From: an uncultured Chlorobiota bacterium
GTDB taxonomy: Bacteria > Bacteroidota > Ignavibacteria > UBA10030 > UBA6906
Reading direction: 5' to 3'
Length of the DNA stretch: 64,000 bases
Assembly (NCBI GenBank): GCA_900696645.1
Contig: CAADGV010000026.1
Location: 1-64,000 of the forward strand
A program made the translations under genes and the position numbers. Under the pieces are notes generated by a model. The model saw only the letters and a list, made by a program, of their open reading frames with translations, ran no database searches and was not told where the DNA came from. Below are positions 1-64,000 of this stretch, in pieces (the first letter of the stretch is position 1; each line of letters opens with the position of its first letter).

Positions 1-1059
1 AACGTAATAGGGTCCGCGAGGAACAAACCAGATTCCCCGTAAACTCCAAGGAAGCCCGTCATCAGGAATTACCTCAACAGACACACCGCTGACTTTGAGA
101 ACTTTCCTTCCCTGATTCTGATCAATCCTCGATGCCACCGCATAGATTTCCATCGCCCCCGAAGTTGCATTCCGCACTCCCCAAATGTCATTGATGGGTA
201 ATGTTGTCCCGCTTTCCGAGCGCTGCCATGAGGTGCCGTTGTAGTAGGCCATCGTTCCATTATTGCCAACACAATAAACCGAGTTTGGACCTGTCCCCCA
301 AATCTTGTTGATCGTCCCCGCTGCAATTTGCTGCGGAATGCAGAGAGCGGCAAACACTAGCCCGTTCCCCCGCATGATGGTGATACCAGAAGACATCCAG
401 ATATCGCTCTGAGAAAATGCAAACACCGCCCGCATAGTCGAAGGGAAGGTGTTTGTCCCACAAAAAATTGGAACTTGAACGCGGATAGCCTGCCATTCTG
501 ATCCCTTCCACCTGGCCGCATTGTATGGGATTACATCAAGTTGCCCCGTCGAATCTCTCAAATACATCTCCCCCACTGCATATGCCAGCGTATCGTTGAT
601 GATTACAACATCGTACAGGCCGCTCCCTCCTCCATCGCCCAAAGTATCAAGCTGCCACGAAAAGTTGTGCGATGTCGTATCAAGCGTGGTTGCAACTATA
701 GTACCGCTTGTGTCGGTTATTGTGGTGTCCCGTATCCGTTGTGCGGCAAGCCGGTAGCTGCGGTTGGGAAGGAGGTTTTCAAGAAGGAAAATCGAATCTG
801 CACCGGCAATGCGCGAACTCAGCTTGGTCTGTCCGTCTTGCGTAATTGCAATCGTTCGCGGTTCGTTCATGTCTGTGAGAGAAACTTTCAGCCACGCTTC
901 AGTGCAGGAGACATCTTCGACCGTTATGTGAATGGTCTGCTGGTACGGAGGGGGAGGCGGTGGCGGCACTACCGGTGGCTCTTTCTTGCACCCCTCGGCA
1001 ACAAGTCCGGCTAACATTACGGGAAAGAAACAGAGAACGGCAAAACGCAGATTCTTCAT
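1..1059 (-). CDS. Lipoprotein with FnIII-like and propeller-like regions, 3' end outside window
   Basis: The frame is open for 353 codons from an ATG at 1059 to the left edge with no stop, so the C-terminus is missing. A GGAGGTGAAG ribosome site directly precedes the start. The N-terminus is hydrophobic and reaches a Cys at residue 24 followed by KK, so it is probably a lipoprotein with a loose lipobox, then a proline stretch. A fibronectin-like region follows (EAWLKV, LLPNRSYRL, ATTLDTTSHNF) and then repeated blocks of the type INKIWG...VYCVGNNG and YYNGTSWQR. Blocks match the protein at 36845-38167 in the same order, so the two are paralogs. Function is unknown; such repeats are usual in secreted propeller-like proteins of Ignavibacteria. 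The leader carries a tandem repeat and a good promoter. Confidence 0.85.
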   Translation of the reverse strand, partial: MKNLRFAVLCFFPVMLAGLVAEGCKKEPPVVPPPPPPPYQQTIHITVEDVSCTEAWLKVSLTDMNEPRTIAITQDGQTKLSSRIAGADSIFLLENLLPNRSYRLAAQRIRDTTITDTSGTIVATTLDTTSHNFSWQLDTLGDGGGSGLYDVVIINDTLAYAVGEMYLRDSTGQLDVIPYNAARWKGSEWQAIRVQVPIFCGTNTFPSTMRAVFAFSQSDIWMSSGITIMRGNGLVFAALCIPQQIAAGTINKIWGTGPNSVYCVGNNGTMAYYNGTSWQRSESGTTLPINDIWGVRNATSGAMEIYAVASRIDQNQGRKVLKVSGVSVEVIPDDGLPWSLRGIWFVPRGPYYV

Positions 1060-1090
1060 CTTCACCTCCATTTGAACAAGAGAATTCTAG

Positions 1091-1140
1091 GGCGAATGGG
1101 CGAATGGGCGAATGGGCGAATGGGCGAATGGGCGAATGGG
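1091..1140. repeat. 8-bp tandem repeat, about 6 copies, in lipoprotein leader
   Basis: The unit GGCGAATG is repeated six times plus two bases (50 bp) with no variation. It lies in the untranslated leader of the minus-strand lipoprotein gene and ends 31 nt before its ATG at 1059. Perfect short arrays like this are prone to slippage. An array of the same total length but different unit sits in the same place before the paralog at 36845. Confidence 0.95.
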
Positions 1141-1246
1141 GGGCACTTGCTCAACACCTTGGCTCAGGAGCCACATCACCCCACGTCAAAGAACGAAGTG
1201 TTAAGAATAATTGAAGGCAACTCTGGAATAGTCTCTGACTGCGGGC

Positions 1247-1275
1247 AATATACATTTGCTCCAGAGAAAAGTCAA
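1247..1275 (-). promoter_or_regulatory. Sigma-70-like promoter of the lipoprotein gene
   Basis: On the minus strand TTGACT (1275-1270) and TATATT (1252-1247) are separated by exactly 17 bp. The same hexamers with the same spacing occur before the paralogous gene (36552-36580), and the bases upstream (CTTTCGCCTTTTCTTACGAT) are also shared. The resulting leader would be about 180 nt. The rest of the 1060-1424 interval holds the tandem array and no gene; I see nothing further between 1276 and 1424. Confidence 0.7.
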
Positions 1276-1424
1276 GAACAATCGTAAGAAAAGGCGAAAG
1301 AAGCGAGCTGTTTCGTGTGCAACGCTAAGTGGTACTGCGGGTTGCAGTCTTCAAACAGGTTCGAAGAGATGCGGGAAGGTGCTCTGCGGTGCGTCAGCTT
1401 TGACCGCAGGGGACGGCTGATTAC

Positions 1425-2624
1425 CTACAACGCATTCAAACTTGCCTGAATCACTTCATCGCTGCGTGAAAGCATCTTCTTCAACACATCATCTGAAGGC
1501 TTTGTTGCGAGCCGGATGGTTGCACAAGCAGTTTTTCCGCCATCAAAGATCACATTCTCCATTTCTTCAACATTGATGTTGGAGGCTTTCAGTTCTCCCA
1601 ACACGTCGGCCAAAACGCCGGGCTTGTCATAGTGCCGCACAACAAGCTGCCAAGTCGCGGCGGTTTTCTTTGCTCTATTTACCCAGTTGCGGACGTTACC
1701 CTGCTGAACATACTCGCGGATACTGGCAACCGTTTCTTCGGCGACGGCATTCTGCGCCTGTTCGGTTGAAGCGCCGATATGATGTGTACCGTAAACGCCG
1801 GGAAGCGAAGCAAATCCGCTTTTGAATTCTCCCTTCTTCTCTTCCGGCTCGCCGACAAAAACGTCGGTTCCGACCCGGATCGTACCGGCACGAACGGCAT
1901 CCGCAAGTGCTGCTTCATCAACAACTTCCGCCCGTGAGGTGTTGAGGAATATCGTCCCCGGCTTCATCTGATCGATGATGCTTCTGCTGATGACGCCCCG
2001 CGTTTCGGGCTTCAACGCAAGATGAACAGAAACGATGTCGCATTGCGGCACAAGATCTTGAATCGTGCCTGCGTGCTGAATGCCGAGCGCCTCAGCTTTT
2101 TCCCGTGTAAGCGATTTCGACCAGCCTATCACATGCAAACCGAATGCCTTCGCCCGTGAAATCACTTCCATTCCGATCTGCCCCACGCCTATGATGCCGA
2201 TGGTTTTGCCATAGACGCCATCGGCTTTCGAATACTCGCCTTTGTTCCATTTTCCATTCCTCAAGTCGATGACATTGTCCGCAATGCGGCGGTCGAGAGC
2301 GAGCAACAGCCCCATCGCCAACTCTGCGACGGCAATCGAATTCTTGCCGGGACAATTCGTCACGTAAATGCCCCGCTCGTTTGCGCTTTTCATGTCAATA
2401 GTGTTGACGCCTGCTCCGGCACGAATGATAAGCGTAAGATTTTTTGCTGTTGAGATGCAGTCCGCCCGCACTTCCGTTGAGCGGACGATGAGAATGTTGG
2501 AGTCGCCGATAGCCGCGGCAAGTTCTTCAGCTTTGAGTTTCGGTTTGTACTCAACCTCAACACCTGCTTCGTTGATAGCGGAGATGTACTTTTCGGGGAA
2601 AGCATCTGCAATAAGGGCCTTCAT
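1425..2624 (-). CDS. serA: D-3-phosphoglycerate dehydrogenase
   Basis: Oxidises 3-phosphoglycerate to 3-phosphohydroxypyruvate with NAD, the first step of cytosolic serine synthesis. The 399-residue protein has the NAD-binding GVGQIG at residues 146-151 and the D-isomer dehydrogenase catalytic trio Arg231 (NTSRAEV), Glu259 (VGEPEE) and His281/282 (GTHHIGAST). A C-terminal ACT domain from about residue 328 suggests serine feedback. Length fits the short ACT-bearing SerA class, which lacks the extra intervening domain. It is followed on the same strand by no close gene, and its ribosome site is weak. A generic hydroxyacid dehydrogenase is the alternative, but the ACT domain favours SerA. Confidence 0.92.
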   Translation of the reverse strand: MKALIADAFPEKYISAINEAGVEVEYKPKLKAEELAAAIGDSNILIVRSTEVRADCISTAKNLTLIIRAGAGVNTIDMKSANERGIYVTNCPGKNSIAVAELAMGLLLALDRRIADNVIDLRNGKWNKGEYSKADGVYGKTIGIIGVGQIGMEVISRAKAFGLHVIGWSKSLTREKAEALGIQHAGTIQDLVPQCDIVSVHLALKPETRGVISRSIIDQMKPGTIFLNTSRAEVVDEAALADAVRAGTIRVGTDVFVGEPEEKKGEFKSGFASLPGVYGTHHIGASTEQAQNAVAEETVASIREYVQQGNVRNWVNRAKKTAATWQLVVRHYDKPGVLADVLGELKASNINVEEMENVIFDGGKTACATIRLATKPSDDVLKKMLSRSDEVIQASLNAL

Positions 2625-2647
2625 GGGGGAGCCTTTCGTTGATGATG

Positions 2648-3652
2648 TTAGCGTGTTGATCTGGTGTATTTGAGAACCGCCCCTGCTTCCGAGCCGAGTC
2701 GGTCGGTTACAACTACGTACACAGAACCATCAGATGCAACTGAAATATCACGTGGAGTCATGGAAAACCCGCCGACGTCGGGAATCAGGTAACGGGCAAC
2801 AGTTCGTTCGGAGGCCGTCGATACCATGACCAACTCTTGCGTTCCTGCGTCGGCAACGTACAGATATCCCGCCGCGTCGACTGTTGCTCCTTGTGCTCCG
2901 CCGGAAATGAACGGTTCGGCCATAACGTGACTTTGCTGGATGTTCGAAGGCACGAGAGTATGCAATTGTGTTTGCGAAGTCGGGCCTCGTGAAAATCTGA
3001 ATGCCGTGAAAACTGTTCCGAAACCATCCACCGCCAGCATTAGCGGGCGGGCGATACTGCTGTCAAGAAAGGAAGCGGCAACGATGCTGATGTTTCCGTG
3101 GAGTATTCGGGCAACGAAATTTGCAGGAGAACCGCGTCCGCTTATGTAGATATCGCCCGAAGGCGATGTATCAATATCCCCCAACTCAAGTACGGTAACA
3201 TTGATTGAGACTGTGCCTCTGTTACCGACGTCAAAAACTGATGTTGCATTCCCTGTAAAGGGGATAAAGGGAAATGCAGCAATCCATGTTCTTGTTTGAA
3301 CGATATACCGCAAAACGGTTGAACTATTTTCAACAATGAAGAGATCCCCCGTGGTCTTGTCAACGGCAATCGCCGAAGGAGACGTGACGTTGACGGAATC
3401 GATTTGTGTTCCTGCTGTCGAGAATTTGCGGAGTCTGTTGTTTCGCGTATCAGCTACCCAGACGTTTCCCGAAGCATCGACTGCAATGCCCTGTGGCAGC
3501 CTGAGCAATCCTGTTTGAACAAACGTGGTTGGTCCGGTCAACACAACGGATTGGTTCGGGTCGTTTGTCTGGGCATCATCCTTGCAGGATATGAAGCCGA
3601 TCATCAGCACGACCAATGGAATGAAGAGGCCTCGGTGTGTAGCAAAATCCAT
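2648..3652 (-). CDS. NHL-repeat lipoprotein
   Basis: A 334-residue protein whose start is set at the ATG at 3652, preceded by GGAG at a proper distance; a TTG 12 nt upstream lacks this. The N-terminus is a hydrophobic segment ending at Cys23 (GFISC), consistent with lipidation. The body has NHL-type propeller repeats: LPQGIAVDASGNVWVADTRN near residue 55, followed by several AVDxxGxxYVADxG-like blocks, the last near the C-terminus. Such proteins form a beta-propeller at the cell surface or in the periplasm. No enzymatic residues are visible. It ends 23 nt before serA, so the two may be cotranscribed, but a functional link is not evident. Confidence 0.8.
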   Translation of the reverse strand: MDFATHRGLFIPLVVLMIGFISCKDDAQTNDPNQSVVLTGPTTFVQTGLLRLPQGIAVDASGNVWVADTRNNRLRKFSTAGTQIDSVNVTSPSAIAVDKTTGDLFIVENSSTVLRYIVQTRTWIAAFPFIPFTGNATSVFDVGNRGTVSINVTVLELGDIDTSPSGDIYISGRGSPANFVARILHGNISIVAASFLDSSIARPLMLAVDGFGTVFTAFRFSRGPTSQTQLHTLVPSNIQQSHVMAEPFISGGAQGATVDAAGYLYVADAGTQELVMVSTASERTVARYLIPDVGGFSMTPRDISVASDGSVYVVVTDRLGSEAGAVLKYTRSTR

Positions 3653-4060
3653 CACAATCTCCAATATTCAACAATCAAAATAAGAAGAAATGCGATGGTA
3701 TGGAAGAAGTGAACAGTCAACTGTGCTGAAAGCGTGGCGAATTTCATGTTGAGTTCCTCAATTTTTCCGTTGAACATTCTAACACCATCGTAACTCATTA
3801 TTTCTCAATGGTAGTAGCATGTTTGGCGGCTCTCATTGTTGATGGGATGTTGTACGATTCAACACAATATGTTTTGCAAGAATTTCTCCGGATCGAACCG
3901 GCTTCGGGCAGCCCGTAATCTATTTATTATCAATGGGTTAACAAGTTCACTTTCTTTGTGGTGAGATTGTTTTCTGGCAGGCTTATTGGAAGTGTAGATG
4001 TTGTGAAGTTCAAGAGTCAATCTCACATCAAGAACAGAAAAGTAAAGAAAGGAGCCCAAC
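3653..4060. other. Intergenic region before the GcvH-like/HybAB-like operon
   Basis: About 400 bp between a minus-strand and a plus-strand gene, so it must contain two divergent promoters. It is AT-rich between 3915 and 3960. The one clear structure is the inverted repeat at 3961-4026, listed separately. Long antisense frames across it overlap the downstream gene and look non-coding. Confidence 0.6.
3961..4026. promoter_or_regulatory. Spaced 9-bp inverted repeat, possible operator pair
   Basis: GTGAGATTG at 3961-3969 is matched by its exact reverse complement CAATCTCAC at 4018-4026, with 48 bp between. The second arm lies 35 bp before the first GcvH-like ATG. The arms could be two operator half-sites or the base of a leader hairpin. 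No regulator is encoded nearby. Confidence 0.35.
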
Positions 4061-4720
4061 ATGTCAGCGATACTTGCATTCTTGACTGCTTGCGTGCTCA
4101 TCGTTTGGGGAATGTTTCGCAAAACGAAGAAGAAGGAAGAAATGCAACCTGTGTTCGTCCGGCGGTATGTACATCCGGGCCACACATGGATGAAAATGAC
4201 TGAGGACGGAGATGTGCTTGTCGGTGTTGACGAGTTTGCGCAATCGCTTATCGGCACTATTGATTCGGTGGAACTGCCGCGATTGTTGAGGCGAGTTGAG
4301 CAGGGCAGTGTCGCGTGGTCCGTCAGACATGGTGATCGGGTTGTGCGGATGGTGAGCCCGGTGAGCGGACGCGTAATTGAAAAAAATGAAATGGTGCTGA
4401 ACAATCCGTTGCTCGTCAACTCGTCGCCTTATAATGATGGTTGGTTGCTGCGCATTCGTCCGATGAAACTGCAAACCCAGATCAACAACCTGTTCACTGG
4501 AAAAGCGATGCAGCAATGGCTTGAGCAGGCAAAAGAACAACTCGTGCGGATTTTCTCGACAACCCCGGCCCTCATGTATCAGGACGGCGGCGTGATCGTG
4601 AAAGATCTGGCGGACAAGGTGTCGGATGAAGAATGGAATACGCTTGAGAGGGAGTTTTTCCTGACCGGCGATCAGTCAGACGACAACCTGCATTCCAAGA
4701 AATCAGTTCCTCAATGGTGA
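4061..4720 (+). CDS. Membrane-anchored GcvH-like protein without lipoyl-lysine (1)
   Basis: Residues 1-19 form one hydrophobic helix followed by RKTKKK, which predicts a cytoplasmic C-terminus. Residues 37-124 align with the glycine-cleavage H protein (VHPGHTW, VGVDEFAQSLIGTIDSVELP, SPVSGRVIEKNE, NNPLLVNSSPYNDGWLLRI). Counting back from SPVSG, the lipoylated Lys is replaced by Asp92, so it should not be lipoylated. A C-terminal extension of about 95 residues ends in a QDGG...W..LEREFFLT block shared with the next gene. AAAGAAAGGAG precedes the start. It opens a four-gene operon with a ferredoxin and a HybB-like protein. A glycine-cleavage role is unlikely; a structural or redox-partner role in that complex is my inference. 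Confidence 0.8.
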   Translation: MSAILAFLTACVLIVWGMFRKTKKKEEMQPVFVRRYVHPGHTWMKMTEDGDVLVGVDEFAQSLIGTIDSVELPRLLRRVEQGSVAWSVRHGDRVVRMVSPVSGRVIEKNEMVLNNPLLVNSSPYNDGWLLRIRPMKLQTQINNLFTGKAMQQWLEQAKEQLVRIFSTTPALMYQDGGVIVKDLADKVSDEEWNTLEREFFLTGDQSDDNLHSKKSVPQW

Positions 4721-4749
4721 AACAACGTATCTAACAAGGAGATCCTAAC

Positions 4750-5454
4750 ATGACAGTCTTACTCGTACTCTTAACATTAATTGCATTCCTCGCAGCCGAC
4801 TACATTGTGCAGCGGAGAAAACAAAAGGCGCTCGGCACGGCGGCGTTGCGTTCAACACCCCTTTTTCCCGCATCACATTGGAATTTGTCGGATGATCTGG
4901 TCATTGCTCCCAACCACTTGTGGATGCGGCGCGAGCGAGACAATAGCATCACTGTCGGCATTGACAACTTCCTGTTCGGCTTGACCGGAAAGGTTGAGCG
5001 GATTGAGCTGCCGAAGGAAGGCCAGATTGTCGGGCGCGGAGAAAGGCCGATTGTACTTCGGGAGAAGAACAAGCGTCTCGCCCTTGATATGCCGTTCGAG
5101 GGACAAGTATCGGCAGTCAACCGCGCGGCACTGCAATCGCCGTCAATGGCGTCGCAGAATCCCTATACAGCGGGATGGCTGTTCAAATTGATTCCGGCAG
5201 ACGGGGCCCGTTCGTTGACGTCATTCCTGAGCGGTGAACGTGCCATCGAGTGGCTGAAGAAGCAGAATGACCTCGTGAAAGAATTTCTCGTTGCCCGCGT
5301 GCCGCAACTCGAATTTGCGGCTATGCAGGATGGCGGTGTTCCGGCAGCGGGTGTACTGAAGGAGTTTGACGAACGCGTGTGGGAAGAGTTCGAATCAACA
5401 TTTCTCACCTCTGAAATCGAAACGACGTTGAATGGAGAATACGACAATGCGTAA
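4750..5454 (+). CDS. Membrane-anchored GcvH-like protein without lipoyl-lysine (2)
   Basis: A 234-residue paralog of the preceding gene, 29 nt downstream of it with an AAGGAG site. One N-terminal helix (residues 1-20) is followed by QRRKQK, again predicting a cytoplasmic domain. The H-like domain spans roughly residues 55-140 (NHLWMRRE, VGIDNFLFGLTGKVERIELP, NPYTAGWLFKL). The lipoyl-lysine position aligns with Asn107, flanked by Lys106 and Lys108; the lysines leave a small doubt. The extension ends in MQDGG...VWEEFESTFLT, matching the first copy. The 3' end overlaps the ferredoxin start by 8 nt, so translation is probably coupled. The two proteins may form a heterodimer in the membrane complex (inference). 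Confidence 0.78.
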   Translation: MTVLLVLLTLIAFLAADYIVQRRKQKALGTAALRSTPLFPASHWNLSDDLVIAPNHLWMRRERDNSITVGIDNFLFGLTGKVERIELPKEGQIVGRGERPIVLREKNKRLALDMPFEGQVSAVNRAALQSPSMASQNPYTAGWLFKLIPADGARSLTSFLSGERAIEWLKKQNDLVKEFLVARVPQLEFAAMQDGGVPAAGVLKEFDERVWEEFESTFLTSEIETTLNGEYDNA

Positions 5455-6214
5455 ATCAAAAGGGTTACTCATCGACATATCACGATGCGTGGGCTGCGGG
5501 GAATGCAGCCGGGCCTGCGCGGTTACAAATCATCTTCCCGAAGAAGAAGCGACCGAGCTTTCCGCAACACACTACACGGTTGTGCAGAGTTACAATAACG
5601 ACCAGACATACGTCCGGCGAATGTGTATGCATTGCGAGCAGCCGACATGCGTTTCTGCTTGCCTCGTCGGCGCATTCACGAAAACCGATACCGGTGCGGT
5701 ACTCTATGATGAATCAAAGTGCATCGGCTGCCGGTATTGCATGCAGGCCTGCCCGTTTGAAGTGCCACGCTACGAGTGGACAAGCTTGTCGCCGCGAGTA
5801 CAGAAATGCAAAATGTGCTACGAGCTTGTCGCCGCAGGCGGACAAACAGCTTGCTCCGAGGCATGTCCTGTTGAGGCAACGGTGTTCGGCGATCGTGATG
5901 AATTGATCAAAGAGGCCCGCAGACGTATTGACGAGAATCCGGACGAGTATATCGACTACATCTACGGTTTACATGAGGCGGGTGGAACGGCAGTGATGTT
6001 CATCTCAAATGTTCCGTTCGAGGAACTGGGCTTCCCGATGAATGTTCCGAAGAATCCGATTCCCGAGCTGTCGTGGCGTGTTCTTTCGCAAATTCCGAAG
6101 TACTCGGTTGCGGCAGGCGTGGTGTTGTTCGGCATCAACTGGATCACCAAACGGCGTACTGAAGTTGCCCGGTTTGAAGCGGAAGAGAAACGAAAGCAGG
6201 AATTGCACAACTAG
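5447..6214 (+). CDS. HybA/NrfC/DmsB-type four-cluster ferredoxin with C-terminal membrane helix
   Basis: An electron-transfer subunit with four Cys groups for [4Fe-4S] clusters: CVGCGECSRAC, CMHCEQPTCVSAC, CIGCRYCMQAC and CKMCYELV...CSEAC. The start is placed at 5447 (MRKSKGLLID, 255 residues) because GGAG lies upstream; an ATG at 5432 lacks a site. A hydrophobic segment near residues 215-232 (VAAGVVLFGINWI) is followed by a charged tail, as in HybA. Unlike HybA there is no Tat or other signal peptide, so the clusters probably face the cytoplasm. It would pass electrons between an unseen partner and the quinone pool through the HybB-like protein encoded 31 nt downstream. Confidence 0.88.
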   Translation: MRKSKGLLIDISRCVGCGECSRACAVTNHLPEEEATELSATHYTVVQSYNNDQTYVRRMCMHCEQPTCVSACLVGAFTKTDTGAVLYDESKCIGCRYCMQACPFEVPRYEWTSLSPRVQKCKMCYELVAAGGQTACSEACPVEATVFGDRDELIKEARRRIDENPDEYIDYIYGLHEAGGTAVMFISNVPFEELGFPMNVPKNPIPELSWRVLSQIPKYSVAAGVVLFGINWITKRRTEVARFEAEEKRKQELHN

Positions 6215-6245
6215 AACTTGAACTCTGAAACTAAAGGATACGTAT

Positions 6246-7436
6246 ATGAAATTTCCCGGTCTCTTTAAGGTTACATTCTGGAAAGCCGTTGCGGTAGCGC
6301 TGATGACAGCCGGCGCAATTGCCGCCGTGTGGCGCTTTTCAACCGGCCTTGGTCCTTCCACCAACCTTGTTGACACGTTTCCATGGGGCATCTGGATCGG
6401 CTTCGACATTCTTGTCGGTGTTGGTCTGGCTGCGGGCGGTTTTACAATTGCGGCTACCGTTTATCTTTTTAATATCGAACGGTTTCGTCCCATTTTGCGG
6501 CCAACGATTCTCACGGCGTTTCTTGGCTATCTGCTCGTCATTGCCGGGCTGATGGTTGATCTTGGTCGCCCTTGGGCAATCTGGCATGCACTGATCTACT
6601 GGAATCCTCATTCGGTGATGTTTGAAGTTGCCTGGTGTGTGATGTTGTACACAACCGTGCTGGCGCTGGAATTCAGTCCGGTTGTCTTTGAACGCTTCAA
6701 TCTCGAACGTCCGTTGAAGATCATCAAGGCAATCACGATTCCGTTGGTGGTGTTGGGCGTAATTCTCTCGACGCTCCATCAGTCGTCGCTTGGCTCATTG
6801 TTCCTCATCATCCCGAGCCGGATGCATCCGCTGTGGTATTCCGAGATTATTCCGTTCCTGTTCATTATCTCGTGCGTTGCAGCCGGATTGGCGATGACGA
6901 TTTTCGAGTCATTCCTGTCTTCCCGTGCCTTCGGGCGGGAGATTGAGATGCCGTTGCTTTCCGAGTTGGCACGAGTGATTGTGGTTGTACTGGCCCTCTA
7001 CTTCACTGTTCGCGTACAGGATTTGATTACCCGCGATGCACTGAAGTTTGCATTCGAGATTAACTACCAGAGCATACTCTTTGCGGGCGAGCTTGTCCTC
7101 GGCGTGATTGTTCCGTTCTTCCTGCTGCTGAGCAAGAAGATTCGTGAACACAGAGCCGGATTGTTCTACTCGGCAGTATTGGTAATACTCGGATTTATCG
7201 CTCACCGCATCAACACGGCGATCACGAGCATGGAACAATGGCCGCATCGCATGTACATTCCCTCGTGGCAGGAACTTGCCGTGACAGCCGGTCTGGTCGC
7301 ATTCGGATTCGTGGCCTTCGGTTTTGTTGCGAAATACTTCCATGTGTTCGGGCATGAATCGCATCACGAGCCGAGCACAGCTAAAGAAGAAGCAAAGGAG
7401 GAAGTGGAAGGCTTGGCCGTAGCTTCGACGAAGTAG
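6246..7436 (+). CDS. HybB/NrfD-family quinone-interacting membrane protein
   Basis: A 396-residue integral membrane protein with about ten hydrophobic segments. It resembles the HybB branch of the NrfD/PsrC family (FPWGIWIGFDILVGVGLAAG, AGLMVDLGRPW, MHPLWYSEIIPFLFI, EFGH-type C-terminal helix and an acidic tail). This family binds menaquinone and exchanges electrons with a ferredoxin subunit, here the protein encoded just upstream. No hydrogenase or molybdopterin subunit lies in the operon, so the electron donor or acceptor is unknown. AAAGGA precedes the start, and a strong terminator follows at 7454. Confidence 0.88.
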   Translation: MKFPGLFKVTFWKAVAVALMTAGAIAAVWRFSTGLGPSTNLVDTFPWGIWIGFDILVGVGLAAGGFTIAATVYLFNIERFRPILRPTILTAFLGYLLVIAGLMVDLGRPWAIWHALIYWNPHSVMFEVAWCVMLYTTVLALEFSPVVFERFNLERPLKIIKAITIPLVVLGVILSTLHQSSLGSLFLIIPSRMHPLWYSEIIPFLFIISCVAAGLAMTIFESFLSSRAFGREIEMPLLSELARVIVVVLALYFTVRVQDLITRDALKFAFEINYQSILFAGELVLGVIVPFFLLLSKKIREHRAGLFYSAVLVILGFIAHRINTAITSMEQWPHRMYIPSWQELAVTAGLVAFGFVAFGFVAKYFHVFGHESHHEPSTAKEEAKEEVEGLAVASTK

Positions 7437-7453
7437 AACGCAGGGTCATTGAG

Positions 7454-7487
7454 AAAAAAGGGACGCAGTAATGTGCGTCCCTTTTTT
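7454..7487. terminator. Bidirectional intrinsic terminator
   Basis: AAAAAAGGGACGCA (7454-7467) pairs perfectly with TGCGTCCCTTTTTT (7474-7487) around a 6-nt loop. It gives a GC stem with a T tract on either strand. It lies between the convergent HybB-like gene and glcD. Confidence 0.92.
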
Positions 7488-7508
7488 GCTTTTTGCAGTG
7501 ATAGAAAT

Positions 7509-8909
7509 CTAATCCTCAAAAATCTTCCCCGGATTCAAAATATTATTCGGATCAAACGTTCGTTTGACCGCCTTCATCAAATTCAATTCAGCATCCGAGA
7601 GGGCAATAGGGAGGTATGATTTCTGCGAATAGCCGATGCCGTGTTCGCCGGAGATTGTTCCTCCTAACGAAACAGTCAGATGGAAGATTTCACGAATTGC
7701 CGTGTCGAGGTGCTGCTCCCATGCCGCATCATCCATCTTGTCCTTCAAGATGTTGACGTGAACGTTGCCATCGCCGGCATGCCCGTAACAGATGGATGTG
7801 ATGCCGAACTTTCCGCAAATCTCCTTCACGCCTCTGATGAGTTGAGGAAGCGCTGCTCGCGGGACTACCGTATCTTCTTCTTTATACGTAGAGATTTTCT
7901 TGACTGCTTCACCCATACTTCTGCGCAGCGCCCACACATCCTCGATCTTCTGACGATCCTCAGCAAGAAGAACGTCGAGCGCATGATGCTGCTCGACTAC
8001 TGCAGCGATAACCTCGATATCCTTCACAAGTGTTTCCTCGTAGTTGCCGTCAACCTCAACCAGCAGTTGTGCCTCGGCGTTTCCGTTCGGGAATGTTTTG
8101 CCCAACTGCATCTCGGCGGCTCTCACTGCTGCTCGTTCCATGAATTCGAGAGCGGAGGGAGTGATACCGCGTTGAAAAATACTTGCCACAGCGGCGACGG
8201 CATCCTTCAATGAATTGAACGCGACGAGCAGAACCTTCTTTGCTCGCGGAAGAGGAATAAGTCTGAAAATGATCTTCGTGATGATGGCAAGAGTCCCTTC
8301 GCTTCCGACAATGAGTTGGGTAAGATTGTAGCCGGAGACGTTTTTGAGGACACGCCCGCCTGCGTTTATTATCTCGCCGGTCGGAAGGACGGCTTCGACA
8401 CCGAGGACGTAATCCTTTGTTACGCCGTATTTTACAGCCCTCGGCCCCCCTGCGCATTCCGCAAGATTGCCGCCGAGGTGTGAGCTGCCGCGTGATGAAG
8501 GGTCGGGCGGATAGTACAGTCCGCGCTTCTCGCATTCTTCCTGAAAAACTTGCGTGAACACTCCCGGCTCGACCACCGCTTGAAAATTCTTCTCATCAAT
8601 CTCGATGATGCGCTTGAACTTTTCCATTGAGAGAATAATTCCGCCGTGCACGGGCAGCGCTCCGCCGGAAAGTCCGGTGCCGCCGCCGCGGGGCGTTACC
8701 GGAATTGTGTGTGAGTTGGCGAGCCTCATGATTTCTGAAACCTGCTGTGTGGTAGAAGGCCTCAGAATCAATTCCGGAAAGAAAAGCAAATCTTCCGTCT
8801 CATCCTGTCCGTAGATGGTTTTCGAGTCGTTGTCGGAAAGACAATTCTCCCGGCCTACGATTCCCGCGAAGGCCGCGACAAGCTTGTCCGTCAGTTTGTT
8901 GTAGGACAT
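7509..8909 (-). CDS. glcD: FAD-linked oxidase, GlcD family (glycolate or D-lactate dehydrogenase subunit)
   Basis: A 466-residue flavoprotein of the PCMH/GlcD type. The FAD-binding part has PVTPRGGGTGLSGGALP (near residue 80) and DPSSRGSSHLGGNLAECAGG (near 145), plus LKNVSGYNLTQLIVGSEGTL. The C-terminal FAD-oxidase domain carries CYGHAGDGNVHVN and TISGEHGIG, typical of enzymes oxidising 2-hydroxy acids. Length matches GlcD. The usual partners GlcE and GlcF are not adjacent, so the substrate (glycolate, D-lactate or another 2-hydroxy acid) cannot be fixed from sequence. The ribosome site is weak. Confidence 0.85.
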   Translation of the reverse strand: MSYNKLTDKLVAAFAGIVGRENCLSDNDSKTIYGQDETEDLLFFPELILRPSTTQQVSEIMRLANSHTIPVTPRGGGTGLSGGALPVHGGIILSMEKFKRIIEIDEKNFQAVVEPGVFTQVFQEECEKRGLYYPPDPSSRGSSHLGGNLAECAGGPRAVKYGVTKDYVLGVEAVLPTGEIINAGGRVLKNVSGYNLTQLIVGSEGTLAIITKIIFRLIPLPRAKKVLLVAFNSLKDAVAAVASIFQRGITPSALEFMERAAVRAAEMQLGKTFPNGNAEAQLLVEVDGNYEETLVKDIEVIAAVVEQHHALDVLLAEDRQKIEDVWALRRSMGEAVKKISTYKEEDTVVPRAALPQLIRGVKEICGKFGITSICYGHAGDGNVHVNILKDKMDDAAWEQHLDTAIREIFHLTVSLGGTISGEHGIGYSQKSYLPIALSDAELNLMKAVKRTFDPNNILNPGKIFED

Positions 8910-9012
8910 TTCAGATCAACGTGATGTCGAGTTGTGGTCAATATACGGAGATTTGCTTCGAAGGGAAATGATAACGCAGTGGCAAAGGAATGTTGAAGCG
9001 GAATCGAAATGC

Positions 9013-9750
9013 CTATTCGCCCGCATTTGGAGATTGCGCTTTCATAACTTGCGTGACTTCCGGCAGTTTCACGGAGGGCGGGTCGTAGCCGACAACCGAA
9101 CCGGCGCGAATGCGGGCGAGAAAAGGTGAAACAGTCGTATCCGGCAATGTTCTCACATTATCCTCGATGCGTATCATCCCGATTCCCGTTCCGGCTCCGA
9201 TTGTACAGTTCGATCCAATCTCCACAAGTCCGTAGCGGAACTTTCCGCAGCCTTCGTACGCGTGACAGGTGATGCGCGTGAACGCGCCGAGCAGCGTGTT
9301 GTCCCCGATGAAAATCAATTCAGGGCGAAAATGATCCAGCCACGCCATCTGCATGATCTCTACATTCCTGCCAATCGTACAGCCCATCCATCGATACCAT
9401 TTGTTCTTGAACGGCGTTCCTTTCATCAGAAATGAAAGTCCGACCTGAAACAAGACAAGCATCTTTCTCCAACCGGGCAGATTCAACTGTCGCCAGTTGA
9501 TCGCATTCGATTCTTCCGGCGCACCGAGTCCCGATATTGTGTAATGACGGGCAGGTTGAGCGAGAAACTTCTCCAATGCTGCTTTGCCTTCGACGGTACG
9601 AGGGTCGAGCGAAGCAACATCGACTCCGATGCCGTTTGCAGTTTTGCTGATGCGGACTGAACGTCCTTTCTTTTTCGCAAGCTTGATTGCGCGGAGTACT
9701 ATATCGGTTGTCACTTCGCGCATCACGTGTTCCGGGGTTCGTGTCTGCAT
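9013..9750 (-). CDS. Acyltransferase with left-handed beta-helix (hexapeptide) domain
   Basis: A 245-residue protein. Roughly residues 125-225 show hexapeptide-repeat character (MGCTIGRNVEI, IFIGDNTLLGAFTRI, VEIGSNCTIGAGTGIGMI, VRTLPDTTVSP, IRAGSVVGY), the fold of CoA- or ACP-dependent O/N-acetyltransferases. The N-terminal half is basic and variable, and a hydrophobic stretch (MLVLFQVGLSFLM) near residue 100 may touch the membrane. A histidine in TCHAYEG is a candidate catalytic base. The acceptor is unknown. Nothing in the flanking genes (glcD, M28 peptidase) points to a polysaccharide locus. Confidence 0.75.
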   Translation of the reverse strand: MQTRTPEHVMREVTTDIVLRAIKLAKKKGRSVRISKTANGIGVDVASLDPRTVEGKAALEKFLAQPARHYTISGLGAPEESNAINWRQLNLPGWRKMLVLFQVGLSFLMKGTPFKNKWYRWMGCTIGRNVEIMQMAWLDHFRPELIFIGDNTLLGAFTRITCHAYEGCGKFRYGLVEIGSNCTIGAGTGIGMIRIEDNVRTLPDTTVSPFLARIRAGSVVGYDPPSVKLPEVTQVMKAQSPNAGE

Positions 9751-9964
9751 GGCTGGGTAATGCGGGATTCGTCGATTCGATTTGTGAGAAAGGCAAAACA
9801 GTTGCCTGCGTTACTGTACACAGAAATGCAGGGAGAAGCAAGTGTTTACAGGATTGCTTGAACCGAGGAACTATTCACTTGCAGGTCCGGAACCTGCCTC
9901 CACACCCGGTTCGATATTCACTGAGTCTTTGGCGCATGCCGGCCTCGAGAGCAATGTTCTTCAA
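9751..9964. other. Intergenic spacer without visible gene
   Basis: About 210 bp between the acyltransferase start and the M28 peptidase terminator. It contains only a weak hairpin (GCAGGT/ACCTGC, 9881-9897). No coding frame with a ribosome site and no tRNA cloverleaf is visible. Confidence 0.5.
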
Positions 9965-9988
9965 CAAAAAAGCCGGAGATTGTCCGGC
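9965..9988 (-). terminator. Intrinsic terminator of the M28 peptidase gene
   Basis: GCCGGA (9972-9977) and TCCGGC (9983-9988) form a stem. Read on the minus strand it is followed by six T residues (9971-9966). It lies 25 nt beyond the stop of the peptidase gene. Confidence 0.85.
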
Positions 9989-10012
9989 CTCTTGAGGGAA
10001 ATTGGGAATATC

Positions 10013-11590
10013 CTATTTTCTCGGCATGAGCTCATCGCGCATTGCGGCATGATAGGCGAAAATTGCCATCAGCACCGCACTCTGTTGAAGGTCTTTTTCG
10101 ATGACACGATCGTACAGATCCATCGTCGAATGCCACGTCATAGTACCGTATTCGATTTCATCCTGAATGAATTGAAATGCCGGCAATCCGATTTGATCGA
10201 ACGACACATGATCAGTTGAACCGGTATTTCTGAGCGTGAGAGTTTGCGCTGCGGGATCACCGGCAGCCGAAAGCCATGCACGGAAGATCGGCTGAACGGC
10301 AGGGTTGCTTTGCATGTAGATGCCGCGAAATCTTCCGCCTCCATTATCGTCGTTGAAGTATACGGAAAACTTCTCGCCGGCAGGCTTCAGAATAACAGGC
10401 GATGCAGTATCCTGGCGTTCGCCAAAGTGTTTTTTGACGTAGCTTGATGAGCCCAATAATCCCTGTTCCTCACCGGCCCAAAGTCCGATGCGGATTGTTC
10501 TTCGGGGTTTCAGGTCGAGGGCGCGCAGAATTCTCATTGCTTCAAGGGCAACAACACTTCCCGTTGCGTTGTCGGTTGCGCCGGTGCCGCCGTGCCACGA
10601 ATCAAAGTGGCCGCCAACCATCACCACTTCGTCGGGGAATTCGGTGCCGCGTATTTCGCCGATGATGTTATACACGGAATCGGCTTTATGGAAATTCACT
10701 TCAAGATTCATTTCCAGTCTTACGCGTTCACCGTTATTGAGAACGCGAACAAGCCTGTTGTAATGCTCTGCAGCTACAGCTACCTGAGGCAGCATGGAGG
10801 GCGCCTTCGTGTCCCACACTCTTGGCCGCCGTGCGAATGGTGTATCGGGATGAATTGTCACGCTTGCTTGCTGAACGAAAATCGTTCCACCGTCGCCCCG
10901 GCTTGGAGTGAGAATTGCGTGAGCGCCTTCTTCTTCGAGGAGTTTCATCTTCTTGTATTCAAGAACAGCATTCTGCCGGGCCTCGGGAGTCAACGGGCCT
11001 CGACGAAACCTGCGAAACGTGGAAATATCCGAGTTTGCCATTTCAAGCAATGTAGAGTCAGCCTTTCGGGAGGCACGGGGTTCAAATAGCGGCTCCATCT
11101 TCCGCTCATTGCCTATCAAAATGAACTTGCCCTTCAGCTTGCCGCGGTAGGTTTCAATTGCGCTGTCGGTTTTTGCGTCGAAGAGAATTGCCTCACCCTG
11201 CACGGTTCCTTTTGTTGCGGGTGACCACGCTTTGGGATATGAGAGGAGGGGGAAGATGTCGGGCTGCGTTGCGTGGGCAGTGTAGTGGCGTAGCGTCCAG
11301 CCTCTGCCAAACGGACCCAAGCCGTCAAGATGGACGTTCGTCATTCCCCACTCTTTCATTTTCTGCGTCGCCCAGTTGGCGGCCTTTGTGTACTGGGGCG
11401 AGCCCGTCAGCCGAGGGCCGCACACATCGGTGAGATAGTGCAGAAGATTCATCGCCTGCGAGTTCTCGGTTCCCTCATTCCAGATTTTCCTGATTGCAGT
11501 CGTGTCAACCGGCTCTTTTGGTTTTGTTTGACTGAACGAAATGCCGGTTACAAGGATCACCAGCAGACCAGCAAGAAACTTCTGCTTCAT
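10013..11590 (-). CDS. Secreted M28-family zinc aminopeptidase/carboxypeptidase
   Basis: A 525-residue exported metallopeptidase. Residues 1-20 are a signal peptide ending near SFSQ. An insert between the lid and catalytic core (about 125-250) fits a PA domain, as in carboxypeptidase Q-like enzymes. The di-zinc site is visible: GGHFDSWH (His328, Asp330), ATDNATG (Asp340), WAGEEQG (Glu374/375), and His residues in STDHVSF and TMTWHST near the C-terminus. It likely releases single amino acids from peptides in the periplasm or outside the cell, feeding transporters such as the OPT protein encoded downstream on the same strand. A terminator follows directly. Confidence 0.88.
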   Translation of the reverse strand: MKQKFLAGLLVILVTGISFSQTKPKEPVDTTAIRKIWNEGTENSQAMNLLHYLTDVCGPRLTGSPQYTKAANWATQKMKEWGMTNVHLDGLGPFGRGWTLRHYTAHATQPDIFPLLSYPKAWSPATKGTVQGEAILFDAKTDSAIETYRGKLKGKFILIGNERKMEPLFEPRASRKADSTLLEMANSDISTFRRFRRGPLTPEARQNAVLEYKKMKLLEEEGAHAILTPSRGDGGTIFVQQASVTIHPDTPFARRPRVWDTKAPSMLPQVAVAAEHYNRLVRVLNNGERVRLEMNLEVNFHKADSVYNIIGEIRGTEFPDEVVMVGGHFDSWHGGTGATDNATGSVVALEAMRILRALDLKPRRTIRIGLWAGEEQGLLGSSSYVKKHFGERQDTASPVILKPAGEKFSVYFNDDNGGGRFRGIYMQSNPAVQPIFRAWLSAAGDPAAQTLTLRNTGSTDHVSFDQIGLPAFQFIQDEIEYGTMTWHSTMDLYDRVIEKDLQQSAVLMAIFAYHAAMRDELMPRK

Positions 11591-11630
11591 GAATACTCCT
11601 GAATTGTTGTATGGTTAAGAACAGTTACGT

Positions 11631-12062
11631 TCATCCGAAATGGAAAACTTCTCTCAGCAACTTCAGCGTTTTGTCGCTTACATCACGTGTTGACAACTCA
11701 TCCGCAGAAATCCATCTTGCCTCCTGCGCGTCATCATTCGGAACCGGCTCGCCGCTGATGTATTCGGCTGCAAGATCGACGATGACGTAGTGAAAGCGAA
11801 TTTCTCCTGCTGCATTTCTCTCGATCACATCGAACGTGAAAACCGGGTTGCCTGCACGAATAACAACTCCCGTTTCCTCCAGAATCTCCCTTTCGGCAGC
11901 TTGTTGCAGCGTTTCGCCGAGTTCAAGCCTGCCGCCGGGAATGGCCCATAGGCCTTCGGAGGGGGGGGTGCCGCGCTTGACAAGCAACACTTTGTCTTCA
12001 TTAAAGACTACAGCACCGACTCCGACGCCGGGCGACAAGGGGAGAGAGGTTTGAGACATCAT
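11631..12062 (-). CDS. NUDIX hydrolase
   Basis: A 143-residue protein with a complete Nudix box starting near residue 43: GGRLELGETLQQAAEREI then LEETGV, containing the REXXEE metal-binding core. It hydrolyses a nucleoside diphosphate linked to another moiety. The general form (VGVGAVVFNEDKVLLVKRG at the front, a family like MutT or ADP-ribose pyrophosphatase) does not fix the substrate. There are two possible ATGs at 12062 and 12059, neither with a strong ribosome site. It stands alone between the OPT transporter and the M28 peptidase. Confidence 0.88.
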   Translation of the reverse strand: MMSQTSLPLSPGVGVGAVVFNEDKVLLVKRGTPPSEGLWAIPGGRLELGETLQQAAEREILEETGVVIRAGNPVFTFDVIERNAAGEIRFHYVIVDLAAEYISGEPVPNDDAQEARWISADELSTRDVSDKTLKLLREVFHFG

Positions 12063-12074
12063 TAAACAGGCAAG

Positions 12075-12106
12075 AGTGGAGAGACGCCGGTCAGCGTCTC
12101 TCCACT
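12075..12106. terminator. Terminator-like 13-bp hairpin
   Basis: AGTGGAGAGACGC (12075-12087) pairs perfectly with GCGTCTCTCCACT (12094-12106) around CGGTCA. It lies just beyond the OPT transporter stop. There is no T tract on either side, so it may be a rho-independent terminator of weak type, an mRNA-stabilising stem or a REP-like unit. Confidence 0.5.
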
Positions 12107-12116
12107 ACGTTAATAA

Positions 12117-14093
12117 TTATTCTGCCTTTGCCCGCATAGCATCGACAATCATGTACGCACAGATGCCCGCGAACATCACCAGAGCAACCAACTCAGCAGC
12201 ATGCGATTCCATCCACTCCAGGTTCACCCAATTGAAGCCTTGGAATCTCAGAAAAGCGCTGACAACTCCCATCAAGGCCCCGCCTGCGATGAAACCCGAT
12301 GCAATGAGCGTTCCGCGCTCGCGGCGTGCGTTGTTCAGTTTTTCATCTTTACTGCGCGTTGAAACAAAGTGGGCAATTAAGCCGCCCACAAGCAGCGGCG
12401 TGTTAAGCTCGAGAGGAATGTACATTCCCAGCGCGAATGCCAGCGCCGGGATGCCGATCATCGTTAATACCAATGCCAGTAGCGCGCCAACGACGTACAA
12501 CATCCAGGGGGCGGGTTGGTTAGCCATCAGCGGCTGAATGACGGCAGCCATCGCATTTGCTTGAGGAGCAACAAGGGCTCCCTGACCGGTGAATCCGTAT
12601 GTCTCGTTCAGGATAAGGATGACATAGCCGACTGTTGCGGCCGAGACAAGCACGCCGAGAAACTTCCAGCTTTCCTGCTTGTACGGCGACGATCCAAGCC
12701 AGTATCCGATCTTCAAATCGGTAATGAATGCACCGGCTACCGAAAGCGCAGTACATACAACACCGCCGATCAGCAGAGCCGCAATCATACCGGATGTGCC
12801 GCTCAATCCGGCAGAGACCAGTATGACGGATGAGAGAATGAGCGTCATCAGCGTCATGCCCGAGACAGGGTTCGTTCCGACAATGGCAATTGCGGTTGCC
12901 GCAACGGTTGTGAAGAGGAATGCAATGATCAGTACAATCAACAGTCCGATCAGAGCGTAGGTAAAGTTGTTCACAACTCCAAAATAGAAGAAGATGAACA
13001 CTGCCAATGCTGTGACAAGTATTCCGATGGCAATCGTCTTCATCGTGATATCACGGTGGGTCCGGAGTTTGTCCTCAACGAGTTTCTTCGCGCCTGTCAA
13101 TTCCTTGGCAGCAAGCGAGAACGCTGCGGCTACTACTTTCGAAGAACGGATGATCCCGATGATGCCAGCCATTGCGATGCCACCGATGCCGATGTGCCGG
13201 ACGTAGGTGCTGAATATCTGTTCGGGGGTCATGTCTTTGATCAGCAGTGTCACGTTAGCGCCGATTGTTTCTGTCAGGCCTGAGCCGAAATACGAAACCA
13301 ACGGAATCAGCAGGTACCACGAAACGAACGAACCGGCGCAAATGATGGCTGCGTACTTCAACCCGACGATGTAGCCGAGTCCCATCACTGCCGCCCCGAT
13401 ATTCATGCGGAAGACAAGCTTTGCCGAGCCGGCAAGTTCCTGCCCCACCGAAAGGACTCGCGACGTGAACACCTCGCTCCACCATCCGAATGTTGCAATG
13501 ACAAAATCATAGATGCCCCCGATGATGCCGCTAACCACGAGAACGAGCGCTTGGCTTCCTCCTTTCTCTCCGGCGACAAGAATTTCAGTTGTTGCTGTCG
13601 CTTCGGGGAAGGGGTACTTGCCGTGCATTTCGGCGACAAAGTACTTTCTGAAAGGGATGAGGAAGAGGATGCCGAGTACACCTCCAAACAACGACGCAAG
13701 AAAGATTTTGTAGAATTCAGCATTCAGGTTCAGAATATAGAGCGCGGGGATGGTGAAGATTGCCCCTGCAACAACCGCTCCGGACGCTGACCCGATGGAT
13801 TGGATAATGACGTTCTCGCCGAGGGCGTTCTTTCTTCGTGTTGCCGCCGAAAGACCGACGGCGATGATAGCAATCGGGATGGCGGCTTCAAACACTTGTC
13901 CGATTTTAAGTCCGAGATATGCCGCCGCGGCTGAGAAGAGAATTGCCATCAGCAATCCCCAGAGGACGGACCAACCGGTTACTTCGGGCGGGTTGCCCGT
14001 CGGGTCCATTATTGGGCGATACTCTTCGCCGGGTTTCAGTTCCTTGTACGCGTTATCGGGCAACGCACTTGTGGTGGTAGAATGGTGTTCCAT
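12117..14093 (-). CDS. OPT-family oligopeptide transporter
   Basis: A 658-residue membrane protein with about 14-16 hydrophobic segments. It has family marks such as EYRPIMDP near the N-terminus, PFPEATATTEILVAGE near residue 160, NPVSGMTLMTL in the middle and GYWLGSSPYKQE near 490. The OPT family imports small peptides or metal-siderophore conjugates by proton symport. Length fits the bacterial OPT group. With the M28 peptidase and pepT on the same strand, peptide uptake is plausible but unproven. A hairpin is found on both sides of the gene. Confidence 0.88.
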   Translation of the reverse strand: MEHHSTTTSALPDNAYKELKPGEEYRPIMDPTGNPPEVTGWSVLWGLLMAILFSAAAAYLGLKIGQVFEAAIPIAIIAVGLSAATRRKNALGENVIIQSIGSASGAVVAGAIFTIPALYILNLNAEFYKIFLASLFGGVLGILFLIPFRKYFVAEMHGKYPFPEATATTEILVAGEKGGSQALVLVVSGIIGGIYDFVIATFGWWSEVFTSRVLSVGQELAGSAKLVFRMNIGAAVMGLGYIVGLKYAAIICAGSFVSWYLLIPLVSYFGSGLTETIGANVTLLIKDMTPEQIFSTYVRHIGIGGIAMAGIIGIIRSSKVVAAAFSLAAKELTGAKKLVEDKLRTHRDITMKTIAIGILVTALAVFIFFYFGVVNNFTYALIGLLIVLIIAFLFTTVAATAIAIVGTNPVSGMTLMTLILSSVILVSAGLSGTSGMIAALLIGGVVCTALSVAGAFITDLKIGYWLGSSPYKQESWKFLGVLVSAATVGYVILILNETYGFTGQGALVAPQANAMAAVIQPLMANQPAPWMLYVVGALLALVLTMIGIPALAFALGMYIPLELNTPLLVGGLIAHFVSTRSKDEKLNNARRERGTLIASGFIAGGALMGVVSAFLRFQGFNWVNLEWMESHAAELVALVMFAGICAYMIVDAMRAKAE

Positions 14094-14213
14094 ACATGTT
14101 CCTGTGTATGTTGCTTGATGTGCTTGAGTATTGAGAGATCAGATGCCGGAGTGCAGCAAGAAGGCTGAATCAAAGTAAGGAATCTTTTCGGCAAGGTAAA
14201 GAGATTTGTTCCA

Positions 14214-14240
14214 CGGAGGCGTGAACTGATTCCGCCTCCG
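14214..14240. terminator. Terminator-like hairpin between OPT and outer-membrane genes
   Basis: CGGAGGCG (14214-14221) pairs with CGCCTCCG (14233-14240) around an 11-nt loop. It sits 12 nt beyond the stop of the minus-strand gene at 14253. There is no clear T run, so its strength is doubtful. Confidence 0.45.
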
Positions 14241-14252
14241 ATTGCCAATCAG

Positions 14253-15101
14253 CTATATAGCGTAGTGCAGCCCAATCGAAAGAGTAATACTCCGGGTCAA
14301 CCCATCGACGTTGACGGGGCGGCTGCGCAGAGGTACTGCTCCAAGGAATCGCAGACTGTAGCTTTTCGATAATTTCATGGCTGCGTTGCCGAGGACATTG
14401 ACCTGAAACTGATCGCTGCCCGGAATGGAAACGAACGAGCTGGTAATCTGTGCCGAAGGGCTCACAATACTTGCCTCCTGAAGACGCTTAATGGCCAACA
14501 CCTCCAACCCGAACGTGAATTCGTCCGTCCGGGTTTTGTATCCAACCCGCGCGAGCAAATCGTCGCCCCGTTTCAACTGTATGGCTGCATTGCTGCTTCT
14601 TCCTGGTGAGAGTTGATATCCTAAAGCAAACAACCAAGGCTCCGTGTGGAACGAAATACCGAGCAACAAATCGTTGGTTCCCAATCCCGGTTGATAGGCC
14701 TGCGGCAGGTTGCCGAGATTTACGCTTCCCGTGGCAAATTTGCCACCGGCCTGAACACTGAGTTGATTCTCTGTGTTCTTCCAAACAACCTGATTGAGGA
14801 GAATGGTCAGATCGCCGATGCCGCTTGCTTTTCCCAACGGGCCGCTTGCGCTCGACCAGGGCAAGACGATGGAAAGTCGCGAGTCTTCAAGAACCCTGAT
14901 ACTTCCTTCAACGTGAAACGAATGGAACGTCAGATCATCCGATTTGCCGCTTTTGCCGAACGCATAACCCGCGCTGAAACTGTGACCGAGCTGCTCATGC
15001 TGTGAACCGATGGAGCACACACCGGCGTCCGAGCATTGGGAGTAGAGGGCGTGCGTGAACACAAAGAGGATGCACACGATTGGGATGAGAAGTCGTTTCA
15101 T
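14253..15101 (-). CDS. Predicted outer-membrane beta-barrel protein
   Basis: A 282-residue protein with a signal peptide ending near residue 22 (HALYSQ). The mature part alternates polar and hydrophobic residues in many strands (FHVEGSIRVLEDSRLSIVLP, LSVQAGGKFATGSVNL) and ends in an aromatic/hydrophobic strand (SIGLHYAI), as expected of a barrel inserted in the outer membrane. It resembles the MetA-pathway/'transporter' porin-like family in general form only. Two Cys in CSDAGVCSIGSQHEQLGHS are close to the mature N-terminus. Function is unknown. Confidence 0.7.
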   Translation of the reverse strand: MKRLLIPIVCILFVFTHALYSQCSDAGVCSIGSQHEQLGHSFSAGYAFGKSGKSDDLTFHSFHVEGSIRVLEDSRLSIVLPWSSASGPLGKASGIGDLTILLNQVVWKNTENQLSVQAGGKFATGSVNLGNLPQAYQPGLGTNDLLLGISFHTEPWLFALGYQLSPGRSSNAAIQLKRGDDLLARVGYKTRTDEFTFGLEVLAIKRLQEASIVSPSAQITSSFVSIPGSDQFQVNVLGNAAMKLSKSYSLRFLGAVPLRSRPVNVDGLTRSITLSIGLHYAI

Positions 15102-15250
15102 GTTGTTCTCCGTTCAACGTAGTTCGAGGTCATCATGTGCCTGGTGGCAAGAACAGCGTCATCATTCCAGTTTTGAAAACCACTTCGTTCACGTGCTTAT
15201 CATGGTCTGTGTGACGTGAGCAGATGCATGTGCATAAATGAGTTATCCCG

Positions 15251-15290
15251 GTCGTCACGGTTGCGTTGGTTCTTCAAGTACCGTGACGAC
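15251..15290. repeat. 40-bp palindromic repeat, copy A
   Basis: GTCGTCACGGT (15251-15261) and ACCGTGACGAC (15280-15290) form a perfect 11-bp inverted repeat around an 18-nt centre. Related units lie at 15728-15766 and 16265-16304. It sits 11 bp beyond the stop of the DUF2200 gene and may act as its terminator stem. Confidence 0.85.
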
Positions 15291-15301
15291 AATAGGGCGA
15301 T

Positions 15302-15658
15302 TTACGAGCCGCGCAGAATCTTCTCCATCTTCCAGCCTTTCGCCAGCTCATCCACCAACTTGTCCAAATACCTGACCTTCTGCGTCAGAGGATCCTCGAT
15401 TTCCTCCACACGATACCCGCAGATAACTCCGGTGATGAGGTGAGCGTTGGGGTTCAGCGAAGCTTGCCGGAAGAATGCTTCAAAGGTCACCTTTGCCTTT
15501 ATCAGTTCTTGCAGCTTTTTGCCATCGAAGCCTGTCAGCCACTCGATGACCTGATGCAATTCTTTCTTGGTTCTTCCCTTCTTCTCCACTTTGGCAACAT
15601 ACATTGGATAAACCGAGGCGAAGGTCATTTGCGCGATGCGCTGATTATGCGTGCCCAT
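15302..15658 (-). CDS. DUF2200 family protein
   Basis: A 118-residue cytosolic protein that matches the DUF2200 family from end to end ([30 protein letters not shown]-type block, [40 protein letters not shown]). The family is small, widespread and of unknown function. It is flanked on both sides by members of the palindromic repeat family, which suggests a stand-alone transcription unit. Confidence 0.85.
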
Positions 15659-15727
15659 TTTGTCCTGAAATTGTGGTTGCTCATTTTGAAAAAATTCTTT
15701 CCTGCACCATTGCTTTAACTGCCTCGG

Positions 15728-15766
15728 TTCTCACGGCTTCGTCGGGATTTCAAGTGCCGTGACGAC
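15728..15766. repeat. 40-bp palindromic repeat, copy B (degenerate)
   Basis: The right arm GCCGTGACGAC (15756-15766) pairs with a shorter left arm TCACGGC (15731-15737). The flank ATCTGCCGTCACGG (15779-15792) matches the corresponding flank of copy C, so the unit extends beyond the core. Confidence 0.65.
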
Positions 15767-15844
15767 AACAGAGGGGCATCTGCCGTCACGGTTTGCAAGA
15801 CTGTTCATACAATACGCTCCAGCGAAACGCTGCGAAGCATTCAG

Positions 15845-16225
15845 CTATAATAACTCTCTCTTGAAAAGACACAAGCCGAATGTTGCTGCGAGGAAGAGAT
15901 GGAGCCCGACGGGCATCCAACCCAAGGCGTTCATAACTCCCTCGAGCGTCGCAACGAGTACTATGGGAATGTCGATAATGTTATATATCAAGCTTGCGAG
16001 AAGCACGTTATGCCACGATTTGTCTGTCGCAGGAGTGTTGCGATTCAGCCAAAAGACGATCGCAAAGGAAGTCAAGGCGGCGCCGAGAATGCGTGCCATC
16101 ACTGTGCCGTCATCATCCAAAGAAACCCCGTAAGCGTCCATGAACTGTACGGGTATGAGCAGAAGACCAAGGCCAAAGCCGATGTACAGAATCGCCCAGA
16201 TGATGGAGAAGGTTGAGAGTTTCAT
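15845..16225 (-). CDS. Small four-helix membrane protein
   Basis: The start is put at the ATG at 16225 (MKLSTFSIIW, 126 residues), with AGG upstream; the longer frame would run into palindromic repeat copy C and is unlikely. Four hydrophobic segments are visible (about 5-25, 45-62, 72-93, 100-118) in a pattern like small DoxX/DUF4345-type proteins, with GVSLDDDGTVMARILGAALT between the first two. No catalytic residues are apparent. It stands between two repeat units, apparently monocistronic. Confidence 0.65.
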   Translation of the reverse strand: MKLSTFSIIWAILYIGFGLGLLLIPVQFMDAYGVSLDDDGTVMARILGAALTSFAIVFWLNRNTPATDKSWHNVLLASLIYNIIDIPIVLVATLEGVMNALGWMPVGLHLFLAATFGLCLFKRELL

Positions 16226-16264
16226 AGTGACCTGTGAGTTGTTGTGGATGGGTTGCTTCTTCCG

Positions 16265-16304
16265 GTCGTCACGGTTGCGTCGGTTCTCCAGGCACCGTAA
16301 CGAC
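16265..16304. repeat. 40-bp palindromic repeat, copy C
   Basis: GTCGTCACGGT (16265-16275) pairs with ACCGTAACGAC (16294-16304) with one mismatch. The arms, the GCGTYGGTTCT centre and the flank GATTTGCCGTCAC are shared with copies A and B. It lies upstream of the small membrane protein gene. Confidence 0.85.
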
Positions 16305-16403
16305 AACCCGGATCCGATTTGCCGTCACAGTGCGCAGAGGGCACATGCAACAGTGACGGCTCCATAAAACGACATCCAAGTATTGTCTTCATTGCAACTT
16401 GCC

Positions 16404-17630
16404 TCAGCTCTTCTCCACCCACACCTGCGCGAGGTTTACCACCGTCTCAACGGACTTATCCATCCCCCACACAGAAAGCCACTCGGTTGGGCCGTGGTAG
16501 TTTTGTCCGCCGGTGAAAATGTTGGGGCAGGGGAGGCCTTTTTCGGTGAGGCGTGAACCGTCTGTGCCGCCGCGAATCGGGACCCACTTCGGGTCGAGTC
16601 CGGCGCGCTTCGTTGCTTCCCACATGCAGGCGAGTCCCGGCGCATCATCTCCCATATAGTCCTTCATGTTTCTGTATTGCTCGATGATGTTGAGTTCGAT
16701 CTTCGCCTTCGGGTGCAGCGGCTGTACTTCGGCAATGATGGAGTTAAGGCGCTTCTTCAGCACTTCAAGTCCGGGCGTGTTGAAGTCGCGCAGCAAAATT
16801 TTCAGCGTCGACTTCGCCTCTTCGCCTTCGACAATATGCGGGTGAATGTAGGGCTCGTAGCCTTCGGTGGTTTCCGGCGAGCAATCCTTCGGGAAGCGGG
16901 CAATGATATCCGCCATACATTTGATGGAATTGACCATGATGTTCTTGGCGCTGCCGGGATGGATGTTGCGTCCGTGTACGGTAATCACGGCAAGATTTGC
17001 GCTGAACGTCTCCTTGTTAAGTTCGCCCGGCGTGTCGCCGTCAACCGTGTAGGCGAATTCGCATCCAAACTTCTTCATATCGAAGTATTTTGTGCCTGCC
17101 CCGATTTCCTCATCAGGCGTGAAGCAAATGCGGATATCGCCGTGAGGCAGTTGAGGATTATTGATGAGAGTCTGAGCCGCCGTCATGATAATGGCAACGC
17201 CGGCCTTGTCGTCGGCGCCCAGCAGCGTTGTGCCGTCGCTCGTGACAATCGTTTTGCCGATGTTGTTCTTGAGTTCGGGATTCTCCGCTTCGGTAATAAC
17301 AACGGATGTGTTGCCCGGAAGAACAATGTCGCCACCCTTGTACGTCATGACTTGGGGCTTCACATCTTTTCCGCTGGCAGATGGTGATGTGTCGACGTGA
17401 GCTACGAACCCGATGCGGGGGACCTTCTTGCTTTGATTACCCGGGATTGTTGCCATCACATAACCGTACTGGTCAATCTCGACGTCTTTCAGTCCGAGTT
17501 GTTTCAGCTCCTTGACAAGAAGATTGAGAAGATCGAACTGCTTCTTTGTACTGGGATATGTGGTTGAATTCTCGTCCGATTGCGTATCAATCTTTGCATA
17601 ACGGATGAACTTATCTAATGCGGATTCCAT
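16404..17630 (-). CDS. pepT: Peptidase T (tripeptide aminopeptidase)
   Basis: Releases the N-terminal residue from tripeptides in the cytoplasm. The 408-residue M20-family protein carries the zinc and catalytic motifs of PepT: FVAHVDTSPS (His78, Asp80), LLGADDKAGVAI, CFTPDEEIGAG and YTVDGDTPGE, plus the C-terminal RGGTDGSRLTEKGLPCPN with NYHGPTEW, which is specific for this subfamily. Length matches the family (about 408). It lies downstream of the thioesterase gene on the same strand and may share its transcript, though an 80-nt gap intervenes. Confidence 0.95.
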   Translation of the reverse strand: MESALDKFIRYAKIDTQSDENSTTYPSTKKQFDLLNLLVKELKQLGLKDVEIDQYGYVMATIPGNQSKKVPRIGFVAHVDTSPSASGKDVKPQVMTYKGGDIVLPGNTSVVITEAENPELKNNIGKTIVTSDGTTLLGADDKAGVAIIMTAAQTLINNPQLPHGDIRICFTPDEEIGAGTKYFDMKKFGCEFAYTVDGDTPGELNKETFSANLAVITVHGRNIHPGSAKNIMVNSIKCMADIIARFPKDCSPETTEGYEPYIHPHIVEGEEAKSTLKILLRDFNTPGLEVLKKRLNSIIAEVQPLHPKAKIELNIIEQYRNMKDYMGDDAPGLACMWEATKRAGLDPKWVPIRGGTDGSRLTEKGLPCPNIFTGGQNYHGPTEWLSVWGMDKSVETVVNLAQVWVEKS

Positions 17631-17713
17631 TTAATGCCTCGTTGATTAGTGTGTGAAGAGATGAACAGTCTTGATTCGTGTTGGTCGGTAAAGCGACAAC
17701 TCCTGAATCGGCC

Positions 17714-18139
17714 TCAGCGTGTAAACAAGCCCTGAAATGTTGCCGGAACATTCACGAGTTTCTTGGCCGAATAGTCGTAGAACACAATGCCAGTCTTTGC
17801 CCGTGCAACTTCCTTCCCCGAGTCCTTTTGCGTGATCCTGTAAAAAAGGTCGCAACCAAATCGGTGAAAGTCAACAGCAGAGACGGCAAATTCCAGTACG
17901 TCGCCGTGAAAAGCCTCCGCTTTGTACACAATGGCGACGTCGCTCATGATGATCGACCGCCCGTCAATATTCATTTCGGAATAACCGTAATGGCGGAGAA
18001 ATCTGACTCGCGCCTCGTGAACCAACGACAAAAGGGCGTCGTTGCCGAGGTGTCCGCCGTAGTTAATGTCGGTAATCCTGACCGGAACGTCGGTAGTGAA
18101 GTGCGTAATTGAAGGCAGATCGAGCTTGATTCGAGCCAT
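17714..18139 (-). CDS. Acyl-CoA thioesterase, 4HBT hotdog fold (YbgC/FadM-like)
   Basis: A 141-residue hotdog-fold thioesterase. The front part contains VRITDINYGGHLGNDALLSLVHEAR (shown here in two overlapping parts: VRITDINYGGHLGN and NDALLSLVHEAR), the typical active-site turn and helix of the 4HBT family, with Asp14-region acid as the likely catalytic residue. It hydrolyses acyl-CoA or acyl-ACP. The start at 18139 overlaps the lspA stop as TGATG; a GTG at 18142 is also possible. It is the last member of the overlapping cluster that begins with the DUF433 gene. Confidence 0.85.
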   Translation of the reverse strand: MARIKLDLPSITHFTTDVPVRITDINYGGHLGNDALLSLVHEARVRFLRHYGYSEMNIDGRSIIMSDVAIVYKAEAFHGDVLEFAVSAVDFHRFGCDLFYRITQKDSGKEVARAKTGIVFYDYSAKKLVNVPATFQGLFTR

Positions 18140-18660
18140 CACTCAACCGGTTGTTCGGGGGTCTTAACGGGTGCCTTGCCGTTTTGAAATGGTGTGGCGA
18201 AAAGAAGGAGAACGGTGCCGAGCAGAATGACGACATCTGCAATATTGAAAATTGCCGTCCTCAGCGAGCCGATTCCGACATTCAGAAAATCCACTACGTG
18301 GCCGTCGTTGAAGATTCTGTCGAGAAGATTGCTGAATCCTCCCCCGACGATCAGCGTCAGAGCCGTGATCTGCAGGCTTGTAAGTTTCCGGCTGAAGATT
18401 GTGAAGAGGAACATTCCGAGAAGCATCACCCCGACAAAAACCGTGAGGAACCAAAATCGTACTTCGGGATGGAGTCCGGCACCGAAACTCATCATGCCGC
18501 CGGGGTTTTCCGCATATTGCAGCAGCACGAATCCGTTCAGCAGCGACTGGGGAAAAGCATCCTGCAGCGATGATTTTGCAATTCCTTTCGTTGTCTGATC
18601 ACAACCAATGCTTGAGACGAGAAGGATGGAAACCAGAATCAGTTTTTTTGTTGATATCAT
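18139..18660 (-). CDS. lspA: Lipoprotein signal peptidase (signal peptidase II)
   Basis: Cleaves the signal peptide of prolipoproteins in the inner membrane. The start at 18660 (MISTKKLILV, 173 residues) overlaps the plsC stop as ATGA. Four membrane segments are present, and the family motifs are visible: CDQTTKGIA near residue 19, GGGFSNLLDRIF with VVDFLNVGIG, and the catalytic Asp in NIADVVILLG near 140. The C-terminal tail is short and proline-rich. The many lipoproteins in the window are likely substrates. Confidence 0.93.
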   Translation of the reverse strand: MISTKKLILVSILLVSSIGCDQTTKGIAKSSLQDAFPQSLLNGFVLLQYAENPGGMMSFGAGLHPEVRFWFLTVFVGVMLLGMFLFTIFSRKLTSLQITALTLIVGGGFSNLLDRIFNDGHVVDFLNVGIGSLRTAIFNIADVVILLGTVLLLFATPFQNGKAPVKTPEQPVE

Positions 18661-19445
18661 GCTGCTACCCCTGCACGTTTTGTTGTCTTCGCATCCACTT
18701 CTTCGGGCGACACGTTCCGCCATTCGGCAATCTGCCTGATGATCATCTGCCGGATGCGTTCTGTCAACTCGCCGGTGTCGCTCGCAATGAGTTCTGTTGT
18801 TTCGACGGGAGGCAACACCTTTAACTGAATATCGCCCGGCGGTCCGAACACCCAGCCATTTTTCGGCAAGCAGTTCCGTGAGCCCTCGACTGCCAGTGGG
18901 AGAATTGGAACACCTGCCTTAATCGCAAGACGAAATGCCCCTTCGTTAAAACTATGAACCCTGCCATCCGGTGATCGAGTTCCCTCGGGAAAGAACATCA
19001 CAGAACATTTCTGTTTGAGATAGTTGCCCGCCATTGAAAGAACCGCCACGCCTTGACGCTTGTCCTTTCGATCAACCGGAATATCGCCCGCAAGCTTCAG
19101 CATCCACCCGACAACCGGAAGCCCGAACAACTCAACCTTCGCCAGCCACTTCATCTCCCACGGCAAGTGTGAAATTAGAGGAATATCGGCATGCGATTGG
19201 TGATTGCTGACAACAACAAACGGGCGACGGGGATCCGTGATCGTCTCGCCGGAAATATGCAATTGCCACGCGGGATTTACTCTCGTCATTGCAACACCCA
19301 GTCTTCGGAACCACCGGCCTGTTCGGTACCGAACCGGATCGCGGTCGAACACCCTGATGAACGCAAGCAAGGGAAGCCACATCACGATTAGCGATACTGT
19401 GGCGAACCAGATCCATATTGAGCGCAACGCAGAATGCACGATCAT
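18657..19445 (-). CDS. plsC: 1-acyl-sn-glycerol-3-phosphate acyltransferase
   Basis: Transfers an acyl chain to lysophosphatidic acid to make phosphatidic acid at the inner membrane. The 262-residue protein has an N-terminal membrane segment (about 8-32), the acyltransferase HX4D box SNHQSHAD (His82, Asp87), and FPEGTRS (Glu154-Arg157). A third block, VPILPLAVEGSRNCLP, binds substrate in the family. Its ATG overlaps the upstream DUF5615-like stop by 4 nt and its stop overlaps lspA by 4 nt, so the genes are translationally coupled. Confidence 0.92.
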   Translation of the reverse strand: MIVHSALRSIWIWFATVSLIVMWLPLLAFIRVFDRDPVRYRTGRWFRRLGVAMTRVNPAWQLHISGETITDPRRPFVVVSNHQSHADIPLISHLPWEMKWLAKVELFGLPVVGWMLKLAGDIPVDRKDKRQGVAVLSMAGNYLKQKCSVMFFPEGTRSPDGRVHSFNEGAFRLAIKAGVPILPLAVEGSRNCLPKNGWVFGPPGDIQLKVLPPVETTELIASDTGELTERIRQMIIRQIAEWRNVSPEEVDAKTTKRAGVAA

Positions 19446-19828
19446 TCCCAGGAAAGTGAACGTTTGACTCTACTCTTGAGACTCCAGTATGTGATTCCGC
19501 CAATACTGATATGAACAATCTTGCCGAGCCGCTGTTGTTGGGTTCGAAAAGCTCTGTGCTGAAGAAACAACCGGGCGTAATCTGAGAATTGTACAGCAGA
19601 AACGTCAAACCAAGCAAGACAATACCGATGGTGGCACAGACGGTGGTTGTAATAGTCTCTGTCTCGTGTCAGGAATGTCAGCTTTCGGAGTTGAAGGAGG
19701 AACGGGAGAATCTCATAATCCTTCATACCTTTTGAACCGATATCGAGTCCGATCTGGCGGACAGATGATTTCCATTTCTTTGGCTTGGCGCATTCGGTGC
19801 TTATGATATTCTCGTCAATAAGAATCAC
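19442..19828 (-). CDS. DUF5615/PIN-like putative toxin ribonuclease
   Basis: A 128-residue protein with the marks of the PIN-like DUF5615 group: MILIDENI at the N-terminus (acidic Asp5/Glu6), GLDIGSKGMKDYEILPF, and LTFLTRDRDYYN (acidic cluster) in the middle. PIN-like proteins are metal-dependent RNases and often toxins. Its ATG overlaps the stop of a DUF433 gene by 4 nt, the usual antitoxin-toxin order for this pairing. The C-terminal 40 residues are basic and not typical of the family. It is also coupled to plsC downstream. Toxicity is inferred, not shown. Confidence 0.72.
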   Translation of the reverse strand: MILIDENIISTECAKPKKWKSSVRQIGLDIGSKGMKDYEILPFLLQLRKLTFLTRDRDYYNHRLCHHRYCLAWFDVSAVQFSDYARLFLQHRAFRTQQQRLGKIVHISIGGITYWSLKSRVKRSLSWE

Positions 19829-20109
19829 GCGATAACACGAGCGCCTTTGGTTCTCTTTACAATGCCTCTACCGGAATTTTCCGACAGGGCTTGGGACGCC
19901 AGCCTTACACATTCTGCAATAGCTTCTATGGACACTTGGCCTCTCCACTCGTCGACTATATGATTCCATGAAATGCCTTGTTCAACAAGTTCGAGAACAT
20001 CGGAGGCCATAATTCTCGTCCCGCGAATCACGGGACGTCCTTGACGAATGTCAGGATCTGAGACGATAAATCGCCCTAATGTTCGGATTGTTTTTGATTC
20101 TACCTTCAT
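19825..20109 (-). CDS. DUF433 putative antitoxin
   Basis: A 94-residue protein. The start at 20109 (MKVESKTIRTLG) is chosen because GGGAGG lies just upstream; a longer frame from 20175 overlaps the preceding gene. The DUF433 body is clear: IVSDPDIRQGRPVIRGTRI, DVLELVEQGISWNHIVDEW, and VSIEAIAECVRLA. DUF433 proteins are helix-turn-helix-like antitoxin partners of PIN/DUF5615 toxins, which fits the next gene. A short basic tail (GRGIVKRTKGARVIA) ends the protein. It may autoregulate the cluster. Confidence 0.82.
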   Translation of the reverse strand: MKVESKTIRTLGRFIVSDPDIRQGRPVIRGTRIMASDVLELVEQGISWNHIVDEWRGQVSIEAIAECVRLASQALSENSGRGIVKRTKGARVIA

Positions 20110-20167
20110 GCTATCCTCCCTGCTTCTAATGTAGGCATCAAACCTTCTTTTCGCAACCCGAAAACTC

Positions 20168-22603
20168 TCATCCAACCTTCACCACCACCATTGTCATATC
20201 ATCGTGTTGCTGCCAGCCGCGGGTAAATGCCGTTACGTCGGCGCAGATGCCGTTGATAATGTTGGTGGCGGATTTGTGCCTGTGGCGCGCAACGGATTGT
20301 ACGAGACGTTCTTCTCCGAATTCATCTCCCCGTTCATTCATTGCCTCTGTGAAGCCGTCAGTGTAGAAGACGAGAACCTCGTCCTGTTTCAGGTTCATCT
20401 CCTGCTCTTCAAGAACTGAATCGAACACCGTCCCGACTTCAAGGCCGAGAGCCATGCCTTTGGGGGTAAGAAACGTTCCGTCTTCATTATGCCGCTGCGC
20501 CAGAATAACGGGGCATTGGCCGGCACGCGCAAAGCGGATTTTTCTTGCCTCGACATCAAGAATAGCGTAGAACATGCTGACGAATGAATTGCGGTCAATC
20601 GTCCGGTACATCAGGCTGTTGACTTTGCTAAGGACTTTTTTTGGCGAAATGTTTTCTTCGGCATGTGATTGGAGAATGCCCTTTGTCAGCGTCATGTAGA
20701 TGGCGGCCGGTACGCCTTTCCCCGATACATCGCCGATGGCAATGCCGATTTTTGTTCCGCCCAAATTGACGAAATCGTAATAGTCGCCGCCGACTTCAAA
20801 TGCGGGAATGCAGGTTCCGGCAATATCGTACCCCTTTGCCGTCGGGCTTGATTTCGGCAGCAAACTCATCTGTACTCTGCGGGCAATCTCCAGTTCTTTT
20901 GCCATCCGTTCACGCTCGCTAATCCGCTTGACATGTTCGGGGGTAAGTTCCTGCGTAAGCTCGAATCGTTCCTGCTTGACAAATCCAACGAAGGCCACAA
21001 TCAACGGGAGAGAAAAAAGGACGAAAAAGAGAATCGTCTGTCCCGAAAAATATGAGCTGTCTGATGCAAAGAGGGGAATGGCCGTTGCGAGACTGACAAG
21101 TACAAACTGTGTAACAATAGTTGTCAGCAAATCATATCTCAAGAAGAGATAGCAGAACAGCAAACCGAAGCAGAAAAACAGGGCAACGGTAATGGGAATC
21201 TGGAAGAAACCGAACGGAATCGGCCACAAGGCGAACATGGCCACCGCCCACAAAGCTGATGAGACGAGAACGCCGATCCAGGTTTTCTTGATCTTCTCGC
21301 GAAACATGGAGAGGAAGAAGAACCTGAAGACGATTTCGCTGAAAATGGCAGCCTCAAGTCCTGCAATAATTGGATGCGCGCCGGGAAGAAGGCCGTCGGT
21401 GGTACCGGATGCCGTCATCACAAACAGTCCGGTCGGCAGATTCCTGATCGCGAGGAACGAGAGAATCGAGAATGTGCCGAGGATAATCAGCCCGAACGAG
21501 AATCCCCGGAGAACACCTTCAGCAACATCAATGGTAACGAAGCGCCGGAACAACGCGCTGTCAACGCCGAGAAGTTTGCTCGGCCAAAGACTGCGCGAAT
21601 AGGACTCGCCGACGCTCCACGCGGCAAACACCATAACTGCAAGGAAGACGTTTACGACAAGAACGTTCAAGCCAAAAAATACCCAGCGAACATTCAGCTT
21701 GTTTAAGTCTGCCATTTGAGCGGTGGCACCGATCGAGTTGAACACATTTATGGCGCCCAACACGTAGACTGCAAACAATCCGATGAAAACCATTGCCGCC
21801 GTTTTGATGCCGACCTCGCCGTCGTGGTATTTCTTGAGGAAGAAAATCACGATGAAGAAAAACAGCAGAAAGACTACAGCAAAGGAAACCGAGACAAGCA
21901 GCGTTGCCGATGTGCCGGTCTGGCTGCTCTGCGACTCAAAACGGGCGTCACGCTCAATCCATCGCCGGAAGCCTCCCACTTCATCTCCCTGAATGCGGAT
22001 CCAGAGACCCAACTGGATGGTGGTATCGATTGTAATCCAGTTGAAATTGTAATCCAGCCGGTTCTGCTGCTTGATTTGTGATGAACTCTTGAGCCGATAG
22101 TCTGCAAGATCAATTCCTTGCTGCCTGACGAAGGTTTCGGCCAGTGAGCGGGCATCCTCTTCTGTGAGAGAAACGCCCGGCACGGTGTCCTTAACATTAT
22201 GCTTCATCCCGAATACGCGGGCGCCCGGCGTCATCCATAACTCAAATGACTCAAGCGACTGGCTTCGCGACAAACCCGCATCGTACCAGGAGATATACCA
22301 ATTGTGTGAAGGAAGTGTGTTCTGGCGGGCCAACGCGATTGCTGAATCGATCCCGAACCGGATTCTCAACGCGAGCTGTGTATTGCCGTCGAAATCAAAC
22401 CACGCATCCTGATGATACTGCCGGACATCGAAACCGCGGGCAGCCATGAATTCATTCGCCTTCTCCATAATCTCGCTGCGGTTATATTCAAGATTGATGG
22501 ACGCCTTCGGCGCGAAACGCGGATAGGTGTAGAAGAATGCGATTGCCCCTAAAACGGCAAGGAGTATCAGGACGCTGAATTTGCGGAGGAATGAGAGTTC
22601 CAT
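20168..22603 (-). CDS. Membrane protein fused to a SpoIIE/RsbU-type PP2C phosphatase
   Basis: An 811-residue fusion. One N-terminal helix (about 8-27) is followed by a 200-residue presumably extracytoplasmic region, one helix near 240, and then a block of about ten helices (275-545). In that block SEIVFRFFFLSMF resembles motif 1 of CPBP/CAAX-type membrane proteases but lacks the first Glu, and the expected His motif is not seen. After a coiled linker (ELEIARRVQMSLLPK) comes the phosphatase domain, with VGGDYYDF, GDVSGKGVPAAIYM, FYTDGFTEAMN and HDDMTMVVVK providing the metal-binding Asp residues. It likely dephosphorylates an anti-sigma-factor antagonist in response to a membrane signal. AAAGGA precedes the ATG. 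Confidence 0.85.
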   Translation of the reverse strand: MELSFLRKFSVLILLAVLGAIAFFYTYPRFAPKASINLEYNRSEIMEKANEFMAARGFDVRQYHQDAWFDFDGNTQLALRIRFGIDSAIALARQNTLPSHNWYISWYDAGLSRSQSLESFELWMTPGARVFGMKHNVKDTVPGVSLTEEDARSLAETFVRQQGIDLADYRLKSSSQIKQQNRLDYNFNWITIDTTIQLGLWIRIQGDEVGGFRRWIERDARFESQSSQTGTSATLLVSVSFAVVFLLFFFIVIFFLKKYHDGEVGIKTAAMVFIGLFAVYVLGAINVFNSIGATAQMADLNKLNVRWVFFGLNVLVVNVFLAVMVFAAWSVGESYSRSLWPSKLLGVDSALFRRFVTIDVAEGVLRGFSFGLIILGTFSILSFLAIRNLPTGLFVMTASGTTDGLLPGAHPIIAGLEAAIFSEIVFRFFFLSMFREKIKKTWIGVLVSSALWAVAMFALWPIPFGFFQIPITVALFFCFGLLFCYLFLRYDLLTTIVTQFVLVSLATAIPLFASDSSYFSGQTILFFVLFSLPLIVAFVGFVKQERFELTQELTPEHVKRISERERMAKELEIARRVQMSLLPKSSPTAKGYDIAGTCIPAFEVGGDYYDFVNLGGTKIGIAIGDVSGKGVPAAIYMTLTKGILQSHAEENISPKKVLSKVNSLMYRTIDRNSFVSMFYAILDVEARKIRFARAGQCPVILAQRHNEDGTFLTPKGMALGLEVGTVFDSVLEEQEMNLKQDEVLVFYTDGFTEAMNERGDEFGEERLVQSVARHRHKSATNIINGICADVTAFTRGWQQHDDMTMVVVKVG

Positions 22604-22715
22604 GCAATTCCTTTAAGAAATGTCGTGAGCTATTTATATCAACGGCGGATGGAATGATATGTTGCAGAGTCAATATACGCAGTCAGGCAGAGTACTTCCA
22701 GAGCAGGTGTGTTAC

Positions 22716-23108
22716 TTATCCAAGTACAGCGGCATCCGCCTCGATTTCCACAAGCATTTCGGGAACGATCAACCGGCTGACTTCCACCATTGTTGTTGCC
22801 GGGAGAATATCCTTGAAGAATTCGTGATGCGCTTTCCCGACCTTCTCCCAATCCCGCTCGATATACGTGACAAACATTCTCGTTCGGACAACATCTTTCA
22901 AGTCACATCCTGCTTTGTTCAGCGCAACTTCGATGTTCTGCAAAGCTTGGATTGTCTGGGCATACGCATCATCCTTGCCGACAATATTTCCGTTCTCATC
23001 GGTTGCCGTTGTGCCCGTAACATACACGAATTGCCCGACGCGTACCGCCCGCGAGTAACCGACTATCGACTCCCATTCCACGCCGCTTGAGATGTTCTGT
23101 CGTTTCAT
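22716..23108 (-). CDS. RidA-family protein
   Basis: A 130-residue member of the RidA/YjgF/UK114 family, which hydrolyses reactive enamine/imine intermediates released by PLP enzymes. Recognisable blocks are [53 protein letters not shown] and [19 protein letters not shown]. The usual catalytic Arg falls in the VVRTRMF block. It has a good AGGAA site and stands alone between the phosphatase gene and the MauE-like gene. It belongs to the RidA-like subgroup with a shortened N-terminus. Confidence 0.9.
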
Positions 23109-23280
23109 GTTCCTATCCGAATGATTTGATGGATTACCAGAGGTCTCGAACCGGCTGCTTCAATTTGCGACAGATATACGCCTGCGTGTCTGCGTGATTT
23201 GGAAGCAGCGCAATAAACAGTGGCGGGTGATCGATATAACCCAAAGCAAGCCGGGTATGCCGGAGTCACTTCCGAAGAAT

Positions 23281-23778
23281 TCAGGAGAGAGTAGCTTTCT
23301 TTGCATTGTCGCTGGCTTCAGGGGAAGAATGTGATAAGACGGACACCGTTGTCCGTTCGCTGCGTGAGAAGAGGCTAAATACACTAAGCAATATCAACCC
23401 GCTATTTTCGAACACTTTCATCCAACCTATTTTGCCGACAGCAGGGTCAGGCGAAAAGCAGCCGCATGAAATATCCAGGTTGCGCAAAATTCCCGATATT
23501 ACTCCGGCAGTAAACACAGCAAGCATGAGGAGAACAAGCAGGCTGCTTCCTCGCGGCATGTAACCGAAGACGAGAAAGATGCCGCACAATAATTCTACCC
23601 ATGGCAGAACGGTAGCAATCACAAGCGAAGCATCCGGGCCGATAAGCTTGTAATAGCCGATCGAAACAGCGAAGGCATTCGGATTGGCTGCCTTGTCAAC
23701 AGCGGCAACGATGAAGACGAATCCGAGAAAGACACGAACAAGCATGGCGGCGAAATCATTGTCAAGAATGCGTTTCAT
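23281..23778 (-). CDS. MauE/DoxX-like membrane protein
   Basis: A 165-residue protein with four membrane helices and the MauE/DoxX-family pattern (FLGFVFIVAAVDKAANPNAF, LPWVELLCGIFLVFGY, ISGILRNLDISCGCF). The CGC motif following the third helix is typical of MauE-like proteins that work with thiol-disulfide partners. It ends a pair with a rhodanese-like gene, separated by only a few bases, so a role in periplasmic sulfur or disulfide handling is suggested by context. No methylamine dehydrogenase genes are present. Confidence 0.82.
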   Translation of the reverse strand: MKRILDNDFAAMLVRVFLGFVFIVAAVDKAANPNAFAVSIGYYKLIGPDASLVIATVLPWVELLCGIFLVFGYMPRGSSLLVLLMLAVFTAGVISGILRNLDISCGCFSPDPAVGKIGWMKVFENSGLILLSVFSLFSRSERTTVSVLSHSSPEASDNAKKATLS

Positions 23779-23781
23779 GAG

Positions 23782-24267
23782 CTACTGTTCGGTTGTCAGA
23801 TTGTGTTGTTGCCATTCATTCCACCCCCCGAAGAACATCCTGACCTTCGTGAAACCGACCTCTGAAAGTTTTTGGGCAAGCTCGATGCTCGAGTTACAAT
23901 CCTCACCGTCGCAATACGTAATGATGAGCCTGTCTCTTGGAGTGTTTGCGAGAGGGGATGTGTGCAGAGCAAATTCCTTCAGCGGAACATTGACCGCACC
24001 CGGAATATGTCCCAGCTTGTAATCGTATTGATTCCGCGCATCGGCGAATAGTACCGTGCCTTCATTGAACAATTTGATTGCCTCTTCATACGAAATGAAC
24101 TCCGGAGGAACGACAGTCTGTGGCGCGGCAATGAGGGGAGTAGGGGGTAGAAAGAGTCCCTTCTTCATGACAAATGAATAGGAAAAGCCGAGCGCTGCTG
24201 ATGCGAGAACAATGACAATTGCTTCGCGAACAGCGAGTGTGAATTTGGAAATATCGCTCGTTACCAT
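23782..24267 (-). CDS. Membrane-anchored rhodanese-domain protein
   Basis: A 161-residue protein with one N-terminal helix (about 14-34) and a rhodanese domain (about 57-150): FISYEEAIKLFNEG, FADARNQYDYKLGHIPGAVN and the active-site loop ITYCDGEDCNSS with Cys119. Rhodaneses carry sulfur as a cysteine persulfide. The Pro-rich segment after the helix suggests a periplasmic location. The ATG at 24267 is preferred; a GTG at 24270 is possible. It is followed after 3 nt by the MauE-like gene, indicating a two-gene operon. Confidence 0.85.
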   Translation of the reverse strand: MVTSDISKFTLAVREAIVIVLASAALGFSYSFVMKKGLFLPPTPLIAAPQTVVPPEFISYEEAIKLFNEGTVLFADARNQYDYKLGHIPGAVNVPLKEFALHTSPLANTPRDRLIITYCDGEDCNSSIELAQKLSEVGFTKVRMFFGGWNEWQQHNLTTEQ

Positions 24268-24302
24268 CACTTAAACGTGTTGTTCAAACAAGATTGTCAG
24301 CA

Positions 24303-24409
24303 GCCACTGAGCCACAGAGTTCTCTTCTGGGAAGAGAGACCAAAGAGGCTATCAGTCAGCAGCAACGTAACTCACCTTGATAATCTCTGTGCCTCTGTGT
24401 CTCGGGGGC
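24303..24409. repeat. TIR-bounded ~110-bp element, copy 1
   Basis: The left end GCCACTGAGCCACAGAGTT (24303-24321) is mirrored by AATCTCTGTGCCTCTGTGTC near 24382-24401, so the unit has imperfect terminal inverted repeats. Elements of the same plan lie at 35364-35478 and 43455-43571. It contains no gene and sits between the TPM and rhodanese genes. Confidence 0.7.
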
Positions 24410-24447
24410 AGAGCGACTCAGGCTTCTCATCAGCCAAGCAGAAAATT

Positions 24448-25350
24448 TTACCATCTGCCCGATGATCCGCCACCGGAAAAACTTCCGCCGCCTCCGGAGA
24501 AACTGCTGCGCGACGATCCGCCGCTTGATGATCGTCCGGAGGAGGCGAATTTCGTACCCCATTGCTTCGAAAATTTCTTTCCTGACGGATTCGTTGCAAA
24601 GAATATCTTGGCAACAATGAACCCGACAAGGTACACGGCAAAGATAGCAATTCCGACGGTAACTCCAAAGAGCCCCATGGGAAACATCAGCCAAAATGGG
24701 ATCAAGAACACATACATGAACCACGACATGAAACCGGAAGTGAATACCGCCGAGAGCGTGAATGTTCCGACAATAAAAAGGAAGAACGCAAACACGCCAA
24801 GTGCAAGAGGCCAGGGGGGAACATCCTGGTCGAAATCCGAAAATCCGGACTCTGCCTGATACTCGTTTGCTATTGCCCGGAGAATCGCCGAAATGCCTGC
24901 CTCAACTCCGTCATCATATCGTTGATCTTTGAAATGCGGAACGATTTCCTGCCGGATGATTGTGCCGCACAAGCCGTCAGGCAATACGCCTTCGAGTCCG
25001 TTGCCGACTTCTATGCGCAACTCCCTGTCTTCCTTTGCAATGAGCAGCAAAACGCCGTTATCGTTTTGTGCGGTGCCGAGTTTCCATGCCTCTACAACTT
25101 TCATGGAGTATTCCTCGATGACTTCTCCCGCAAGACTCGTAATTGTCAGTACGACTACCTGGTTCGATGTGGAATCTTCGTGGGCCTTCAGCGTTTCTTC
25201 GAGACGCTGAATTGTTTCGGGAGAAAGGATGCCCGCATAGTCGTTTACGCGGGAAACGAGATACGGGACTTCCAGTGCCGGAAGCAAACGCCCCGGAATG
25301 AATGACAACACCAAAGCGATAAATAGCAGTCGCAACCAATCAAATCTCAT
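24448..25350 (-). CDS. TPM-domain membrane protein (YgcG-like)
   Basis: A 300-residue protein with a signal-like N-terminal helix and a TPM domain (about 33-165): VNDYAGILSPETIQRLEETL, NQVVVLTITSL, NDNGVLLLIAKEDRELRIEV and GNGLEGVLPDG. Two or three membrane segments (about 180-255) follow, and then a Ser/Gly-rich tail ending FSGGGSSGRW. This plan matches YgcG-like TPM proteins. TPM domains have been linked to phosphatase activity and photosystem II repair, but the role here is unknown. Its ATG overlaps the EamA stop by 4 nt. Confidence 0.88.
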   Translation of the reverse strand: MRFDWLRLLFIALVLSFIPGRLLPALEVPYLVSRVNDYAGILSPETIQRLEETLKAHEDSTSNQVVVLTITSLAGEVIEEYSMKVVEAWKLGTAQNDNGVLLLIAKEDRELRIEVGNGLEGVLPDGLCGTIIRQEIVPHFKDQRYDDGVEAGISAILRAIANEYQAESGFSDFDQDVPPWPLALGVFAFFLFIVGTFTLSAVFTSGFMSWFMYVFLIPFWLMFPMGLFGVTVGIAIFAVYLVGFIVAKIFFATNPSGKKFSKQWGTKFASSGRSSSGGSSRSSFSGGGGSFSGGGSSGRW

Positions 25351-26255
25351 CCTTTACTCCTCATTTTGGAAGTCTGGACAATGGCGACGCCTGCAAGAAT
25401 TACTACGGCGGCAATAATCGTGCGACCGTCGATAGGTTCCGAGAGAATAAGCCATCCGAGACAGATCGCAACAACGGGATTGACGTACGCGTATGTTGAT
25501 GCCTTGGCGGGCGGGACGTGTCTCAACAGATATGCATACGACGTGTAGCCGACGATTGAACCGAAGATGATCAAATAGAGAAGAGACAGCACGCCCGGTT
25601 CAGTGATTCGGATTTCTGGCCATTCGTTGAGTGTTGTTCCGATAGACGTCAGTACAATTCCTGCAGCAAGATTCTGAATGCTTGAGTTCACAAAAATATC
25701 TCCGTGAACCGGATGATGTTTCGAATATACCGAACCAATTGACCACAAGAACGACGCGATGACAAGTCCTGCAATGCCCAACGGATCGAGGCTGAGCCCC
25801 TCGGCCATTCCGAGACTCGGCGAAACGAGAATGAACATGCCAGCAAAGCCTACGACTATTCCGACCCAGCCAAACAGCGGAAGCCGTTGTCCGTTCGGAA
25901 CAAACGAATCAATTGTTGACATGAACAGCGGAACAATCGCAATGATGAGTGCAGCAAGCCCCGACGGAATTGTCTTCTCTGCCCAGACAACCAGCCAGTT
26001 TCCTCCGACGAGAAGAAACAACCCCACGACTGATAAATCGAAAATCCCGCGCCTGTTAGGCAACGGGCTTCCTTTGATTCTGGCAACCAGCAAGAGTATG
26101 CCGCCTGCTGCAAGAAAGCGCACACCGGCGAACAGCGCCGGAGGCCAATCTCTCACTCCCACTCGTATCGCAAGATATGTCGAGCCCCAGATGATAAATA
26201 CGCTGAGGTAGGCGAGAAGAACACGAGGCGTCAGGCGTTCAGTAGATGAGGACAT
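25347..26255 (-). CDS. EamA-family (DMT) transporter
   Basis: A 302-residue membrane protein with ten predicted helices in two EamA repeats. The first begins LAYLSVFIIWGSTYLAIRVG and the second begins near residue 150 (GIAGLVIASFLWSIGSVYSK). Family marks include WLVVWAEKTIPSGLAALI and VPPAKASTYAYVNPVVAICL. EamA proteins export amino acids or small metabolites; the substrate cannot be told. It is cotranscribed with the TPM gene through a 4-nt overlap. Confidence 0.9.
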   Translation of the reverse strand: MSSSTERLTPRVLLAYLSVFIIWGSTYLAIRVGVRDWPPALFAGVRFLAAGGILLLVARIKGSPLPNRRGIFDLSVVGLFLLVGGNWLVVWAEKTIPSGLAALIIAIVPLFMSTIDSFVPNGQRLPLFGWVGIVVGFAGMFILVSPSLGMAEGLSLDPLGIAGLVIASFLWSIGSVYSKHHPVHGDIFVNSSIQNLAAGIVLTSIGTTLNEWPEIRITEPGVLSLLYLIIFGSIVGYTSYAYLLRHVPPAKASTYAYVNPVVAICLGWLILSEPIDGRTIIAAVVILAGVAIVQTSKMRSKG

Positions 26256-26350
26256 GCATTGATTTGAATGTGTCAGAACAGAATTGAATTCGGCGGACTC
26301 AATCTAACATAAATGCCGGCAAAGTCATACCGAAAATCGGGAACCGAATC

Positions 26351-26839
26351 TTACTTCTTTTCACGCAAGCGTTTCAGCAATTGAATCTGGCCTGCATGAT
26401 AAATGTCGTGATTTGCTATGCCGTAGATGACTGCAATGTTCGTCACTTTGCTGTGCGGTGTTGTTGCATACAGCTTCGATGCAGGGAATTGTTCGATTGC
26501 ATCACGCATTGAGCGATGCGTCTGTTCGAGTAGGTGAAGATGTTCTTTCCACAGCGCTTCGGATTTGTCGGCCGGAAGCTTGAACCAGTCGCTGCCTTTC
26601 AGCGGAAACGAACCGCGCTTCCCGTCAAGCAGTCGCCGTCTGACTGCGTATTTCCAATACGCTGCATGAACCGCAATCTCCCAAATGTTGTGGCGGTTCG
26701 CGCTTGGGCGCCATGCTGCTTCTTCAGCGGATACGCGTCGCAATGAGCCTTTGAGGTTCGGGCCGTGCCACGTTTTGCGCTCGTACGCTTCGTCGATCAA
26801 TTGAAGAAGAAGCCGGATTTCTGCCGAGCGTGTTCTCAT
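26351..26839 (-). CDS. DinB-family protein
   Basis: A 162-residue helical-bundle protein. The three metal-binding His are visible in the family positions: NIWEIAVHAAYWKYAVRRRL (about residue 55), and IANHDIYHAGQIQLLKRLRE near the C-terminus. DinB-like proteins bind a metal and may act as thiol-dependent transferases; the substrate is not known. AAGGAG precedes the start. It lies 3 nt downstream of the LOG-family gene and shares its transcript. Confidence 0.87.
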   Translation of the reverse strand: MRTRSAEIRLLLQLIDEAYERKTWHGPNLKGSLRRVSAEEAAWRPSANRHNIWEIAVHAAYWKYAVRRRLLDGKRGSFPLKGSDWFKLPADKSEALWKEHLHLLEQTHRSMRDAIEQFPASKLYATTPHSKVTNIAVIYGIANHDIYHAGQIQLLKRLREKK

Positions 26840-26842
26840 CTG

Positions 26843-27388
26843 TCACTCCTTTTTTCCGAGTATTTGACGAAGAAGTACAGCGCATTGTTTCGGTTCATCA
26901 ACCTGTGCGACAAGATTTGCCGCGTCGTGCGAGCCCTCGGCTATGAGCGCGTCCTGCAGCGTGGAGATCACCGCCTTCCAACAATCCCCCACAATAACAA
27001 TCGGCTTGGGGGCAATCATCAGCTTGTTCATGAATTCCCACGCGGCGGCAAGCTCAAGCAACGTGCCTGTACCGCCTCTAAGAACAACATATCCATCACC
27101 CAATGATATGAGTTTCATAAGGCGGTCAGTCAAATCGTACGTTTCAATGTTCTTGTCAATCCACTGGTTGGCTTTGCGATTGTGGAAGGCTTTGCAGGTC
27201 ACTCCAATTGAAAGTCCGCCGACAGATTTTGCGCCTCGTGCTGAAGCCTCCATGATGCCGCCATATCCGCCGTTGCAGATAGTGAAGCCTGCTTTCGCCA
27301 ATTCTGATCCGACCTCGAATGCAAGCGTGTACTCCTCGTCGCCTTCTTCCGGACGGGCGCTACCGAATACTGTTATTATTTTCTTCAT
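26843..27388 (-). CDS. LOG-like/TIGR00725-type Rossmann protein
   Basis: A 181-residue protein with the LOG-family nucleotide-binding fold: ITVFGSARP at the front, CNGGYGGIMEASARGAK, and LRGGTGTLLELAAAWE (GGxGTxxE) near residue 105. The family includes cytokinin-activating phosphoribohydrolases and the pyrimidine/purine nucleotide 5'-monophosphate nucleosidases. The start at 27388 (MKKIITVF) is preferred over a TTG at 27412. It is next to a TonB receptor gene upstream and a DinB gene downstream. Confidence 0.85.
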   Translation of the reverse strand: MKKIITVFGSARPEEGDEEYTLAFEVGSELAKAGFTICNGGYGGIMEASARGAKSVGGLSIGVTCKAFHNRKANQWIDKNIETYDLTDRLMKLISLGDGYVVLRGGTGTLLELAAAWEFMNKLMIAPKPIVIVGDCWKAVISTLQDALIAEGSHDAANLVAQVDEPKQCAVLLRQILGKKE

Positions 27389-27408
27389 GAATGCAAGTTG
27401 ATTTGAAC

Positions 27409-29487
27409 TCAATCAAGGAACTGCCACGAGATGCCGAACCTGACGGCTCTGTCAAGCACAGGATAGTATGGCGTGACGTAGTAGCGTGAGTTTGTGAGAT
27501 TCTCCCACATCAATGTCACGTACGCATTGCCGAGTCCCGCAATCAGAAATCCGTCAACCGATGAGCCGAAGCCGAGTCGCGTGCCTGTGTTGGGAATGTA
27601 GGCCAGCACTTCGGGATTGAAACGCTCGCCTTGCGAGCCGGAAATGTATCGTCCTTTGAAACCGATTTTCAGATTCAGATTATCGTTGAGGAGTTTTTGC
27701 CAGAGATAAATGCCTCCGCTTGCCGAAAGCTTCGGGTAAATGGCAAGCGTATTGCCGCCGCCATCTTGTTGCGTCAGGAACGTCGCTGTTCCGTCGATGT
27801 ACAGCAGCCAGAATCGCCAGGTGAGTTTTCCCTCAACACCGTTAGTGATGCGTCTATCGCCGTTGACAAAGTGAATTCCCGGAAACACATGCCCGCTTCC
27901 GGCCGGTTGCAGGAGAATGGGATTGTTGATGGTTCTATGAAAGTAGCTTGCGCGCAGATCGAAATCATCTACCCTGATGCGAATGCCGATTTCCACCGTA
28001 TGATGCCGTTCCGAAGAGATAGGCTCCGCACGGCTCACCGTGCTGTCACTCCAAAACAATTCCTGATATGTCGGAAATCGTTTTGAGGTTGACACGCCGC
28101 CGTACAGCGAGAGCCACGGAAGCGGATTCAGCGTTGCATCCGCCCCGGCGCTGAGATGCGTTTCCTTTGCGATGTAGCTGTCGTATCGTGCAAAGCCTGC
28201 AACGGTCAGAAGATGGGTGAGAAGAAGTTCCTCCTTTATCCAGATGTTGCCTAAAGAATTTCGCCTTCGACCCAAGTTGGGGCTTCCTTCAATTTGTCGC
28301 AGCTCGATATTGGCCCCGAGATTGAATCGCTGCCACTCGGTGTGAAAATCTTGCGTGAACAACACCCCCATCCACGACGAACGATGATCGCTATCAATCT
28401 GAACATTGTTGGAAGTCCCTGCCCCTTTGTCGCGATACTCACGGAAGTTGTTGGAATAATAGAACGTCAACATACTGACGTTTGTCGTGTCGCCGAGGAA
28501 CGTTCCGACAAGTGAAAGGTCAACATCGTGGCGGGAAATCTTCTCGAATGAGTCGTTATTGACGGGAACGGCTCGAATGCGGTTGAATGCAAGTGAGGGG
28601 AACCCGGTCTTTTCAAGATCAATGCCGCCGTTGAGTTGCGTCTCTGTTCTTGTAAGATACTCCGAAAAGACGATATTCAAATCTCTCGAGAGGTTGTAGC
28701 GTACTTTCAGTCGCATGTTCCACGCATCATGCGCCGCATTCGTGAAGCGTCCGAGATTTCCCTGATGCTGGTAGCCGAACGTGAAGTTCACTTTGCGTGA
28801 GATATTCTGGCTGAACGTTCCGTCGCTGTACTGGTATCCGTACGCAGATTCGGTGTAGTTGATTTTTGAGAGAGGGCGATTACTGGTATAATTTTTGGTT
28901 ACAAGATTCACCGCACCGCCGGTACTGTTCACGCCGTACAGGAAACTTCTCGGTCCCGAAATGAACTCGATTCGATCGGCGTATTCTGTTGTAAATTGGG
29001 AGAGATTGTAGATGCCTGAAGCCGGATCGTTCATCAGCCTGCCGTTGGCGGTAACGGCAATGCTTCGCCAATCAACTCCCCGGATACTCAGTTGATCGTA
29101 CGAGCCTATCGAGAAGTGATCACGCACGAAAACCCCTGGCATCGACTCGAGAATTCCGGCCAAGTTGCGGTAGTCGAGAAATGTCAAATCGTCGTGGGAT
29201 ACAAGCCGGGCAGAGTCGAGCAGCCGATCGAACGTTCCGACAAGGGAGGGGGTACTCATTCGTGTTGTATCCACCACCTGCGTTGAATCGCTTAGTACCT
29301 CTGCGAATCCGGTCGTATCCCGGGTCTCGCCCTGCGTTGTATCGCCGGGAGTTTTTGACGCATGCACTGTATCCGGTTGTGCGGTATCAAGCACGGGGGT
29401 TTGTGCATGAAGATGGCCGAAAAAACTGCCGATTACTAAGATGGGAAGCAATGTGATGAAGGGCGGGAAACCGTGCTGCAATCTCAA
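27409..29487 (-). CDS. TonB-dependent outer-membrane receptor
   Basis: A 692-residue protein with a signal peptide (to about residue 29, HLHAQ), a plug domain (about 100-215: FLDYRNLAGILESMPGVFVR, QLSIRGVDWRSIAVTANGR, RIEFISGPRSFLYGVNSTGG) and a barrel ending in an aromatic strand (VRFGISWQFLD). It imports a large ligand such as a siderophore, cobalamin or oligosaccharide powered by TonB. No ATG is at the front: a TTG at 29487 or 29481 is the likely start, the latter with AGGA at good spacing. No clear substrate-linked genes lie beside it; the preceding Asp/Thr-rich segment (about 30-75) is unusual. Confidence 0.9.
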   Translation of the reverse strand: MRLQHGFPPFITLLPILVIGSFFGHLHAQTPVLDTAQPDTVHASKTPGDTTQGETRDTTGFAEVLSDSTQVVDTTRMSTPSLVGTFDRLLDSARLVSHDDLTFLDYRNLAGILESMPGVFVRDHFSIGSYDQLSIRGVDWRSIAVTANGRLMNDPASGIYNLSQFTTEYADRIEFISGPRSFLYGVNSTGGAVNLVTKNYTSNRPLSKINYTESAYGYQYSDGTFSQNISRKVNFTFGYQHQGNLGRFTNAAHDAWNMRLKVRYNLSRDLNIVFSEYLTRTETQLNGGIDLEKTGFPSLAFNRIRAVPVNNDSFEKISRHDVDLSLVGTFLGDTTNVSMLTFYYSNNFREYRDKGAGTSNNVQIDSDHRSSWMGVLFTQDFHTEWQRFNLGANIELRQIEGSPNLGRRRNSLGNIWIKEELLLTHLLTVAGFARYDSYIAKETHLSAGADATLNPLPWLSLYGGVSTSKRFPTYQELFWSDSTVSRAEPISSERHHTVEIGIRIRVDDFDLRASYFHRTINNPILLQPAGSGHVFPGIHFVNGDRRITNGVEGKLTWRFWLLYIDGTATFLTQQDGGGNTLAIYPKLSASGGIYLWQKLLNDNLNLKIGFKGRYISGSQGERFNPEVLAYIPNTGTRLGFGSSVDGFLIAGLGNAYVTLMWENLTNSRYYVTPYYPVLDRAVRFGISWQFLD

Positions 29488-29617
29488 TCCTGATCAATGA
29501 AATCGTTGAAATCGTGCGAAAAATATATCCAGAACTCCTGCGAGATGCAACAAATCCGCAACGGCACCGGCTCATGAAGTCCGAGCGAATCATTACACAG
29601 CCTTCGGTGGAATAGCA

Positions 29618-32509
29618 ATGAACATTCCGAGGTTACCTCTTCCCCGATGGGCCTACTCGATTCGCATGAAGCTCGTCCTCGCCATCAGTATACCGATGGG
29701 TATCATCTCGATGTTCATCGCCTGGTTTTTCCCCACCCAACTCGAACGGGAGATCATGACGGCACTGGAAGCGAAAGCCAACGCTATGACTGCGATGATG
29801 GCATACCACATCACTCCCAGCCTTGCCGCTAATGACGGTGTTACGCTCCAAGATGTTTTGAAAAGCGCCGAGCAAAACCCCGATATCGAATATCTCGTCG
29901 TGGAAGACGATTCGGGTCGCATGGTTGCCGCTGTCGACTTAGCACGAGCCACTGAAACCGGGTATGAGAATGTCGCTTTTGCTGAGCGGGTTTCGGACGA
30001 CGGGCTTACATATCAAACCGTCACGCCCATCATTGTTTCATCGAGTCTGATTGGCCGGGTCTACGTCGGATTCTCACTGCGCGATCTTTCAAGTAACGTT
30101 GCCCAGGCACAAGGCACAATCGCGGGAGTAAGTTTCGCCATATTTCTGACGGGCATTATCCTTGTTGTTGCGTTGAATGCTTTCGTGCTTACGCCTCTCC
30201 TGAAGGTCATCAAAACAGCTCAGAGGATTTCCGTCGGAGAATGGACATTGCGGACAAAAATTGCCTCAAACGATGAGGTAGGGGATCTCTCCGCGGCGTT
30301 TGATATGATGGTTGATAATCTCGAGCATGCCTACCGCGATTTGCGTCGCAGTGAGAAAGGCTATCGCGATCTCTTCGCCTCGAATCCTCATCCGATGTGG
30401 GTGAATAACATTGAAACCGGCGCAATAATTGATGTGAACACATCGGCGCTGGAAAGCTACGGGTACACTCGTGAGGAATTCCTCGCAAAAACTATCAACG
30501 ATATCATTGTCGAAGGGCCGGCCGGAGAGATGCAAGAACTGAGAGGCCGGAACGGAAGTCTGTACCGTTCCACCGGCTGGAGGCATGTGACAAAAGATGG
30601 AACCGTTATCGATGTTGAGATGAGTTCCCATCCGCTGCCTTTGGCCAGCGGCCAGAAGGCACGTCTGATTCTTGCCAATGACATTACGACGCGGCTTCGT
30701 GCTGAAACGAAGTTGCGCGAGAGCGAGGAACGAAACCGCATTCTTTCCGAAGCAACGTTTGAAGGCATCTCATTGACAGAAAACGGCATTATCGTGGAGA
30801 TGAACAACCAATATGCGGCAATGCTGGGCTATGAGCGGGCAGAACTTATTGGTATGCCCGTGATTGACCTGATTTGTCCCGATGAAACCGAGTATGTCAG
30901 AAACCGGGTTCGTTTGGGCGGCTCGGATGCATACGAACACCGGCTTGTCCGGCGCGACGGCTCGCTGATATACGTCGAAGTGCGGGCACAGAGCTACCAG
31001 CGTGACGGGCATACGTACCGCATGTCGTCTGTTCGCGATATCACCTCCCGCAAGCTGGCGGAGCAGGCGCTGCTGTTCGAGAAGGCACGCTTTGAGCAGC
31101 TATTTGAAAACGCCCCTATCGGCATCGTGTTGTGCGATAGTGCAGAACGCATCCTTCATACAAACTCCAAGTTTGTTGAAATGTTCGGCTACGAACTCAA
31201 CGAACTTACCGGCAAACGTATCAACGACCTCCTTCTTCCCGAGGAATATTTGGATGAAGGGAATGCCTATACCAACCGGGTACTGGCGGGCGAGCCGATA
31301 CACGGCGAGGCCATCCGTCGACGCAAGAACGGCAGCACAATTGACGTTGATTTGTACGGCGTTCCGATCATCGTCAACGGCGAATCCGTGGGCTTGTTCG
31401 GAATCTACGTTGACACATCCGAGAGAAAGAAGGCCGAACGGCAAGTTCGCTTGCTGGCGCATACGGTTGAGTCAACAAAGGATTGCGTGACGATTACCGA
31501 CCTGCAGGATCGGATCATTTTTGTGAATGAGGCGTTCCAAAAAAACTACGGCTATCAACGCGACGAGGTACTCGGCAAACATATCTCTCTGCTTCGTTCG
31601 TCAGAAACGCCCGAGCACATTGCCAACGAGATTCGTCCAACCACCCTGGGGGGAGGATGGTATGGAGAGATCATGAACAAGCGTAAAGATGGAACCGATT
31701 TCCCGGTTGAACTCTGGACGTCGGTAGTGAGGAATGAGACAGGCATTCCGGTTGCAATGGTCGGAGTTGCACGAGACGTTACCGAGCGAAAGAACATCGA
31801 GCGAAAACAGGCATCGCTGATGAAGGAACTTGAAGACATCAACAAGGAACTGAACGATTTTGCGTATATCGTGTCTCATGATTTGAAGGCGCCGCTGCGA
31901 GCCATCGGGTCGCTGGCGGATTGGCTGATGAACGATTACGGCGGCAAACTCGGCGACGACGGCAACGAGATGCTCAAAGTTCTTCTCGGAAGAACGAAGC
32001 GCATGCACGAACTGATTGACGGCGTTCTCAAATATTCGCGGATCGGCAGAACGAAAGGTGATTCGGCCCCTGTCGAATTGGAGAAACTGGTCGCAGGGAC
32101 TGTCGAGATGATCGATCCGCCGAAACACATCGCCGTGAAAATTGCATCCCCGCTGCCCGTTGTTGTCGGCGAGGAGACGCGCTTGCAGCAGGTGTTTCAG
32201 AATCTGCTGAGTAACGCTGTCAAGTTCATGGACAAGCCGAACGGCGAAATCAGTATCGGATGCGAACGGGAGAACGGGCATTGGAAATTCTCGGTTGCGG
32301 ACAACGGACCCGGTATTGAAGAGAAACACTTCACGAAGGTGTTCCAAATCTTCCAGACTCTTGCGGCACGTGATGAGTTCGAGAGCACCGGAATCGGGCT
32401 GACGATAGTGAAGAAGATAGTTGAACTCCACGGCGGGAGAATCTGGCTTGAATCAGAAGTGGGAAAGGGGACGACGTTTTATTTCACGCTGCCCGGAAAC
32501 GTAAATTGA
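29618..32509 (+). CDS. Multi-PAS sensor histidine kinase
   Basis: A 963-residue membrane kinase. It has helices at about 18-37 and 168-192 flanking a 130-residue periplasmic sensor region, then a HAMP domain (about 190-245) and four PAS domains (about 250-370, 375-490, 495-615, 620-735) with typical YTREEF, GYERAELIG and GYELNELTGKRI blocks. The HisKA domain has His754 (YIVSHDLKAPLRAIG), and the HATPase shows NLLSNAVKF, VADNGPGI and STGIGLTIVKKIV. The Phytochrome-like SHDLKAPLR motif places it among phototaxis/phytochrome-type kinases, but no bilin domain is present. The genes that follow encode matching regulators, so it probably signals to them. Confidence 0.92.
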   Translation: MNIPRLPLPRWAYSIRMKLVLAISIPMGIISMFIAWFFPTQLEREIMTALEAKANAMTAMMAYHITPSLAANDGVTLQDVLKSAEQNPDIEYLVVEDDSGRMVAAVDLARATETGYENVAFAERVSDDGLTYQTVTPIIVSSSLIGRVYVGFSLRDLSSNVAQAQGTIAGVSFAIFLTGIILVVALNAFVLTPLLKVIKTAQRISVGEWTLRTKIASNDEVGDLSAAFDMMVDNLEHAYRDLRRSEKGYRDLFASNPHPMWVNNIETGAIIDVNTSALESYGYTREEFLAKTINDIIVEGPAGEMQELRGRNGSLYRSTGWRHVTKDGTVIDVEMSSHPLPLASGQKARLILANDITTRLRAETKLRESEERNRILSEATFEGISLTENGIIVEMNNQYAAMLGYERAELIGMPVIDLICPDETEYVRNRVRLGGSDAYEHRLVRRDGSLIYVEVRAQSYQRDGHTYRMSSVRDITSRKLAEQALLFEKARFEQLFENAPIGIVLCDSAERILHTNSKFVEMFGYELNELTGKRINDLLLPEEYLDEGNAYTNRVLAGEPIHGEAIRRRKNGSTIDVDLYGVPIIVNGESVGLFGIYVDTSERKKAERQVRLLAHTVESTKDCVTITDLQDRIIFVNEAFQKNYGYQRDEVLGKHISLLRSSETPEHIANEIRPTTLGGGWYGEIMNKRKDGTDFPVELWTSVVRNETGIPVAMVGVARDVTERKNIERKQASLMKELEDINKELNDFAYIVSHDLKAPLRAIGSLADWLMNDYGGKLGDDGNEMLKVLLGRTKRMHELIDGVLKYSRIGRTKGDSAPVELEKLVAGTVEMIDPPKHIAVKIASPLPVVVGEETRLQQVFQNLLSNAVKFMDKPNGEISIGCERENGHWKFSVADNGPGIEEKHFTKVFQIFQTLAARDEFESTGIGLTIVKKIVELHGGRIWLESEVGKGTTFYFTLPGNVN

Positions 32510-32682
32510 AGAACCTTCACACGCAAACGTGAGATGTGTGAGGAGACATTGTTCACACACGATCGAATTTCGCTATAAAGCCGCCAAATGGCTGCAGAAG
32601 AGTAACTTGTGCCGGTACCGCGAAATCGGCACACATTTTTTGGCATAGTGGTCGAACCATCTGACAGAAATTAGGAGATACA

Positions 32683-33102
32683 ATGGAAATGAAGACTGAC
32701 GAAACTATACTTCTTGTCGAAGATGATGTTGTTGATGCGATGACGGTCAAGAGGGCGCTGAGGGAAATCAACGTGACAAACCACCTCGTCGTGAAGGCAA
32801 ATGGCGAAGAGGCTCTGGCGTATCTGCGGGATACTAAAAACCCGAAACCGTGCATCATCATTCTCGACCTTAACATGCCGAAGATGAACGGACTTGAACT
32901 GCTTAAAGCATTGAAGGAGGACGAACATCTGCGCCGCATTCCGGCAGTCGTCCTCACAACATCGAAAGGGGAGCAGGATCGGTTTGAGTCATTCAACTTG
33001 AGCGTTGCAGGTTATATGATCAAGCCGGTGGAATACCCGCAGTTTGTTGAAGTTGTGAGAAACATAAATCTCTATTGGACACTGAGCGAACTTCCCGATT
33101 AG
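32683..33102 (+). CDS. Single-domain response regulator (Rcp1-like)
   Basis: A 139-residue receiver domain with no output domain. The phosphorylation site is Asp62 (IIILDLNMPKMNG), with Glu/Asp pair VEDDVVD at residues 10-16 and Lys in KPVEYPQF near 116. Regulators of this form partner with phytochrome-like kinases such as the gene upstream. The start has GGAG upstream. It ends 5 nt before the hybrid kinase, forming an operon. Confidence 0.93.
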   Translation: MEMKTDETILLVEDDVVDAMTVKRALREINVTNHLVVKANGEEALAYLRDTKNPKPCIIILDLNMPKMNGLELLKALKEDEHLRRIPAVVLTTSKGEQDRFESFNLSVAGYMIKPVEYPQFVEVVRNINLYWTLSELPD

Positions 33103-33107
33103 AACCT

Positions 33108-35336
33108 ATGGATGAAATCCGGATACTCCTCATCGAGGATGACATCGTCGACCGGCTTGCGTTCAAGCGGCATATAGAACGGGAAAAGATTCCGTTCCGT
33201 TACGACATTGCCGATTCTGTCGTCTGCGCGCTGGCACTGCTTCGCGCCGAGAACTACGATGTTATTATTTCAGACTACAATCTCGGCGACGGAACCGCCC
33301 TTGAGGTGTGCGAGCAGGTGAAGGGCATTCCCCTCATTATCATCACCGGAGCGGGTAATGAAGAGATTGCTGTACGCGCCATGAAGGCCGGCGCGTATGA
33401 CTATCTCATCAAAGATTCCGAGCGCAACTATCTCAGTATGCTGCCGTTGACAGTTCAAAAAGCTGTCGACAGTAACCGGGCGAAGAAGCAACGCAACATG
33501 CTGCTTCACGCGATCATGCATACGAATGACATGGTTTTTGTGACTGATGTGAACGGCATTATTCAGTTTGCAAACAAGGCATTCTGCGAATCGTACGGCT
33601 ATACCGGAGAAGAAGTAGTCGGATTGCATGAGAAGGCCGTATGCGGCGAGCATAGTAACGGTGAAACAATCCACCGCCGGAAAAACGGAACAGAGTTCTA
33701 CGTTTCGCTTTCCCGTTCGATTGTGAGGGATGAGAATGATGCGGTCACCGCCATCGTTACCGTCGGACGGGACATTACCGAGAGGAAGCTTTCGGAAGAG
33801 GCACTGCGGGCAAGTGAAGAACAGTACAGGGATTTCTTCAATGATGACCTGGCGGGAGCGTTCACTTCCACACCGGACGGTCGGTTGCTTTCGTGCAATC
33901 CGTCGTTTGCGCGAATTTTCGGTTTTGAATCGGTTGAAGCAGCGCTGGCGTACAACCTCATAGCGTTGTACCCGAAATCGAGGCAGTTTACAGAGGTTAG
34001 GGATCTGTTGAGAGTAAATATGAGACTCGAACATCACGAACTTCAACTTCGTCGGCGGGACGGTTCGCCGGTGTTCGTGATCCAGAATGTCATCGGAAAG
34101 TATGACGACGCCGGCGAGTTGGCCGAAATCAAGGGGTACGTCTTCGACAACACACGTCACAAGCTTCTTGAAGAACAACTCCGCCAGGCGCAAAAGATGG
34201 AAAGCATCGGCACGCTTGCGGGGGGCATTGCGCATGATTTCAACAACATCCTCGCCATCATCATGGGGCACGCGCACATTCTGCTGAAAGGCGACCCCGA
34301 ATTAATCCGCAAAGCGAACAGCGTCGATACAATCAACCGTGCCGTTCAACGCGGAACAAAGCTCGTAAAGCAAATTCTGACGTTTGCCCGACGGAACGAA
34401 ACCGTCTTCGAGCCTGTCGATCTGAATCATGTGATTCAAGAATTGCAGAAAATGCTGGGCGAGACATTTCCCAAAATTATCGATTTCCACTTGCAGCTTG
34501 ATCCGGCGTTGCCCGTCACGGTCGCGGACTCGAACCAGGTGCATCAGGCGCTGTTGAATCTCTGCGTCAATGCGCGTGACGCAATGCCGAACGGAGGCAC
34601 GCTCGGCATCGAGACGGAGCTTGTCAGGGGTTTGTTCCTGCGTGAACGTTACCCTGAAGCGCATGGGCACATGTATGTGTGTATTCGTGTCAGCGACTCG
34701 GGTACAGGAATGCCCCCCGACGTACTCAACCGGATGTTCGAGCCGTTCTTCACAACGAAAGAGATCGGGAAGGGGACGGGGCTGGGACTGGCCGTGGTGT
34801 ATGGAGTTACAAGGAGTCATTCCGGGTTCGTTGATGTTACGAGCGAACCGGGGAAAGGAACAACGTTCAGCCTCTATTTCCCCGTCAGGCACGAGGAAGT
34901 TGAGCAAGAGGCAAAAGCCGAGCGTGAGTTGACAGAACATTCATCCGAGGGTGAAACAATTCTTGTTGTCGAAGACGAACAACTGTTGCTCGATCTTGTG
35001 AAAGGACTCCTGGAAAGCAAGGGCTATACGGTTCTTTCCGCCATTGACGGAGTGGAAGCAATAGACATTTACTCAAAGAATAAGGACGACATCGACCTTG
35101 TTCTTACCGACCTCGGACTGCCGAAGATTGACGGCTGGGAGGCTTTCCAGCGGATGAAAGAGATCAACCCCGACGTCAAGGTGGTTTTTGCCAGCGGCTA
35201 CATCGACTCAACGTTGCGCTCCAATTTGTTGAGGGCGGGCGCAAAGGATCTTGTTCAAAAACCGTATCTGCCGGATGAAATTCTCAATCGGGTACGTGAA
35301 TTGGTGGGTTCGGAGGCGGAGTCAATCTGTAACTAA
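33108..35336 (+). CDS. Hybrid histidine kinase (REC-PAS-PAS-HisKA-HATPase-REC)
   Basis: A 742-residue soluble kinase; the start is the ATG at 33108, giving MDEIRILLIEDD at the front. An N-terminal receiver (Asp56 in VIISDYNLGDG) is followed by two PAS domains (about 140-250 and 250-370), the HisKA site His376 (GGIAHDFNNILA), an HATPase domain with NLCVNARDAMP and GTGLGLAVVYGV, and a C-terminal receiver (Asp668 in VLTDLGLPKIDG). Having receivers at both ends makes it a likely phosphorelay junction. It lacks membrane helices and presumably receives signals from the kinase or regulator upstream. Confidence 0.92.
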   Translation: MDEIRILLIEDDIVDRLAFKRHIEREKIPFRYDIADSVVCALALLRAENYDVIISDYNLGDGTALEVCEQVKGIPLIIITGAGNEEIAVRAMKAGAYDYLIKDSERNYLSMLPLTVQKAVDSNRAKKQRNMLLHAIMHTNDMVFVTDVNGIIQFANKAFCESYGYTGEEVVGLHEKAVCGEHSNGETIHRRKNGTEFYVSLSRSIVRDENDAVTAIVTVGRDITERKLSEEALRASEEQYRDFFNDDLAGAFTSTPDGRLLSCNPSFARIFGFESVEAALAYNLIALYPKSRQFTEVRDLLRVNMRLEHHELQLRRRDGSPVFVIQNVIGKYDDAGELAEIKGYVFDNTRHKLLEEQLRQAQKMESIGTLAGGIAHDFNNILAIIMGHAHILLKGDPELIRKANSVDTINRAVQRGTKLVKQILTFARRNETVFEPVDLNHVIQELQKMLGETFPKIIDFHLQLDPALPVTVADSNQVHQALLNLCVNARDAMPNGGTLGIETELVRGLFLRERYPEAHGHMYVCIRVSDSGTGMPPDVLNRMFEPFFTTKEIGKGTGLGLAVVYGVTRSHSGFVDVTSEPGKGTTFSLYFPVRHEEVEQEAKAERELTEHSSEGETILVVEDEQLLLDLVKGLLESKGYTVLSAIDGVEAIDIYSKNKDDIDLVLTDLGLPKIDGWEAFQRMKEINPDVKVVFASGYIDSTLRSNLLRAGAKDLVQKPYLPDEILNRVRELVGSEAESICN

Positions 35337-35363
35337 CATATTGTTGGAAAACAACTTGCAACA

Positions 35364-35478
35364 GCCACAGAGGCACTGAGCCGCAGAGTTTTCTTGCGGG
35401 TAGAAAACTCAAAGCGCAATCATTGGCTTGGGGCAAATCCTTCTCGATAAAACCTCTGTGACTCTGTCTCTCGGTGGC
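35364..35478. repeat. TIR-bounded ~115-bp element, copy 2
   Basis: The left end GCCACAGAGGCACTGAGCC (from 35364, running to about 35392) is the imperfect reverse complement of the right end (about 35449-35478, ...CTGTCTCTCGGTGGC). The core has no coding capacity. It lies between the convergent hybrid kinase and ispE, where it may also act as a terminator. Confidence 0.8.
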
Positions 35479-35507
35479 AAAACGACCATTCAACAACGCA
35501 TTCACGT

Positions 35508-36365
35508 TCAGAAATCTGACGGCACGAACCCCGGCTTCGTGAGAAATGTGCGGTAACCTTGTGAACGGAACCGGCCTGCGGCTTCTTCCGCGTTCGCTTC
35601 GCTTTTGAAAAAACCGAATACGGACGAGCCGCTTCCCGACATCGAAGCGTAGCAGGCTCCGCGCTTCAGCATTTCATTCTTCACTTCTTCAATCGCGGGA
35701 TACTCACGAAACACCGCCGCCTCAAAATCATTCCTCAACAATTCCGTTAGTCGTGGTGGATCTTCCTTATGCTTCAAGAGGATGTCTTTGAGTGATATTT
35801 CTTCGGCCGGATTTCCGGGCTTGGCCATACTGTACGCCCAACTTGTTGAGACATGAATGTTCGGGTTGCAAAGAAGTATGAAGTAGGGAAGATCGAGCGG
35901 GAAATACTCCAGTATTTCGCCGCGGCCCCGGCCCAGCGCTGAACCTGTTCCAAGAAAGAACGGAACATCCGAGCCGAGTTGCAGGGCGAGTGTGCGAAGT
36001 GTTGCTTCATCAATACTTCGATTCCAATATGCCGACAGCGCACGCAACACAGTTGCCGCATCCGAGCTTCCACCGCCGAGTCCTGCTCCAACAGGAATCT
36101 TTTTGTTGATGGAGATGCACACGCCGTCACGAATGCCGAAGTGATTCCTCAGCAACCGTGCACCTTTGTGGCAGATGTTCGATTCATCTCCCGGCGCCTC
36201 GTCGGATGTACTCACGACTTTGATTGTTGACGAACCCGAAAGTTCAATCTCATCAAACAGATCAATTCTGTGAAACACCGTTTCGATGTTGTGGTAGCCG
36301 TCGGGACGTTTTTCGAGGATGCGAAGCCCGAGGTTGATTTTGGCGTAGGCGCGAAGCAACGACAT
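35508..36365 (-). CDS. ispE: 4-diphosphocytidyl-2-C-methyl-D-erythritol kinase
   Basis: Phosphorylates CDP-methylerythritol in the non-mevalonate isoprenoid pathway. The start at 36365 (MSLLRAYAKINLGL, 285 residues) is chosen over a frame extending 41 codons further, since the family begins at this point. Lys9 (AYAKINL) and the GHMP ATP-binding block PVGAGLGGGSSDAA (residues 91-104) are present, with SDVPFF (catalytic Asp) about residue 138 and a C-terminal SGSGSSVFGFF. It is not in an operon with other isp genes here. Confidence 0.94.
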   Translation of the reverse strand: MSLLRAYAKINLGLRILEKRPDGYHNIETVFHRIDLFDEIELSGSSTIKVVSTSDEAPGDESNICHKGARLLRNHFGIRDGVCISINKKIPVGAGLGGGSSDAATVLRALSAYWNRSIDEATLRTLALQLGSDVPFFLGTGSALGRGRGEILEYFPLDLPYFILLCNPNIHVSTSWAYSMAKPGNPAEEISLKDILLKHKEDPPRLTELLRNDFEAAVFREYPAIEEVKNEMLKRGACYASMSGSGSSVFGFFKSEANAEEAAGRFRSQGYRTFLTKPGFVPSDF

Positions 36366-36551
36366 GGAACTGAGTGTTTTAGAGTTGGATTGATGTGCCG
36401 ATTCTGACACTGTTATGATAGCGAAATCCGTAAACAATTGGCATTCTCCGTGCAGCGAGTTTATGGAACCTGTTGAAGACCGCAACACGCGATACTATGT
36501 AGTGCGGCACACAAAAGGGAGAATCTCTTTCGCCTTTTCTTACGATTATTC

Positions 36552-36580
36552 TTGACTTCTTGCTGCGATGATCTTATATT
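36552..36580 (+). promoter_or_regulatory. Sigma-70-like promoter of the second lipoprotein gene
   Basis: TTGACT (36552-36557) and TATATT (36575-36580) are exactly 17 bp apart. Both hexamers, the spacing and the upstream TTTCGCCTTTTCTTACGATT are shared with the promoter before the paralog at 1-1059. The leader would be about 260 nt. The 36366-36844 interval otherwise holds the hairpins and repeat listed separately and no convincing gene. Confidence 0.72.
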
Positions 36581-36717
36581 GCGGCCAGTCGAAGATGTTC
36601 CAAGCTTGCTCACTTTGGTTTAGTTGTTCTTTGACTTGGATGAGATTGTGGGGTGGTGTGGCGATAGGGTTGTAGCTTCACCGTGGAAAGCTGTCTCATC
36701 TCTTTTTGCCAATAGAT

Positions 36718-36752
36718 TGGCGGAAGCATCTCCCGCCAGACGGATTGGCGGG
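36718..36752 (+). promoter_or_regulatory. Two mutually exclusive leader hairpins
   Basis: CCGCCA (36733-36738) can pair either with TGGCGG upstream (36718-36723) or, as CCCGCCA, with TGGCGGG downstream (36746-36752). The structures cannot coexist. They lie directly before the CATCT array in the lipoprotein leader. This could be a simple repeat remnant rather than a switch. Confidence 0.4.
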
Positions 36753-36756
36753 CAGG

Positions 36757-36809
36757 CATCTCATCTCATCTCATCTCATCTCATCTCATCTCATCTCATC
36801 TCATCTCAT
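36757..36809. repeat. 5-bp tandem repeat (CATCT)10 in lipoprotein leader
   Basis: Ten perfect CATCT units (36757-36806) and a partial one end 35 nt before the ATG at 36845. The array lies inside the leader of the lipoprotein gene, between the hairpins and the GCGGAGGAG ribosome site. Its position matches the 8-bp array of the paralog at 1091-1140. Confidence 0.97.
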
Positions 36810-36844
36810 ATATAGAGATTTTTATCTCTTAAGCGGAGGAGACT

Positions 36845-38167
36845 ATGAAGAGCTATCTTCTGATCCCGACTTGCCTCGTTCTTGCATTCAGTTGCAAAAA
36901 AGACCCGCCCGTGGTGCCCGAGCCGACGCTCTCGCTCACTGCTGTTGACGCAAGCTGCATTGAAGCGTGGCTGAAGGTAACAACAACGCAACGCCCCGCC
37001 ACCGTGCGCCTGCTGCGCGATGGCCAACGTGTTTCTGACCTCCGACCTCTGACCTCTGACTCTCTGCTTGTTGACGAGGGTTTACTCCCCAACCGTGCAT
37101 ACACCTACCAACTGCAAAGGCTTGCCGCTGATTCCACCGTGACTGAAACCAGCGCAAGCGTGCAAGTGACGACGATGGATACCACATCTCATGCCTGGCT
37201 TTTTGATCCGCCGGTGCTATTGGGAGATGGCAGTTCCTCGGTGCTGTACGATGTGGCCATTATCAACGATACGTTGGTGTATGCGGTGGGCGAAATTTAC
37301 AAGCGCGATAGCTTGGGGAATTGGGATCCTAATGCATGCAACCTTGTCAAGTGGAATGGAAGGGAGTGGCAGTTAGAACGAGTATACACATACAGCGCGT
37401 GTAACCCTGTGAATTACGCACCGCTAAAAGCTCTTTGGGCGTTTTCGGATACGAGCATTCTAGTGACTAGCGGCGGAAGTCTAGGTTGGTACAACGGGAG
37501 AACCAATGTGCCCGATTGTAGCATACGACCATTGGCAACCGGTTCAATAAATAAGATATGGGCGACATCAGAGAGGGACATCTACGTTGTTGGCGGCAAT
37601 GGTTTCATTGCCCACTACAACGGCACGACGTGGCGGCGGTTGGAGAGCGGGATCGGGGTGAGACTCAATGACGTATGGGGTGGGAACAACCCTTGGGTCG
37701 GTGGGAATGTTGTGTTGGTGGCCGCTTCAAACAAGTTCGATCCGGGAGAGATGAAACTCCTCCGTATCAGAAGCGGTGTGGTTGACAACTTACCATGGCC
37801 CATGCAAAGTAGGAGGATACATTCCGTGTGGTTTGACAGACAATCGAGTGTGTACACCTCGGGGGGAGGGGTGTTTCGTCTGAAAGGAGGCGGTGTGTGG
37901 AGTGAACAGCCGGTCCCGTTGATCTATACTGATTGCATACGTGGCTCATTACCCAATAGTATCTGGGTGGCTGGAGATTTTGGTATCATGGCCCATTTCA
38001 ACGGGTATTCCTGGCGTGACTTCCTTGAGTTGCGCGTTTCAGGTATCTACTATTCAGTTGCAGTGACCGACAACATGGTATTCGCTGTTGGTTATGTTGG
38101 CGCGCGGGCAGTGATTCAACGCGGAGTTCGGCAAGGATCTGACTATAGGGTATCTGGAATGAATTGA
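36845..38167 (+). CDS. Lipoprotein with FnIII-like and propeller-like repeats
   Basis: A 440-residue protein with a hydrophobic N-terminus to Cys17 (LAFSCKK), probably a lipoprotein. A fibronectin-like region (EAWLKV, LLPNRAYTYQL, TTMDTTSH) precedes a body of repeats such as SINKIWATSERDIYVVGGNG, HYNGTTWRRLESG and SIWVAGDFGIMAHFNGYSW, spaced like blades of a propeller. The order of blocks matches the truncated gene at 1-1059. GCGGAGGAG precedes the start. Its role is unknown; proteins of this form are abundant in Ignavibacteria and are likely surface-exposed. The gene shares leader features (promoter, array) with its paralog. Confidence 0.85.
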   Translation: MKSYLLIPTCLVLAFSCKKDPPVVPEPTLSLTAVDASCIEAWLKVTTTQRPATVRLLRDGQRVSDLRPLTSDSLLVDEGLLPNRAYTYQLQRLAADSTVTETSASVQVTTMDTTSHAWLFDPPVLLGDGSSSVLYDVAIINDTLVYAVGEIYKRDSLGNWDPNACNLVKWNGREWQLERVYTYSACNPVNYAPLKALWAFSDTSILVTSGGSLGWYNGRTNVPDCSIRPLATGSINKIWATSERDIYVVGGNGFIAHYNGTTWRRLESGIGVRLNDVWGGNNPWVGGNVVLVAASNKFDPGEMKLLRIRSGVVDNLPWPMQSRRIHSVWFDRQSSVYTSGGGVFRLKGGGVWSEQPVPLIYTDCIRGSLPNSIWVAGDFGIMAHFNGYSWRDFLELRVSGIYYSVAVTDNMVFAVGYVGARAVIQRGVRQGSDYRVSGMN

Positions 38168-38180
38168 CAGAAGAAAGAAA

Positions 38181-38211
38181 CCCGCCCCAGTGGTACAAGC
38201 ACCGAGGCGGG
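38181..38211 (+). terminator. Possible terminator hairpin
   Basis: CCCGCC (38181-38186) pairs with GGCGGG (38206-38211), with a further GGT/ACC pairing inside. It lies 14 nt beyond the lipoprotein stop. There is no T tract, so it is only a candidate. Confidence 0.4.
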
Positions 38212-38277
38212 CAAACCACAAACAATCGGCCGGTGTTGATGCTGAGCATTTCCATGCCCAGACTGCGGCACTCTTGT

Positions 38278-38299
38278 TTGCTTATGCAAAGATAAGCAA
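38278..38299. promoter_or_regulatory. 8-bp inverted repeat upstream of the sorting-domain protein
   Basis: TTGCTTAT (38278-38285) is the exact reverse complement of ATAAGCAA (38292-38299) around GCAAAG. It lies 30 bp before the ATG at 38330. It could be an operator or a leader stem; no promoter hexamers are convincing around it. Confidence 0.35.
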
Positions 38300-38329
38300 G
38301 CCGGACAATCCAAACAACTGGAGGGTGAT

Positions 38330-41300
38330 ATGAAACAAGGCATTGTTGTACTTGCCATGCTTTCGATGGTCTTGGTGCCCAATAGCTGGGCCCAGACGAC
38401 GGTTGGGCCACTGCTCAACGATTATCGGGAATACATTGCTAAGACCTCTGCCGGCAGTTTTTTTTCGTCAGGTCTTGTCGAAAGCAACACGTTACTCAAT
38501 ATCGGTCGCAACCAAGCGGGTACACGATACAGGTGCTTCTATCAATGGTCGTTGCCTGATAACATAGTACCTGATGGCGCAAATATTAGCAAAGTGAAGC
38601 TCGAATTCGGAATCAGCCGAGACACTGGACCACAGACGATTGGCTTCAAGTTCGCGCCGATTCAGTCGGACATCACGACGGAGGACATTGTAACGGTTTT
38701 CAGCGAAACCGAGAACCCAGCTTCAAGTATTGAAGGTCATACGTCGACCAACCAATTCGAACAGGAGTACCTTCAGGGGCAGTCCCCATTCCCGGGTTGG
38801 ATAGTTGACCAGCTTGGAGATGATAAGTTCACACTGGCAATCTGGCTTTACACGGACTATCAGTTTGCGTATCTGCACTATCTCAACAGTTGGACGGTGA
38901 AACTCACCATGTGGGTTGCTCCGCAGTCTGTTACAGCGGATCAAGTGTTTGAGAACGAGGTTCGCATCGAGGGGAGCGCTGTGGAACTTTGGCAGGAGAC
39001 GGAGTTTGCCTCATACGAGGTTCCTTATGAATTTGAATTCGATGTAAACTCGGTGCAGACATTCCGTGCTGATACAACACTGTGGGAGAACCCTCAGTCG
39101 GGATTTCAGGAAAAATACCGGACGTGGAATGGCTTAGCCGACGTTCTTAATCATAAGGATTTCGTGATTCGGCCGGGACTGTCAAGGGTTGAATCTCAGT
39201 TCAAAATAGCCAACGATGCAACCATTCAGGGCTATGTGATTGACGCAGGTTCCGCAGGCGGCTCGATCAACTTCAAGGACCCTTGGTTGCGTGACAGCAC
39301 CGACGATAAGGGCCCACTTAACCGAGGACTACAGGCAATCTTTCATCCTGTAGAATCTGCAACGAACAACGTTGGAGTGAACTCCCCCTACCGCGGCGTG
39401 TTCTTGAACCAAGGATCCGATTGGCAGCCCCCCTACTACTCCGTCGGAGCGCCGAACCCGCAAACATTTACAATCGGCGCAAACAATTACACAGCGTACT
39501 TCCAAAACTGGGAAGAAAACTCAAATTATCTTGAATATCAGAACTCAAGTCTCCCGCAAACCGGTGTCGTGTTCAAGTCTTCGGGTGCCACGGCAACAGC
39601 GAACTACAAACTCCACCTCGCCTCCAACTCTGCGAGCGCAACAGCAAGCAACACCCAACGCAAAGTTGTTCGAGATGGCAATGGTGTTTATCATGCCGTT
39701 TATCCGTCGGCAGATCTCATTTGGTACACACGATCAACCAACGGAACCACGTGGTCGCCGGAATTGCTGCTCAACTCGCCCTTCCTGCCTCCCGAAGCAT
39801 ACCATCGAAGTCCCTCGCTCACATTTGTGCCGGGAGCTACTGCCCAGAGCGGCTACATCATTGCCGTGTGGGAAGGGTACAATCAGGAGGATGACGCCCG
39901 CTGCGTTTACTATTGCCAGCTCGACCTCGACGGGAACATCGTGGAAGGTCCTGAATCTGTGGATTGTTGGAACAGCGAGGAGCCTGCATACTCGCCTGTT
40001 GTCGGAACTGCCCGGTTCAATCAATCCATGGGGCCGGGCGATGAGGAAGAACACGATGGAGCCTCAATCGACGCCGGCGGTCCGCCATCGTACTACTACT
40101 ACTACCCTCTCATTCTCTGGTACAACCCCCAGTGGGAGAACTCGTTGCGCGGCATCATCAAATACGGCAGGTACAGCTGGTCGAATACCGGCGGGCTTAT
40201 CGGTCTCAGCGACGTTACGGTGTATTCCATTGCGCCGTTTTCCTATGAAAACGGAACGTGGGACATCGCATATATCTCCGGCAACGATCTGTACTATGCA
40301 CCCGTCTATGTGAACTCCAATTTTCCCACCCTTGGAACGCCCGAGCTTGTAAAAGAAGGAGATCCGATGTCGGTTTACGTCAAGAATCCCTCCATTGCGC
40401 GCGTGGGAAGCACCGTTGGAATTAGCTGGGAGGAATATTACTGGGAATTTGTGTCGGGGGCAGTCAAGTACTCACAGCGTGCTCAAGCGGACGTATGGAC
40501 GAATCCGGTTGGCTGGTGGCCTGTGACCGGCTATTTCCGGACGCCGAGTCTTCATGGCGAACCCGACAAGACAAATGCAACAATTGCCTGGCAGGATGAC
40601 GGAACCACGATGTATTATGTACAAGGTCAGCCGGGGCAATGGTCTGGTGTTACGTCATTGGGAACAGGCGTTGGCCCGGTAATGAGTATCGGCTTGGGCG
40701 GAGCTCAGGCAGAGCTGGTGTTGTCACGCGGGACAACATCACCGTATGTCATCCAGCGGCAATCCATCAGCACATCCAGCCGAATCGGGCTGAGCAATCC
40801 TGTGGTGATTGCGGAAGGACGCGGCAGTAACTTGGCCTTTCGTAACGGCTCACTGCACATTGCCGTGCTGGATGCGCAAGCAAATGAGATGCGACTTGGT
40901 TTTGCGGAGATGAACGACACGGCTCGTATTAATCTCTCACAGTTCGAGAATGTGTTTGCCACGGAGCCATTTGCAGGAACCGGGATGTTGAAGCTTACGA
41001 CATTGTTTACGGCAAAAGGTCAACTACCAAATGGCATCAACATCCGCATGACGCTGCGCGATGCCGCAACGGGGAATGTTGTACAGAATCTCCGGACGTT
41101 CCACGTCGGCGAAGACACGCTTGTGACATTCCAGACCGCGCTCAATCACGGTAACCGACAGTTGAAACTTGTGTTGCAGCCGATTGGTGTGGCGCAGTTA
41201 AGCCGCATCAATCTTGAGCGCTGGTTTGTGGTAGATGAGGCAGCATCCCCGGCAAAGCAGTCGGCTCATGCAACAGCGCCAAGCGGGGTGCCCGAGGTGT

Positions 41301-41584
41301 TTGCGGTGCATCCGAACTATCCCAATCCATTCAATCCCTCAACCACCATCAAGTACGATCTCCCCGAAGCATCGCACGTGTCGTTGGTGGTTTACGATCT
41401 CTTGGGCCGGAAGGTCACGGAACTCGTAAACGGCCCGAAGGCTGGAGGGTATCACTCTGCGACGTGGAACGCTTCGAGTGTGGCGAGCGGCGTGTACTTT
41501 GCGCGCTTCACGGCAATCCCGCAAAGCGGGACAAGCGGAAATGTTCGGCTGAACACGGTGAGTAAGTTGGTGTTGACGAAGTAG
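38330..41584 (+). CDS. Large secreted protein with type IX secretion sorting domain
   Basis: A 1084-residue protein with a signal peptide (to about residue 21, NSWAQ). The first part (about 25-440) is of beta-sandwich character. A middle part from about 440 contains sialidase-like/BNR-type strands (IWYTRSTNGTTWSPELLL) repeated in a propeller-like way. The C-terminal 95 residues are a type A sorting domain: NYPNPFNPSTTIKYDLPEAS, VYDLLGRKVTELVNGPKAGG, and ASGVYFARFTA. Such domains direct export by the type IX system and surface anchoring, although the machinery is not in this window. GGAGG precedes the start. The substrate or ligand is unknown. Confidence 0.88.
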   Translation: MKQGIVVLAMLSMVLVPNSWAQTTVGPLLNDYREYIAKTSAGSFFSSGLVESNTLLNIGRNQAGTRYRCFYQWSLPDNIVPDGANISKVKLEFGISRDTGPQTIGFKFAPIQSDITTEDIVTVFSETENPASSIEGHTSTNQFEQEYLQGQSPFPGWIVDQLGDDKFTLAIWLYTDYQFAYLHYLNSWTVKLTMWVAPQSVTADQVFENEVRIEGSAVELWQETEFASYEVPYEFEFDVNSVQTFRADTTLWENPQSGFQEKYRTWNGLADVLNHKDFVIRPGLSRVESQFKIANDATIQGYVIDAGSAGGSINFKDPWLRDSTDDKGPLNRGLQAIFHPVESATNNVGVNSPYRGVFLNQGSDWQPPYYSVGAPNPQTFTIGANNYTAYFQNWEENSNYLEYQNSSLPQTGVVFKSSGATATANYKLHLASNSASATASNTQRKVVRDGNGVYHAVYPSADLIWYTRSTNGTTWSPELLLNSPFLPPEAYHRSPSLTFVPGATAQSGYIIAVWEGYNQEDDARCVYYCQLDLDGNIVEGPESVDCWNSEEPAYSPVVGTARFNQSMGPGDEEEHDGASIDAGGPPSYYYYYPLILWYNPQWENSLRGIIKYGRYSWSNTGGLIGLSDVTVYSIAPFSYENGTWDIAYISGNDLYYAPVYVNSNFPTLGTPELVKEGDPMSVYVKNPSIARVGSTVGISWEEYYWEFVSGAVKYSQRAQADVWTNPVGWWPVTGYFRTPSLHGEPDKTNATIAWQDDGTTMYYVQGQPGQWSGVTSLGTGVGPVMSIGLGGAQAELVLSRGTTSPYVIQRQSISTSSRIGLSNPVVIAEGRGSNLAFRNGSLHIAVLDAQANEMRLGFAEMNDTARINLSQFENVFATEPFAGTGMLKLTTLFTAKGQLPNGINIRMTLRDAATGNVVQNLRTFHVGEDTLVTFQTALNHGNRQLKLVLQPIGVAQLSRINLERWFVVDEAASPAKQSAHATAPSGVPEVFAVHPNYPNPFNPSTTIKYDLPEASHVSLVVYDLLGRKVTELVNGPKAGGYHSATWNASSVASGVYFARFTAIPQSGTSGNVRLNTVSKLVLTK

Positions 41585-41612
41585 CATCTGCAATCGTAAC
41601 AGGTACACCAAA

Positions 41613-41637
41613 AGGGCGGGCTATGGCGGTCCGCCCT
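41613..41637 (+). terminator. Terminator-like hairpin after the sorting-domain gene
   Basis: AGGGCGG (41613-41619) pairs with CCGCCCT (41631-41637) around an 11-nt loop, 29 nt beyond the stop. CCTTATATACTT follows, so the T tract is poor, but the position fits. Confidence 0.6.
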
Positions 41638-41725
41638 CCTTATATACTTGGAAAACTTCTGTCGTTTTGCAACGATGCGTCAAGGTGTTGTGTTTGCTTA
41701 CCTTTCGCTTCTTTCCCCTTTTCCG

Positions 41726-41731
41726 TATAAT
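41726..41731 (+). promoter_or_regulatory. Candidate -10 element (TATAAT) before the symporter gene
   Basis: A consensus TATAAT lies 82 bp before the ATG at 41813, in a CT-rich tract. The -35 position at 17 bp holds only TTTCGC, so the promoter is weak or needs an activator. Confidence 0.4.
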
Positions 41732-41812
41732 GACAGGGAAATCGAGCCGGTTGCCGACTGATTGGAGCAACAGAATCGGCTCGGAATCCGCCACCAATCT
41801 TAAGCGCCATTC

Positions 41813-43342
41813 ATGTCAGCGAAAAAGCTGAAGCTCCACCACAAAATCCTGCTTGCGCTCGTTCTCGGGGCCATATTTGGCGCCCTCTTCAACATCTCCA
41901 AATACAAGCTCGAAATCACGTACCGCATTGACAAACGCGAAGCGGCAACTGAAGTAGTCGAGCGGTGGAAGCAGATCGAGTTTGTCGATGCCGAAACGAA
42001 AGCGGTCAAAGCAACGTTCGGCGCCGAAGACCAGCTCAGAATCCTCTCGTATGTCGGCAAGATGAGCGCCGCCGACAAATCCCGGATGATTGTGAACGTG
42101 ACTCCCGAAACGGGAGAACAGTTGAGCTTTGCCAATGTCAGGAAAATCGAAAAAGTAAAGACGATAGCCGTTCTCATCAAACCGATTGGAACGTTGTTCA
42201 TCCGTTTGCTGATGTTCGTGGCGATTCCGCTCGTGTTATCGTCGCTGCTTGTCGGCGCTGCCAGTTTAGGCGACATCAAGAAGGTGGGAAGTATCGGCTC
42301 GAAAACGGTTGGCTTTTATCTTATCACGATAGTCTCGGCCATCGCAATGGGCTTGCTGATGGTAAATACCATTCAGCCGGGAACCCGGCTCAGCACGGAT
42401 GCCCGGGAAAAACTCATGGTCAACTTCGAGGCGAATATTGCGGATAAGATTCAAGAGGAAACCTCGATTGACCTCATTGATTTGCTGATGCGGATTGTAC
42501 CGACGAATCCGGTTGAGGCAATGTCCCGCGGCGACATGCTTGCCGTTATTTTCTTTGCGTTGATGTTGGGAGTTTCCCTCACGATGGTGTCAAAGCAAAA
42601 ATCCGAGCCTGTCATCCGCTTCTTCGACGGCGTGAGCGATACGATGATCCGGATGGTGGAGCTCATTTTGGTGATAGCGCCGTACGGAGTGTTTGCCCTC
42701 ATATCCGCTGTTGTGGGTGAGTTCGGATTCGATATCCTCCAGACGCTTGCGTGGTATGTCGGCACGTTACTGATTGCGTATGCGCTGCATCAGTTTATCA
42801 CGCTCGGATTGTTGGTGAGAGTGTTCGGCGGAATGAATCCTGCAACGTTCTTCCGGGGCATCAAGGATGTAATGCTGATTGCGTTCAGCTCAAGCTCAAG
42901 CGCAGCAACCCTGCCCGTAAACATGGATTGTTGCCAGAAAAATCTCGGCGTTCCGAAGAAAATAACGAGTTTTGTTCTTCCGCTCGGCGCAACCATAAAT
43001 ATGGACGGTACGTCGATGTATCAGGCGGTTGCTGCGGTGTTCATTGCACAGGTTTACGGCATCGACCTTAACCTTGGGGCGCAACTCACGATCATTCTCA
43101 CGGCTGTGCTTGCCTCGATTGGCACTGCGCCGGTGCCGGGCGTCGGGATTGTGATGTTGATTATCGTGTTGCGCTCGGTGAATATTCCCGAAGAGGGGAT
43201 TGCCTTGATACTTGGTGTTGATAGATTTCTTGACATGTGCAGGACTGTGCTGAACGTCTCCGGCGACGCGGCTGTTACTGTGATTATGGCAAAGCAGGAG
43301 GGCGTTCTCGGCAAACCCGACCCGGACGCGATAGATGCATGA
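41813..43342 (+). CDS. Dicarboxylate/amino acid:cation symporter (SLC1 family)
   Basis: A 509-residue transporter of the glutamate/aspartate/dicarboxylate:cation symporter family. The family signatures are present: SSSSSAATLPVNMDCC with LGATINMDGTSMYQ (HP1 and helix 7), and GVDRFLDMCRTVLNVSGDA (helix 8). Transport is Na- or H-driven uptake of glutamate, aspartate or C4-dicarboxylates. Between the first and second helices lies a charged insertion of about 75 residues (about 30-115), absent in the classical bacterial forms. It stands alone, with TIR elements downstream. Confidence 0.92.
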   Translation: MSAKKLKLHHKILLALVLGAIFGALFNISKYKLEITYRIDKREAATEVVERWKQIEFVDAETKAVKATFGAEDQLRILSYVGKMSAADKSRMIVNVTPETGEQLSFANVRKIEKVKTIAVLIKPIGTLFIRLLMFVAIPLVLSSLLVGAASLGDIKKVGSIGSKTVGFYLITIVSAIAMGLLMVNTIQPGTRLSTDAREKLMVNFEANIADKIQEETSIDLIDLLMRIVPTNPVEAMSRGDMLAVIFFALMLGVSLTMVSKQKSEPVIRFFDGVSDTMIRMVELILVIAPYGVFALISAVVGEFGFDILQTLAWYVGTLLIAYALHQFITLGLLVRVFGGMNPATFFRGIKDVMLIAFSSSSSAATLPVNMDCCQKNLGVPKKITSFVLPLGATINMDGTSMYQAVAAVFIAQVYGIDLNLGAQLTIILTAVLASIGTAPVPGVGIVMLIIVLRSVNIPEEGIALILGVDRFLDMCRTVLNVSGDAAVTVIMAKQEGVLGKPDPDAIDA

Positions 43343-43387
43343 AATGAAAGTCTGGGGCGAGACACAGAAACTATCAAGTCCCAAAAG

Positions 43388-43417
43388 AAAAACTCTGTGG
43401 CCCAGTGCTTCGGTGGC
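43388..43417. repeat. Solitary terminal repeat of the TIR-bounded element
   Basis: A 30-bp sequence (AAAAACTCTGTGG... to ...CGGTGGC) is nearly identical to the right end of the complete copy at 43542-43571 and lies in the same orientation, 37 bp before that element begins. It looks like the remnant of a second, truncated copy. Confidence 0.75.
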
Positions 43418-43454
43418 TACCCAGAATCGGTTTTCAGCCATCACAAAATACTTT

Positions 43455-43571
43455 GCCACGGGGACACAGCGACTCAGAGATTATGAAGCAAAAGTTATAT
43501 TGCTGCCTGATAATCGTGGCTGTACGCTTTCTTCCGAAAAGAAAAACTCTGTGGCTCAGTGCCTCGGTGGC
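43455..43571. repeat. TIR-bounded ~117-bp element, copy 3
   Basis: The left end GCCACGGGGACACAGCGACT (43455 to about 43482) is an imperfect inverted match to the right end (43542-43571). The 60-bp core is AT-rich. It occupies the space between the symporter and kdsA, and the kdsA promoter must lie in or next to it. Confidence 0.8.
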
Positions 43572-43605
43572 TACCCAAAATTGCTTTTTGATGACGGCGT
43601 GAAAA

Positions 43606-44436
43606 ATGAACGTGATCCGAATTAGAAACATACAAATAGGAAACGGCAATCCGCTTGTGCTAATTGCGGGCCCCTGCGTTGTCGAGAATCGTGAGATGAT
43701 TCTGAAAACTGCGCATCATGTTAAATCAACGGCGGAGAAGTACGGAACGCCCGTTGTTTTCAAATCATCCTACAAAAAAGCAAACCGAACGAGCAGCAAG
43801 TCATTTGTCGGAATTGGTATGGATGAAGCGCTTGCGATTCTCGCGCAAGTGAAAAAGGAATTTGACCTTCCCATTCTTACGGACATTCACACAGAGCCGG
43901 AAGCTGTCATCGCTGCTGAAGTCGCCGATGTGCTTCAAATTCCGGCGTTTCTTTGCCGGCAAACAGGATTGCTGCAAGCGGCGGGGCGGACAGGGCGTGT
44001 AGTGAATATTAAGAAGGGACAGTTTCTTGCGCCGGAAGATATGAAACATGCCGCGGCAAAGGTTGAAGAAACCGGCAACAAGAATATACTCTTCACCGAA
44101 AGAGGGACGACGTTCGGCTACAACAATCTTGTGGTGGATATGCGCTCGCTGAAGATTATGCGTGATCTCGGCTACTCTGTTGTGTTTGATGCGACGCATT
44201 CTGTTCAATTGCCCGGCGGTGATAGAATGGCGGCGCAAACAGCCGGACAGCCGGAATTCATTTTGCCGCTGGCAAGAGCTGCAACTGCAGTCGGCATTGA
44301 CGGATTGTTTGTTGAAGTCCACCCCGAACCTGCGAAAGCGTTGAGCGATGCGGCAAGCCAGTTGAAGCTCGATTTGCTGGATGCGCTTCTTCTTCAGGTC
44401 ACTTCAATTGACAAGATGTTAAAACAATTCAGATGA
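43606..44436 (+). CDS. kdsA: 3-deoxy-D-manno-octulosonate 8-phosphate synthase
   Basis: Condenses phosphoenolpyruvate with arabinose 5-phosphate to Kdo-8-phosphate for lipopolysaccharide. The 276-residue TIM barrel shows VLIAGPCVVENREM, FKSSYKKANRTSSKSF, TDIHTEPEA, LQIPAFLCRQTGLLQAAG, GTTFGYNNLVVDMRSL and FDATHSVQLPGG, all characteristic. It opens a seven-gene operon: kdsC overlaps it by 4 nt. The ribosome site is poor. Length matches the family (about 280). Confidence 0.96.
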   Translation: MNVIRIRNIQIGNGNPLVLIAGPCVVENREMILKTAHHVKSTAEKYGTPVVFKSSYKKANRTSSKSFVGIGMDEALAILAQVKKEFDLPILTDIHTEPEAVIAAEVADVLQIPAFLCRQTGLLQAAGRTGRVVNIKKGQFLAPEDMKHAAAKVEETGNKNILFTERGTTFGYNNLVVDMRSLKIMRDLGYSVVFDATHSVQLPGGDRMAAQTAGQPEFILPLARAATAVGIDGLFVEVHPEPAKALSDAASQLKLDLLDALLLQVTSIDKMLKQFR

Positions 44437-44936
44437 CTACACGACAATCTCTGGCTCGCAAAGCAAAGCGTATCAAGTTCATCCTTCTCGATGTTGACGG
44501 CGTGATGACCGACGCAGGCATCTACTACACTGCTGAGGGCGTTGAGATGAAGCGTTTCAATGCTCACGACGGCTACGGAATTGCGCGTGCCCGCGATCTC
44601 GGCATAAAATTCGGAATAATCAGCGGGAGGGATACACCCGTTGTAACCCGCCGTGCAAAAGACTTGAAAATTGCTGAACTTCATCAGGGAAGGATCGACA
44701 AAGTAACCGTGTTTCTAGATATTCAGAAACGCCACAAGCTTGCGGAAAATGAGTTCTGCTTTATCGGTGATGATGTGTTCGATTTGCCGTTACTCGAATT
44801 GGTCGGACTATCGATTGCTCCGGCAAATGCAATCATTGAAGTAAAGAAACGCGTCGACTACGTCTGCAAGACAAAAGGCGGCGACGGCGCTGTGAGGGAA
44901 GCAGTTGACATGATTCTCTCTTTTCAAAAGAAATGA
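44433..44936 (+). CDS. kdsC: Kdo-8-phosphate phosphatase
   Basis: Removes phosphate from Kdo-8-phosphate to give Kdo. The 167-residue HAD-family protein has the nucleophile block LLDVDGVMTDAGIYY (Asp20, Asp22), ARDLGIKFGIISGRDTPVV and IGDDVFDLPLLELVGLSIAPANA, the KdsC hallmarks. It belongs to the cap-less C0 type, which functions as a tetramer. The start overlaps the kdsA stop and the stop overlaps the next gene, each by 4 nt. Confidence 0.95.
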   Translation: MTTRQSLARKAKRIKFILLDVDGVMTDAGIYYTAEGVEMKRFNAHDGYGIARARDLGIKFGIISGRDTPVVTRRAKDLKIAELHQGRIDKVTVFLDIQKRHKLAENEFCFIGDDVFDLPLLELVGLSIAPANAIIEVKKRVDYVCKTKGGDGAVREAVDMILSFQKK

Positions 44937-45706
44937 AGAGTCCGGTCAACATCGTTGTGGAACCAAACAACACAACATATCCTCGCAAACTGCGACCGAA
45001 AGAGCGTGATCTTCTGGAGTTTGTTCTGCCCGCCGAAAGTCCGGGCTACGCCGAACTCCGGAATCTCATTCGCAACATGATCGTGCTCGCCGAAGGCAGA
45101 AGAGGGAAAGGCAACTTTGTACTTGGAAATCCCGGCGATGTTGCCGACATCGTCTCTCCGCTTGCTCCGGTTATTGCGTACGGTGTTGTGGAAACTACGC
45201 TTGACACGTTCACTGTCACGGTTCGGGAATGTGCGGGCGATCAGATTGATGTTGAGATTGTGTCTTCGCACGGCGGTGAAATTCCCGACCACTTCGAAGA
45301 GAAACGGCGCTGGACGTATTCGGAATGGAAACCCGGAAGGCCTTCACCTGCATCACACGCCGCCGTTCACGAAGTCAAAATCAACGATACGCTGACATTT
45401 GTAGTTGCTGGACAGGAAAAGCGCTTGTGGCTTCATGATGGCGCTACTCTCATGAACCATCTTATCCCCATCACGAACTTCTACAACGAGTTGATGCTGC
45501 ACAAAGGAATCCGGGATCCGAAAATCGCTTTGAATTCAAATCTGCTATTTGAACAATTGGGATCATACCCGGATGCTGACCTGCGGGCGGCATTTATTGC
45601 ATACAACAAATTGAAAAGGCGTGTAGAGATTGTTGCTGAGCAAGTCGAGAAGAGAGAGTCCGGCATCGCGGCATTCTTCAGAAGATTCATCCGAAAGAAA
45701 TCGTAA
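44933..45706 (+). CDS. Uncharacterised protein within the Kdo/Lpt operon
   Basis: A 257-residue protein that I do not recognise. It has no signal peptide or membrane helix and mixes beta- and alpha-like regions: an N-terminal RPKERDLLEFVLPAESPGY, a middle LWLHDGATLMNHLIPITNFY, and a basic C-terminus (AAFFRRFIRKKS) that could bind membrane. Overlaps of 4 nt with kdsC and a 1-nt gap to kdsD show tight coupling, so a role in Kdo or lipid A metabolism or in its regulation is likely from context. No enzymatic motif is obvious. Confidence 0.75.
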   Translation: MKSPVNIVVEPNNTTYPRKLRPKERDLLEFVLPAESPGYAELRNLIRNMIVLAEGRRGKGNFVLGNPGDVADIVSPLAPVIAYGVVETTLDTFTVTVRECAGDQIDVEIVSSHGGEIPDHFEEKRRWTYSEWKPGRPSPASHAAVHEVKINDTLTFVVAGQEKRLWLHDGATLMNHLIPITNFYNELMLHKGIRDPKIALNSNLLFEQLGSYPDADLRAAFIAYNKLKRRVEIVAEQVEKRESGIAAFFRRFIRKKS

Positions 45707-45707
45707 C

Positions 45708-46697
45708 ATGAAATCAGATGTAAACATCATTGAGGAAGGGAAGAAGGTTGTCCGTATCGAAGCGAAGTCCGTAGCCGAGCTCGAAAAGCGCATCGATGCC
45801 AATTTTGTCAAGGCTGTGGATCTGATACTTCAGTGTACGGGCCGGGTTATCGTCACGGGAGTCGGCAAATCGGGCATCATTGCCCGTAAGATTGTCGCAA
45901 CGATGAATTCCACAGGAACGCCCGCAATGTTCCTCCATCCTTCCGATGCAATACACGGCGATCTCGGCATGGTTCGCAAGAATGACGTTGTCATCTGTAT
46001 TTCCAAAAGCGGCAACACGGATGAACTCAGCCATTTGCTGCCGATGTTCAAGCGGCTTGGTGTCCCGATTGTTTCGATTGTCGGGCGGTTGAATTCAACG
46101 CTTGCTCAGGATTCCACTGTTGTTCTCGACGCATCAGTCGAAGAGGAGGCATGCCCGCACGATCTTGCGCCGACATCGTCGACAACCGCCACGCTTGTAA
46201 TGGGTGATGCGTTGGCAATTGCGTTGCTGAACAAACGCCAGTTCACGAAAGAGGATTTTGCTTTGTATCATCCTGCAGGAATGTTGGGCAAACGTTTGCT
46301 TCTTAAAATTGATGAGTTGATGGTAACTGGTGATGCCATTCCTCGTGTCGGGCTGCAAGCATCGGTGCGGGAGGCGATCATGGAGATTACAACAAAACGT
46401 CTCGGCTGTACTCTTGTTCTCGACAATGATGGCACACTTGCAGGGCTGGTCACGGACGGCGATTTGCGGCGCCTTCTTCAGAAAACGAACGACATTACCA
46501 ATGTTGGTGTTATTGATGCAATGACACGCAAACCGAAAACCGTTCCACGGGGAAGTCTCGCCGTTGTAGCGTTGCAAGAGATGGAAACGTACAACATCAC
46601 GCAAATTGTTGTGGTTGATAGTACAAGCCGGCCGGTTGGTGTCGTTCACCTTCACGATCTTGTGAAGACCGGGTTGGGAGGAGATGAAGCCGCATGA
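45708..46697 (+). CDS. kdsD: Arabinose-5-phosphate isomerase (KdsD/KpsF)
   Basis: Isomerises ribulose 5-phosphate to arabinose 5-phosphate, the Kdo precursor. Start at 45708 (MKSDVNIIEEGKK, 329 residues) because the longer frame overlaps the upstream gene. A SIS domain comes first (VTGVGKSGIIARKIVATMNS, HGDLGMVRKNDVVICISKSG, LAPTSSTTATLVMGDALAIAL), followed by two CBS domains (about 215-325), the regulatory pair usual in this enzyme. It overlaps lptC by 4 nt. Confidence 0.95.
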   Translation: MKSDVNIIEEGKKVVRIEAKSVAELEKRIDANFVKAVDLILQCTGRVIVTGVGKSGIIARKIVATMNSTGTPAMFLHPSDAIHGDLGMVRKNDVVICISKSGNTDELSHLLPMFKRLGVPIVSIVGRLNSTLAQDSTVVLDASVEEEACPHDLAPTSSTTATLVMGDALAIALLNKRQFTKEDFALYHPAGMLGKRLLLKIDELMVTGDAIPRVGLQASVREAIMEITTKRLGCTLVLDNDGTLAGLVTDGDLRRLLQKTNDITNVGVIDAMTRKPKTVPRGSLAVVALQEMETYNITQIVVVDSTSRPVGVVHLHDLVKTGLGGDEAA

Positions 46698-47221
46698 GAT
46701 TCTGTTTCGTTCTTGTCCTCTCGCTCGCTCTATTGGGATGTGAAGAGAAGATCAAGCCTTCGGTGGTAGCCCTTCCCGACGAAGAACTTCCAAGTCAGGA
46801 AAGCTGGAACAGTACAATCACGTTTTCCGATTCTGCCAAAGTCAAGGCCATCCTGTGGGCAGGTCACATTGCGCAATTTTCTGCCAGACGGTACACGCTT
46901 CTTTCCGACAGCCTTCGTGTGGATTTCTTTGATGCTGATCAACATCATACATCTGTTCTCACCGCAAAGCGGGGCAAAGTAGATGATGCTACGCAGGACT
47001 TTGTAGCGTATGATAGTGTCATCGTTGTTTCCGACAGCGGAACAACGCTGAAAACCGATTCTCTTTTCTGGAACAACTCAACCCGAAAGATCACCACGCA
47101 GGCATTTGTTGATATTGTTTCTCCGACGGAACACATCATGGGGCACGGGATGGAAAGCGATCAGAATCTGAAGAACTACAAGATTTTCCGTGTTACAGGC
47201 AGTGCGGTAACAAAGGAATGA
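46694..47221 (+). CDS. lptC: LptC-like LPS transport lipoprotein
   Basis: A 175-residue protein with a signal and lipobox (LALLGC, Cys16) instead of the membrane helix of the E. coli protein, which is usual in Bacteroidota-type LptC. The mature part is a beta-jellyroll-like fold (LLSDSLRVDFFDADQHHTS, AKRGKVDDATQDFVAYDSV, DSLFWNNSTRKITTQAFVDI) linking LptB2FG to LptA across the periplasm. It lies 1 nt before lptA and overlaps kdsD by 4 nt. Confidence 0.85.
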   Translation: MRFCFVLVLSLALLGCEEKIKPSVVALPDEELPSQESWNSTITFSDSAKVKAILWAGHIAQFSARRYTLLSDSLRVDFFDADQHHTSVLTAKRGKVDDATQDFVAYDSVIVVSDSGTTLKTDSLFWNNSTRKITTQAFVDIVSPTEHIMGHGMESDQNLKNYKIFRVTGSAVTKE

Positions 47222-47222
47222 G

Positions 47223-48518
47223 ATGAAGAAGAGTACGTTCCTATTTGTTGCGTCTGTTCTTCTGATGTTTGCGGAAGCCCGCAGTCAAGGTGAGAAACTC
47301 ATTGTCATCGAAAACGCAGACAGTCTTGTTGCGCGGGTTGTTGATGGCCAAAGCGCCCGCGAATTAATCGGAAATGTCCGCTTCTCCCAGGAACGTGTCA
47401 GAATTTCGTGTGAGAGGGCGGTGCAGTTTCAGGAAACAGGGAATGTTCAACTTCTCGGCAATGTCGTTGTTGTGGATGACAGTCTGACAATGACATTTCC
47501 CCGGGGGATGTATTTCAGGGAAGAGAGGCGAGCCGTTGCGTATGACACTGTTCATCTTGATGACAGAAGCATGACACTATCGGCTCATTTCGGCGAGTAT
47601 CTCATTGGACCGAGGAAAGCGTTCTTCAGATCAAAAGTGGTTGCCAATGACAAGGAGTCCAAACTGATTGCTGATTCGCTGACGTATTATCGGGATGATG
47701 AGCGAACAATAGCGCTCGGTAAAGTCGAGATTCAAAGCTATGCAGACAATTTGACGATTCGGGGCGGCCATTTTGAATCGTTCAAAAAGCAGGACTACAG
47801 TCGCATGACGGGATTTCCTGTCCTCGTCAAGTACGATACGACGGCAAGCTCAGGAAAAATCGACACACTTATTGTTCGAAGCAGAGTGATGGAGGCGTAC
47901 CGCGGTGAAGCGGACAAGCGATTGATTGCCACCGACAGCGTTGAAATACTGCGCTCCGATATGGCCTCCATCGCTGGCGTTGCAATTTTCCATACGCAAG
48001 ATGACAGCATCCTGCTTCGCCGGTCACCCGTCATTTGGTACGAGCGTACTCAGGTTTCCGGCGACTCCATCAACGTGTATCTCCGACGAAACAAATTGGA
48101 CCGTGTGTTCGTGTTCGGCAGCAGTCTTGCCATATCCCGGAGTGACTCTCTCTTCCCCCAAAAATTTGATCAAATAACGGGTGACGAAATGATCCTTCAT
48201 TTCGGGGAGAATGGAATGGAACGGATGGATGTCAACACGAGGGCAATTTCCGTATACCACGTCTATGAAGACAGTCTTGCCAACGGCCTGAACAAAACAA
48301 GCGGCGACAGGATTGTAATGTTGTGGGAAGAGGGAAAACTCAGTTCCATCAAAGTGTTCGGTGGCGTTGAAGGAGCGTACATCCCGGAAAACCTCGTTCA
48401 AGGACGGGAGCGGGAATATGCGGTTACGGGATTTGTATGGAGGGAAGACAGGCCGGTACGCCGCGAATCGGACTTCACGTTCACAGTACCAAAGAGACAA
48501 GACATCAAAAGGAACTAA
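47223..48518 (+). CDS. lptA: LptA/OstA-like LPS transport protein
   Basis: A 431-residue periplasmic protein, about twice as long as E. coli LptA. A signal peptide (to about residue 21) precedes repeated OstA-type strands: [58 protein letters not shown], with further similar strands to about residue 330. It likely forms the beta-bridge along which LPS moves. The extended length is common in this phylum, where the protein may span more of the bridge. The final A of TAA is shared with the lptB ATG. Confidence 0.83.
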
Positions 48519-49279
48519 TGCCCGAAACTGATTCCGCAAAGAAGTCCCGGATTCTCCGTTCAGAAAATCTTGTGAAAGCATACAAGAAGCGAACGGTCGT
48601 CAACGACGTCAGTATCGATGTCCGACAGGGGGAAGTAGTCGGATTGCTCGGCCCGAACGGTGCGGGAAAGACAACGACATTCTATATGGTGGTCGGAATG
48701 GTGACGCCCGACAGCGGCAAAGTGTTTCTCGACGACGTAGAGATTACCAAAATTGCAATGTATAAACGGGCACGCATGGGTTTGGGGTATTTGCCGCAGG
48801 AGGCGTCGGTATTCAGGAAAATGACTGTCGAAGAGAATCTGATGGCCGTTCTGCAAATGATGGACATGCATCATGCCGAACGCAAACGCCGCTGCGAGGA
48901 ATTGATGAACGATTTCAGCATCACGCATATTGCGCGAAGCAAAGGGTACATGCTGTCGGGGGGTGAACGCCGACGCACAGAAATCGCACGGTCTCTTGCA
49001 ACAGAACCGAAATTCATTTTGCTGGATGAGCCGTTTGCCGGCATCGACCCGATTGCTGTCGAGGAAATCATGCGCATTGTGGCAAGACTCAAGCAACGCA
49101 ATATCGGCGTTCTGGTTACAGATCACAACGTGCACGAAACACTGTCGATTACGGATAGAGCCTATCTACTTTTTGAAGGAAGAATCCTGATGTCGGGAAC
49201 AGCCGAAACGCTTGCCAATGATCCCGAAGCAAGGAAGTTGTACTTAGGCGAAAAGTTCAAACTCGACCGCTACGAATAG
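48518..49279 (+). CDS. lptB: LPS export ABC transporter ATPase
   Basis: The ATPase driving LPS extraction from the inner membrane. The 253-residue protein has Walker [10 protein letters not shown] (residues 45-53), signature [15 protein letters not shown], Walker [20 protein letters not shown] and switch His in TDHNVHETL, with the LptB-type [20 protein letters not shown]. The start at 48518 uses AGGA upstream; it shares one base with the lptA stop. The permeases LptF and LptG are not in this window. Confidence 0.96.
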
Positions 49280-49388
49280 TGTTCGGGTGCAGGAACAATT
49301 TTGAGTGCTGCGGCGTTTATGTGAGCAGTAATCAGGGGAATGCAATTACATCTTATAGCATCAATCACCAATTATGGAGGAAAGTACG

Positions 49389-49886
49389 ATGAAGAAAACT
49401 GCACTTGTCTTGCTGATGTGCATGTCCGTTGCGGCATTTGCCCAAGATGCGGACACAAAATCGGATGTGAAGACCAAGAAAGCGCAGGCGAAAGAGATCT
49501 CGTCTGAAAAGGCCAAGGCAGAGATGGGCAAGACACTCCACGGCTATGTTGTGGATCAGATGTGTGCGAAAGGGATGGCAAAGAAGGGCGACCCGATGGT
49601 GCGTGCTGCAAAACATACGAAAGAATGCGCCCTTGAAGAAGCCTGCGCTGCAAGCGGCTACGGTCTGTTTTACGAGAATGGCAAATGGATCAAGTTCGAT
49701 GATAACGGTGACAGACTTGCGAGAGAGATGTTTGAGAGCAGCCAGAAATCCAGCGATTTTCAGGCGGACGTGACCGGTGAAATAAAGGGAGAGAAATTCA
49801 TCGTCGCATCGTTGGTGGAATCAAAGAAGCCGGATGCCGACAAGCCAATGAAGGATGATGCTCACCACGGGCACGATCACAAGTAA
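49389..49886 (+). CDS. Small secreted protein with His-rich tail
   Basis: A 165-residue protein with a signal peptide (to about residue 19, AAFAQ) and a GGAGGAAAG site before the ATG at 49389. A lysine-rich spacer (about 25-50) is followed by a core with HGYVVDQMCAKGMAKKG, KHTKECALEEACAASGYGLF and GKWIKFDDNGDRLAREMFES, carrying four Cys that could form disulfides or bind a metal. The tail DDAHHGHDHK is His-rich. Proteins with a similar 'GYVVDxxC...CAxxxACxxSGYG' core occur in several environmental phyla, without known function. It is monocistronic, with a strong terminator. Confidence 0.75.
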   Translation: MKKTALVLLMCMSVAAFAQDADTKSDVKTKKAQAKEISSEKAKAEMGKTLHGYVVDQMCAKGMAKKGDPMVRAAKHTKECALEEACAASGYGLFYENGKWIKFDDNGDRLAREMFESSQKSSDFQADVTGEIKGEKFIVASLVESKKPDADKPMKDDAHHGHDHK

Positions 49887-49911
49887 GCATCGACAGTACT
49901 ACAACAGAATG

Positions 49912-49946
49912 AACGTCCTGCAGCTTCTGCGGGACGTTTCTTTTTT
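49912..49946 (+). terminator. Intrinsic terminator of the small secreted-protein gene
   Basis: AACGTCCTGCAG (49912-49923) pairs with CTGCGGGACGTT (49927-49938) with one G-T pair around a 3-nt loop, followed by TTCTTTTTT. It separates the convergent FmdB gene. Confidence 0.93.
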
Positions 49947-49951
49947 CACAT

Positions 49952-50263
49952 CTACTGTTTCTTCGTTGCGGATTCGGGCGGTGTGGTCGGCGGTGTTTTC
50001 GCGTCGGGTGAAGGCGCAGCTGTTCCGCTTTCGTTCTTCTTCTCTCCGGCTCCGGATGATACAGGTTTCTTTCCTTCACTCTTAACGTAATCAGTTTTGT
50101 AAAATCCCTTGCCTTTGAAGATTACGCCTGAACCCGAGCCCATAACGCGTGCAAGCGTTTCCTGTTTGCATTCAGGGCACTGGGTAAGCGCGGGTTCCGT
50201 GAAGGATTGTAGTTCTTCGAGTTGGTGACCGCAGTTTCTGCAAAGATATTGATATGTTGGCAT
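49952..50263 (-). CDS. FmdB-family zinc-ribbon protein
   Basis: A 103-residue protein with the FmdB/CxxC regulatory-type zinc ribbon at the front: MPTYQYLCRNCGHQLEELQS with Cys8, Cys11, Cys29 and Cys32. Residues 55-103 form a low-complexity, Pro/Thr/Lys-rich tail. FmdB-type proteins are presumed regulators or chaperones of unknown function. A GGAG site precedes the start. It lies 24 nt downstream of the aminotransferase gene on the same strand. Confidence 0.87.
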   Translation of the reverse strand: MPTYQYLCRNCGHQLEELQSFTEPALTQCPECKQETLARVMGSGSGVIFKGKGFYKTDYVKSEGKKPVSSGAGEKKNESGTAAPSPDAKTPPTTPPESATKKQ

Positions 50264-50287
50264 TGAGTCTCCGGTGTGATGTTCTTG

Positions 50288-51481
50288 TCATGCAAGCATT
50301 TCGAAAGCCGTCCTGATTCGTGAGAGTCCCTTCTCCAATTCAGCCAGCGAGCACGCATACGAAATTCTCAAGCAGGAGTCATCGCCGAATGCAACGCCGG
50401 GAACTGTTGCCACATGATGATGATCCAGCAAATAGGTTCCCATGTCGGCTGAGTTTCTGATGACGTGATTCTGAAATCGTTTTCCATACAATGTGCTGAC
50501 ATCGAAGAAGAAGTAGAACGCTCCGCCCGGCATGGCGACGTTTACATCCCGCATCGAACGCAGCCGTTCATACACGAAATCCCTTCTCTCCTTGAAAGCG
50601 CTCACCATCGTTTGCAAATCGGGTGTGGGGACGGTGAGAGCTGTAACGGTTGCTTTCTGTGCAATAGAATTGGCATTGGAAGTAACCTGCGTCTGTACTT
50701 TTGCCGCTGCTTCCATTACTGCCGCCGGCCCGCCGGCGTAGCCCACCCTCCATCCCGTCATCGAGAATGCTTTCGACACGCCGTTTACGGTTATCGCATT
50801 ATCACGAAGTGATTTGATGGAGCCGATGCTGAAATGCTTGTTGTTATCGTAAACAACTTTTTCGTAGATCTCGTCGGCAATGACAAAAATGTTCGCATCC
50901 TTGACAATCGACCCGATCGCTTCCATATCTTCCTGTGAGAAAACAACTCCTGACGGATTGTTCGGAGAATTGATGATCAATGCTTTCGTCTTCGGAGTAA
51001 TTGCCTTGCGCAGTTGTTCGATGTCGGGCTTGAACTTGTTTTCAATGCTCGTCGGAACGGCCACGGGAGTCGCGTCTGCCAGCTTCACAATCTCGGGATA
51101 GCTTACCCAATACGGACTGAAGAATAACACCTCGTCGCCCTTGTTACAGATGGCTTGCAGGACGTTGAAGATGGATTGTTTTGCTCCCGCGGAAACGAGA
51201 ATCTGGTTATGTCCGAAGTAGAGATTGTTGTCGTGCGTGAACTTTCTAACGATGGCGTCGATGAGGTCGGGCGAGCCGGCGTTCTGCGTGTATTTAGTGA
51301 AGTTGTTTTCAATGGCTGCGATCGCCGCGTCTTTGATGTGGCGCGGTGTGGGGAAATCCGGTTCACCGGCAGTCAGGCTGACAACATCGAGACCCGAATC
51401 CTTCATGCGCTTCGCTTTGCCCGAGAGAGCGAGCGTTTGTGATTCTTCGATGTGTTTGATTTTATCAGAAAGAACGAGCAT
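50288..51481 (-). CDS. PLP-dependent class I aminotransferase (aspartate type)
   Basis: A 397-residue fold-type I aminotransferase. It shows TAGEPDFPTPRHIKDAAIAA, NSPNNPSGVVFSQEDMEAIG (cofactor pocket Asn), VIADEIYEKVVYDN and the PLP-lysine block GVSKAFSMTGWRVGYAGG near residue 235. The arrangement matches the AspC branch used by many thermophiles and Bacteroidota, sometimes with broad specificity including prephenate. It lies 4 nt from coaD. An aspartate-2-oxoglutarate role is likely but not unique. Confidence 0.9.
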   Translation of the reverse strand: MLVLSDKIKHIEESQTLALSGKAKRMKDSGLDVVSLTAGEPDFPTPRHIKDAAIAAIENNFTKYTQNAGSPDLIDAIVRKFTHDNNLYFGHNQILVSAGAKQSIFNVLQAICNKGDEVLFFSPYWVSYPEIVKLADATPVAVPTSIENKFKPDIEQLRKAITPKTKALIINSPNNPSGVVFSQEDMEAIGSIVKDANIFVIADEIYEKVVYDNNKHFSIGSIKSLRDNAITVNGVSKAFSMTGWRVGYAGGPAAVMEAAAKVQTQVTSNANSIAQKATVTALTVPTPDLQTMVSAFKERRDFVYERLRSMRDVNVAMPGGAFYFFFDVSTLYGKRFQNHVIRNSADMGTYLLDHHHVATVPGVAFGDDSCLRISYACSLAELEKGLSRIRTAFEMLA

Positions 51482-51485
51482 TCAC

Positions 51486-51986
51486 TCAGTTGCGTTTGCG
51501 CGAATTCAGCTTTTCCTGCAGTCGCCGACGAACGTTGGCCGGAACAAATCCCGATACGTCTCCTCCAAGCCTTGCAACTTCCCGGACAATGGTAGAATTG
51601 AGATATGTGTACCGGGCATGCGGCATCAAAAACACGGTATCGACATCGGCATCGAGTTTACGATTCATCAGAGCCATCTGGAATTCATACTCAAAATCCG
51701 ACACGGCACGGAGTCCGCGAACAATCACGCTTGCATTTCTCCTGCGTGCGTAGTCCACTACCAATCCGTCAAAGAGATCCACAGACACTTGCTTGTTTCC
51801 GTTGAACACTTCCTTGATCATCTCGACACGTTCGACATCGGTGAACATGGGAGTTTTTGTTACGTTGCGGGCAACAAGCACAATCACCTTTGAGAACATC
51901 TGTGTTGCACGTTGAACAACATCGACGTGGCCGTTTGTTACAGGATCAAATGTACCGGGATAAAGAGCTATTGGTTTTCGTGCCAT
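51486..51986 (-). CDS. coaD: Phosphopantetheine adenylyltransferase
   Basis: Adenylates 4'-phosphopantetheine in coenzyme A synthesis. The 166-residue protein has the GTFDPVTNGH nucleotide-binding motif (11-20), RGLRAVSDFEYEFQMALMNR and YLNSTIVREVARLGGDVSGF, all diagnostic. Length fits (about 160). It is sandwiched between the aminotransferase and rsmD genes, the latter pair (rsmD-coaD) being a frequent neighbourhood in bacteria. Confidence 0.96.
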   Translation of the reverse strand: MARKPIALYPGTFDPVTNGHVDVVQRATQMFSKVIVLVARNVTKTPMFTDVERVEMIKEVFNGNKQVSVDLFDGLVVDYARRRNASVIVRGLRAVSDFEYEFQMALMNRKLDADVDTVFLMPHARYTYLNSTIVREVARLGGDVSGFVPANVRRRLQEKLNSRKRN

Positions 51987-51994
51987 GAGCAGCG

Positions 51995-52549
51995 CTATTC
52001 TTGTTCGTGATAACGGAAGAAAGTTACAATGGTTCTGCCGAATCGCTTTTCCGGTCCGGCATGATATAGTTCTGTGGACTCGAATTGTATGTCCGTCGTG
52101 TGTTCGATAAGCAAGTACCCGTGCCGCTTCAGCATCTGTTGTCCGAAGATCAACCGGGGAAGATCCGTCGTTTCGGCAAAGAGATACGGCGGATCGGCAA
52201 AAATCAAGTCAAACGAATCCTTGCACCGGTGGACAAATGACATGGCATCTGTTTCGACGAGAGATGTCCGGTCTTCACAGCCGAGCATCTGCAGATTCTG
52301 CTCAATGTACTGTGCGGCATCTTCATCATGTTCGACGAACGTTACATGTGCTGCGCCGCGGCTTAGCGCTTCAATACCAAGTCCCCCGCTTCCCGCAAAT
52401 AAATCAAGTACGGTTGCTTCATCCATCTCCAACCGTGTTGCCAGCATGTCGAACAGCGTCTGCTTCACACGGTCTGTTGCCGGACGAACAGAGAGGTCTT
52501 TGACCGTTTTGAGGATTCGCCCTTTGTATGTACCGCTAATGACACGCAT
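51995..52549 (-). CDS. rsmD: 16S rRNA (guanine966-N2)-methyltransferase
   Basis: Methylates G966 of 16S rRNA. The 184-residue Rossmann protein carries VISGTYKGRILKT at the front, the SAM-binding VLDLFAGSGGLGIEALSRGA (47-66) and the catalytic DPPY (119-122) in LIFADPPYLFAET. It ends 8 nt before coaD, the typical gene order. Confidence 0.95.
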   Translation of the reverse strand: MRVISGTYKGRILKTVKDLSVRPATDRVKQTLFDMLATRLEMDEATVLDLFAGSGGLGIEALSRGAAHVTFVEHDEDAAQYIEQNLQMLGCEDRTSLVETDAMSFVHRCKDSFDLIFADPPYLFAETTDLPRLIFGQQMLKRHGYLLIEHTTDIQFESTELYHAGPEKRFGRTIVTFFRYHEQE

Positions 52550-52576
52550 GCGAGTCCGATAGGTTGTTCATAAACA

Positions 52577-53470
52577 TCATTCGGGACGAAGAGCAATACC
52601 TATTGAAGCAACGTACCGTGCGGGTGTGAATTCCGGGTTACTCTCCTGTCGGACTTCGACTGCTACGTCAATGTGCCGGAACGGATCGAGTTCCTCAACC
52701 GGAATAGCGGAAAAATCCCGGATTTCCACAAACAGCTCGCGCGTAACTTCAGGCCCGTACACATAGATGGTATTGAGCGGTGGAGAGATCCGGCCAAGTG
52801 AGCCGATTTTCTCGAGAATAGCGTCGGACGAGTGAACCGAATAGTATGCAAACGATTCGACTTCACTGGAACGGAGAATGCTTGCATCGAGCCGCTCTCC
52901 TTTCAGGCCGACGAGTGCAAGAGATTTGTTGATTGCTTCAGGATAATTCATGCGCAGCAGCCCGTCAGCGCTGAAGTGGTCGGAATCAACAATGTCGAGT
53001 TGAAGTTGGAGTTTGCCGAGTCCGTGCCGGAGTTTGTTGATAAGGTCACGTCGCACCGATACGGCAAGGATGTTATCAAACTGACTGCCGTTATGCCGTG
53101 CGAGCGTGTGTGTGTCGGAGATGAAGGCATTCTGCGGCAGCCCCGGAAAATACTCGCCAAGTTCCCAGCGGATGTGTTGCTGCATCTGTTCGTGGGTTGC
53201 TGTTGCCTCGAACGGAATGGTGTTGAAGAAGAGCAGAGATGTGTCGAGGGCGACTCCGGATCGCTGTACTTTTACTGACGTCGAACTCAGAAATTTATCG
53301 AGTTGGTCGAGGAAGGCATCCATGCCGGGTGTATCATCTCCGGCATAGTCGAACAAGGTGTTCTCCCATTCCCCTGCAGCGGCAAGAACGGAATGGTGGC
53401 CGGCTCGTTCGATGATAATCGCCTGAGCTGTTGTCTCGCTGAGGTATAAACCAAGCGCATTCTTCTTCAT
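52577..53470 (-). CDS. PilM-like actin-fold ATPase domain protein
   Basis: A 297-residue protein that resembles the PilM/FtsA-like actin-fold family only in pattern: GLYLSETTAQAIIIERAG at the front, then HIRWELGEYFPGLPQNAFIS near residue 100 (as in PilM 'MxxAIxWEAExxIP'), VRRDLINKLRHGLGKLQLQL, VDSDHFSADGLLR and a second half beginning KSLALVGLKGERLDASIL. PilM is the cytoplasmic scaffold of type IV pili and type II-like secretion systems. No other pil genes are adjacent, so it may be a distant relative with another role. Confidence 0.6.
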   Translation of the reverse strand: MKKNALGLYLSETTAQAIIIERAGHHSVLAAAGEWENTLFDYAGDDTPGMDAFLDQLDKFLSSTSVKVQRSGVALDTSLLFFNTIPFEATATHEQMQQHIRWELGEYFPGLPQNAFISDTHTLARHNGSQFDNILAVSVRRDLINKLRHGLGKLQLQLDIVDSDHFSADGLLRMNYPEAINKSLALVGLKGERLDASILRSSEVESFAYYSVHSSDAILEKIGSLGRISPPLNTIYVYGPEVTRELFVEIRDFSAIPVEELDPFRHIDVAVEVRQESNPEFTPARYVASIGIALRPE

Positions 53471-53589
53471 ACAAACTGCGTTACGAGCTACAATATCAGA
53501 GGGATGGTGAGTCGAAGGGGAACTACGGTGCTACAATTCCCAACCAATATGCACATTTTGGATAGTTCAGTCAATACAAAGCGGGTTGC

Positions 53590-53618
53590 TTGACTTTTGC
53601 GACAGTTTCGCCTATCAT
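53590..53618 (+). promoter_or_regulatory. Sigma-70-like promoter of the propeller kinase
   Basis: TTGACT (53590-53595) and TATCAT (53613-53618) are separated by 17 bp, 70 bp before the ATG at 53688. The -35 and spacing are the same as before the two lipoprotein genes. The 53471-53687 gap otherwise contains nothing visible. Confidence 0.65.
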
Positions 53619-53687
53619 TTTTCACATATAATCCATTCCTGAACAGTCTCCATTCTTTTCATGCAAGAATCTCGCCACCGGTTAGCT

Positions 53688-56600
53688 ATGAAAATCTGCA
53701 TTGCGTTCACGTGCGCGGTGCTCAGCATGTTGCCGGTAGCCCATGCGCAACTTCCACCCTTCGATCAAGAGTGGCGTTGGGTACACTTTACAACGGAATC
53801 CGGCCTTCCGTCAGACAACATCTACAATGTTATCGAGACAAGCGATGGTACACCCTGGGTTGCTACATCGCGCGGAGTTGCTTGGTTTGACGGGTACCGA
53901 TGGATAACAGTTGATACGTCGCTTGTGCTTCCGGTCGGCCGCACAAACGCATTCTATGCACTTCCCGACGACAGGATTCTTCTTGTCTGCCGGGGAAGGG
54001 CCTTTATCGGCGGGAAGACCGGCTTCCAGTCCATTGTATCAGGACATGTTGAACATGCCATTCCATTCTCATCCGACAGTATTCTGTTGACCTCCAGAGA
54101 GGAGTTATTTCTGGTTTCCCGCGATACGCTGATACCGATGATGCCGGGCGAAAAAGTGCATGATATGTGGCATACGGCCGGCGGAACCGTTTGGGTGAAT
54201 TCGAATGAAGCGTTGTTCAAATGGGAAGGAGGTACTTGGGTTGAGCAACTGCGATGGCCCACCGCGATGCTGAAATCGCAACGCCACGTCCTTCTGGAGA
54301 ACAGCGACGGACGGGGACTCGTCTCAATTTCGCTTCCGTTTGATGCCTGGGGAATCTGGGAGTGGGATCGCGGAGGGAAACCACGGCTCGACCCTGAAAC
54401 CAAAGGCTTCTCGCTCAAATCTGCTGCGATGAATTCCAAAGGATGGATTCTTGCCGTACATGAATCCGGCATAGGACGTTTCAGACAAGATGGCAAATGG
54501 GAAACTGTTGATTTTCGCCAACCTCAAGTGCGCGACATTGAATTTGTGGGGTATCGTAAGAACGATGACTTGTGGATTGGAACTCAACGCGGCCTGTTTC
54601 TCTTCAAAGAAACATCACGCCGATGGACGTATCTCCAGTACGATTTCCCTGACCCGCGCAATTCTATTAATGAGATCATCAGAACCAGAGACGGATCTTT
54701 GTGGATTGCTTCTGCTAAAGGAATAGAGATTCATAGATCCAACGGGCCCGTGGAGGCAATTCACAAAATTCTGGGTGAGAATCTGTATGTAGTGACAGGT
54801 TTGATCGAAGATAGAAACGGGAATGTGTGGATATCCAGCGGTGGAGGTTTTGATGGTGCATTTCGCTGGGATGGAGAACGGTGGCAGCGATTTGCCCGCG
54901 GAACACCACTTGAAGGGAACAAAATTCACAAAATTCGAATGGATTCTAAAGGCAAGCTTTGGTTCCTTGCCATTTGGCCGGTGTTCCCCCGCACGGACTC
55001 CATGGTGTCTCTTGGTGCCTACGTCTATGCAGATGGTAAGTTCGAGTCTCACTGGGGAGAGAAGGAAGGTCTCCCCTCGCGGAAAGTATATGCTTTTGCC
55101 GAGGGAAAGGATGGAGCCTTTTGGTTTGGCACATCTGCCGGACTAGCCAGGTTCAAAGGGGGAGATTGGACATACTGGAAAGCACCGGCTTCGAGGAATC
55201 CATCAGGTCTCGACAGGGTATTTGCTTTATGTGTGGGCCACGACGGCAAAGTATGGTTCTCGACACAAAGTCATGGCGTAGCATATCTTGATGACCGCGA
55301 CTCAATTCATTCGTTCAGTGTAGCCGACGGCCTCGTGAACAACGAAGTGTGGGACCTGCAGATCGATGAACGGGGGAGAATCTGGGCTACAACATCAGGC
55401 GGATTGAGCCACTACGACAATGGTGTCTGGACGTCGATCGACTCACGCACCGGACTTTCCGGAGCCGAACTGTGGCCGGTTCTTCCGACTGAAGACAAAG
55501 TGTATGTCGGAACGCGTGGCAGGGGGGTCTCCATTCTTGACCGCTCGACAGAGCAATTGCCCGCCCCGCAGATTGTTATTGAGCAACCCACAACACATGC
55601 ATCTTCAGCTGTGGTGATGTGGAGTGTTTTCGCGTACTGGGGTGACCCGGCAGCGAGCAGCATCGTAACTCGCTATCGGCTCAATGGCGGACGATGGTCT
55701 TCATGGAGCACAAAGCGAACCGTAACAATTGACAATCTTTCACCGGGCGCGTACTCAATTCATATGCAAGCCATCAGCCCGTTTGGCACCTTTGAACCCG
55801 CGGGGGCATCGGCTTCCTTTGAGATTGTGGCGCCGCTGTACCGCCAACCGATTGTGCTCGTGCTTGCGGGGGGGTTGATCGGTTTGGTGCTGGCATTCGG
55901 AGTGGTTCTGTACAACAGAAAGCTCCGGCATGATGCGGAACTCCGTGCAAGCGAATCGAAATTCCGGGCCATATCAGAAACAACCTCTTCGGCACTTCTC
56001 ATCTACAATGAGCAGCGGTTGCTGTTTGTCAATCCGAGCGCCGAGGTGCTTACAGGCTTTTCTGCAGACGATCTGTTGAGGAAGGGCATTTTCGACATCA
56101 TCCACCCCGATTCACGGGAAGAGTTCAGACATCGAAGCCTTCTCTTCCGACAGCATGACGAAGGGACCCGGCGCACTGAACTAAAGATTTTGACCAAGAG
56201 CGGTGAAGAATGTTGGATTGATTATTCGGAGGGAAAGATTGACTTCAACGGTAAACAAGCTATTGTCGGAACCGGATTTGATGTGACGGAGAGCAAAAGC
56301 GCCCAGGAGAAAATTCTGGCCAATCAGCAACAACTCCGTTCGTTGGCTGCAGAACTATCCGTTACCGAGGAACGTGAGCGCCGCAGCCTGGCAACCATCC
56401 TGCACGATTCCGTCGGGCAGGCTCTTGCCGTATGCAAAATCAAACTCGGCTTGCTGCAGAAAGCCGCATCGGCTGCCGCGCGGGCGGATGCCCTGAATGA
56501 GATACGTTCGTTGATTGAGACAGCCATTTTTCACACCCGCACTCTTACGTTTGAGTTAAGTCCGCCCACACTGCATGAACTTGGATTGGCAGCAACTCTT

Positions 56601-57008
56601 GATTGGCTTGCCGAGCAGTTTCATGCACAACATAACATTTCCGTGACCGTGGACGCCGACAGAGTGAAATTGCCTCTCAGCGACGAAGTGAGAACATTGA
56701 TGTTTCATTCGGTGCGTGAATTGCTGCTCAATGTGGCGAAACATGCCAAAGCGAAAAATGTCACCATCTCTATCAGAATCAGGCGGCAACATCTGCATGT
56801 TTGCGTATCCGATGACGGAGTAGGTCAGGATCTGGAAAAGGAAAAAGATGGCCGGTCGCGCAATCGTGGTTTCGGTTTGTTCAACATCTGCGAGCGGTTT
56901 GCGCAAGTTGGCGGACGGATGGAGATTGTCTCATCAAAAGGTTCCGGTACCTCGGTTGAGCTTATTGTTCCCATTCAAGAACAGAATGACACACAGAGGA
57001 AGGAATAA
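53688..57008 (+). CDS. Two-component-regulator-propeller PAS sensor kinase
   Basis: A 1106-residue sensor; start at 53688 (MKICIAFTCAV) gives a proper signal peptide. A periplasmic propeller (about 30-620) is built of repeated NxWxxT/SxxGL-type blades (WVATSRGVAWFDG, WIGTQRGLFLFKE, WFGTSAGLARFKG, WATTSGGLSHYDN), then a Y_Y_Y-like domain (about 625-710), one helix (about 721-741), a PAS domain (755-870), a HisKA_3 domain with His906 (LATILHDSVGQALAV) and an HATPase (NVAKHAKAKNVTI, VSDDGVGQD, GFGLFNICERF). Many Bacteroidota propeller sensors are hybrid HTCS proteins; this one pairs with a separate LuxR regulator, 4 nt downstream. Confidence 0.93.
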   Translation: MKICIAFTCAVLSMLPVAHAQLPPFDQEWRWVHFTTESGLPSDNIYNVIETSDGTPWVATSRGVAWFDGYRWITVDTSLVLPVGRTNAFYALPDDRILLVCRGRAFIGGKTGFQSIVSGHVEHAIPFSSDSILLTSREELFLVSRDTLIPMMPGEKVHDMWHTAGGTVWVNSNEALFKWEGGTWVEQLRWPTAMLKSQRHVLLENSDGRGLVSISLPFDAWGIWEWDRGGKPRLDPETKGFSLKSAAMNSKGWILAVHESGIGRFRQDGKWETVDFRQPQVRDIEFVGYRKNDDLWIGTQRGLFLFKETSRRWTYLQYDFPDPRNSINEIIRTRDGSLWIASAKGIEIHRSNGPVEAIHKILGENLYVVTGLIEDRNGNVWISSGGGFDGAFRWDGERWQRFARGTPLEGNKIHKIRMDSKGKLWFLAIWPVFPRTDSMVSLGAYVYADGKFESHWGEKEGLPSRKVYAFAEGKDGAFWFGTSAGLARFKGGDWTYWKAPASRNPSGLDRVFALCVGHDGKVWFSTQSHGVAYLDDRDSIHSFSVADGLVNNEVWDLQIDERGRIWATTSGGLSHYDNGVWTSIDSRTGLSGAELWPVLPTEDKVYVGTRGRGVSILDRSTEQLPAPQIVIEQPTTHASSAVVMWSVFAYWGDPAASSIVTRYRLNGGRWSSWSTKRTVTIDNLSPGAYSIHMQAISPFGTFEPAGASASFEIVAPLYRQPIVLVLAGGLIGLVLAFGVVLYNRKLRHDAELRASESKFRAISETTSSALLIYNEQRLLFVNPSAEVLTGFSADDLLRKGIFDIIHPDSREEFRHRSLLFRQHDEGTRRTELKILTKSGEECWIDYSEGKIDFNGKQAIVGTGFDVTESKSAQEKILANQQQLRSLAAELSVTEERERRSLATILHDSVGQALAVCKIKLGLLQKAASAAARADALNEIRSLIETAIFHTRTLTFELSPPTLHELGLAATLDWLAEQFHAQHNISVTVDADRVKLPLSDEVRTLMFHSVRELLLNVAKHAKAKNVTISIRIRRQHLHVCVSDDGVGQDLEKEKDGRSRNRGFGLFNICERFAQVGGRMEIVSSKGSGTSVELIVPIQEQNDTQRKE

Positions 57009-57012
57009 GTGA

Positions 57013-57666
57013 ATGAAGAATCGCATTTTGCTGGTTGATGATCACAAGATTCTGCGGGATGGTTTGCGTGCGTTGCTGGACACGCAGATGAGTAATACTA
57101 TCATCGGAGAAGCCGAGGACGGAAGCCAAGCCATCAAGCTTGCAGGTGAACTTTCGCCGGACATGATCATCATGGACATCTCACTTCCGGATATGACAGG
57201 CATCGAAGCGACGCGGGAAATTCTAAAAGTATCTCCTTCAGTGAAGATTGTTGCCCTCTCGATGTACGCCGACAAACGGTTCGTTACGGACATGCTGCGG
57301 GCGGGGGCTTCAGGCTACCTGCTGAAAGATTGCGCATTTGAAGAACTGGAGGAAGCAATAGAAACCGTGAGCAAGAACGGAAGATACATCAGTCCGAACC
57401 TGACGGGTGTTGTGGTTGACGACTACATTGACATCCTCCAGAAGGCGAAATCTGTGGCTCCATCTCCGCTCTCAGCACAGGAGATTCAAGTCGTGACCCG
57501 ACTTGCAGAGGGGCAGAATATGAAACAGATTGCCACTGAACTGAATATTTCTGTCAAAACTGTCGAAACCTACCGCGCCCGCATCTCTGAGAAACTCAAC
57601 ATCCATTCCTTGGCAGACCTCATAAAATACGCAATCCGTGAAGGATTGACCACATTAGACAACTAA
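57013..57666 (+). CDS. NarL/LuxR-type response regulator
   Basis: A 217-residue DNA-binding regulator. Receiver domain with Asp55 (IIMDISLPDMTGIEA), DDHK at residues 8-11, and Lys in LLKDCAFEEL, then a LuxR helix-turn-helix (about 150-212: LSAQEIQVVTRLAEGQNMKQ and VKTVETYRARISEKLNIHSL). It is the likely target of the kinase encoded 4 nt upstream and would act as a transcription activator. Confidence 0.95.
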   Translation: MKNRILLVDDHKILRDGLRALLDTQMSNTIIGEAEDGSQAIKLAGELSPDMIIMDISLPDMTGIEATREILKVSPSVKIVALSMYADKRFVTDMLRAGASGYLLKDCAFEELEEAIETVSKNGRYISPNLTGVVVDDYIDILQKAKSVAPSPLSAQEIQVVTRLAEGQNMKQIATELNISVKTVETYRARISEKLNIHSLADLIKYAIREGLTTLDN

Positions 57667-57783
57667 GACTCATTCTTCCTGACAGACGTGTAGGGGATTA
57701 GAGAAACAAAATCAGGAATCTCCTGATGGTTTCTTACTTTTGTTTACCTATCTTAGTGCGGTGTTCATGCACCACCTCCTACA

Positions 57784-58158
57784 ATGAAACCAACATCAGA
57801 AACTGACACAATCCGACAAGTGCTGTCGTCCGCCGGGCTACCGCAACCGGTTCCCGGGCTCTCTCATGGAAGGCAACCACAACTGCAACGAGTTCAGGAG
57901 CCCACTCTCGCAAACCGGGCTCCGAAACAATCTTCATCTATTGAATTTCTGCTAAAGAACGACGGACTCGTGACCTTGCAGCTTTTCGACAGTGCCGGAG
58001 AAGAGATTGCACGACTCTTCAATGAGACGCCATTCAAAGCGGGTGTTCACTATGTTGGTCTGGCGGAAAACGAACTGAAATCTCCCCGCTTGTACAGGCT
58101 TTCGGTAAGAAGTGAAGGAACATTCTTCGAGGATGTGAAGAGAGTAGGAACGTACTAA
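57784..58158 (+). CDS. Small protein resembling an isolated sorting-like beta domain
   Basis: A 124-residue protein without signal peptide. The first 50 residues are Pro/Gln/Ser-rich and disordered-looking. Residues 51-124 resemble the core of type IX sorting or FlgD-Ig domains: GLVTLQLFDSAGEEIARLFN, then AGVHYVGLAENEL and SPRLYRLSVRSEGTFF, parallel to VSLVVYDLLGRKVTELVN in the protein at 38330. It follows the regulator by 117 nt and may be a target of that system. No ribosome site is evident, and the frame could be a gene fragment. Confidence 0.55.
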   Translation: MKPTSETDTIRQVLSSAGLPQPVPGLSHGRQPQLQRVQEPTLANRAPKQSSSIEFLLKNDGLVTLQLFDSAGEEIARLFNETPFKAGVHYVGLAENELKSPRLYRLSVRSEGTFFEDVKRVGTY

Positions 58159-58247
58159 CCCCGGAAGATGTATCGCTGATATCTGCTGAGTATGGAGGAA
58201 CGGATTAACCTCCCGGCGATACTGTTCCGGTTGTATCGGAAACGAGA

Positions 58248-58280
58248 ATGGGCAGACAATATGTTCTGCCCATCCTTTTT
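58248..58280. terminator. Intrinsic terminator between convergent genes
   Basis: ATGGGCAGA (58248-58256) pairs perfectly with TCTGCCCAT (58265-58273), followed by CCTTTTT on the plus strand. The 3' end of valS overlaps its last bases. Confidence 0.88.
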
Positions 58281-60996
58281 AGCTGAATGCGTCGTAACTC
58301 TTTTGCAACTTCTCGAGGGTCTCGCCGAAATTATTCAACTTCTCTTTCTCTTTTTCAACCACGTCCTTCGGCGCATTGTCGACGAATTTGGGATTCGTGA
58401 GTTTTGCCTGCACACTCTTCAGGAGATTCGAGAGGCGGTCGATTTCCTTTGCAAGCCGTGCCTTTTCCACTTCAATATCAATTATTCCCTCAAGCGGAAC
58501 GAATAGCTCGGCTCCCTGCGCAACAGCGCTTGCTGCACGCTTGGGGCGTGTGGCATCGTGCAGAAACGTGAGTTCGGCAACACGGGCAAGCCGTTTCAGG
58601 TAACCGCTGTACTGTTGAACACGCTCTTCTTTGTGCATTCCGGAGAGTTTCACTATGAGAGAGAGTTCCTTTGATGGCGGTATGCTCATTTCTCCCCGGA
58701 TGTTGCGTACCGACTCAATCACGTTCTGCACGAACAGCATTTCATCTTCAACCTCCTTGTCAACAAACGATGTGTCGGGTTCTGCCATCCGCGAACGCAT
58801 AATTGTCTCGTTTGCCGCCCGTTGACGGATGTGTTGCCACAGTTCTTCCGTCACAAAAGGCATGATGGGATGAAGAAGGCGCAACGCCGCATCATACAGG
58901 TCGAGCGCCCTCGAAACAACAGCGTGCTTGATGTCTGCAGGCTCATCGCCGTACAATCTCGATTTCACCATCTCGATATACCAGTCGCAGTAGTCATGCC
59001 AGAAGAAATCGTAGATCACTTTCGTGACTTTGTTGATTTCGAATTCATCCATTGCCTTCTGAATTTCGAGAGCCGTCGAATGATATCGGGAGAGAATCCA
59101 CCGGTCCGCCAAATCAAGATGATCAAGATTGAATTCTGATTTCTTATCGGCCTCACCGATTTGGTCGCGATTCATCAGAAGAAAGCGGCCTGCATTCCAA
59201 ATCTTGTTGGCGAAGTTCCGGCCGATTTCATTCCTTTCCTTAGCGTAAATGATATCCTGTCCCAACGGGGCGAGATAGAGAATCGTGAAGCGCACGGCAT
59301 CTGCGCCGTATTCCGCAATCAGGTCAAGAGGCTCGGGAGAATTGCCGAGCGACTTCGACATTTTCCGTCCTTTCGCATCCCGCACAATGCTGGTGAAGTA
59401 CACATGTTTGAACGGGATGTTCTTCTTGGGATCGTTGCTTCCCGTGAAACTCGGACCGAAGTACAATCCCGACATGATCATGCGTGCGACCCAGAAGAAG
59501 ATAATTTCCGGGGCAGTAACCAGCGTATCCGTCGGATAGAAATAGGCGAGATCATCCTTCTTGCCGAGTTTCTCATGCTGAGGCCAGTCATGAACCGAGA
59601 AAGGCCAAAGCCAGGACGAGAACCACGTATCCAACACATCCTCATCCTGACGGAGGGATGCCCCGGAGTCGAGGCCGAGTTTCTTGCGAGCTTCGTCTTC
59701 GCTGCGTGCTGCGGTGAAGCGGCCGTCATTGGCATAATACACCGGAATACGATGTCCCCACCAGAGTTGGCGCGAGATGCACCAATCGCGGATATTCGTC
59801 ATCCAGTGTTCATACACTTTCGCCCAGCGATCGGGGTAGAACGAGATTGTACCGTCGAGCACAACCTTCAATGCAGGTTCGGCAAGGGGCTTCATCTTCA
59901 CAAACCATTGATCGGAAAGATACGGTTCGATTACAGTGTCGCAACGGTAACATCGTCCAATATTGTTGACATGATCCTCGATCTTCAGGATCAAGCCTTG
60001 TTTCTCAAGATCGTTGAGAACAGCCTTCCTCGCATCATACCGATCCATCCCACGGTATTTTGCCGGAGCTTCATCATTCAAAGTTGCCGACACATCGAAG
60101 ATATTTACTTGAGGCAGATTGTGCCGCTGCCCGACCCAGTAATCGTTCGGGTCGTGAGCCGGCGTAATCTTGACCATTCCCGAGCCGAATGATGCGTCAA
60201 CATATTCGTCGGCAATAATAGGAATCTCGCGTCCCGTCAGCGGTAATTGGACCATCTTTCCGACAAGATTCGTATATCGCGTATCGTTCGGATTGACTGC
60301 AACAGCCGTATCGCCTAACATCGTTTCGGGCCTCGTAGTTGCCACAACCGCAAAATCGGATGTTCCCCGAATCGGGTATTTGAGATAGTAAATCTTTCCC
60401 TGCTGCTCGGAGTAATTCACTTCATCGTCGCTAATCGCGGTATGGTCCTTCGGACACCAATTGACAATATACTTGCCGCGATAGATGAGTCCATCATCGA
60501 ACATGCGGACGAAGACTTCACGCACGGCAACAGAGAGTGTCTCGTCCATCGTGAAGCGTTCGCGTTGCCAATCGCATGAACATCCGAGCGTGCGCAGTTG
60601 CTGGATAATGACGCCGCCGTATTGTTCTTTCCATTCCCACACACGCTTGACGAACTGTTCACGCCCGAGATCGTGGCGTGTTTTGTTCTCCTTCTTCAGA
60701 GATTTTTCAACAACATTTTGCGTTGCGATTCCGGCGTGATCCGTTCCGGGAATCCAGCATGCCTCAAATCCCTTCATTCTCTTGTAGCGGATGAAAGCAT
60801 CCTGCAGCGTGTTGTTGAGAATATGCCCCATGTGAAGAACGCCTGTAACGTTCGGCGGGGGAATGACGATTGTGTACGGCTGCTTCGACGGGTTTACTTC
60901 CGCATGAAAGAAATCATGGCTTTCCCAATAGGCGTACCACTTAGCTTCGACTTCGTTGGGCGAATAGACTTTGGCAAGAGATGATGAATCTGACAA
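58279..60996 (-). CDS. valS: Valine-tRNA ligase
   Basis: Charges tRNA-Val with valine. The 905-residue class I synthetase has HMGH (55-58, in PPNVTGVLHMGHILNN) and KMSKS (in GRKMSKSLGNSPEP), the editing domain with TTRPETMLGDTAVAV and a Rossmann DWCISRQLWWGHRIPVYY. The C-terminal coiled-coil (about 835-905: LEGIIDIEVEKARLAKEIDR) is the ValRS arm binding the tRNA. Length fits the family. It stands alone, with a weak ribosome site. Confidence 0.97.
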   Translation of the reverse strand: MSDSSSLAKVYSPNEVEAKWYAYWESHDFFHAEVNPSKQPYTIVIPPPNVTGVLHMGHILNNTLQDAFIRYKRMKGFEACWIPGTDHAGIATQNVVEKSLKKENKTRHDLGREQFVKRVWEWKEQYGGVIIQQLRTLGCSCDWQRERFTMDETLSVAVREVFVRMFDDGLIYRGKYIVNWCPKDHTAISDDEVNYSEQQGKIYYLKYPIRGTSDFAVVATTRPETMLGDTAVAVNPNDTRYTNLVGKMVQLPLTGREIPIIADEYVDASFGSGMVKITPAHDPNDYWVGQRHNLPQVNIFDVSATLNDEAPAKYRGMDRYDARKAVLNDLEKQGLILKIEDHVNNIGRCYRCDTVIEPYLSDQWFVKMKPLAEPALKVVLDGTISFYPDRWAKVYEHWMTNIRDWCISRQLWWGHRIPVYYANDGRFTAARSEDEARKKLGLDSGASLRQDEDVLDTWFSSWLWPFSVHDWPQHEKLGKKDDLAYFYPTDTLVTAPEIIFFWVARMIMSGLYFGPSFTGSNDPKKNIPFKHVYFTSIVRDAKGRKMSKSLGNSPEPLDLIAEYGADAVRFTILYLAPLGQDIIYAKERNEIGRNFANKIWNAGRFLLMNRDQIGEADKKSEFNLDHLDLADRWILSRYHSTALEIQKAMDEFEINKVTKVIYDFFWHDYCDWYIEMVKSRLYGDEPADIKHAVVSRALDLYDAALRLLHPIMPFVTEELWQHIRQRAANETIMRSRMAEPDTSFVDKEVEDEMLFVQNVIESVRNIRGEMSIPPSKELSLIVKLSGMHKEERVQQYSGYLKRLARVAELTFLHDATRPKRAASAVAQGAELFVPLEGIIDIEVEKARLAKEIDRLSNLLKSVQAKLTNPKFVDNAPKDVVEKEKEKLNNFGETLEKLQKSYDAFS

Positions 60997-61036
60997 GAAC
61001 GTCTCCGTAATGGCTTGTAAGAAGTAAGGATAAGTG

Positions 61037-63301
61037 TCAGCGTACCGTGAATGTCCGGCGGACTTCGCTGGAATTGCCGATTCTGTCTTTGAGAAGAATC
61101 AGAAGAGAGTGGGAACCGCGTGAAAGAGGCGTTTTGAACCGATGCTCAACCCGACGATGTTCACCATCGATTTCCGGAATTGCGAACACGCCATCAATGT
61201 AGAGCTTTAGCTCGTCATATTCAACGCCGCTCAGATTGTCGCGCACTCTGAACGAAATGACGTGCGGTTGTTTTCCGAATGAACTTGGAAGATTGAGTTG
61301 TGAAATCATGGGTGGCTGGGAGTCGGTGAGCAAGGCAACGTCAACGGGTGTCCGGTGAAGGTGGGCTGTGAAATACTCACCCTCCCGTTGATTCGAAAGA
61401 AGGATCCACGAATTGCGCCGCCGGAAAAAGAGTCCCTGGTTGCGTTCTTGCTCGCCGGAGCGAATCCTGACCCGAAGCCCGCCGTCCAACACAACATGCT
61501 TTGGAAGGAGGGAATACTGCATGTCACCTATCTTTTTCACTTCAAGAAACAGTGGCTTGTAGACCGAAGAAGAATCAGAACTAATCTGCAGATCGCCTTC
61601 ATCAATCGAAATCACCGAAGGTCGGTCGGGAAGAACGGGGTAGAGCGTGATGTCTTTCTGTTGCGTTTGATGACGTCCGTTGATTTCATATTCTGCAAAG
61701 AGTGTCCGTTTGCCTGCATGTGATGCATGGGGGTGGAATGTTGCAGTGTAGGCGTTGTATTCCACCGGAGCCACATTCAGTGTTTTTGATGATGATCCTT
61801 CGACAACGGCAATAGAGGGAATTGATGTGAAGACGCCATCCGTTCTTAGCGAAACGCGAACAAAGTCATGCTCGACCTTGTGTTGCATCTCGACACGGGC
61901 AACAGGCAGGTTCTTCTTTTTCGGAAAATAGTATGCCGGCGTCGTACTCGGAGCATATCGATCCCACCCTTCAATACGGAGAACGTCGTAGTTCCCTTTG
62001 ATTCCCGACAGTCGTACGGATCGTCCTTCTTGCCTCCAATATTCTTCTTTCCATCGTATCCGGCCCTGTTTCGAAATAAATGATGTGAAGAATCTCAGTC
62101 TGTCCGGTTCAACATTGCCGTAATTGAACTGAAGCATGCCTGAAGATTCTGTGAAGGAGAGCCTCCTCGGATTTGAAAACACAATCGTTCCGGAGATTTC
62201 GGAAGAATTCTTCCAAAAATCACTTGTTACAATCCTGTATCTGTGCGGTCCAGTTGGAAAAAGCGATGTGTTGATGATACCTGCGTTGTCAGTCTGGGGA
62301 TGGTGAAAGGGAAGACGGTTGGGTGAGTTCATGTAGAGCTTTGCAATCTTGCCACCTTCCTCTCCAACCAAACCGTAGTCAAAATACAAACCCGACTGCA
62401 AGTCGCCGGAAGAAGGAGCCCTGTCGAGCTGCACGGAGTAAATCAACGAATCGTTGAGGAAGACCCTATTGCTGTACACGCCGTTTCGGAATCGCGAATT
62501 GTCGATTCTATCCCGAACATCAACAGCAAAGCCGAATAAACCGCTCGCGTAGATCGTGTCACGGATTATGGATATGCCTTGCACGGGATTCTTGAACCGA
62601 ATCACATAAGAATCGAACGATCCGTTTACGGCCGATTCTTCTCCGACGGGCGTTACCGCTAAAAGGTAGAAGCTGGGAAAGAGATTGTCGGGAAACGTGA
62701 AGTTAGGAGAAAGCAGCGGGTTGACAAAGTTCCTGTTCTGATCGCGTATCTCGAAATGGAGGTGAGGGGAGCCTGTGCCCGTTTCACCGGTGTATGCGAT
62801 GAGATCGCCTTTCTTCACGGGAAACTGCATCGGCCCGCAATCAATATCAACCGGATAGCGTTCGAGCCGGAGTTGTTCCTTTTCTACAAATGCATCAAGC
62901 GCATCATTGAAGTTTCTCAGGTGTGCGTAGGTCGTCGCAAATCCGTCCGAATGACGAACCCAGAGCATTTTGCCGTATCCGGTAGGACTCACGAGAATCC
63001 GTTCAACATATCCCTCACGCGAAGCGAAAACTCTGAATCCGGTATCATCTCCTGTGCTGACATCAATACCGCCATGGAAATGTGTACTGCGATACTCGGC
63101 AAATACCGACGTGACAAGCCGGCCTGCATCGGTTGGCCACATGTAATCGGAGAAATCCGTGCGGAGAGAATCGTAGAGAAATCTGGCTGGCGACAAGAGG
63201 CGAAGCGCCTCTTCACCGCTGTTCGGATATTCAGTGACGGGGGAACGAATAAGCGAGAGGAAGAAGATGCAGCACAAACACAAAACAAAAAACCTGACCA
63301 T
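61037..63301 (-). CDS. Exported M23-family metallopeptidase with long C-terminal region
   Basis: A 754-residue protein with an N-terminal helix/signal (to about residue 20). A LytM/M23 domain at about 60-200 has the zinc ligands HFHGGID (His76, Asp80) and GSPHLHFEIRD (His180/182), plus YAHLRN (His127). M23 peptidases cut peptidoglycan cross-links or act as activators of other hydrolases. A further 550 residues of beta-rich, Ig-like segments follow and end in NLSGVEYDELKLYIDGVFAI and SSEVRRTFTVR, a form seen in Bacteroidota/Ignavibacteria M23 proteins. It lies 40 nt downstream (on the transcript, upstream) of valS without overlap. Confidence 0.88.
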   Translation of the reverse strand: MVRFFVLCLCCIFFLSLIRSPVTEYPNSGEEALRLLSPARFLYDSLRTDFSDYMWPTDAGRLVTSVFAEYRSTHFHGGIDVSTGDDTGFRVFASREGYVERILVSPTGYGKMLWVRHSDGFATTYAHLRNFNDALDAFVEKEQLRLERYPVDIDCGPMQFPVKKGDLIAYTGETGTGSPHLHFEIRDQNRNFVNPLLSPNFTFPDNLFPSFYLLAVTPVGEESAVNGSFDSYVIRFKNPVQGISIIRDTIYASGLFGFAVDVRDRIDNSRFRNGVYSNRVFLNDSLIYSVQLDRAPSSGDLQSGLYFDYGLVGEEGGKIAKLYMNSPNRLPFHHPQTDNAGIINTSLFPTGPHRYRIVTSDFWKNSSEISGTIVFSNPRRLSFTESSGMLQFNYGNVEPDRLRFFTSFISKQGRIRWKEEYWRQEGRSVRLSGIKGNYDVLRIEGWDRYAPSTTPAYYFPKKKNLPVARVEMQHKVEHDFVRVSLRTDGVFTSIPSIAVVEGSSSKTLNVAPVEYNAYTATFHPHASHAGKRTLFAEYEINGRHQTQQKDITLYPVLPDRPSVISIDEGDLQISSDSSSVYKPLFLEVKKIGDMQYSLLPKHVVLDGGLRVRIRSGEQERNQGLFFRRRNSWILLSNQREGEYFTAHLHRTPVDVALLTDSQPPMISQLNLPSSFGKQPHVISFRVRDNLSGVEYDELKLYIDGVFAIPEIDGEHRRVEHRFKTPLSRGSHSLLILLKDRIGNSSEVRRTFTVR

Positions 63302-63318
63302 GTACCCCCGTGAAGAAG

Positions 63319-64000
63319 CTACGCCTGGCGGCTTAAAGCGATAGGCTCCGCCGCCTTCGGCATTACCGGTTTCGTTGTTGAACTCCGCCCGGATATTTCG
63401 CGGGCAAGGTCAAGATACGCTTGTGCGCCGAGGGAGTTGATGTCGTAGAGCAAGGCCGGCTTTCCATAGAAGCTTGCTTCTGAAAGAGGGGCATTGCGCG
63501 GAATGATGGATTCAAAAACATATTTCCGGTATTTTGCCTGCAACTCACGCGTCGTGATTTCCGTGACTTTCGTGCTTTGTTCGTACATCGTTAGAAGAAT
63601 ACCTTCTATCAAGATCATCTTGTTTGCAACCTCACGAATCCAGTCGATATACTTGAAAAACTTGTCGACTGCATCGAGTGCAAAATGTCCGGATTTGACG
63701 GGCACAAGCACGGAGTCGGCTGCCGTGAGTGCGTTGGTCGTGAGTCCGCGAAGGAACGGCGGGCAGTCAATGAGAACGTAATCATAATCATTCTCAACGG
63801 ATCGAAGCGCATTTTTCAGAATAAGCCGGTTGTCGGCAAGCTTCATCAGCCGCTCTTCACGCAGAAGAGTGTGAACATTTGCCGGTACAACGTGGAGATT
63901 CGGGATTTCTGTCTTGTGAACAGTGTGATTCAGTCCGCTAATGAAGTTGAACACCTCGAACATGCCGGACTTCGTGTTCGCTTCGGTGAAGCCGAGGCCG
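63319..64000 (-). CDS. ParA-family ATPase, 5' end outside window
   Basis: The C-terminal 227 residues of a ParA/Soj-type partition ATPase. The frame stays open through the right edge (GLGFTEANTKSGMFEVFNFI at the cut), so the Walker A region is missing. Visible are YVLIDCPPFLRGLTTNALTA (Walker B and switch), ADSVLVPVKSGHFALDAVDK and GILLTMYEQSTKVTEITTRE. It probably segregates the chromosome or positions a cell structure. A ParB gene is not visible in this window. It ends 17 nt before the M23 peptidase gene on the same strand. Confidence 0.9.
   Translation of the reverse strand, partial: GLGFTEANTKSGMFEVFNFISGLNHTVHKTEIPNLHVVPANVHTLLREERLMKLADNRLILKNALRSVENDYDYVLIDCPPFLRGLTTNALTAADSVLVPVKSGHFALDAVDKFFKYIDWIREVANKMILIEGILLTMYEQSTKVTEITTRELQAKYRKYVFESIIPRNAPLSEASFYGKPALLYDINSLGAQAYLDLAREISGRSSTTKPVMPKAAEPIALSRQA

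Follow-up and report, generated by a model that had tools for sequence, protein, structure and literature searches.

What do proteins resembling the glycine cleavage H-protein, but devoid of its lipoyl-lysine, contribute to a quinone-reactive membrane module? The question is raised by a tight four-gene operon, with every gene on the + strand, at positions 4061-7436 of the window (the whole 64,000 nucleotide stretch of DNA analysed). Most likely it encodes a redox- or NO-controlled quinone-reactive module whose non-catalytic H-domains serve as cytoplasmic docking subunits. In its full form, namely a HmcBC/HybAB-type module with lipoate-less H docking or regulatory subunits under sigma-54 control by a travelling kinase and regulator, we give this reading a probability of roughly 55%.

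The operon and its H-like proteins

A first-pass annotation had described four genes, two of them for H-like proteins with N-terminal anchors and a shared C-terminal extension, and the coordinates, strand, anchors and extension were all borne out by the sequence and by profiles (Table 1). For the Fe-S gene the pattern in orthologs makes an in-frame ATG at 5447, which leaves an 8 nt overlap with gene B, the more likely start. Purifying selection on the four genes is strong, with dN/dS values against the sister genome G001 of 0.068, 0.073, 0.011 and 0.040 in operon order, and in 60 related genomes an H-like gene lies within 4 kb of 34 of the 38 close NrfD homologs. Hence the operon is not a chance arrangement.

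Table 1. Positions of the operon genes and associated features in the window.
Feature	Position	Strand	Basis or remark
Sigma-54-type -24/-12 site TGGCAGGCTTATTGGA	3975..3990	+	86 nt 5' of the first start codon; TTGG for TTGC
H-like protein A, 219 aa	4061..4720	+	Pfam GCV_H, anchor helix, QDGG extension
Asp92 codon, lipoyl-lysine position of A	4334..4336	+	Alignment, model
H-like protein B, 234 aa	4750..5454	+	Pfam GCV_H, anchor helix, QDGG extension
Asn107 codon, lipoyl-lysine position of B	5068..5070	+	Alignment
HybA/HmcB-like Fe-S protein	5432..6214	+	Fer4_11, HmcB/HybA models; 16 Cys
Predicted HybB/HmcC/NrfD-like 10-TM quinone-reactive subunit	6246..7436	+	NrfD, HybB, HmcC models
Probable terminator GGGACGCAgtaaTGTGCGTCCCTTTTTT, inverted repeat and T-run, operon end	7460..7487		Read from the sequence

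Both H-like proteins match Pfam GCV_H above the cut-off (A, E 2e-23, residues 39-155; B, E 3e-14, residues 55-170). In A the domain lies between an N-terminal helix (residues 2-21) followed by basic residues and a C-terminal QDGG extension, and B has the same order of helix, domain and extension. The H fold is predicted for both proteins; the model of A, the one compared with solved H-proteins, gives a TM-score by target of about 0.9 and places Asp92 in the turn of a hairpin (84-90/93-99). Topology prediction puts the H-domains in the cytoplasm. Taking the canonical GcvH of the same genome (G000:C26:69051-69404, motif TIEAVKAVSD) as reference, the alignment confirmed that the lipoyl-lysine is replaced by D92 in A and N107 in B. 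The likeness to GcvH is one of predicted fold, whereas A and B lack the lipoyl-lysine, possess a membrane anchor and the QDGG extension, are not encoded with gcvT/P and score 76 and 53 bits against the equivalog TIGR00527, below its cut-off of 115.85.

The loss extends to the family, no H-like class having kept the lipoyl motif. Nearly all of about 160 H-like proteins have lost the canonical lipoylation context, and in the main class a lysine occupies the lipoyl column in just 8 of 116 members, out of context. This bears on the idea that A and B are active lipoyl or thiol carriers which use a neighbouring lysine to pass electrons to the Fe-S protein. K106 and K108 do flank N107 in B, and the ortholog of B in G002 has a lysine at the aligned column; A, however, has an aspartate there with no conserved lysine nearby, and we regard active carriers as highly improbable.

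The Fe-S protein and the NrfD-type subunit

The remaining two genes are, as had been proposed, those of a four-cluster ferredoxin and a HybB/NrfD protein. The Fe-S protein matches Fer4_11, HmcB (1e-76) and HybA (9e-61) in the Pfam and NCBIfam profiles, its 16 cysteines make up the complete ligand set for four [4Fe-4S] clusters, and its C-terminus is a hydrophobic helix. The last gene matches NrfD (PF03916, E 2.9e-29, 103 bits against a cut-off of 25.8), HybB (1e-93) and HmcC (9e-91). Its product has ten TM helices and the D/Y/D/S/Y residues of the quinone site, which are conserved in orthologs too. By spacing, D54, Y95, D105, S123, Y135 and R321 match D70, Y110, D120, S138, Y150 and R358 of QrcD, whose quinone/proton residues have been shown to be essential (PMC13059093). 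The two proteins would form an electron-transfer unit of the HmcBC/HybAB kind.

None of the known systems is matched in full. HmcB and HmcC are the best NCBIfam matches, and in the Hmc complex as well a quinone-reactive NrfD-type subunit has a four-cluster partner. However, the scores are below the equivalog cut-offs (258/420 bits for HmcB, 305/550 for HmcC), the operon has neither HmcD-F nor the multihaem cytochrome HmcA, in search of which no CxxCH-rich gene was found within or next to the operon, and H-like proteins are present. HybA/HybB of hydrogenase-2 share the 10-TM topology, but here too the scores are under the curated cut-offs (HybB 315/450, HybA 206/263) and the NiFe large and small subunits are missing from the operon. 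Unlike its counterparts in both systems, the Fe-S protein has no Tat signal. The QrcABCD menaquinone reductase shares the five NrfD residues from D54 to Y135 and Tyr102 of the Fe-S protein, which sits between cluster ligands as does Y113 of QrcC, whereas its cytochrome QrcA and molybdopterin-like QrcB are absent from the operon. A separate Qrc-like cluster with H-like genes occurs in relatives (L064, L065).

The sidedness of the module is less clear. Neither a Tat nor a Sec signal was found in the Fe-S protein, or in its orthologs from class Ignavibacteria and Acidobacteriota. A hidden Tat signal 5' of the start was rejected, as the annotated frame reaches back as far as the upstream stop codon allows. 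Positive-inside analysis places the NrfD quinone site and the Fe-S arm on the periplasmic side; a flipped NrfD orientation as the reason for the missing signal was discarded, since the groups with and without Tat signals show the same pattern. The predicted periplasmic arm therefore stands against the lack of an export signal, and contact of the Fe-S protein with the H-domains is uncertain. The first-pass view of a quinone-linked redox complex with H-folds as scaffold or docking proteins agrees with the quinone residues, the complete clusters and the conserved lipoyl-less H-like proteins. That the H-domains and the Fe-S protein belong to one complex is uncertain, because the former are predicted to be cytoplasmic and the NrfD quinone site to face the opposite side.

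A travelling kinase cassette and sigma-54-type sites

The operon does not stand alone. In relatives it is followed by genes for a histidine kinase, a sigma-54 response regulator (RR54) and an archaemetzincin (M54), and this cassette is its constant partner. Gene order in class Ignavibacteria is H-(H)-FeS-NrfD-(Cys-rich H)-kinase-RR54-M54. This order is also found in Acidobacteriota (L105, L093, L088), and the gene set is rearranged in Desulfobacterota (L097, L226, L229, L235). Only in the window's genus is the cassette displaced: in the genome itself it is intact from G000:C26:83274, on the same contig and 76 kb from the operon, with an intact M54 motif (HELGHAFGLVH). At that distance it was out of sight of the first-pass annotation. 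As to the searches, protein A alone found no match in genome contigs and the diversity of alignments A1 and A3 made them unsuitable for this purpose; the Cys-rich H type gave a working search.

The kinase has a periplasmic sensor fused to HAMP-HisKA-HATPase. All 78 of the 78 kinases that carry CxxCH also carry CX4CH, and the sCache_heme Pfam match of the sensor is weak (E 2e-4, below the cut-off). A periplasmic sensor with CxxCH is shared with the GSU0582/GSU0935-type c-haem sensors (Mcp40H-20; sCache_heme, PMC12889525), in contrast to which the kinase has the second, invariant CX4CH motif, the HAMP-HisKA-HATPase fusion and a link to a sigma-54 regulator and an archaemetzincin. With two c-type haem motifs, the sensor probably responds to redox state or to a ligand of haem, for example NO.

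Near-consensus sigma-54 sites are found at similar positions upstream of the operon in many relatives, and at the same score they precede 30 of 67 operons vs 91 of 960 other genes (Fisher P 1.3e-12). In the window's genus (G000, G001 and G002) the -24/-12 block is kept while the rest of the upstream DNA has diverged, and the genome encodes both sigma-54 (RpoN) and the RR54 enhancer-binding regulator. The conserved kinase/regulator pair would switch on transcription of the operon from a sigma-54 promoter. Two observations from the window's genus count against the main reading, namely the diverged -12 element, TTGG instead of TTGC, and the kinase cassette not being adjacent.

Catalytic partner and alternative readings

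The operon and its flanks encode no hydrogenase or molybdopterin enzyme, as the first-pass annotation had said, but genes for NiFe hydrogenases and molybdopterin enzymes do occur at other places in the genome. A named catalytic partner always beside the operon was sought in relatives; no molybdopterin or hydrogenase gene recurs there, and no catalytic subunit is constant across the genomes compared. The glycolate-oxidase-like gene at 7509-8909 (- strand) was rejected, being convergent and kept only in the sister species G001. The molybdopterin matches of the genome were also set aside: one is a Nar-type cluster, another a Psr-like cluster that already encodes a membrane subunit, and the third an NADH-dehydrogenase-type gene.

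PsrB and FdnH are Fe-S passengers of Tat partners and have no signal of their own. The operon could by analogy supply the membrane module of a Tat-exported catalytic subunit encoded in trans, such as a molybdopterin enzyme or an orphan NiFe hydrogenase of group 1; the Fe-S protein would then be an export passenger and the H-like proteins would act in assembly or as scaffold. The Fe-S protein combines the missing signal with the topology of Tat-exported relatives, its closest solved match is FdnH (1kqf_B), and a group-1-like hydrogenase of the same genome (C15:3916-6867) has no membrane partner gene beside it. Yet among the 37 related genomes with a close NrfD locus the exported type of NiFe hydrogenase is absent from 24, including G001, and in 8 no match to any NiFe hydrogenase was seen. 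Hydrogenase was thus rejected as an obligate partner, and this, together with the lack of a recurrent neighbour, makes the trans-encoded partner quite unlikely.

The want of a constant catalytic subunit also suits a quinone-pool redox signalling unit, in which NrfD and the Fe-S protein would move electrons between menaquinone and the kinase haem sensor, directly or via a multihaem cytochrome, and the H-like proteins would couple the membrane module to the kinase and regulator in the cytoplasm. The module would then be a sensor and not a respiratory enzyme. Consistent with this are the constant company of the kinase with its two periplasmic c-haem motifs, and the sister clusters (L176, L184, L067, L097) in which genes for multihaem cytochromes separate NrfD from the kinase. 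H-like domains are moreover fused to response-regulator receivers, beside a second NrfD/13-haem/kinase cluster, which would support a cytoplasmic protein-interaction role in the main reading as well. In many Desulfobacterota loci H-like genes adjoin the kinase cassette without NrfD or Fe-S genes (NrfD is present in 12 of 21 loci), and the H-like proteins may on this ground have more to do with signalling than with the electron-transfer unit. However, ordinary transcriptional control accounts for the upstream sigma-54 sites, and the kinase and the module do not share a transcript in the window's genus, so we hold this reading to be unlikely.

A broader version can be put forward tentatively. 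Lipoate-less H-domains may be an unrecognised bacterial signalling or docking domain, in membrane-anchored, Cys-rich soluble and response-regulator-fused versions, joining NrfD modules to a sigma-54 two-component system whose kinase has a periplasmic di-haem-type sensor. Together they would make up a unit for redox signalling from the quinone pool, with a distribution that takes in Ignavibacteria, Acidobacteriota and Desulfobacterota.

In the preferred reading, a regulated quinone-reactive module, the H-like proteins are paralogs of the H-protein that would have become, with the loss of lipoate, membrane-tethered docking or regulatory subunits in the cytoplasm. The four operon proteins would form one complex, through which the direction of electron flow is likewise a matter of inference. 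No described complex with this gene set, and no publication on the combination, was found in the open-licence literature, in agreement with the first-pass annotation; PMC12889525 and PMC8076601 have no text match for glycine cleavage or H-proteins.

Collectively the data point to an undescribed redox-regulated respiratory module. If this is true, the H-protein fold has a new role, in regulation or docking in place of lipoyl transfer, and NrfD quinone modules have a new regulated class that recurs in three phyla. Best-match names such as 'glycine cleavage system protein H' or hydrogenase and sulfate-respiration subunits mislead metabolic reconstruction. With a haem-motif periplasmic sensor kinase tied to its probable target operon, the system is directly testable.

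H-like proteins and the electron-transfer pair

The first-pass annotation had placed the four operon genes correctly. Both H-like proteins, A and B, match GCV_H in Pfam above the cut-off and score under the GcvH equivalog cut-off. Alignment to the canonical GcvH of the same genome (TIEAVKAVSD) confirmed that D92 of A and N107 of B occupy the lipoyl-lysine position, as assigned earlier. In the AlphaFold models of A and B (mean pLDDT 83.5 and 83.6), a helix at the N-terminus precedes an H fold, most of which exceeds pLDDT 90, and a helical extension bearing QDGG forms the C-terminus. Model A matched solved H-proteins in Foldseek with a TM-score by target of about 0.9, and places D92 at the hairpin tip which bears the lipoyl-lysine in real H-proteins. 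The lipoyl context is gone in all classes of collected H-like proteins, with lysine at the lipoyl-aligned column in 8 of 116 QDGG-type proteins (those sharing the extension), 1/12 long fusions, 0/26 Cys-rich proteins and 0/10 receiver fusions.

The Fe-S protein retains every one of the 16 cysteines that four [4Fe-4S] clusters require, and its tyrosine between cluster ligands resembles Y113 of QrcC, a subunit of the menaquinone reductase QrcABCD. The NrfD-like protein has 10 predicted TM segments, and its D54, Y95, D105, S123, Y135 and R321 are kept in 36 orthologs. By spacing and family alignment these equate to QrcD D70, Y110, D120, S138, Y150 and R358, several of which are essential in QrcD (PMC13059093). 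On sequence grounds we infer a putative working quinone site in the NrfD subunit of the operon. Between this genome (G000) and its sister species, dN/dS was 0.068 for A, 0.073 for B, 0.011 for FeS and 0.040 for NrfD.

Neighbourhood, spread and candidate partners

Among 60 related genomes, an H-like gene lies within 4 kb of 34 of the 38 close NrfD loci; two of the other four are at contig ends. NrfD is often followed by a third H-like gene, whose product is Cys-rich at the N-terminus. Located 3' of the operon in most relatives are genes for a kinase with HAMP, HisKA and HATPase domains, for a response regulator that has both a sigma-54 activator domain and a Fis-type domain, and for an archaemetzincin of family M54 (the last within 8 kb at 25/38 close NrfD loci). 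In the window's genus (three species) adjacency to the operon is lost and the kinase-regulator-M54 genes are still grouped, lying about 76 kb from the operon on the same contig in G000. A further cluster type (loci L176 and L184) reads FeS(Tat)-NrfD-13-haem cytochrome-kinase-receiver-H fusions, and another (L064 and L065) H-c5-molybdopterin-FeS-NrfD-H. Receiver-H fusions in some genomes adjoin a roughly 1190-aa protein resembling pyruvate:ferredoxin oxidoreductase.

Coordinates of the operon and associated features (L numbers, loci in this or other genomes)
Feature	Location	Remarks
Four-gene operon	window 4061-7436 (+)	
-24/-12-type site TGGCAGGCTTATTGGA	window 3975-3990	-12 half weakened; among few blocks conserved in three species
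GlcD-like FAD oxidase	window 7509-8909 (-)	convergent with operon; neighbour kept in sister species only
Kinase sensor	L165:5275-6951 = G000:C26:83274-84950	CxxCH then invariant CX4CH; also in relatives
Group-1-like NiFe hydrogenase	L248:3916-6867 (G000:C15)	Tat-signal small subunit and maturation protease
Qrc-like clusters	L064:3730-10219; L065:6166-12081	five-haem cytochrome, molybdopterin protein, FeS, NrfD; H-likes on one or both flanks
Receiver domains fused to H-like domains	L073:8904-9713 and 7719-8882; L176:15038-17048	some with N-terminal anchor; adjoin kinase and NrfD/13-haem cluster
Glutamate-dehydrogenase-like genes alternating repeatedly with ~1000-aa PPDK N-terminal-domain proteins	L036-L045, e.g. 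L038:433-9464	array adjoins operon; same family as window

A scan with the Cys-rich H-type as query gave matches in MAGs of Ignavibacteria, Acidobacteria and Desulfobacterota, and Candidatus Solibacter (L105) has H-FeS-NrfD-kinase-RR54-M54 in identical order, RR54 being the sigma-54 response regulator. At E 1e-26 the H-like profile matched 30/119 sampled genomes of the L105 phylum and 48/118 of the phylum of locus L092, which are upper bounds because some weaker matches are canonical GcvH-sized. A kinase, RR54, M54 or NrfD gene lies within 8 kb of 48/48 QDGG-type H-like genes in the window's phylum, 8/11 in Acidobacteriota and 18/21 in Desulfobacterota, counts that are descriptive because contigs are short and labels BLAST-derived. 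The three QDGG-type loci of Anaeromyxobacter have none of these genes within 8 kb.

G000 encodes two group-1-like NiFe hydrogenases, one (contig C9) with its own cytochrome b and one (C15) without a visible membrane partner, no electron-transfer membrane gene adjoining it there. By strong PF00374 matches, counted by hand in the 37 genomes with a close NrfD locus, an exported-type hydrogenase is missing from 24, some genomes being incomplete; we therefore rejected such an enzyme as the general partner of the operon.

Regulation and membrane topology

The best -24/-12 match upstream reached at least 13.5 of 16.9 for 30 of 67 operons versus 91 of 960 other genes (Fisher P 1.3e-12), a contrast that may be inflated as the background takes in genes inside operons, and related operons are not independent. 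Shuffling each region 200 times likewise supports many single sites, several of them near-perfect, including TGGCACGCATATTGCT in L235 and TGGCACGGTGATTGCC in L083. RpoN was found in the genome.

CX4CH lies downstream of CxxCH (AEACxxCH) in all 78 kinases having CxxCH, and the sensor domain weakly matches Mcp40H-20_sensor (E 2e-4). GSU0582-type domains bind one c-haem (PMC3460858), and NO binding is reported for this sensor class in a 2026 preprint (PMC12889525). We infer that the kinase sensor would bind haem, and its paired motifs suggest a two-haem periplasmic sensor, distinct from the described single-haem sCache domains.

Because the H-like N-termini are uncharged and lead into a helix that has basic residues behind it, the H domains of anchored proteins are predicted to be cytoplasmic; the other classes, soluble in appearance or fused to receiver domains, are consistent with this. 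The positive-inside pattern of NrfD is identical to that of relatives whose Fe-S partner has a Tat-like leader, which is present in Desulfobacterota and in the second cluster type of the window's class. In window-type clusters of the class, as in Acidobacteriota, the start of the Fe-S protein lies directly ahead of the first cluster motif. Such a leaderless protein would be either exported as a passenger of a partner protein or cytoplasmic, away from the predicted quinone side.

The main rival reading, that the genes form a redox-signalling unit, appears unlikely to us. Our best reading, with a probability of about 0.55, is that of a quinone-reactive module which is regulated and includes H-proteins without lipoate.
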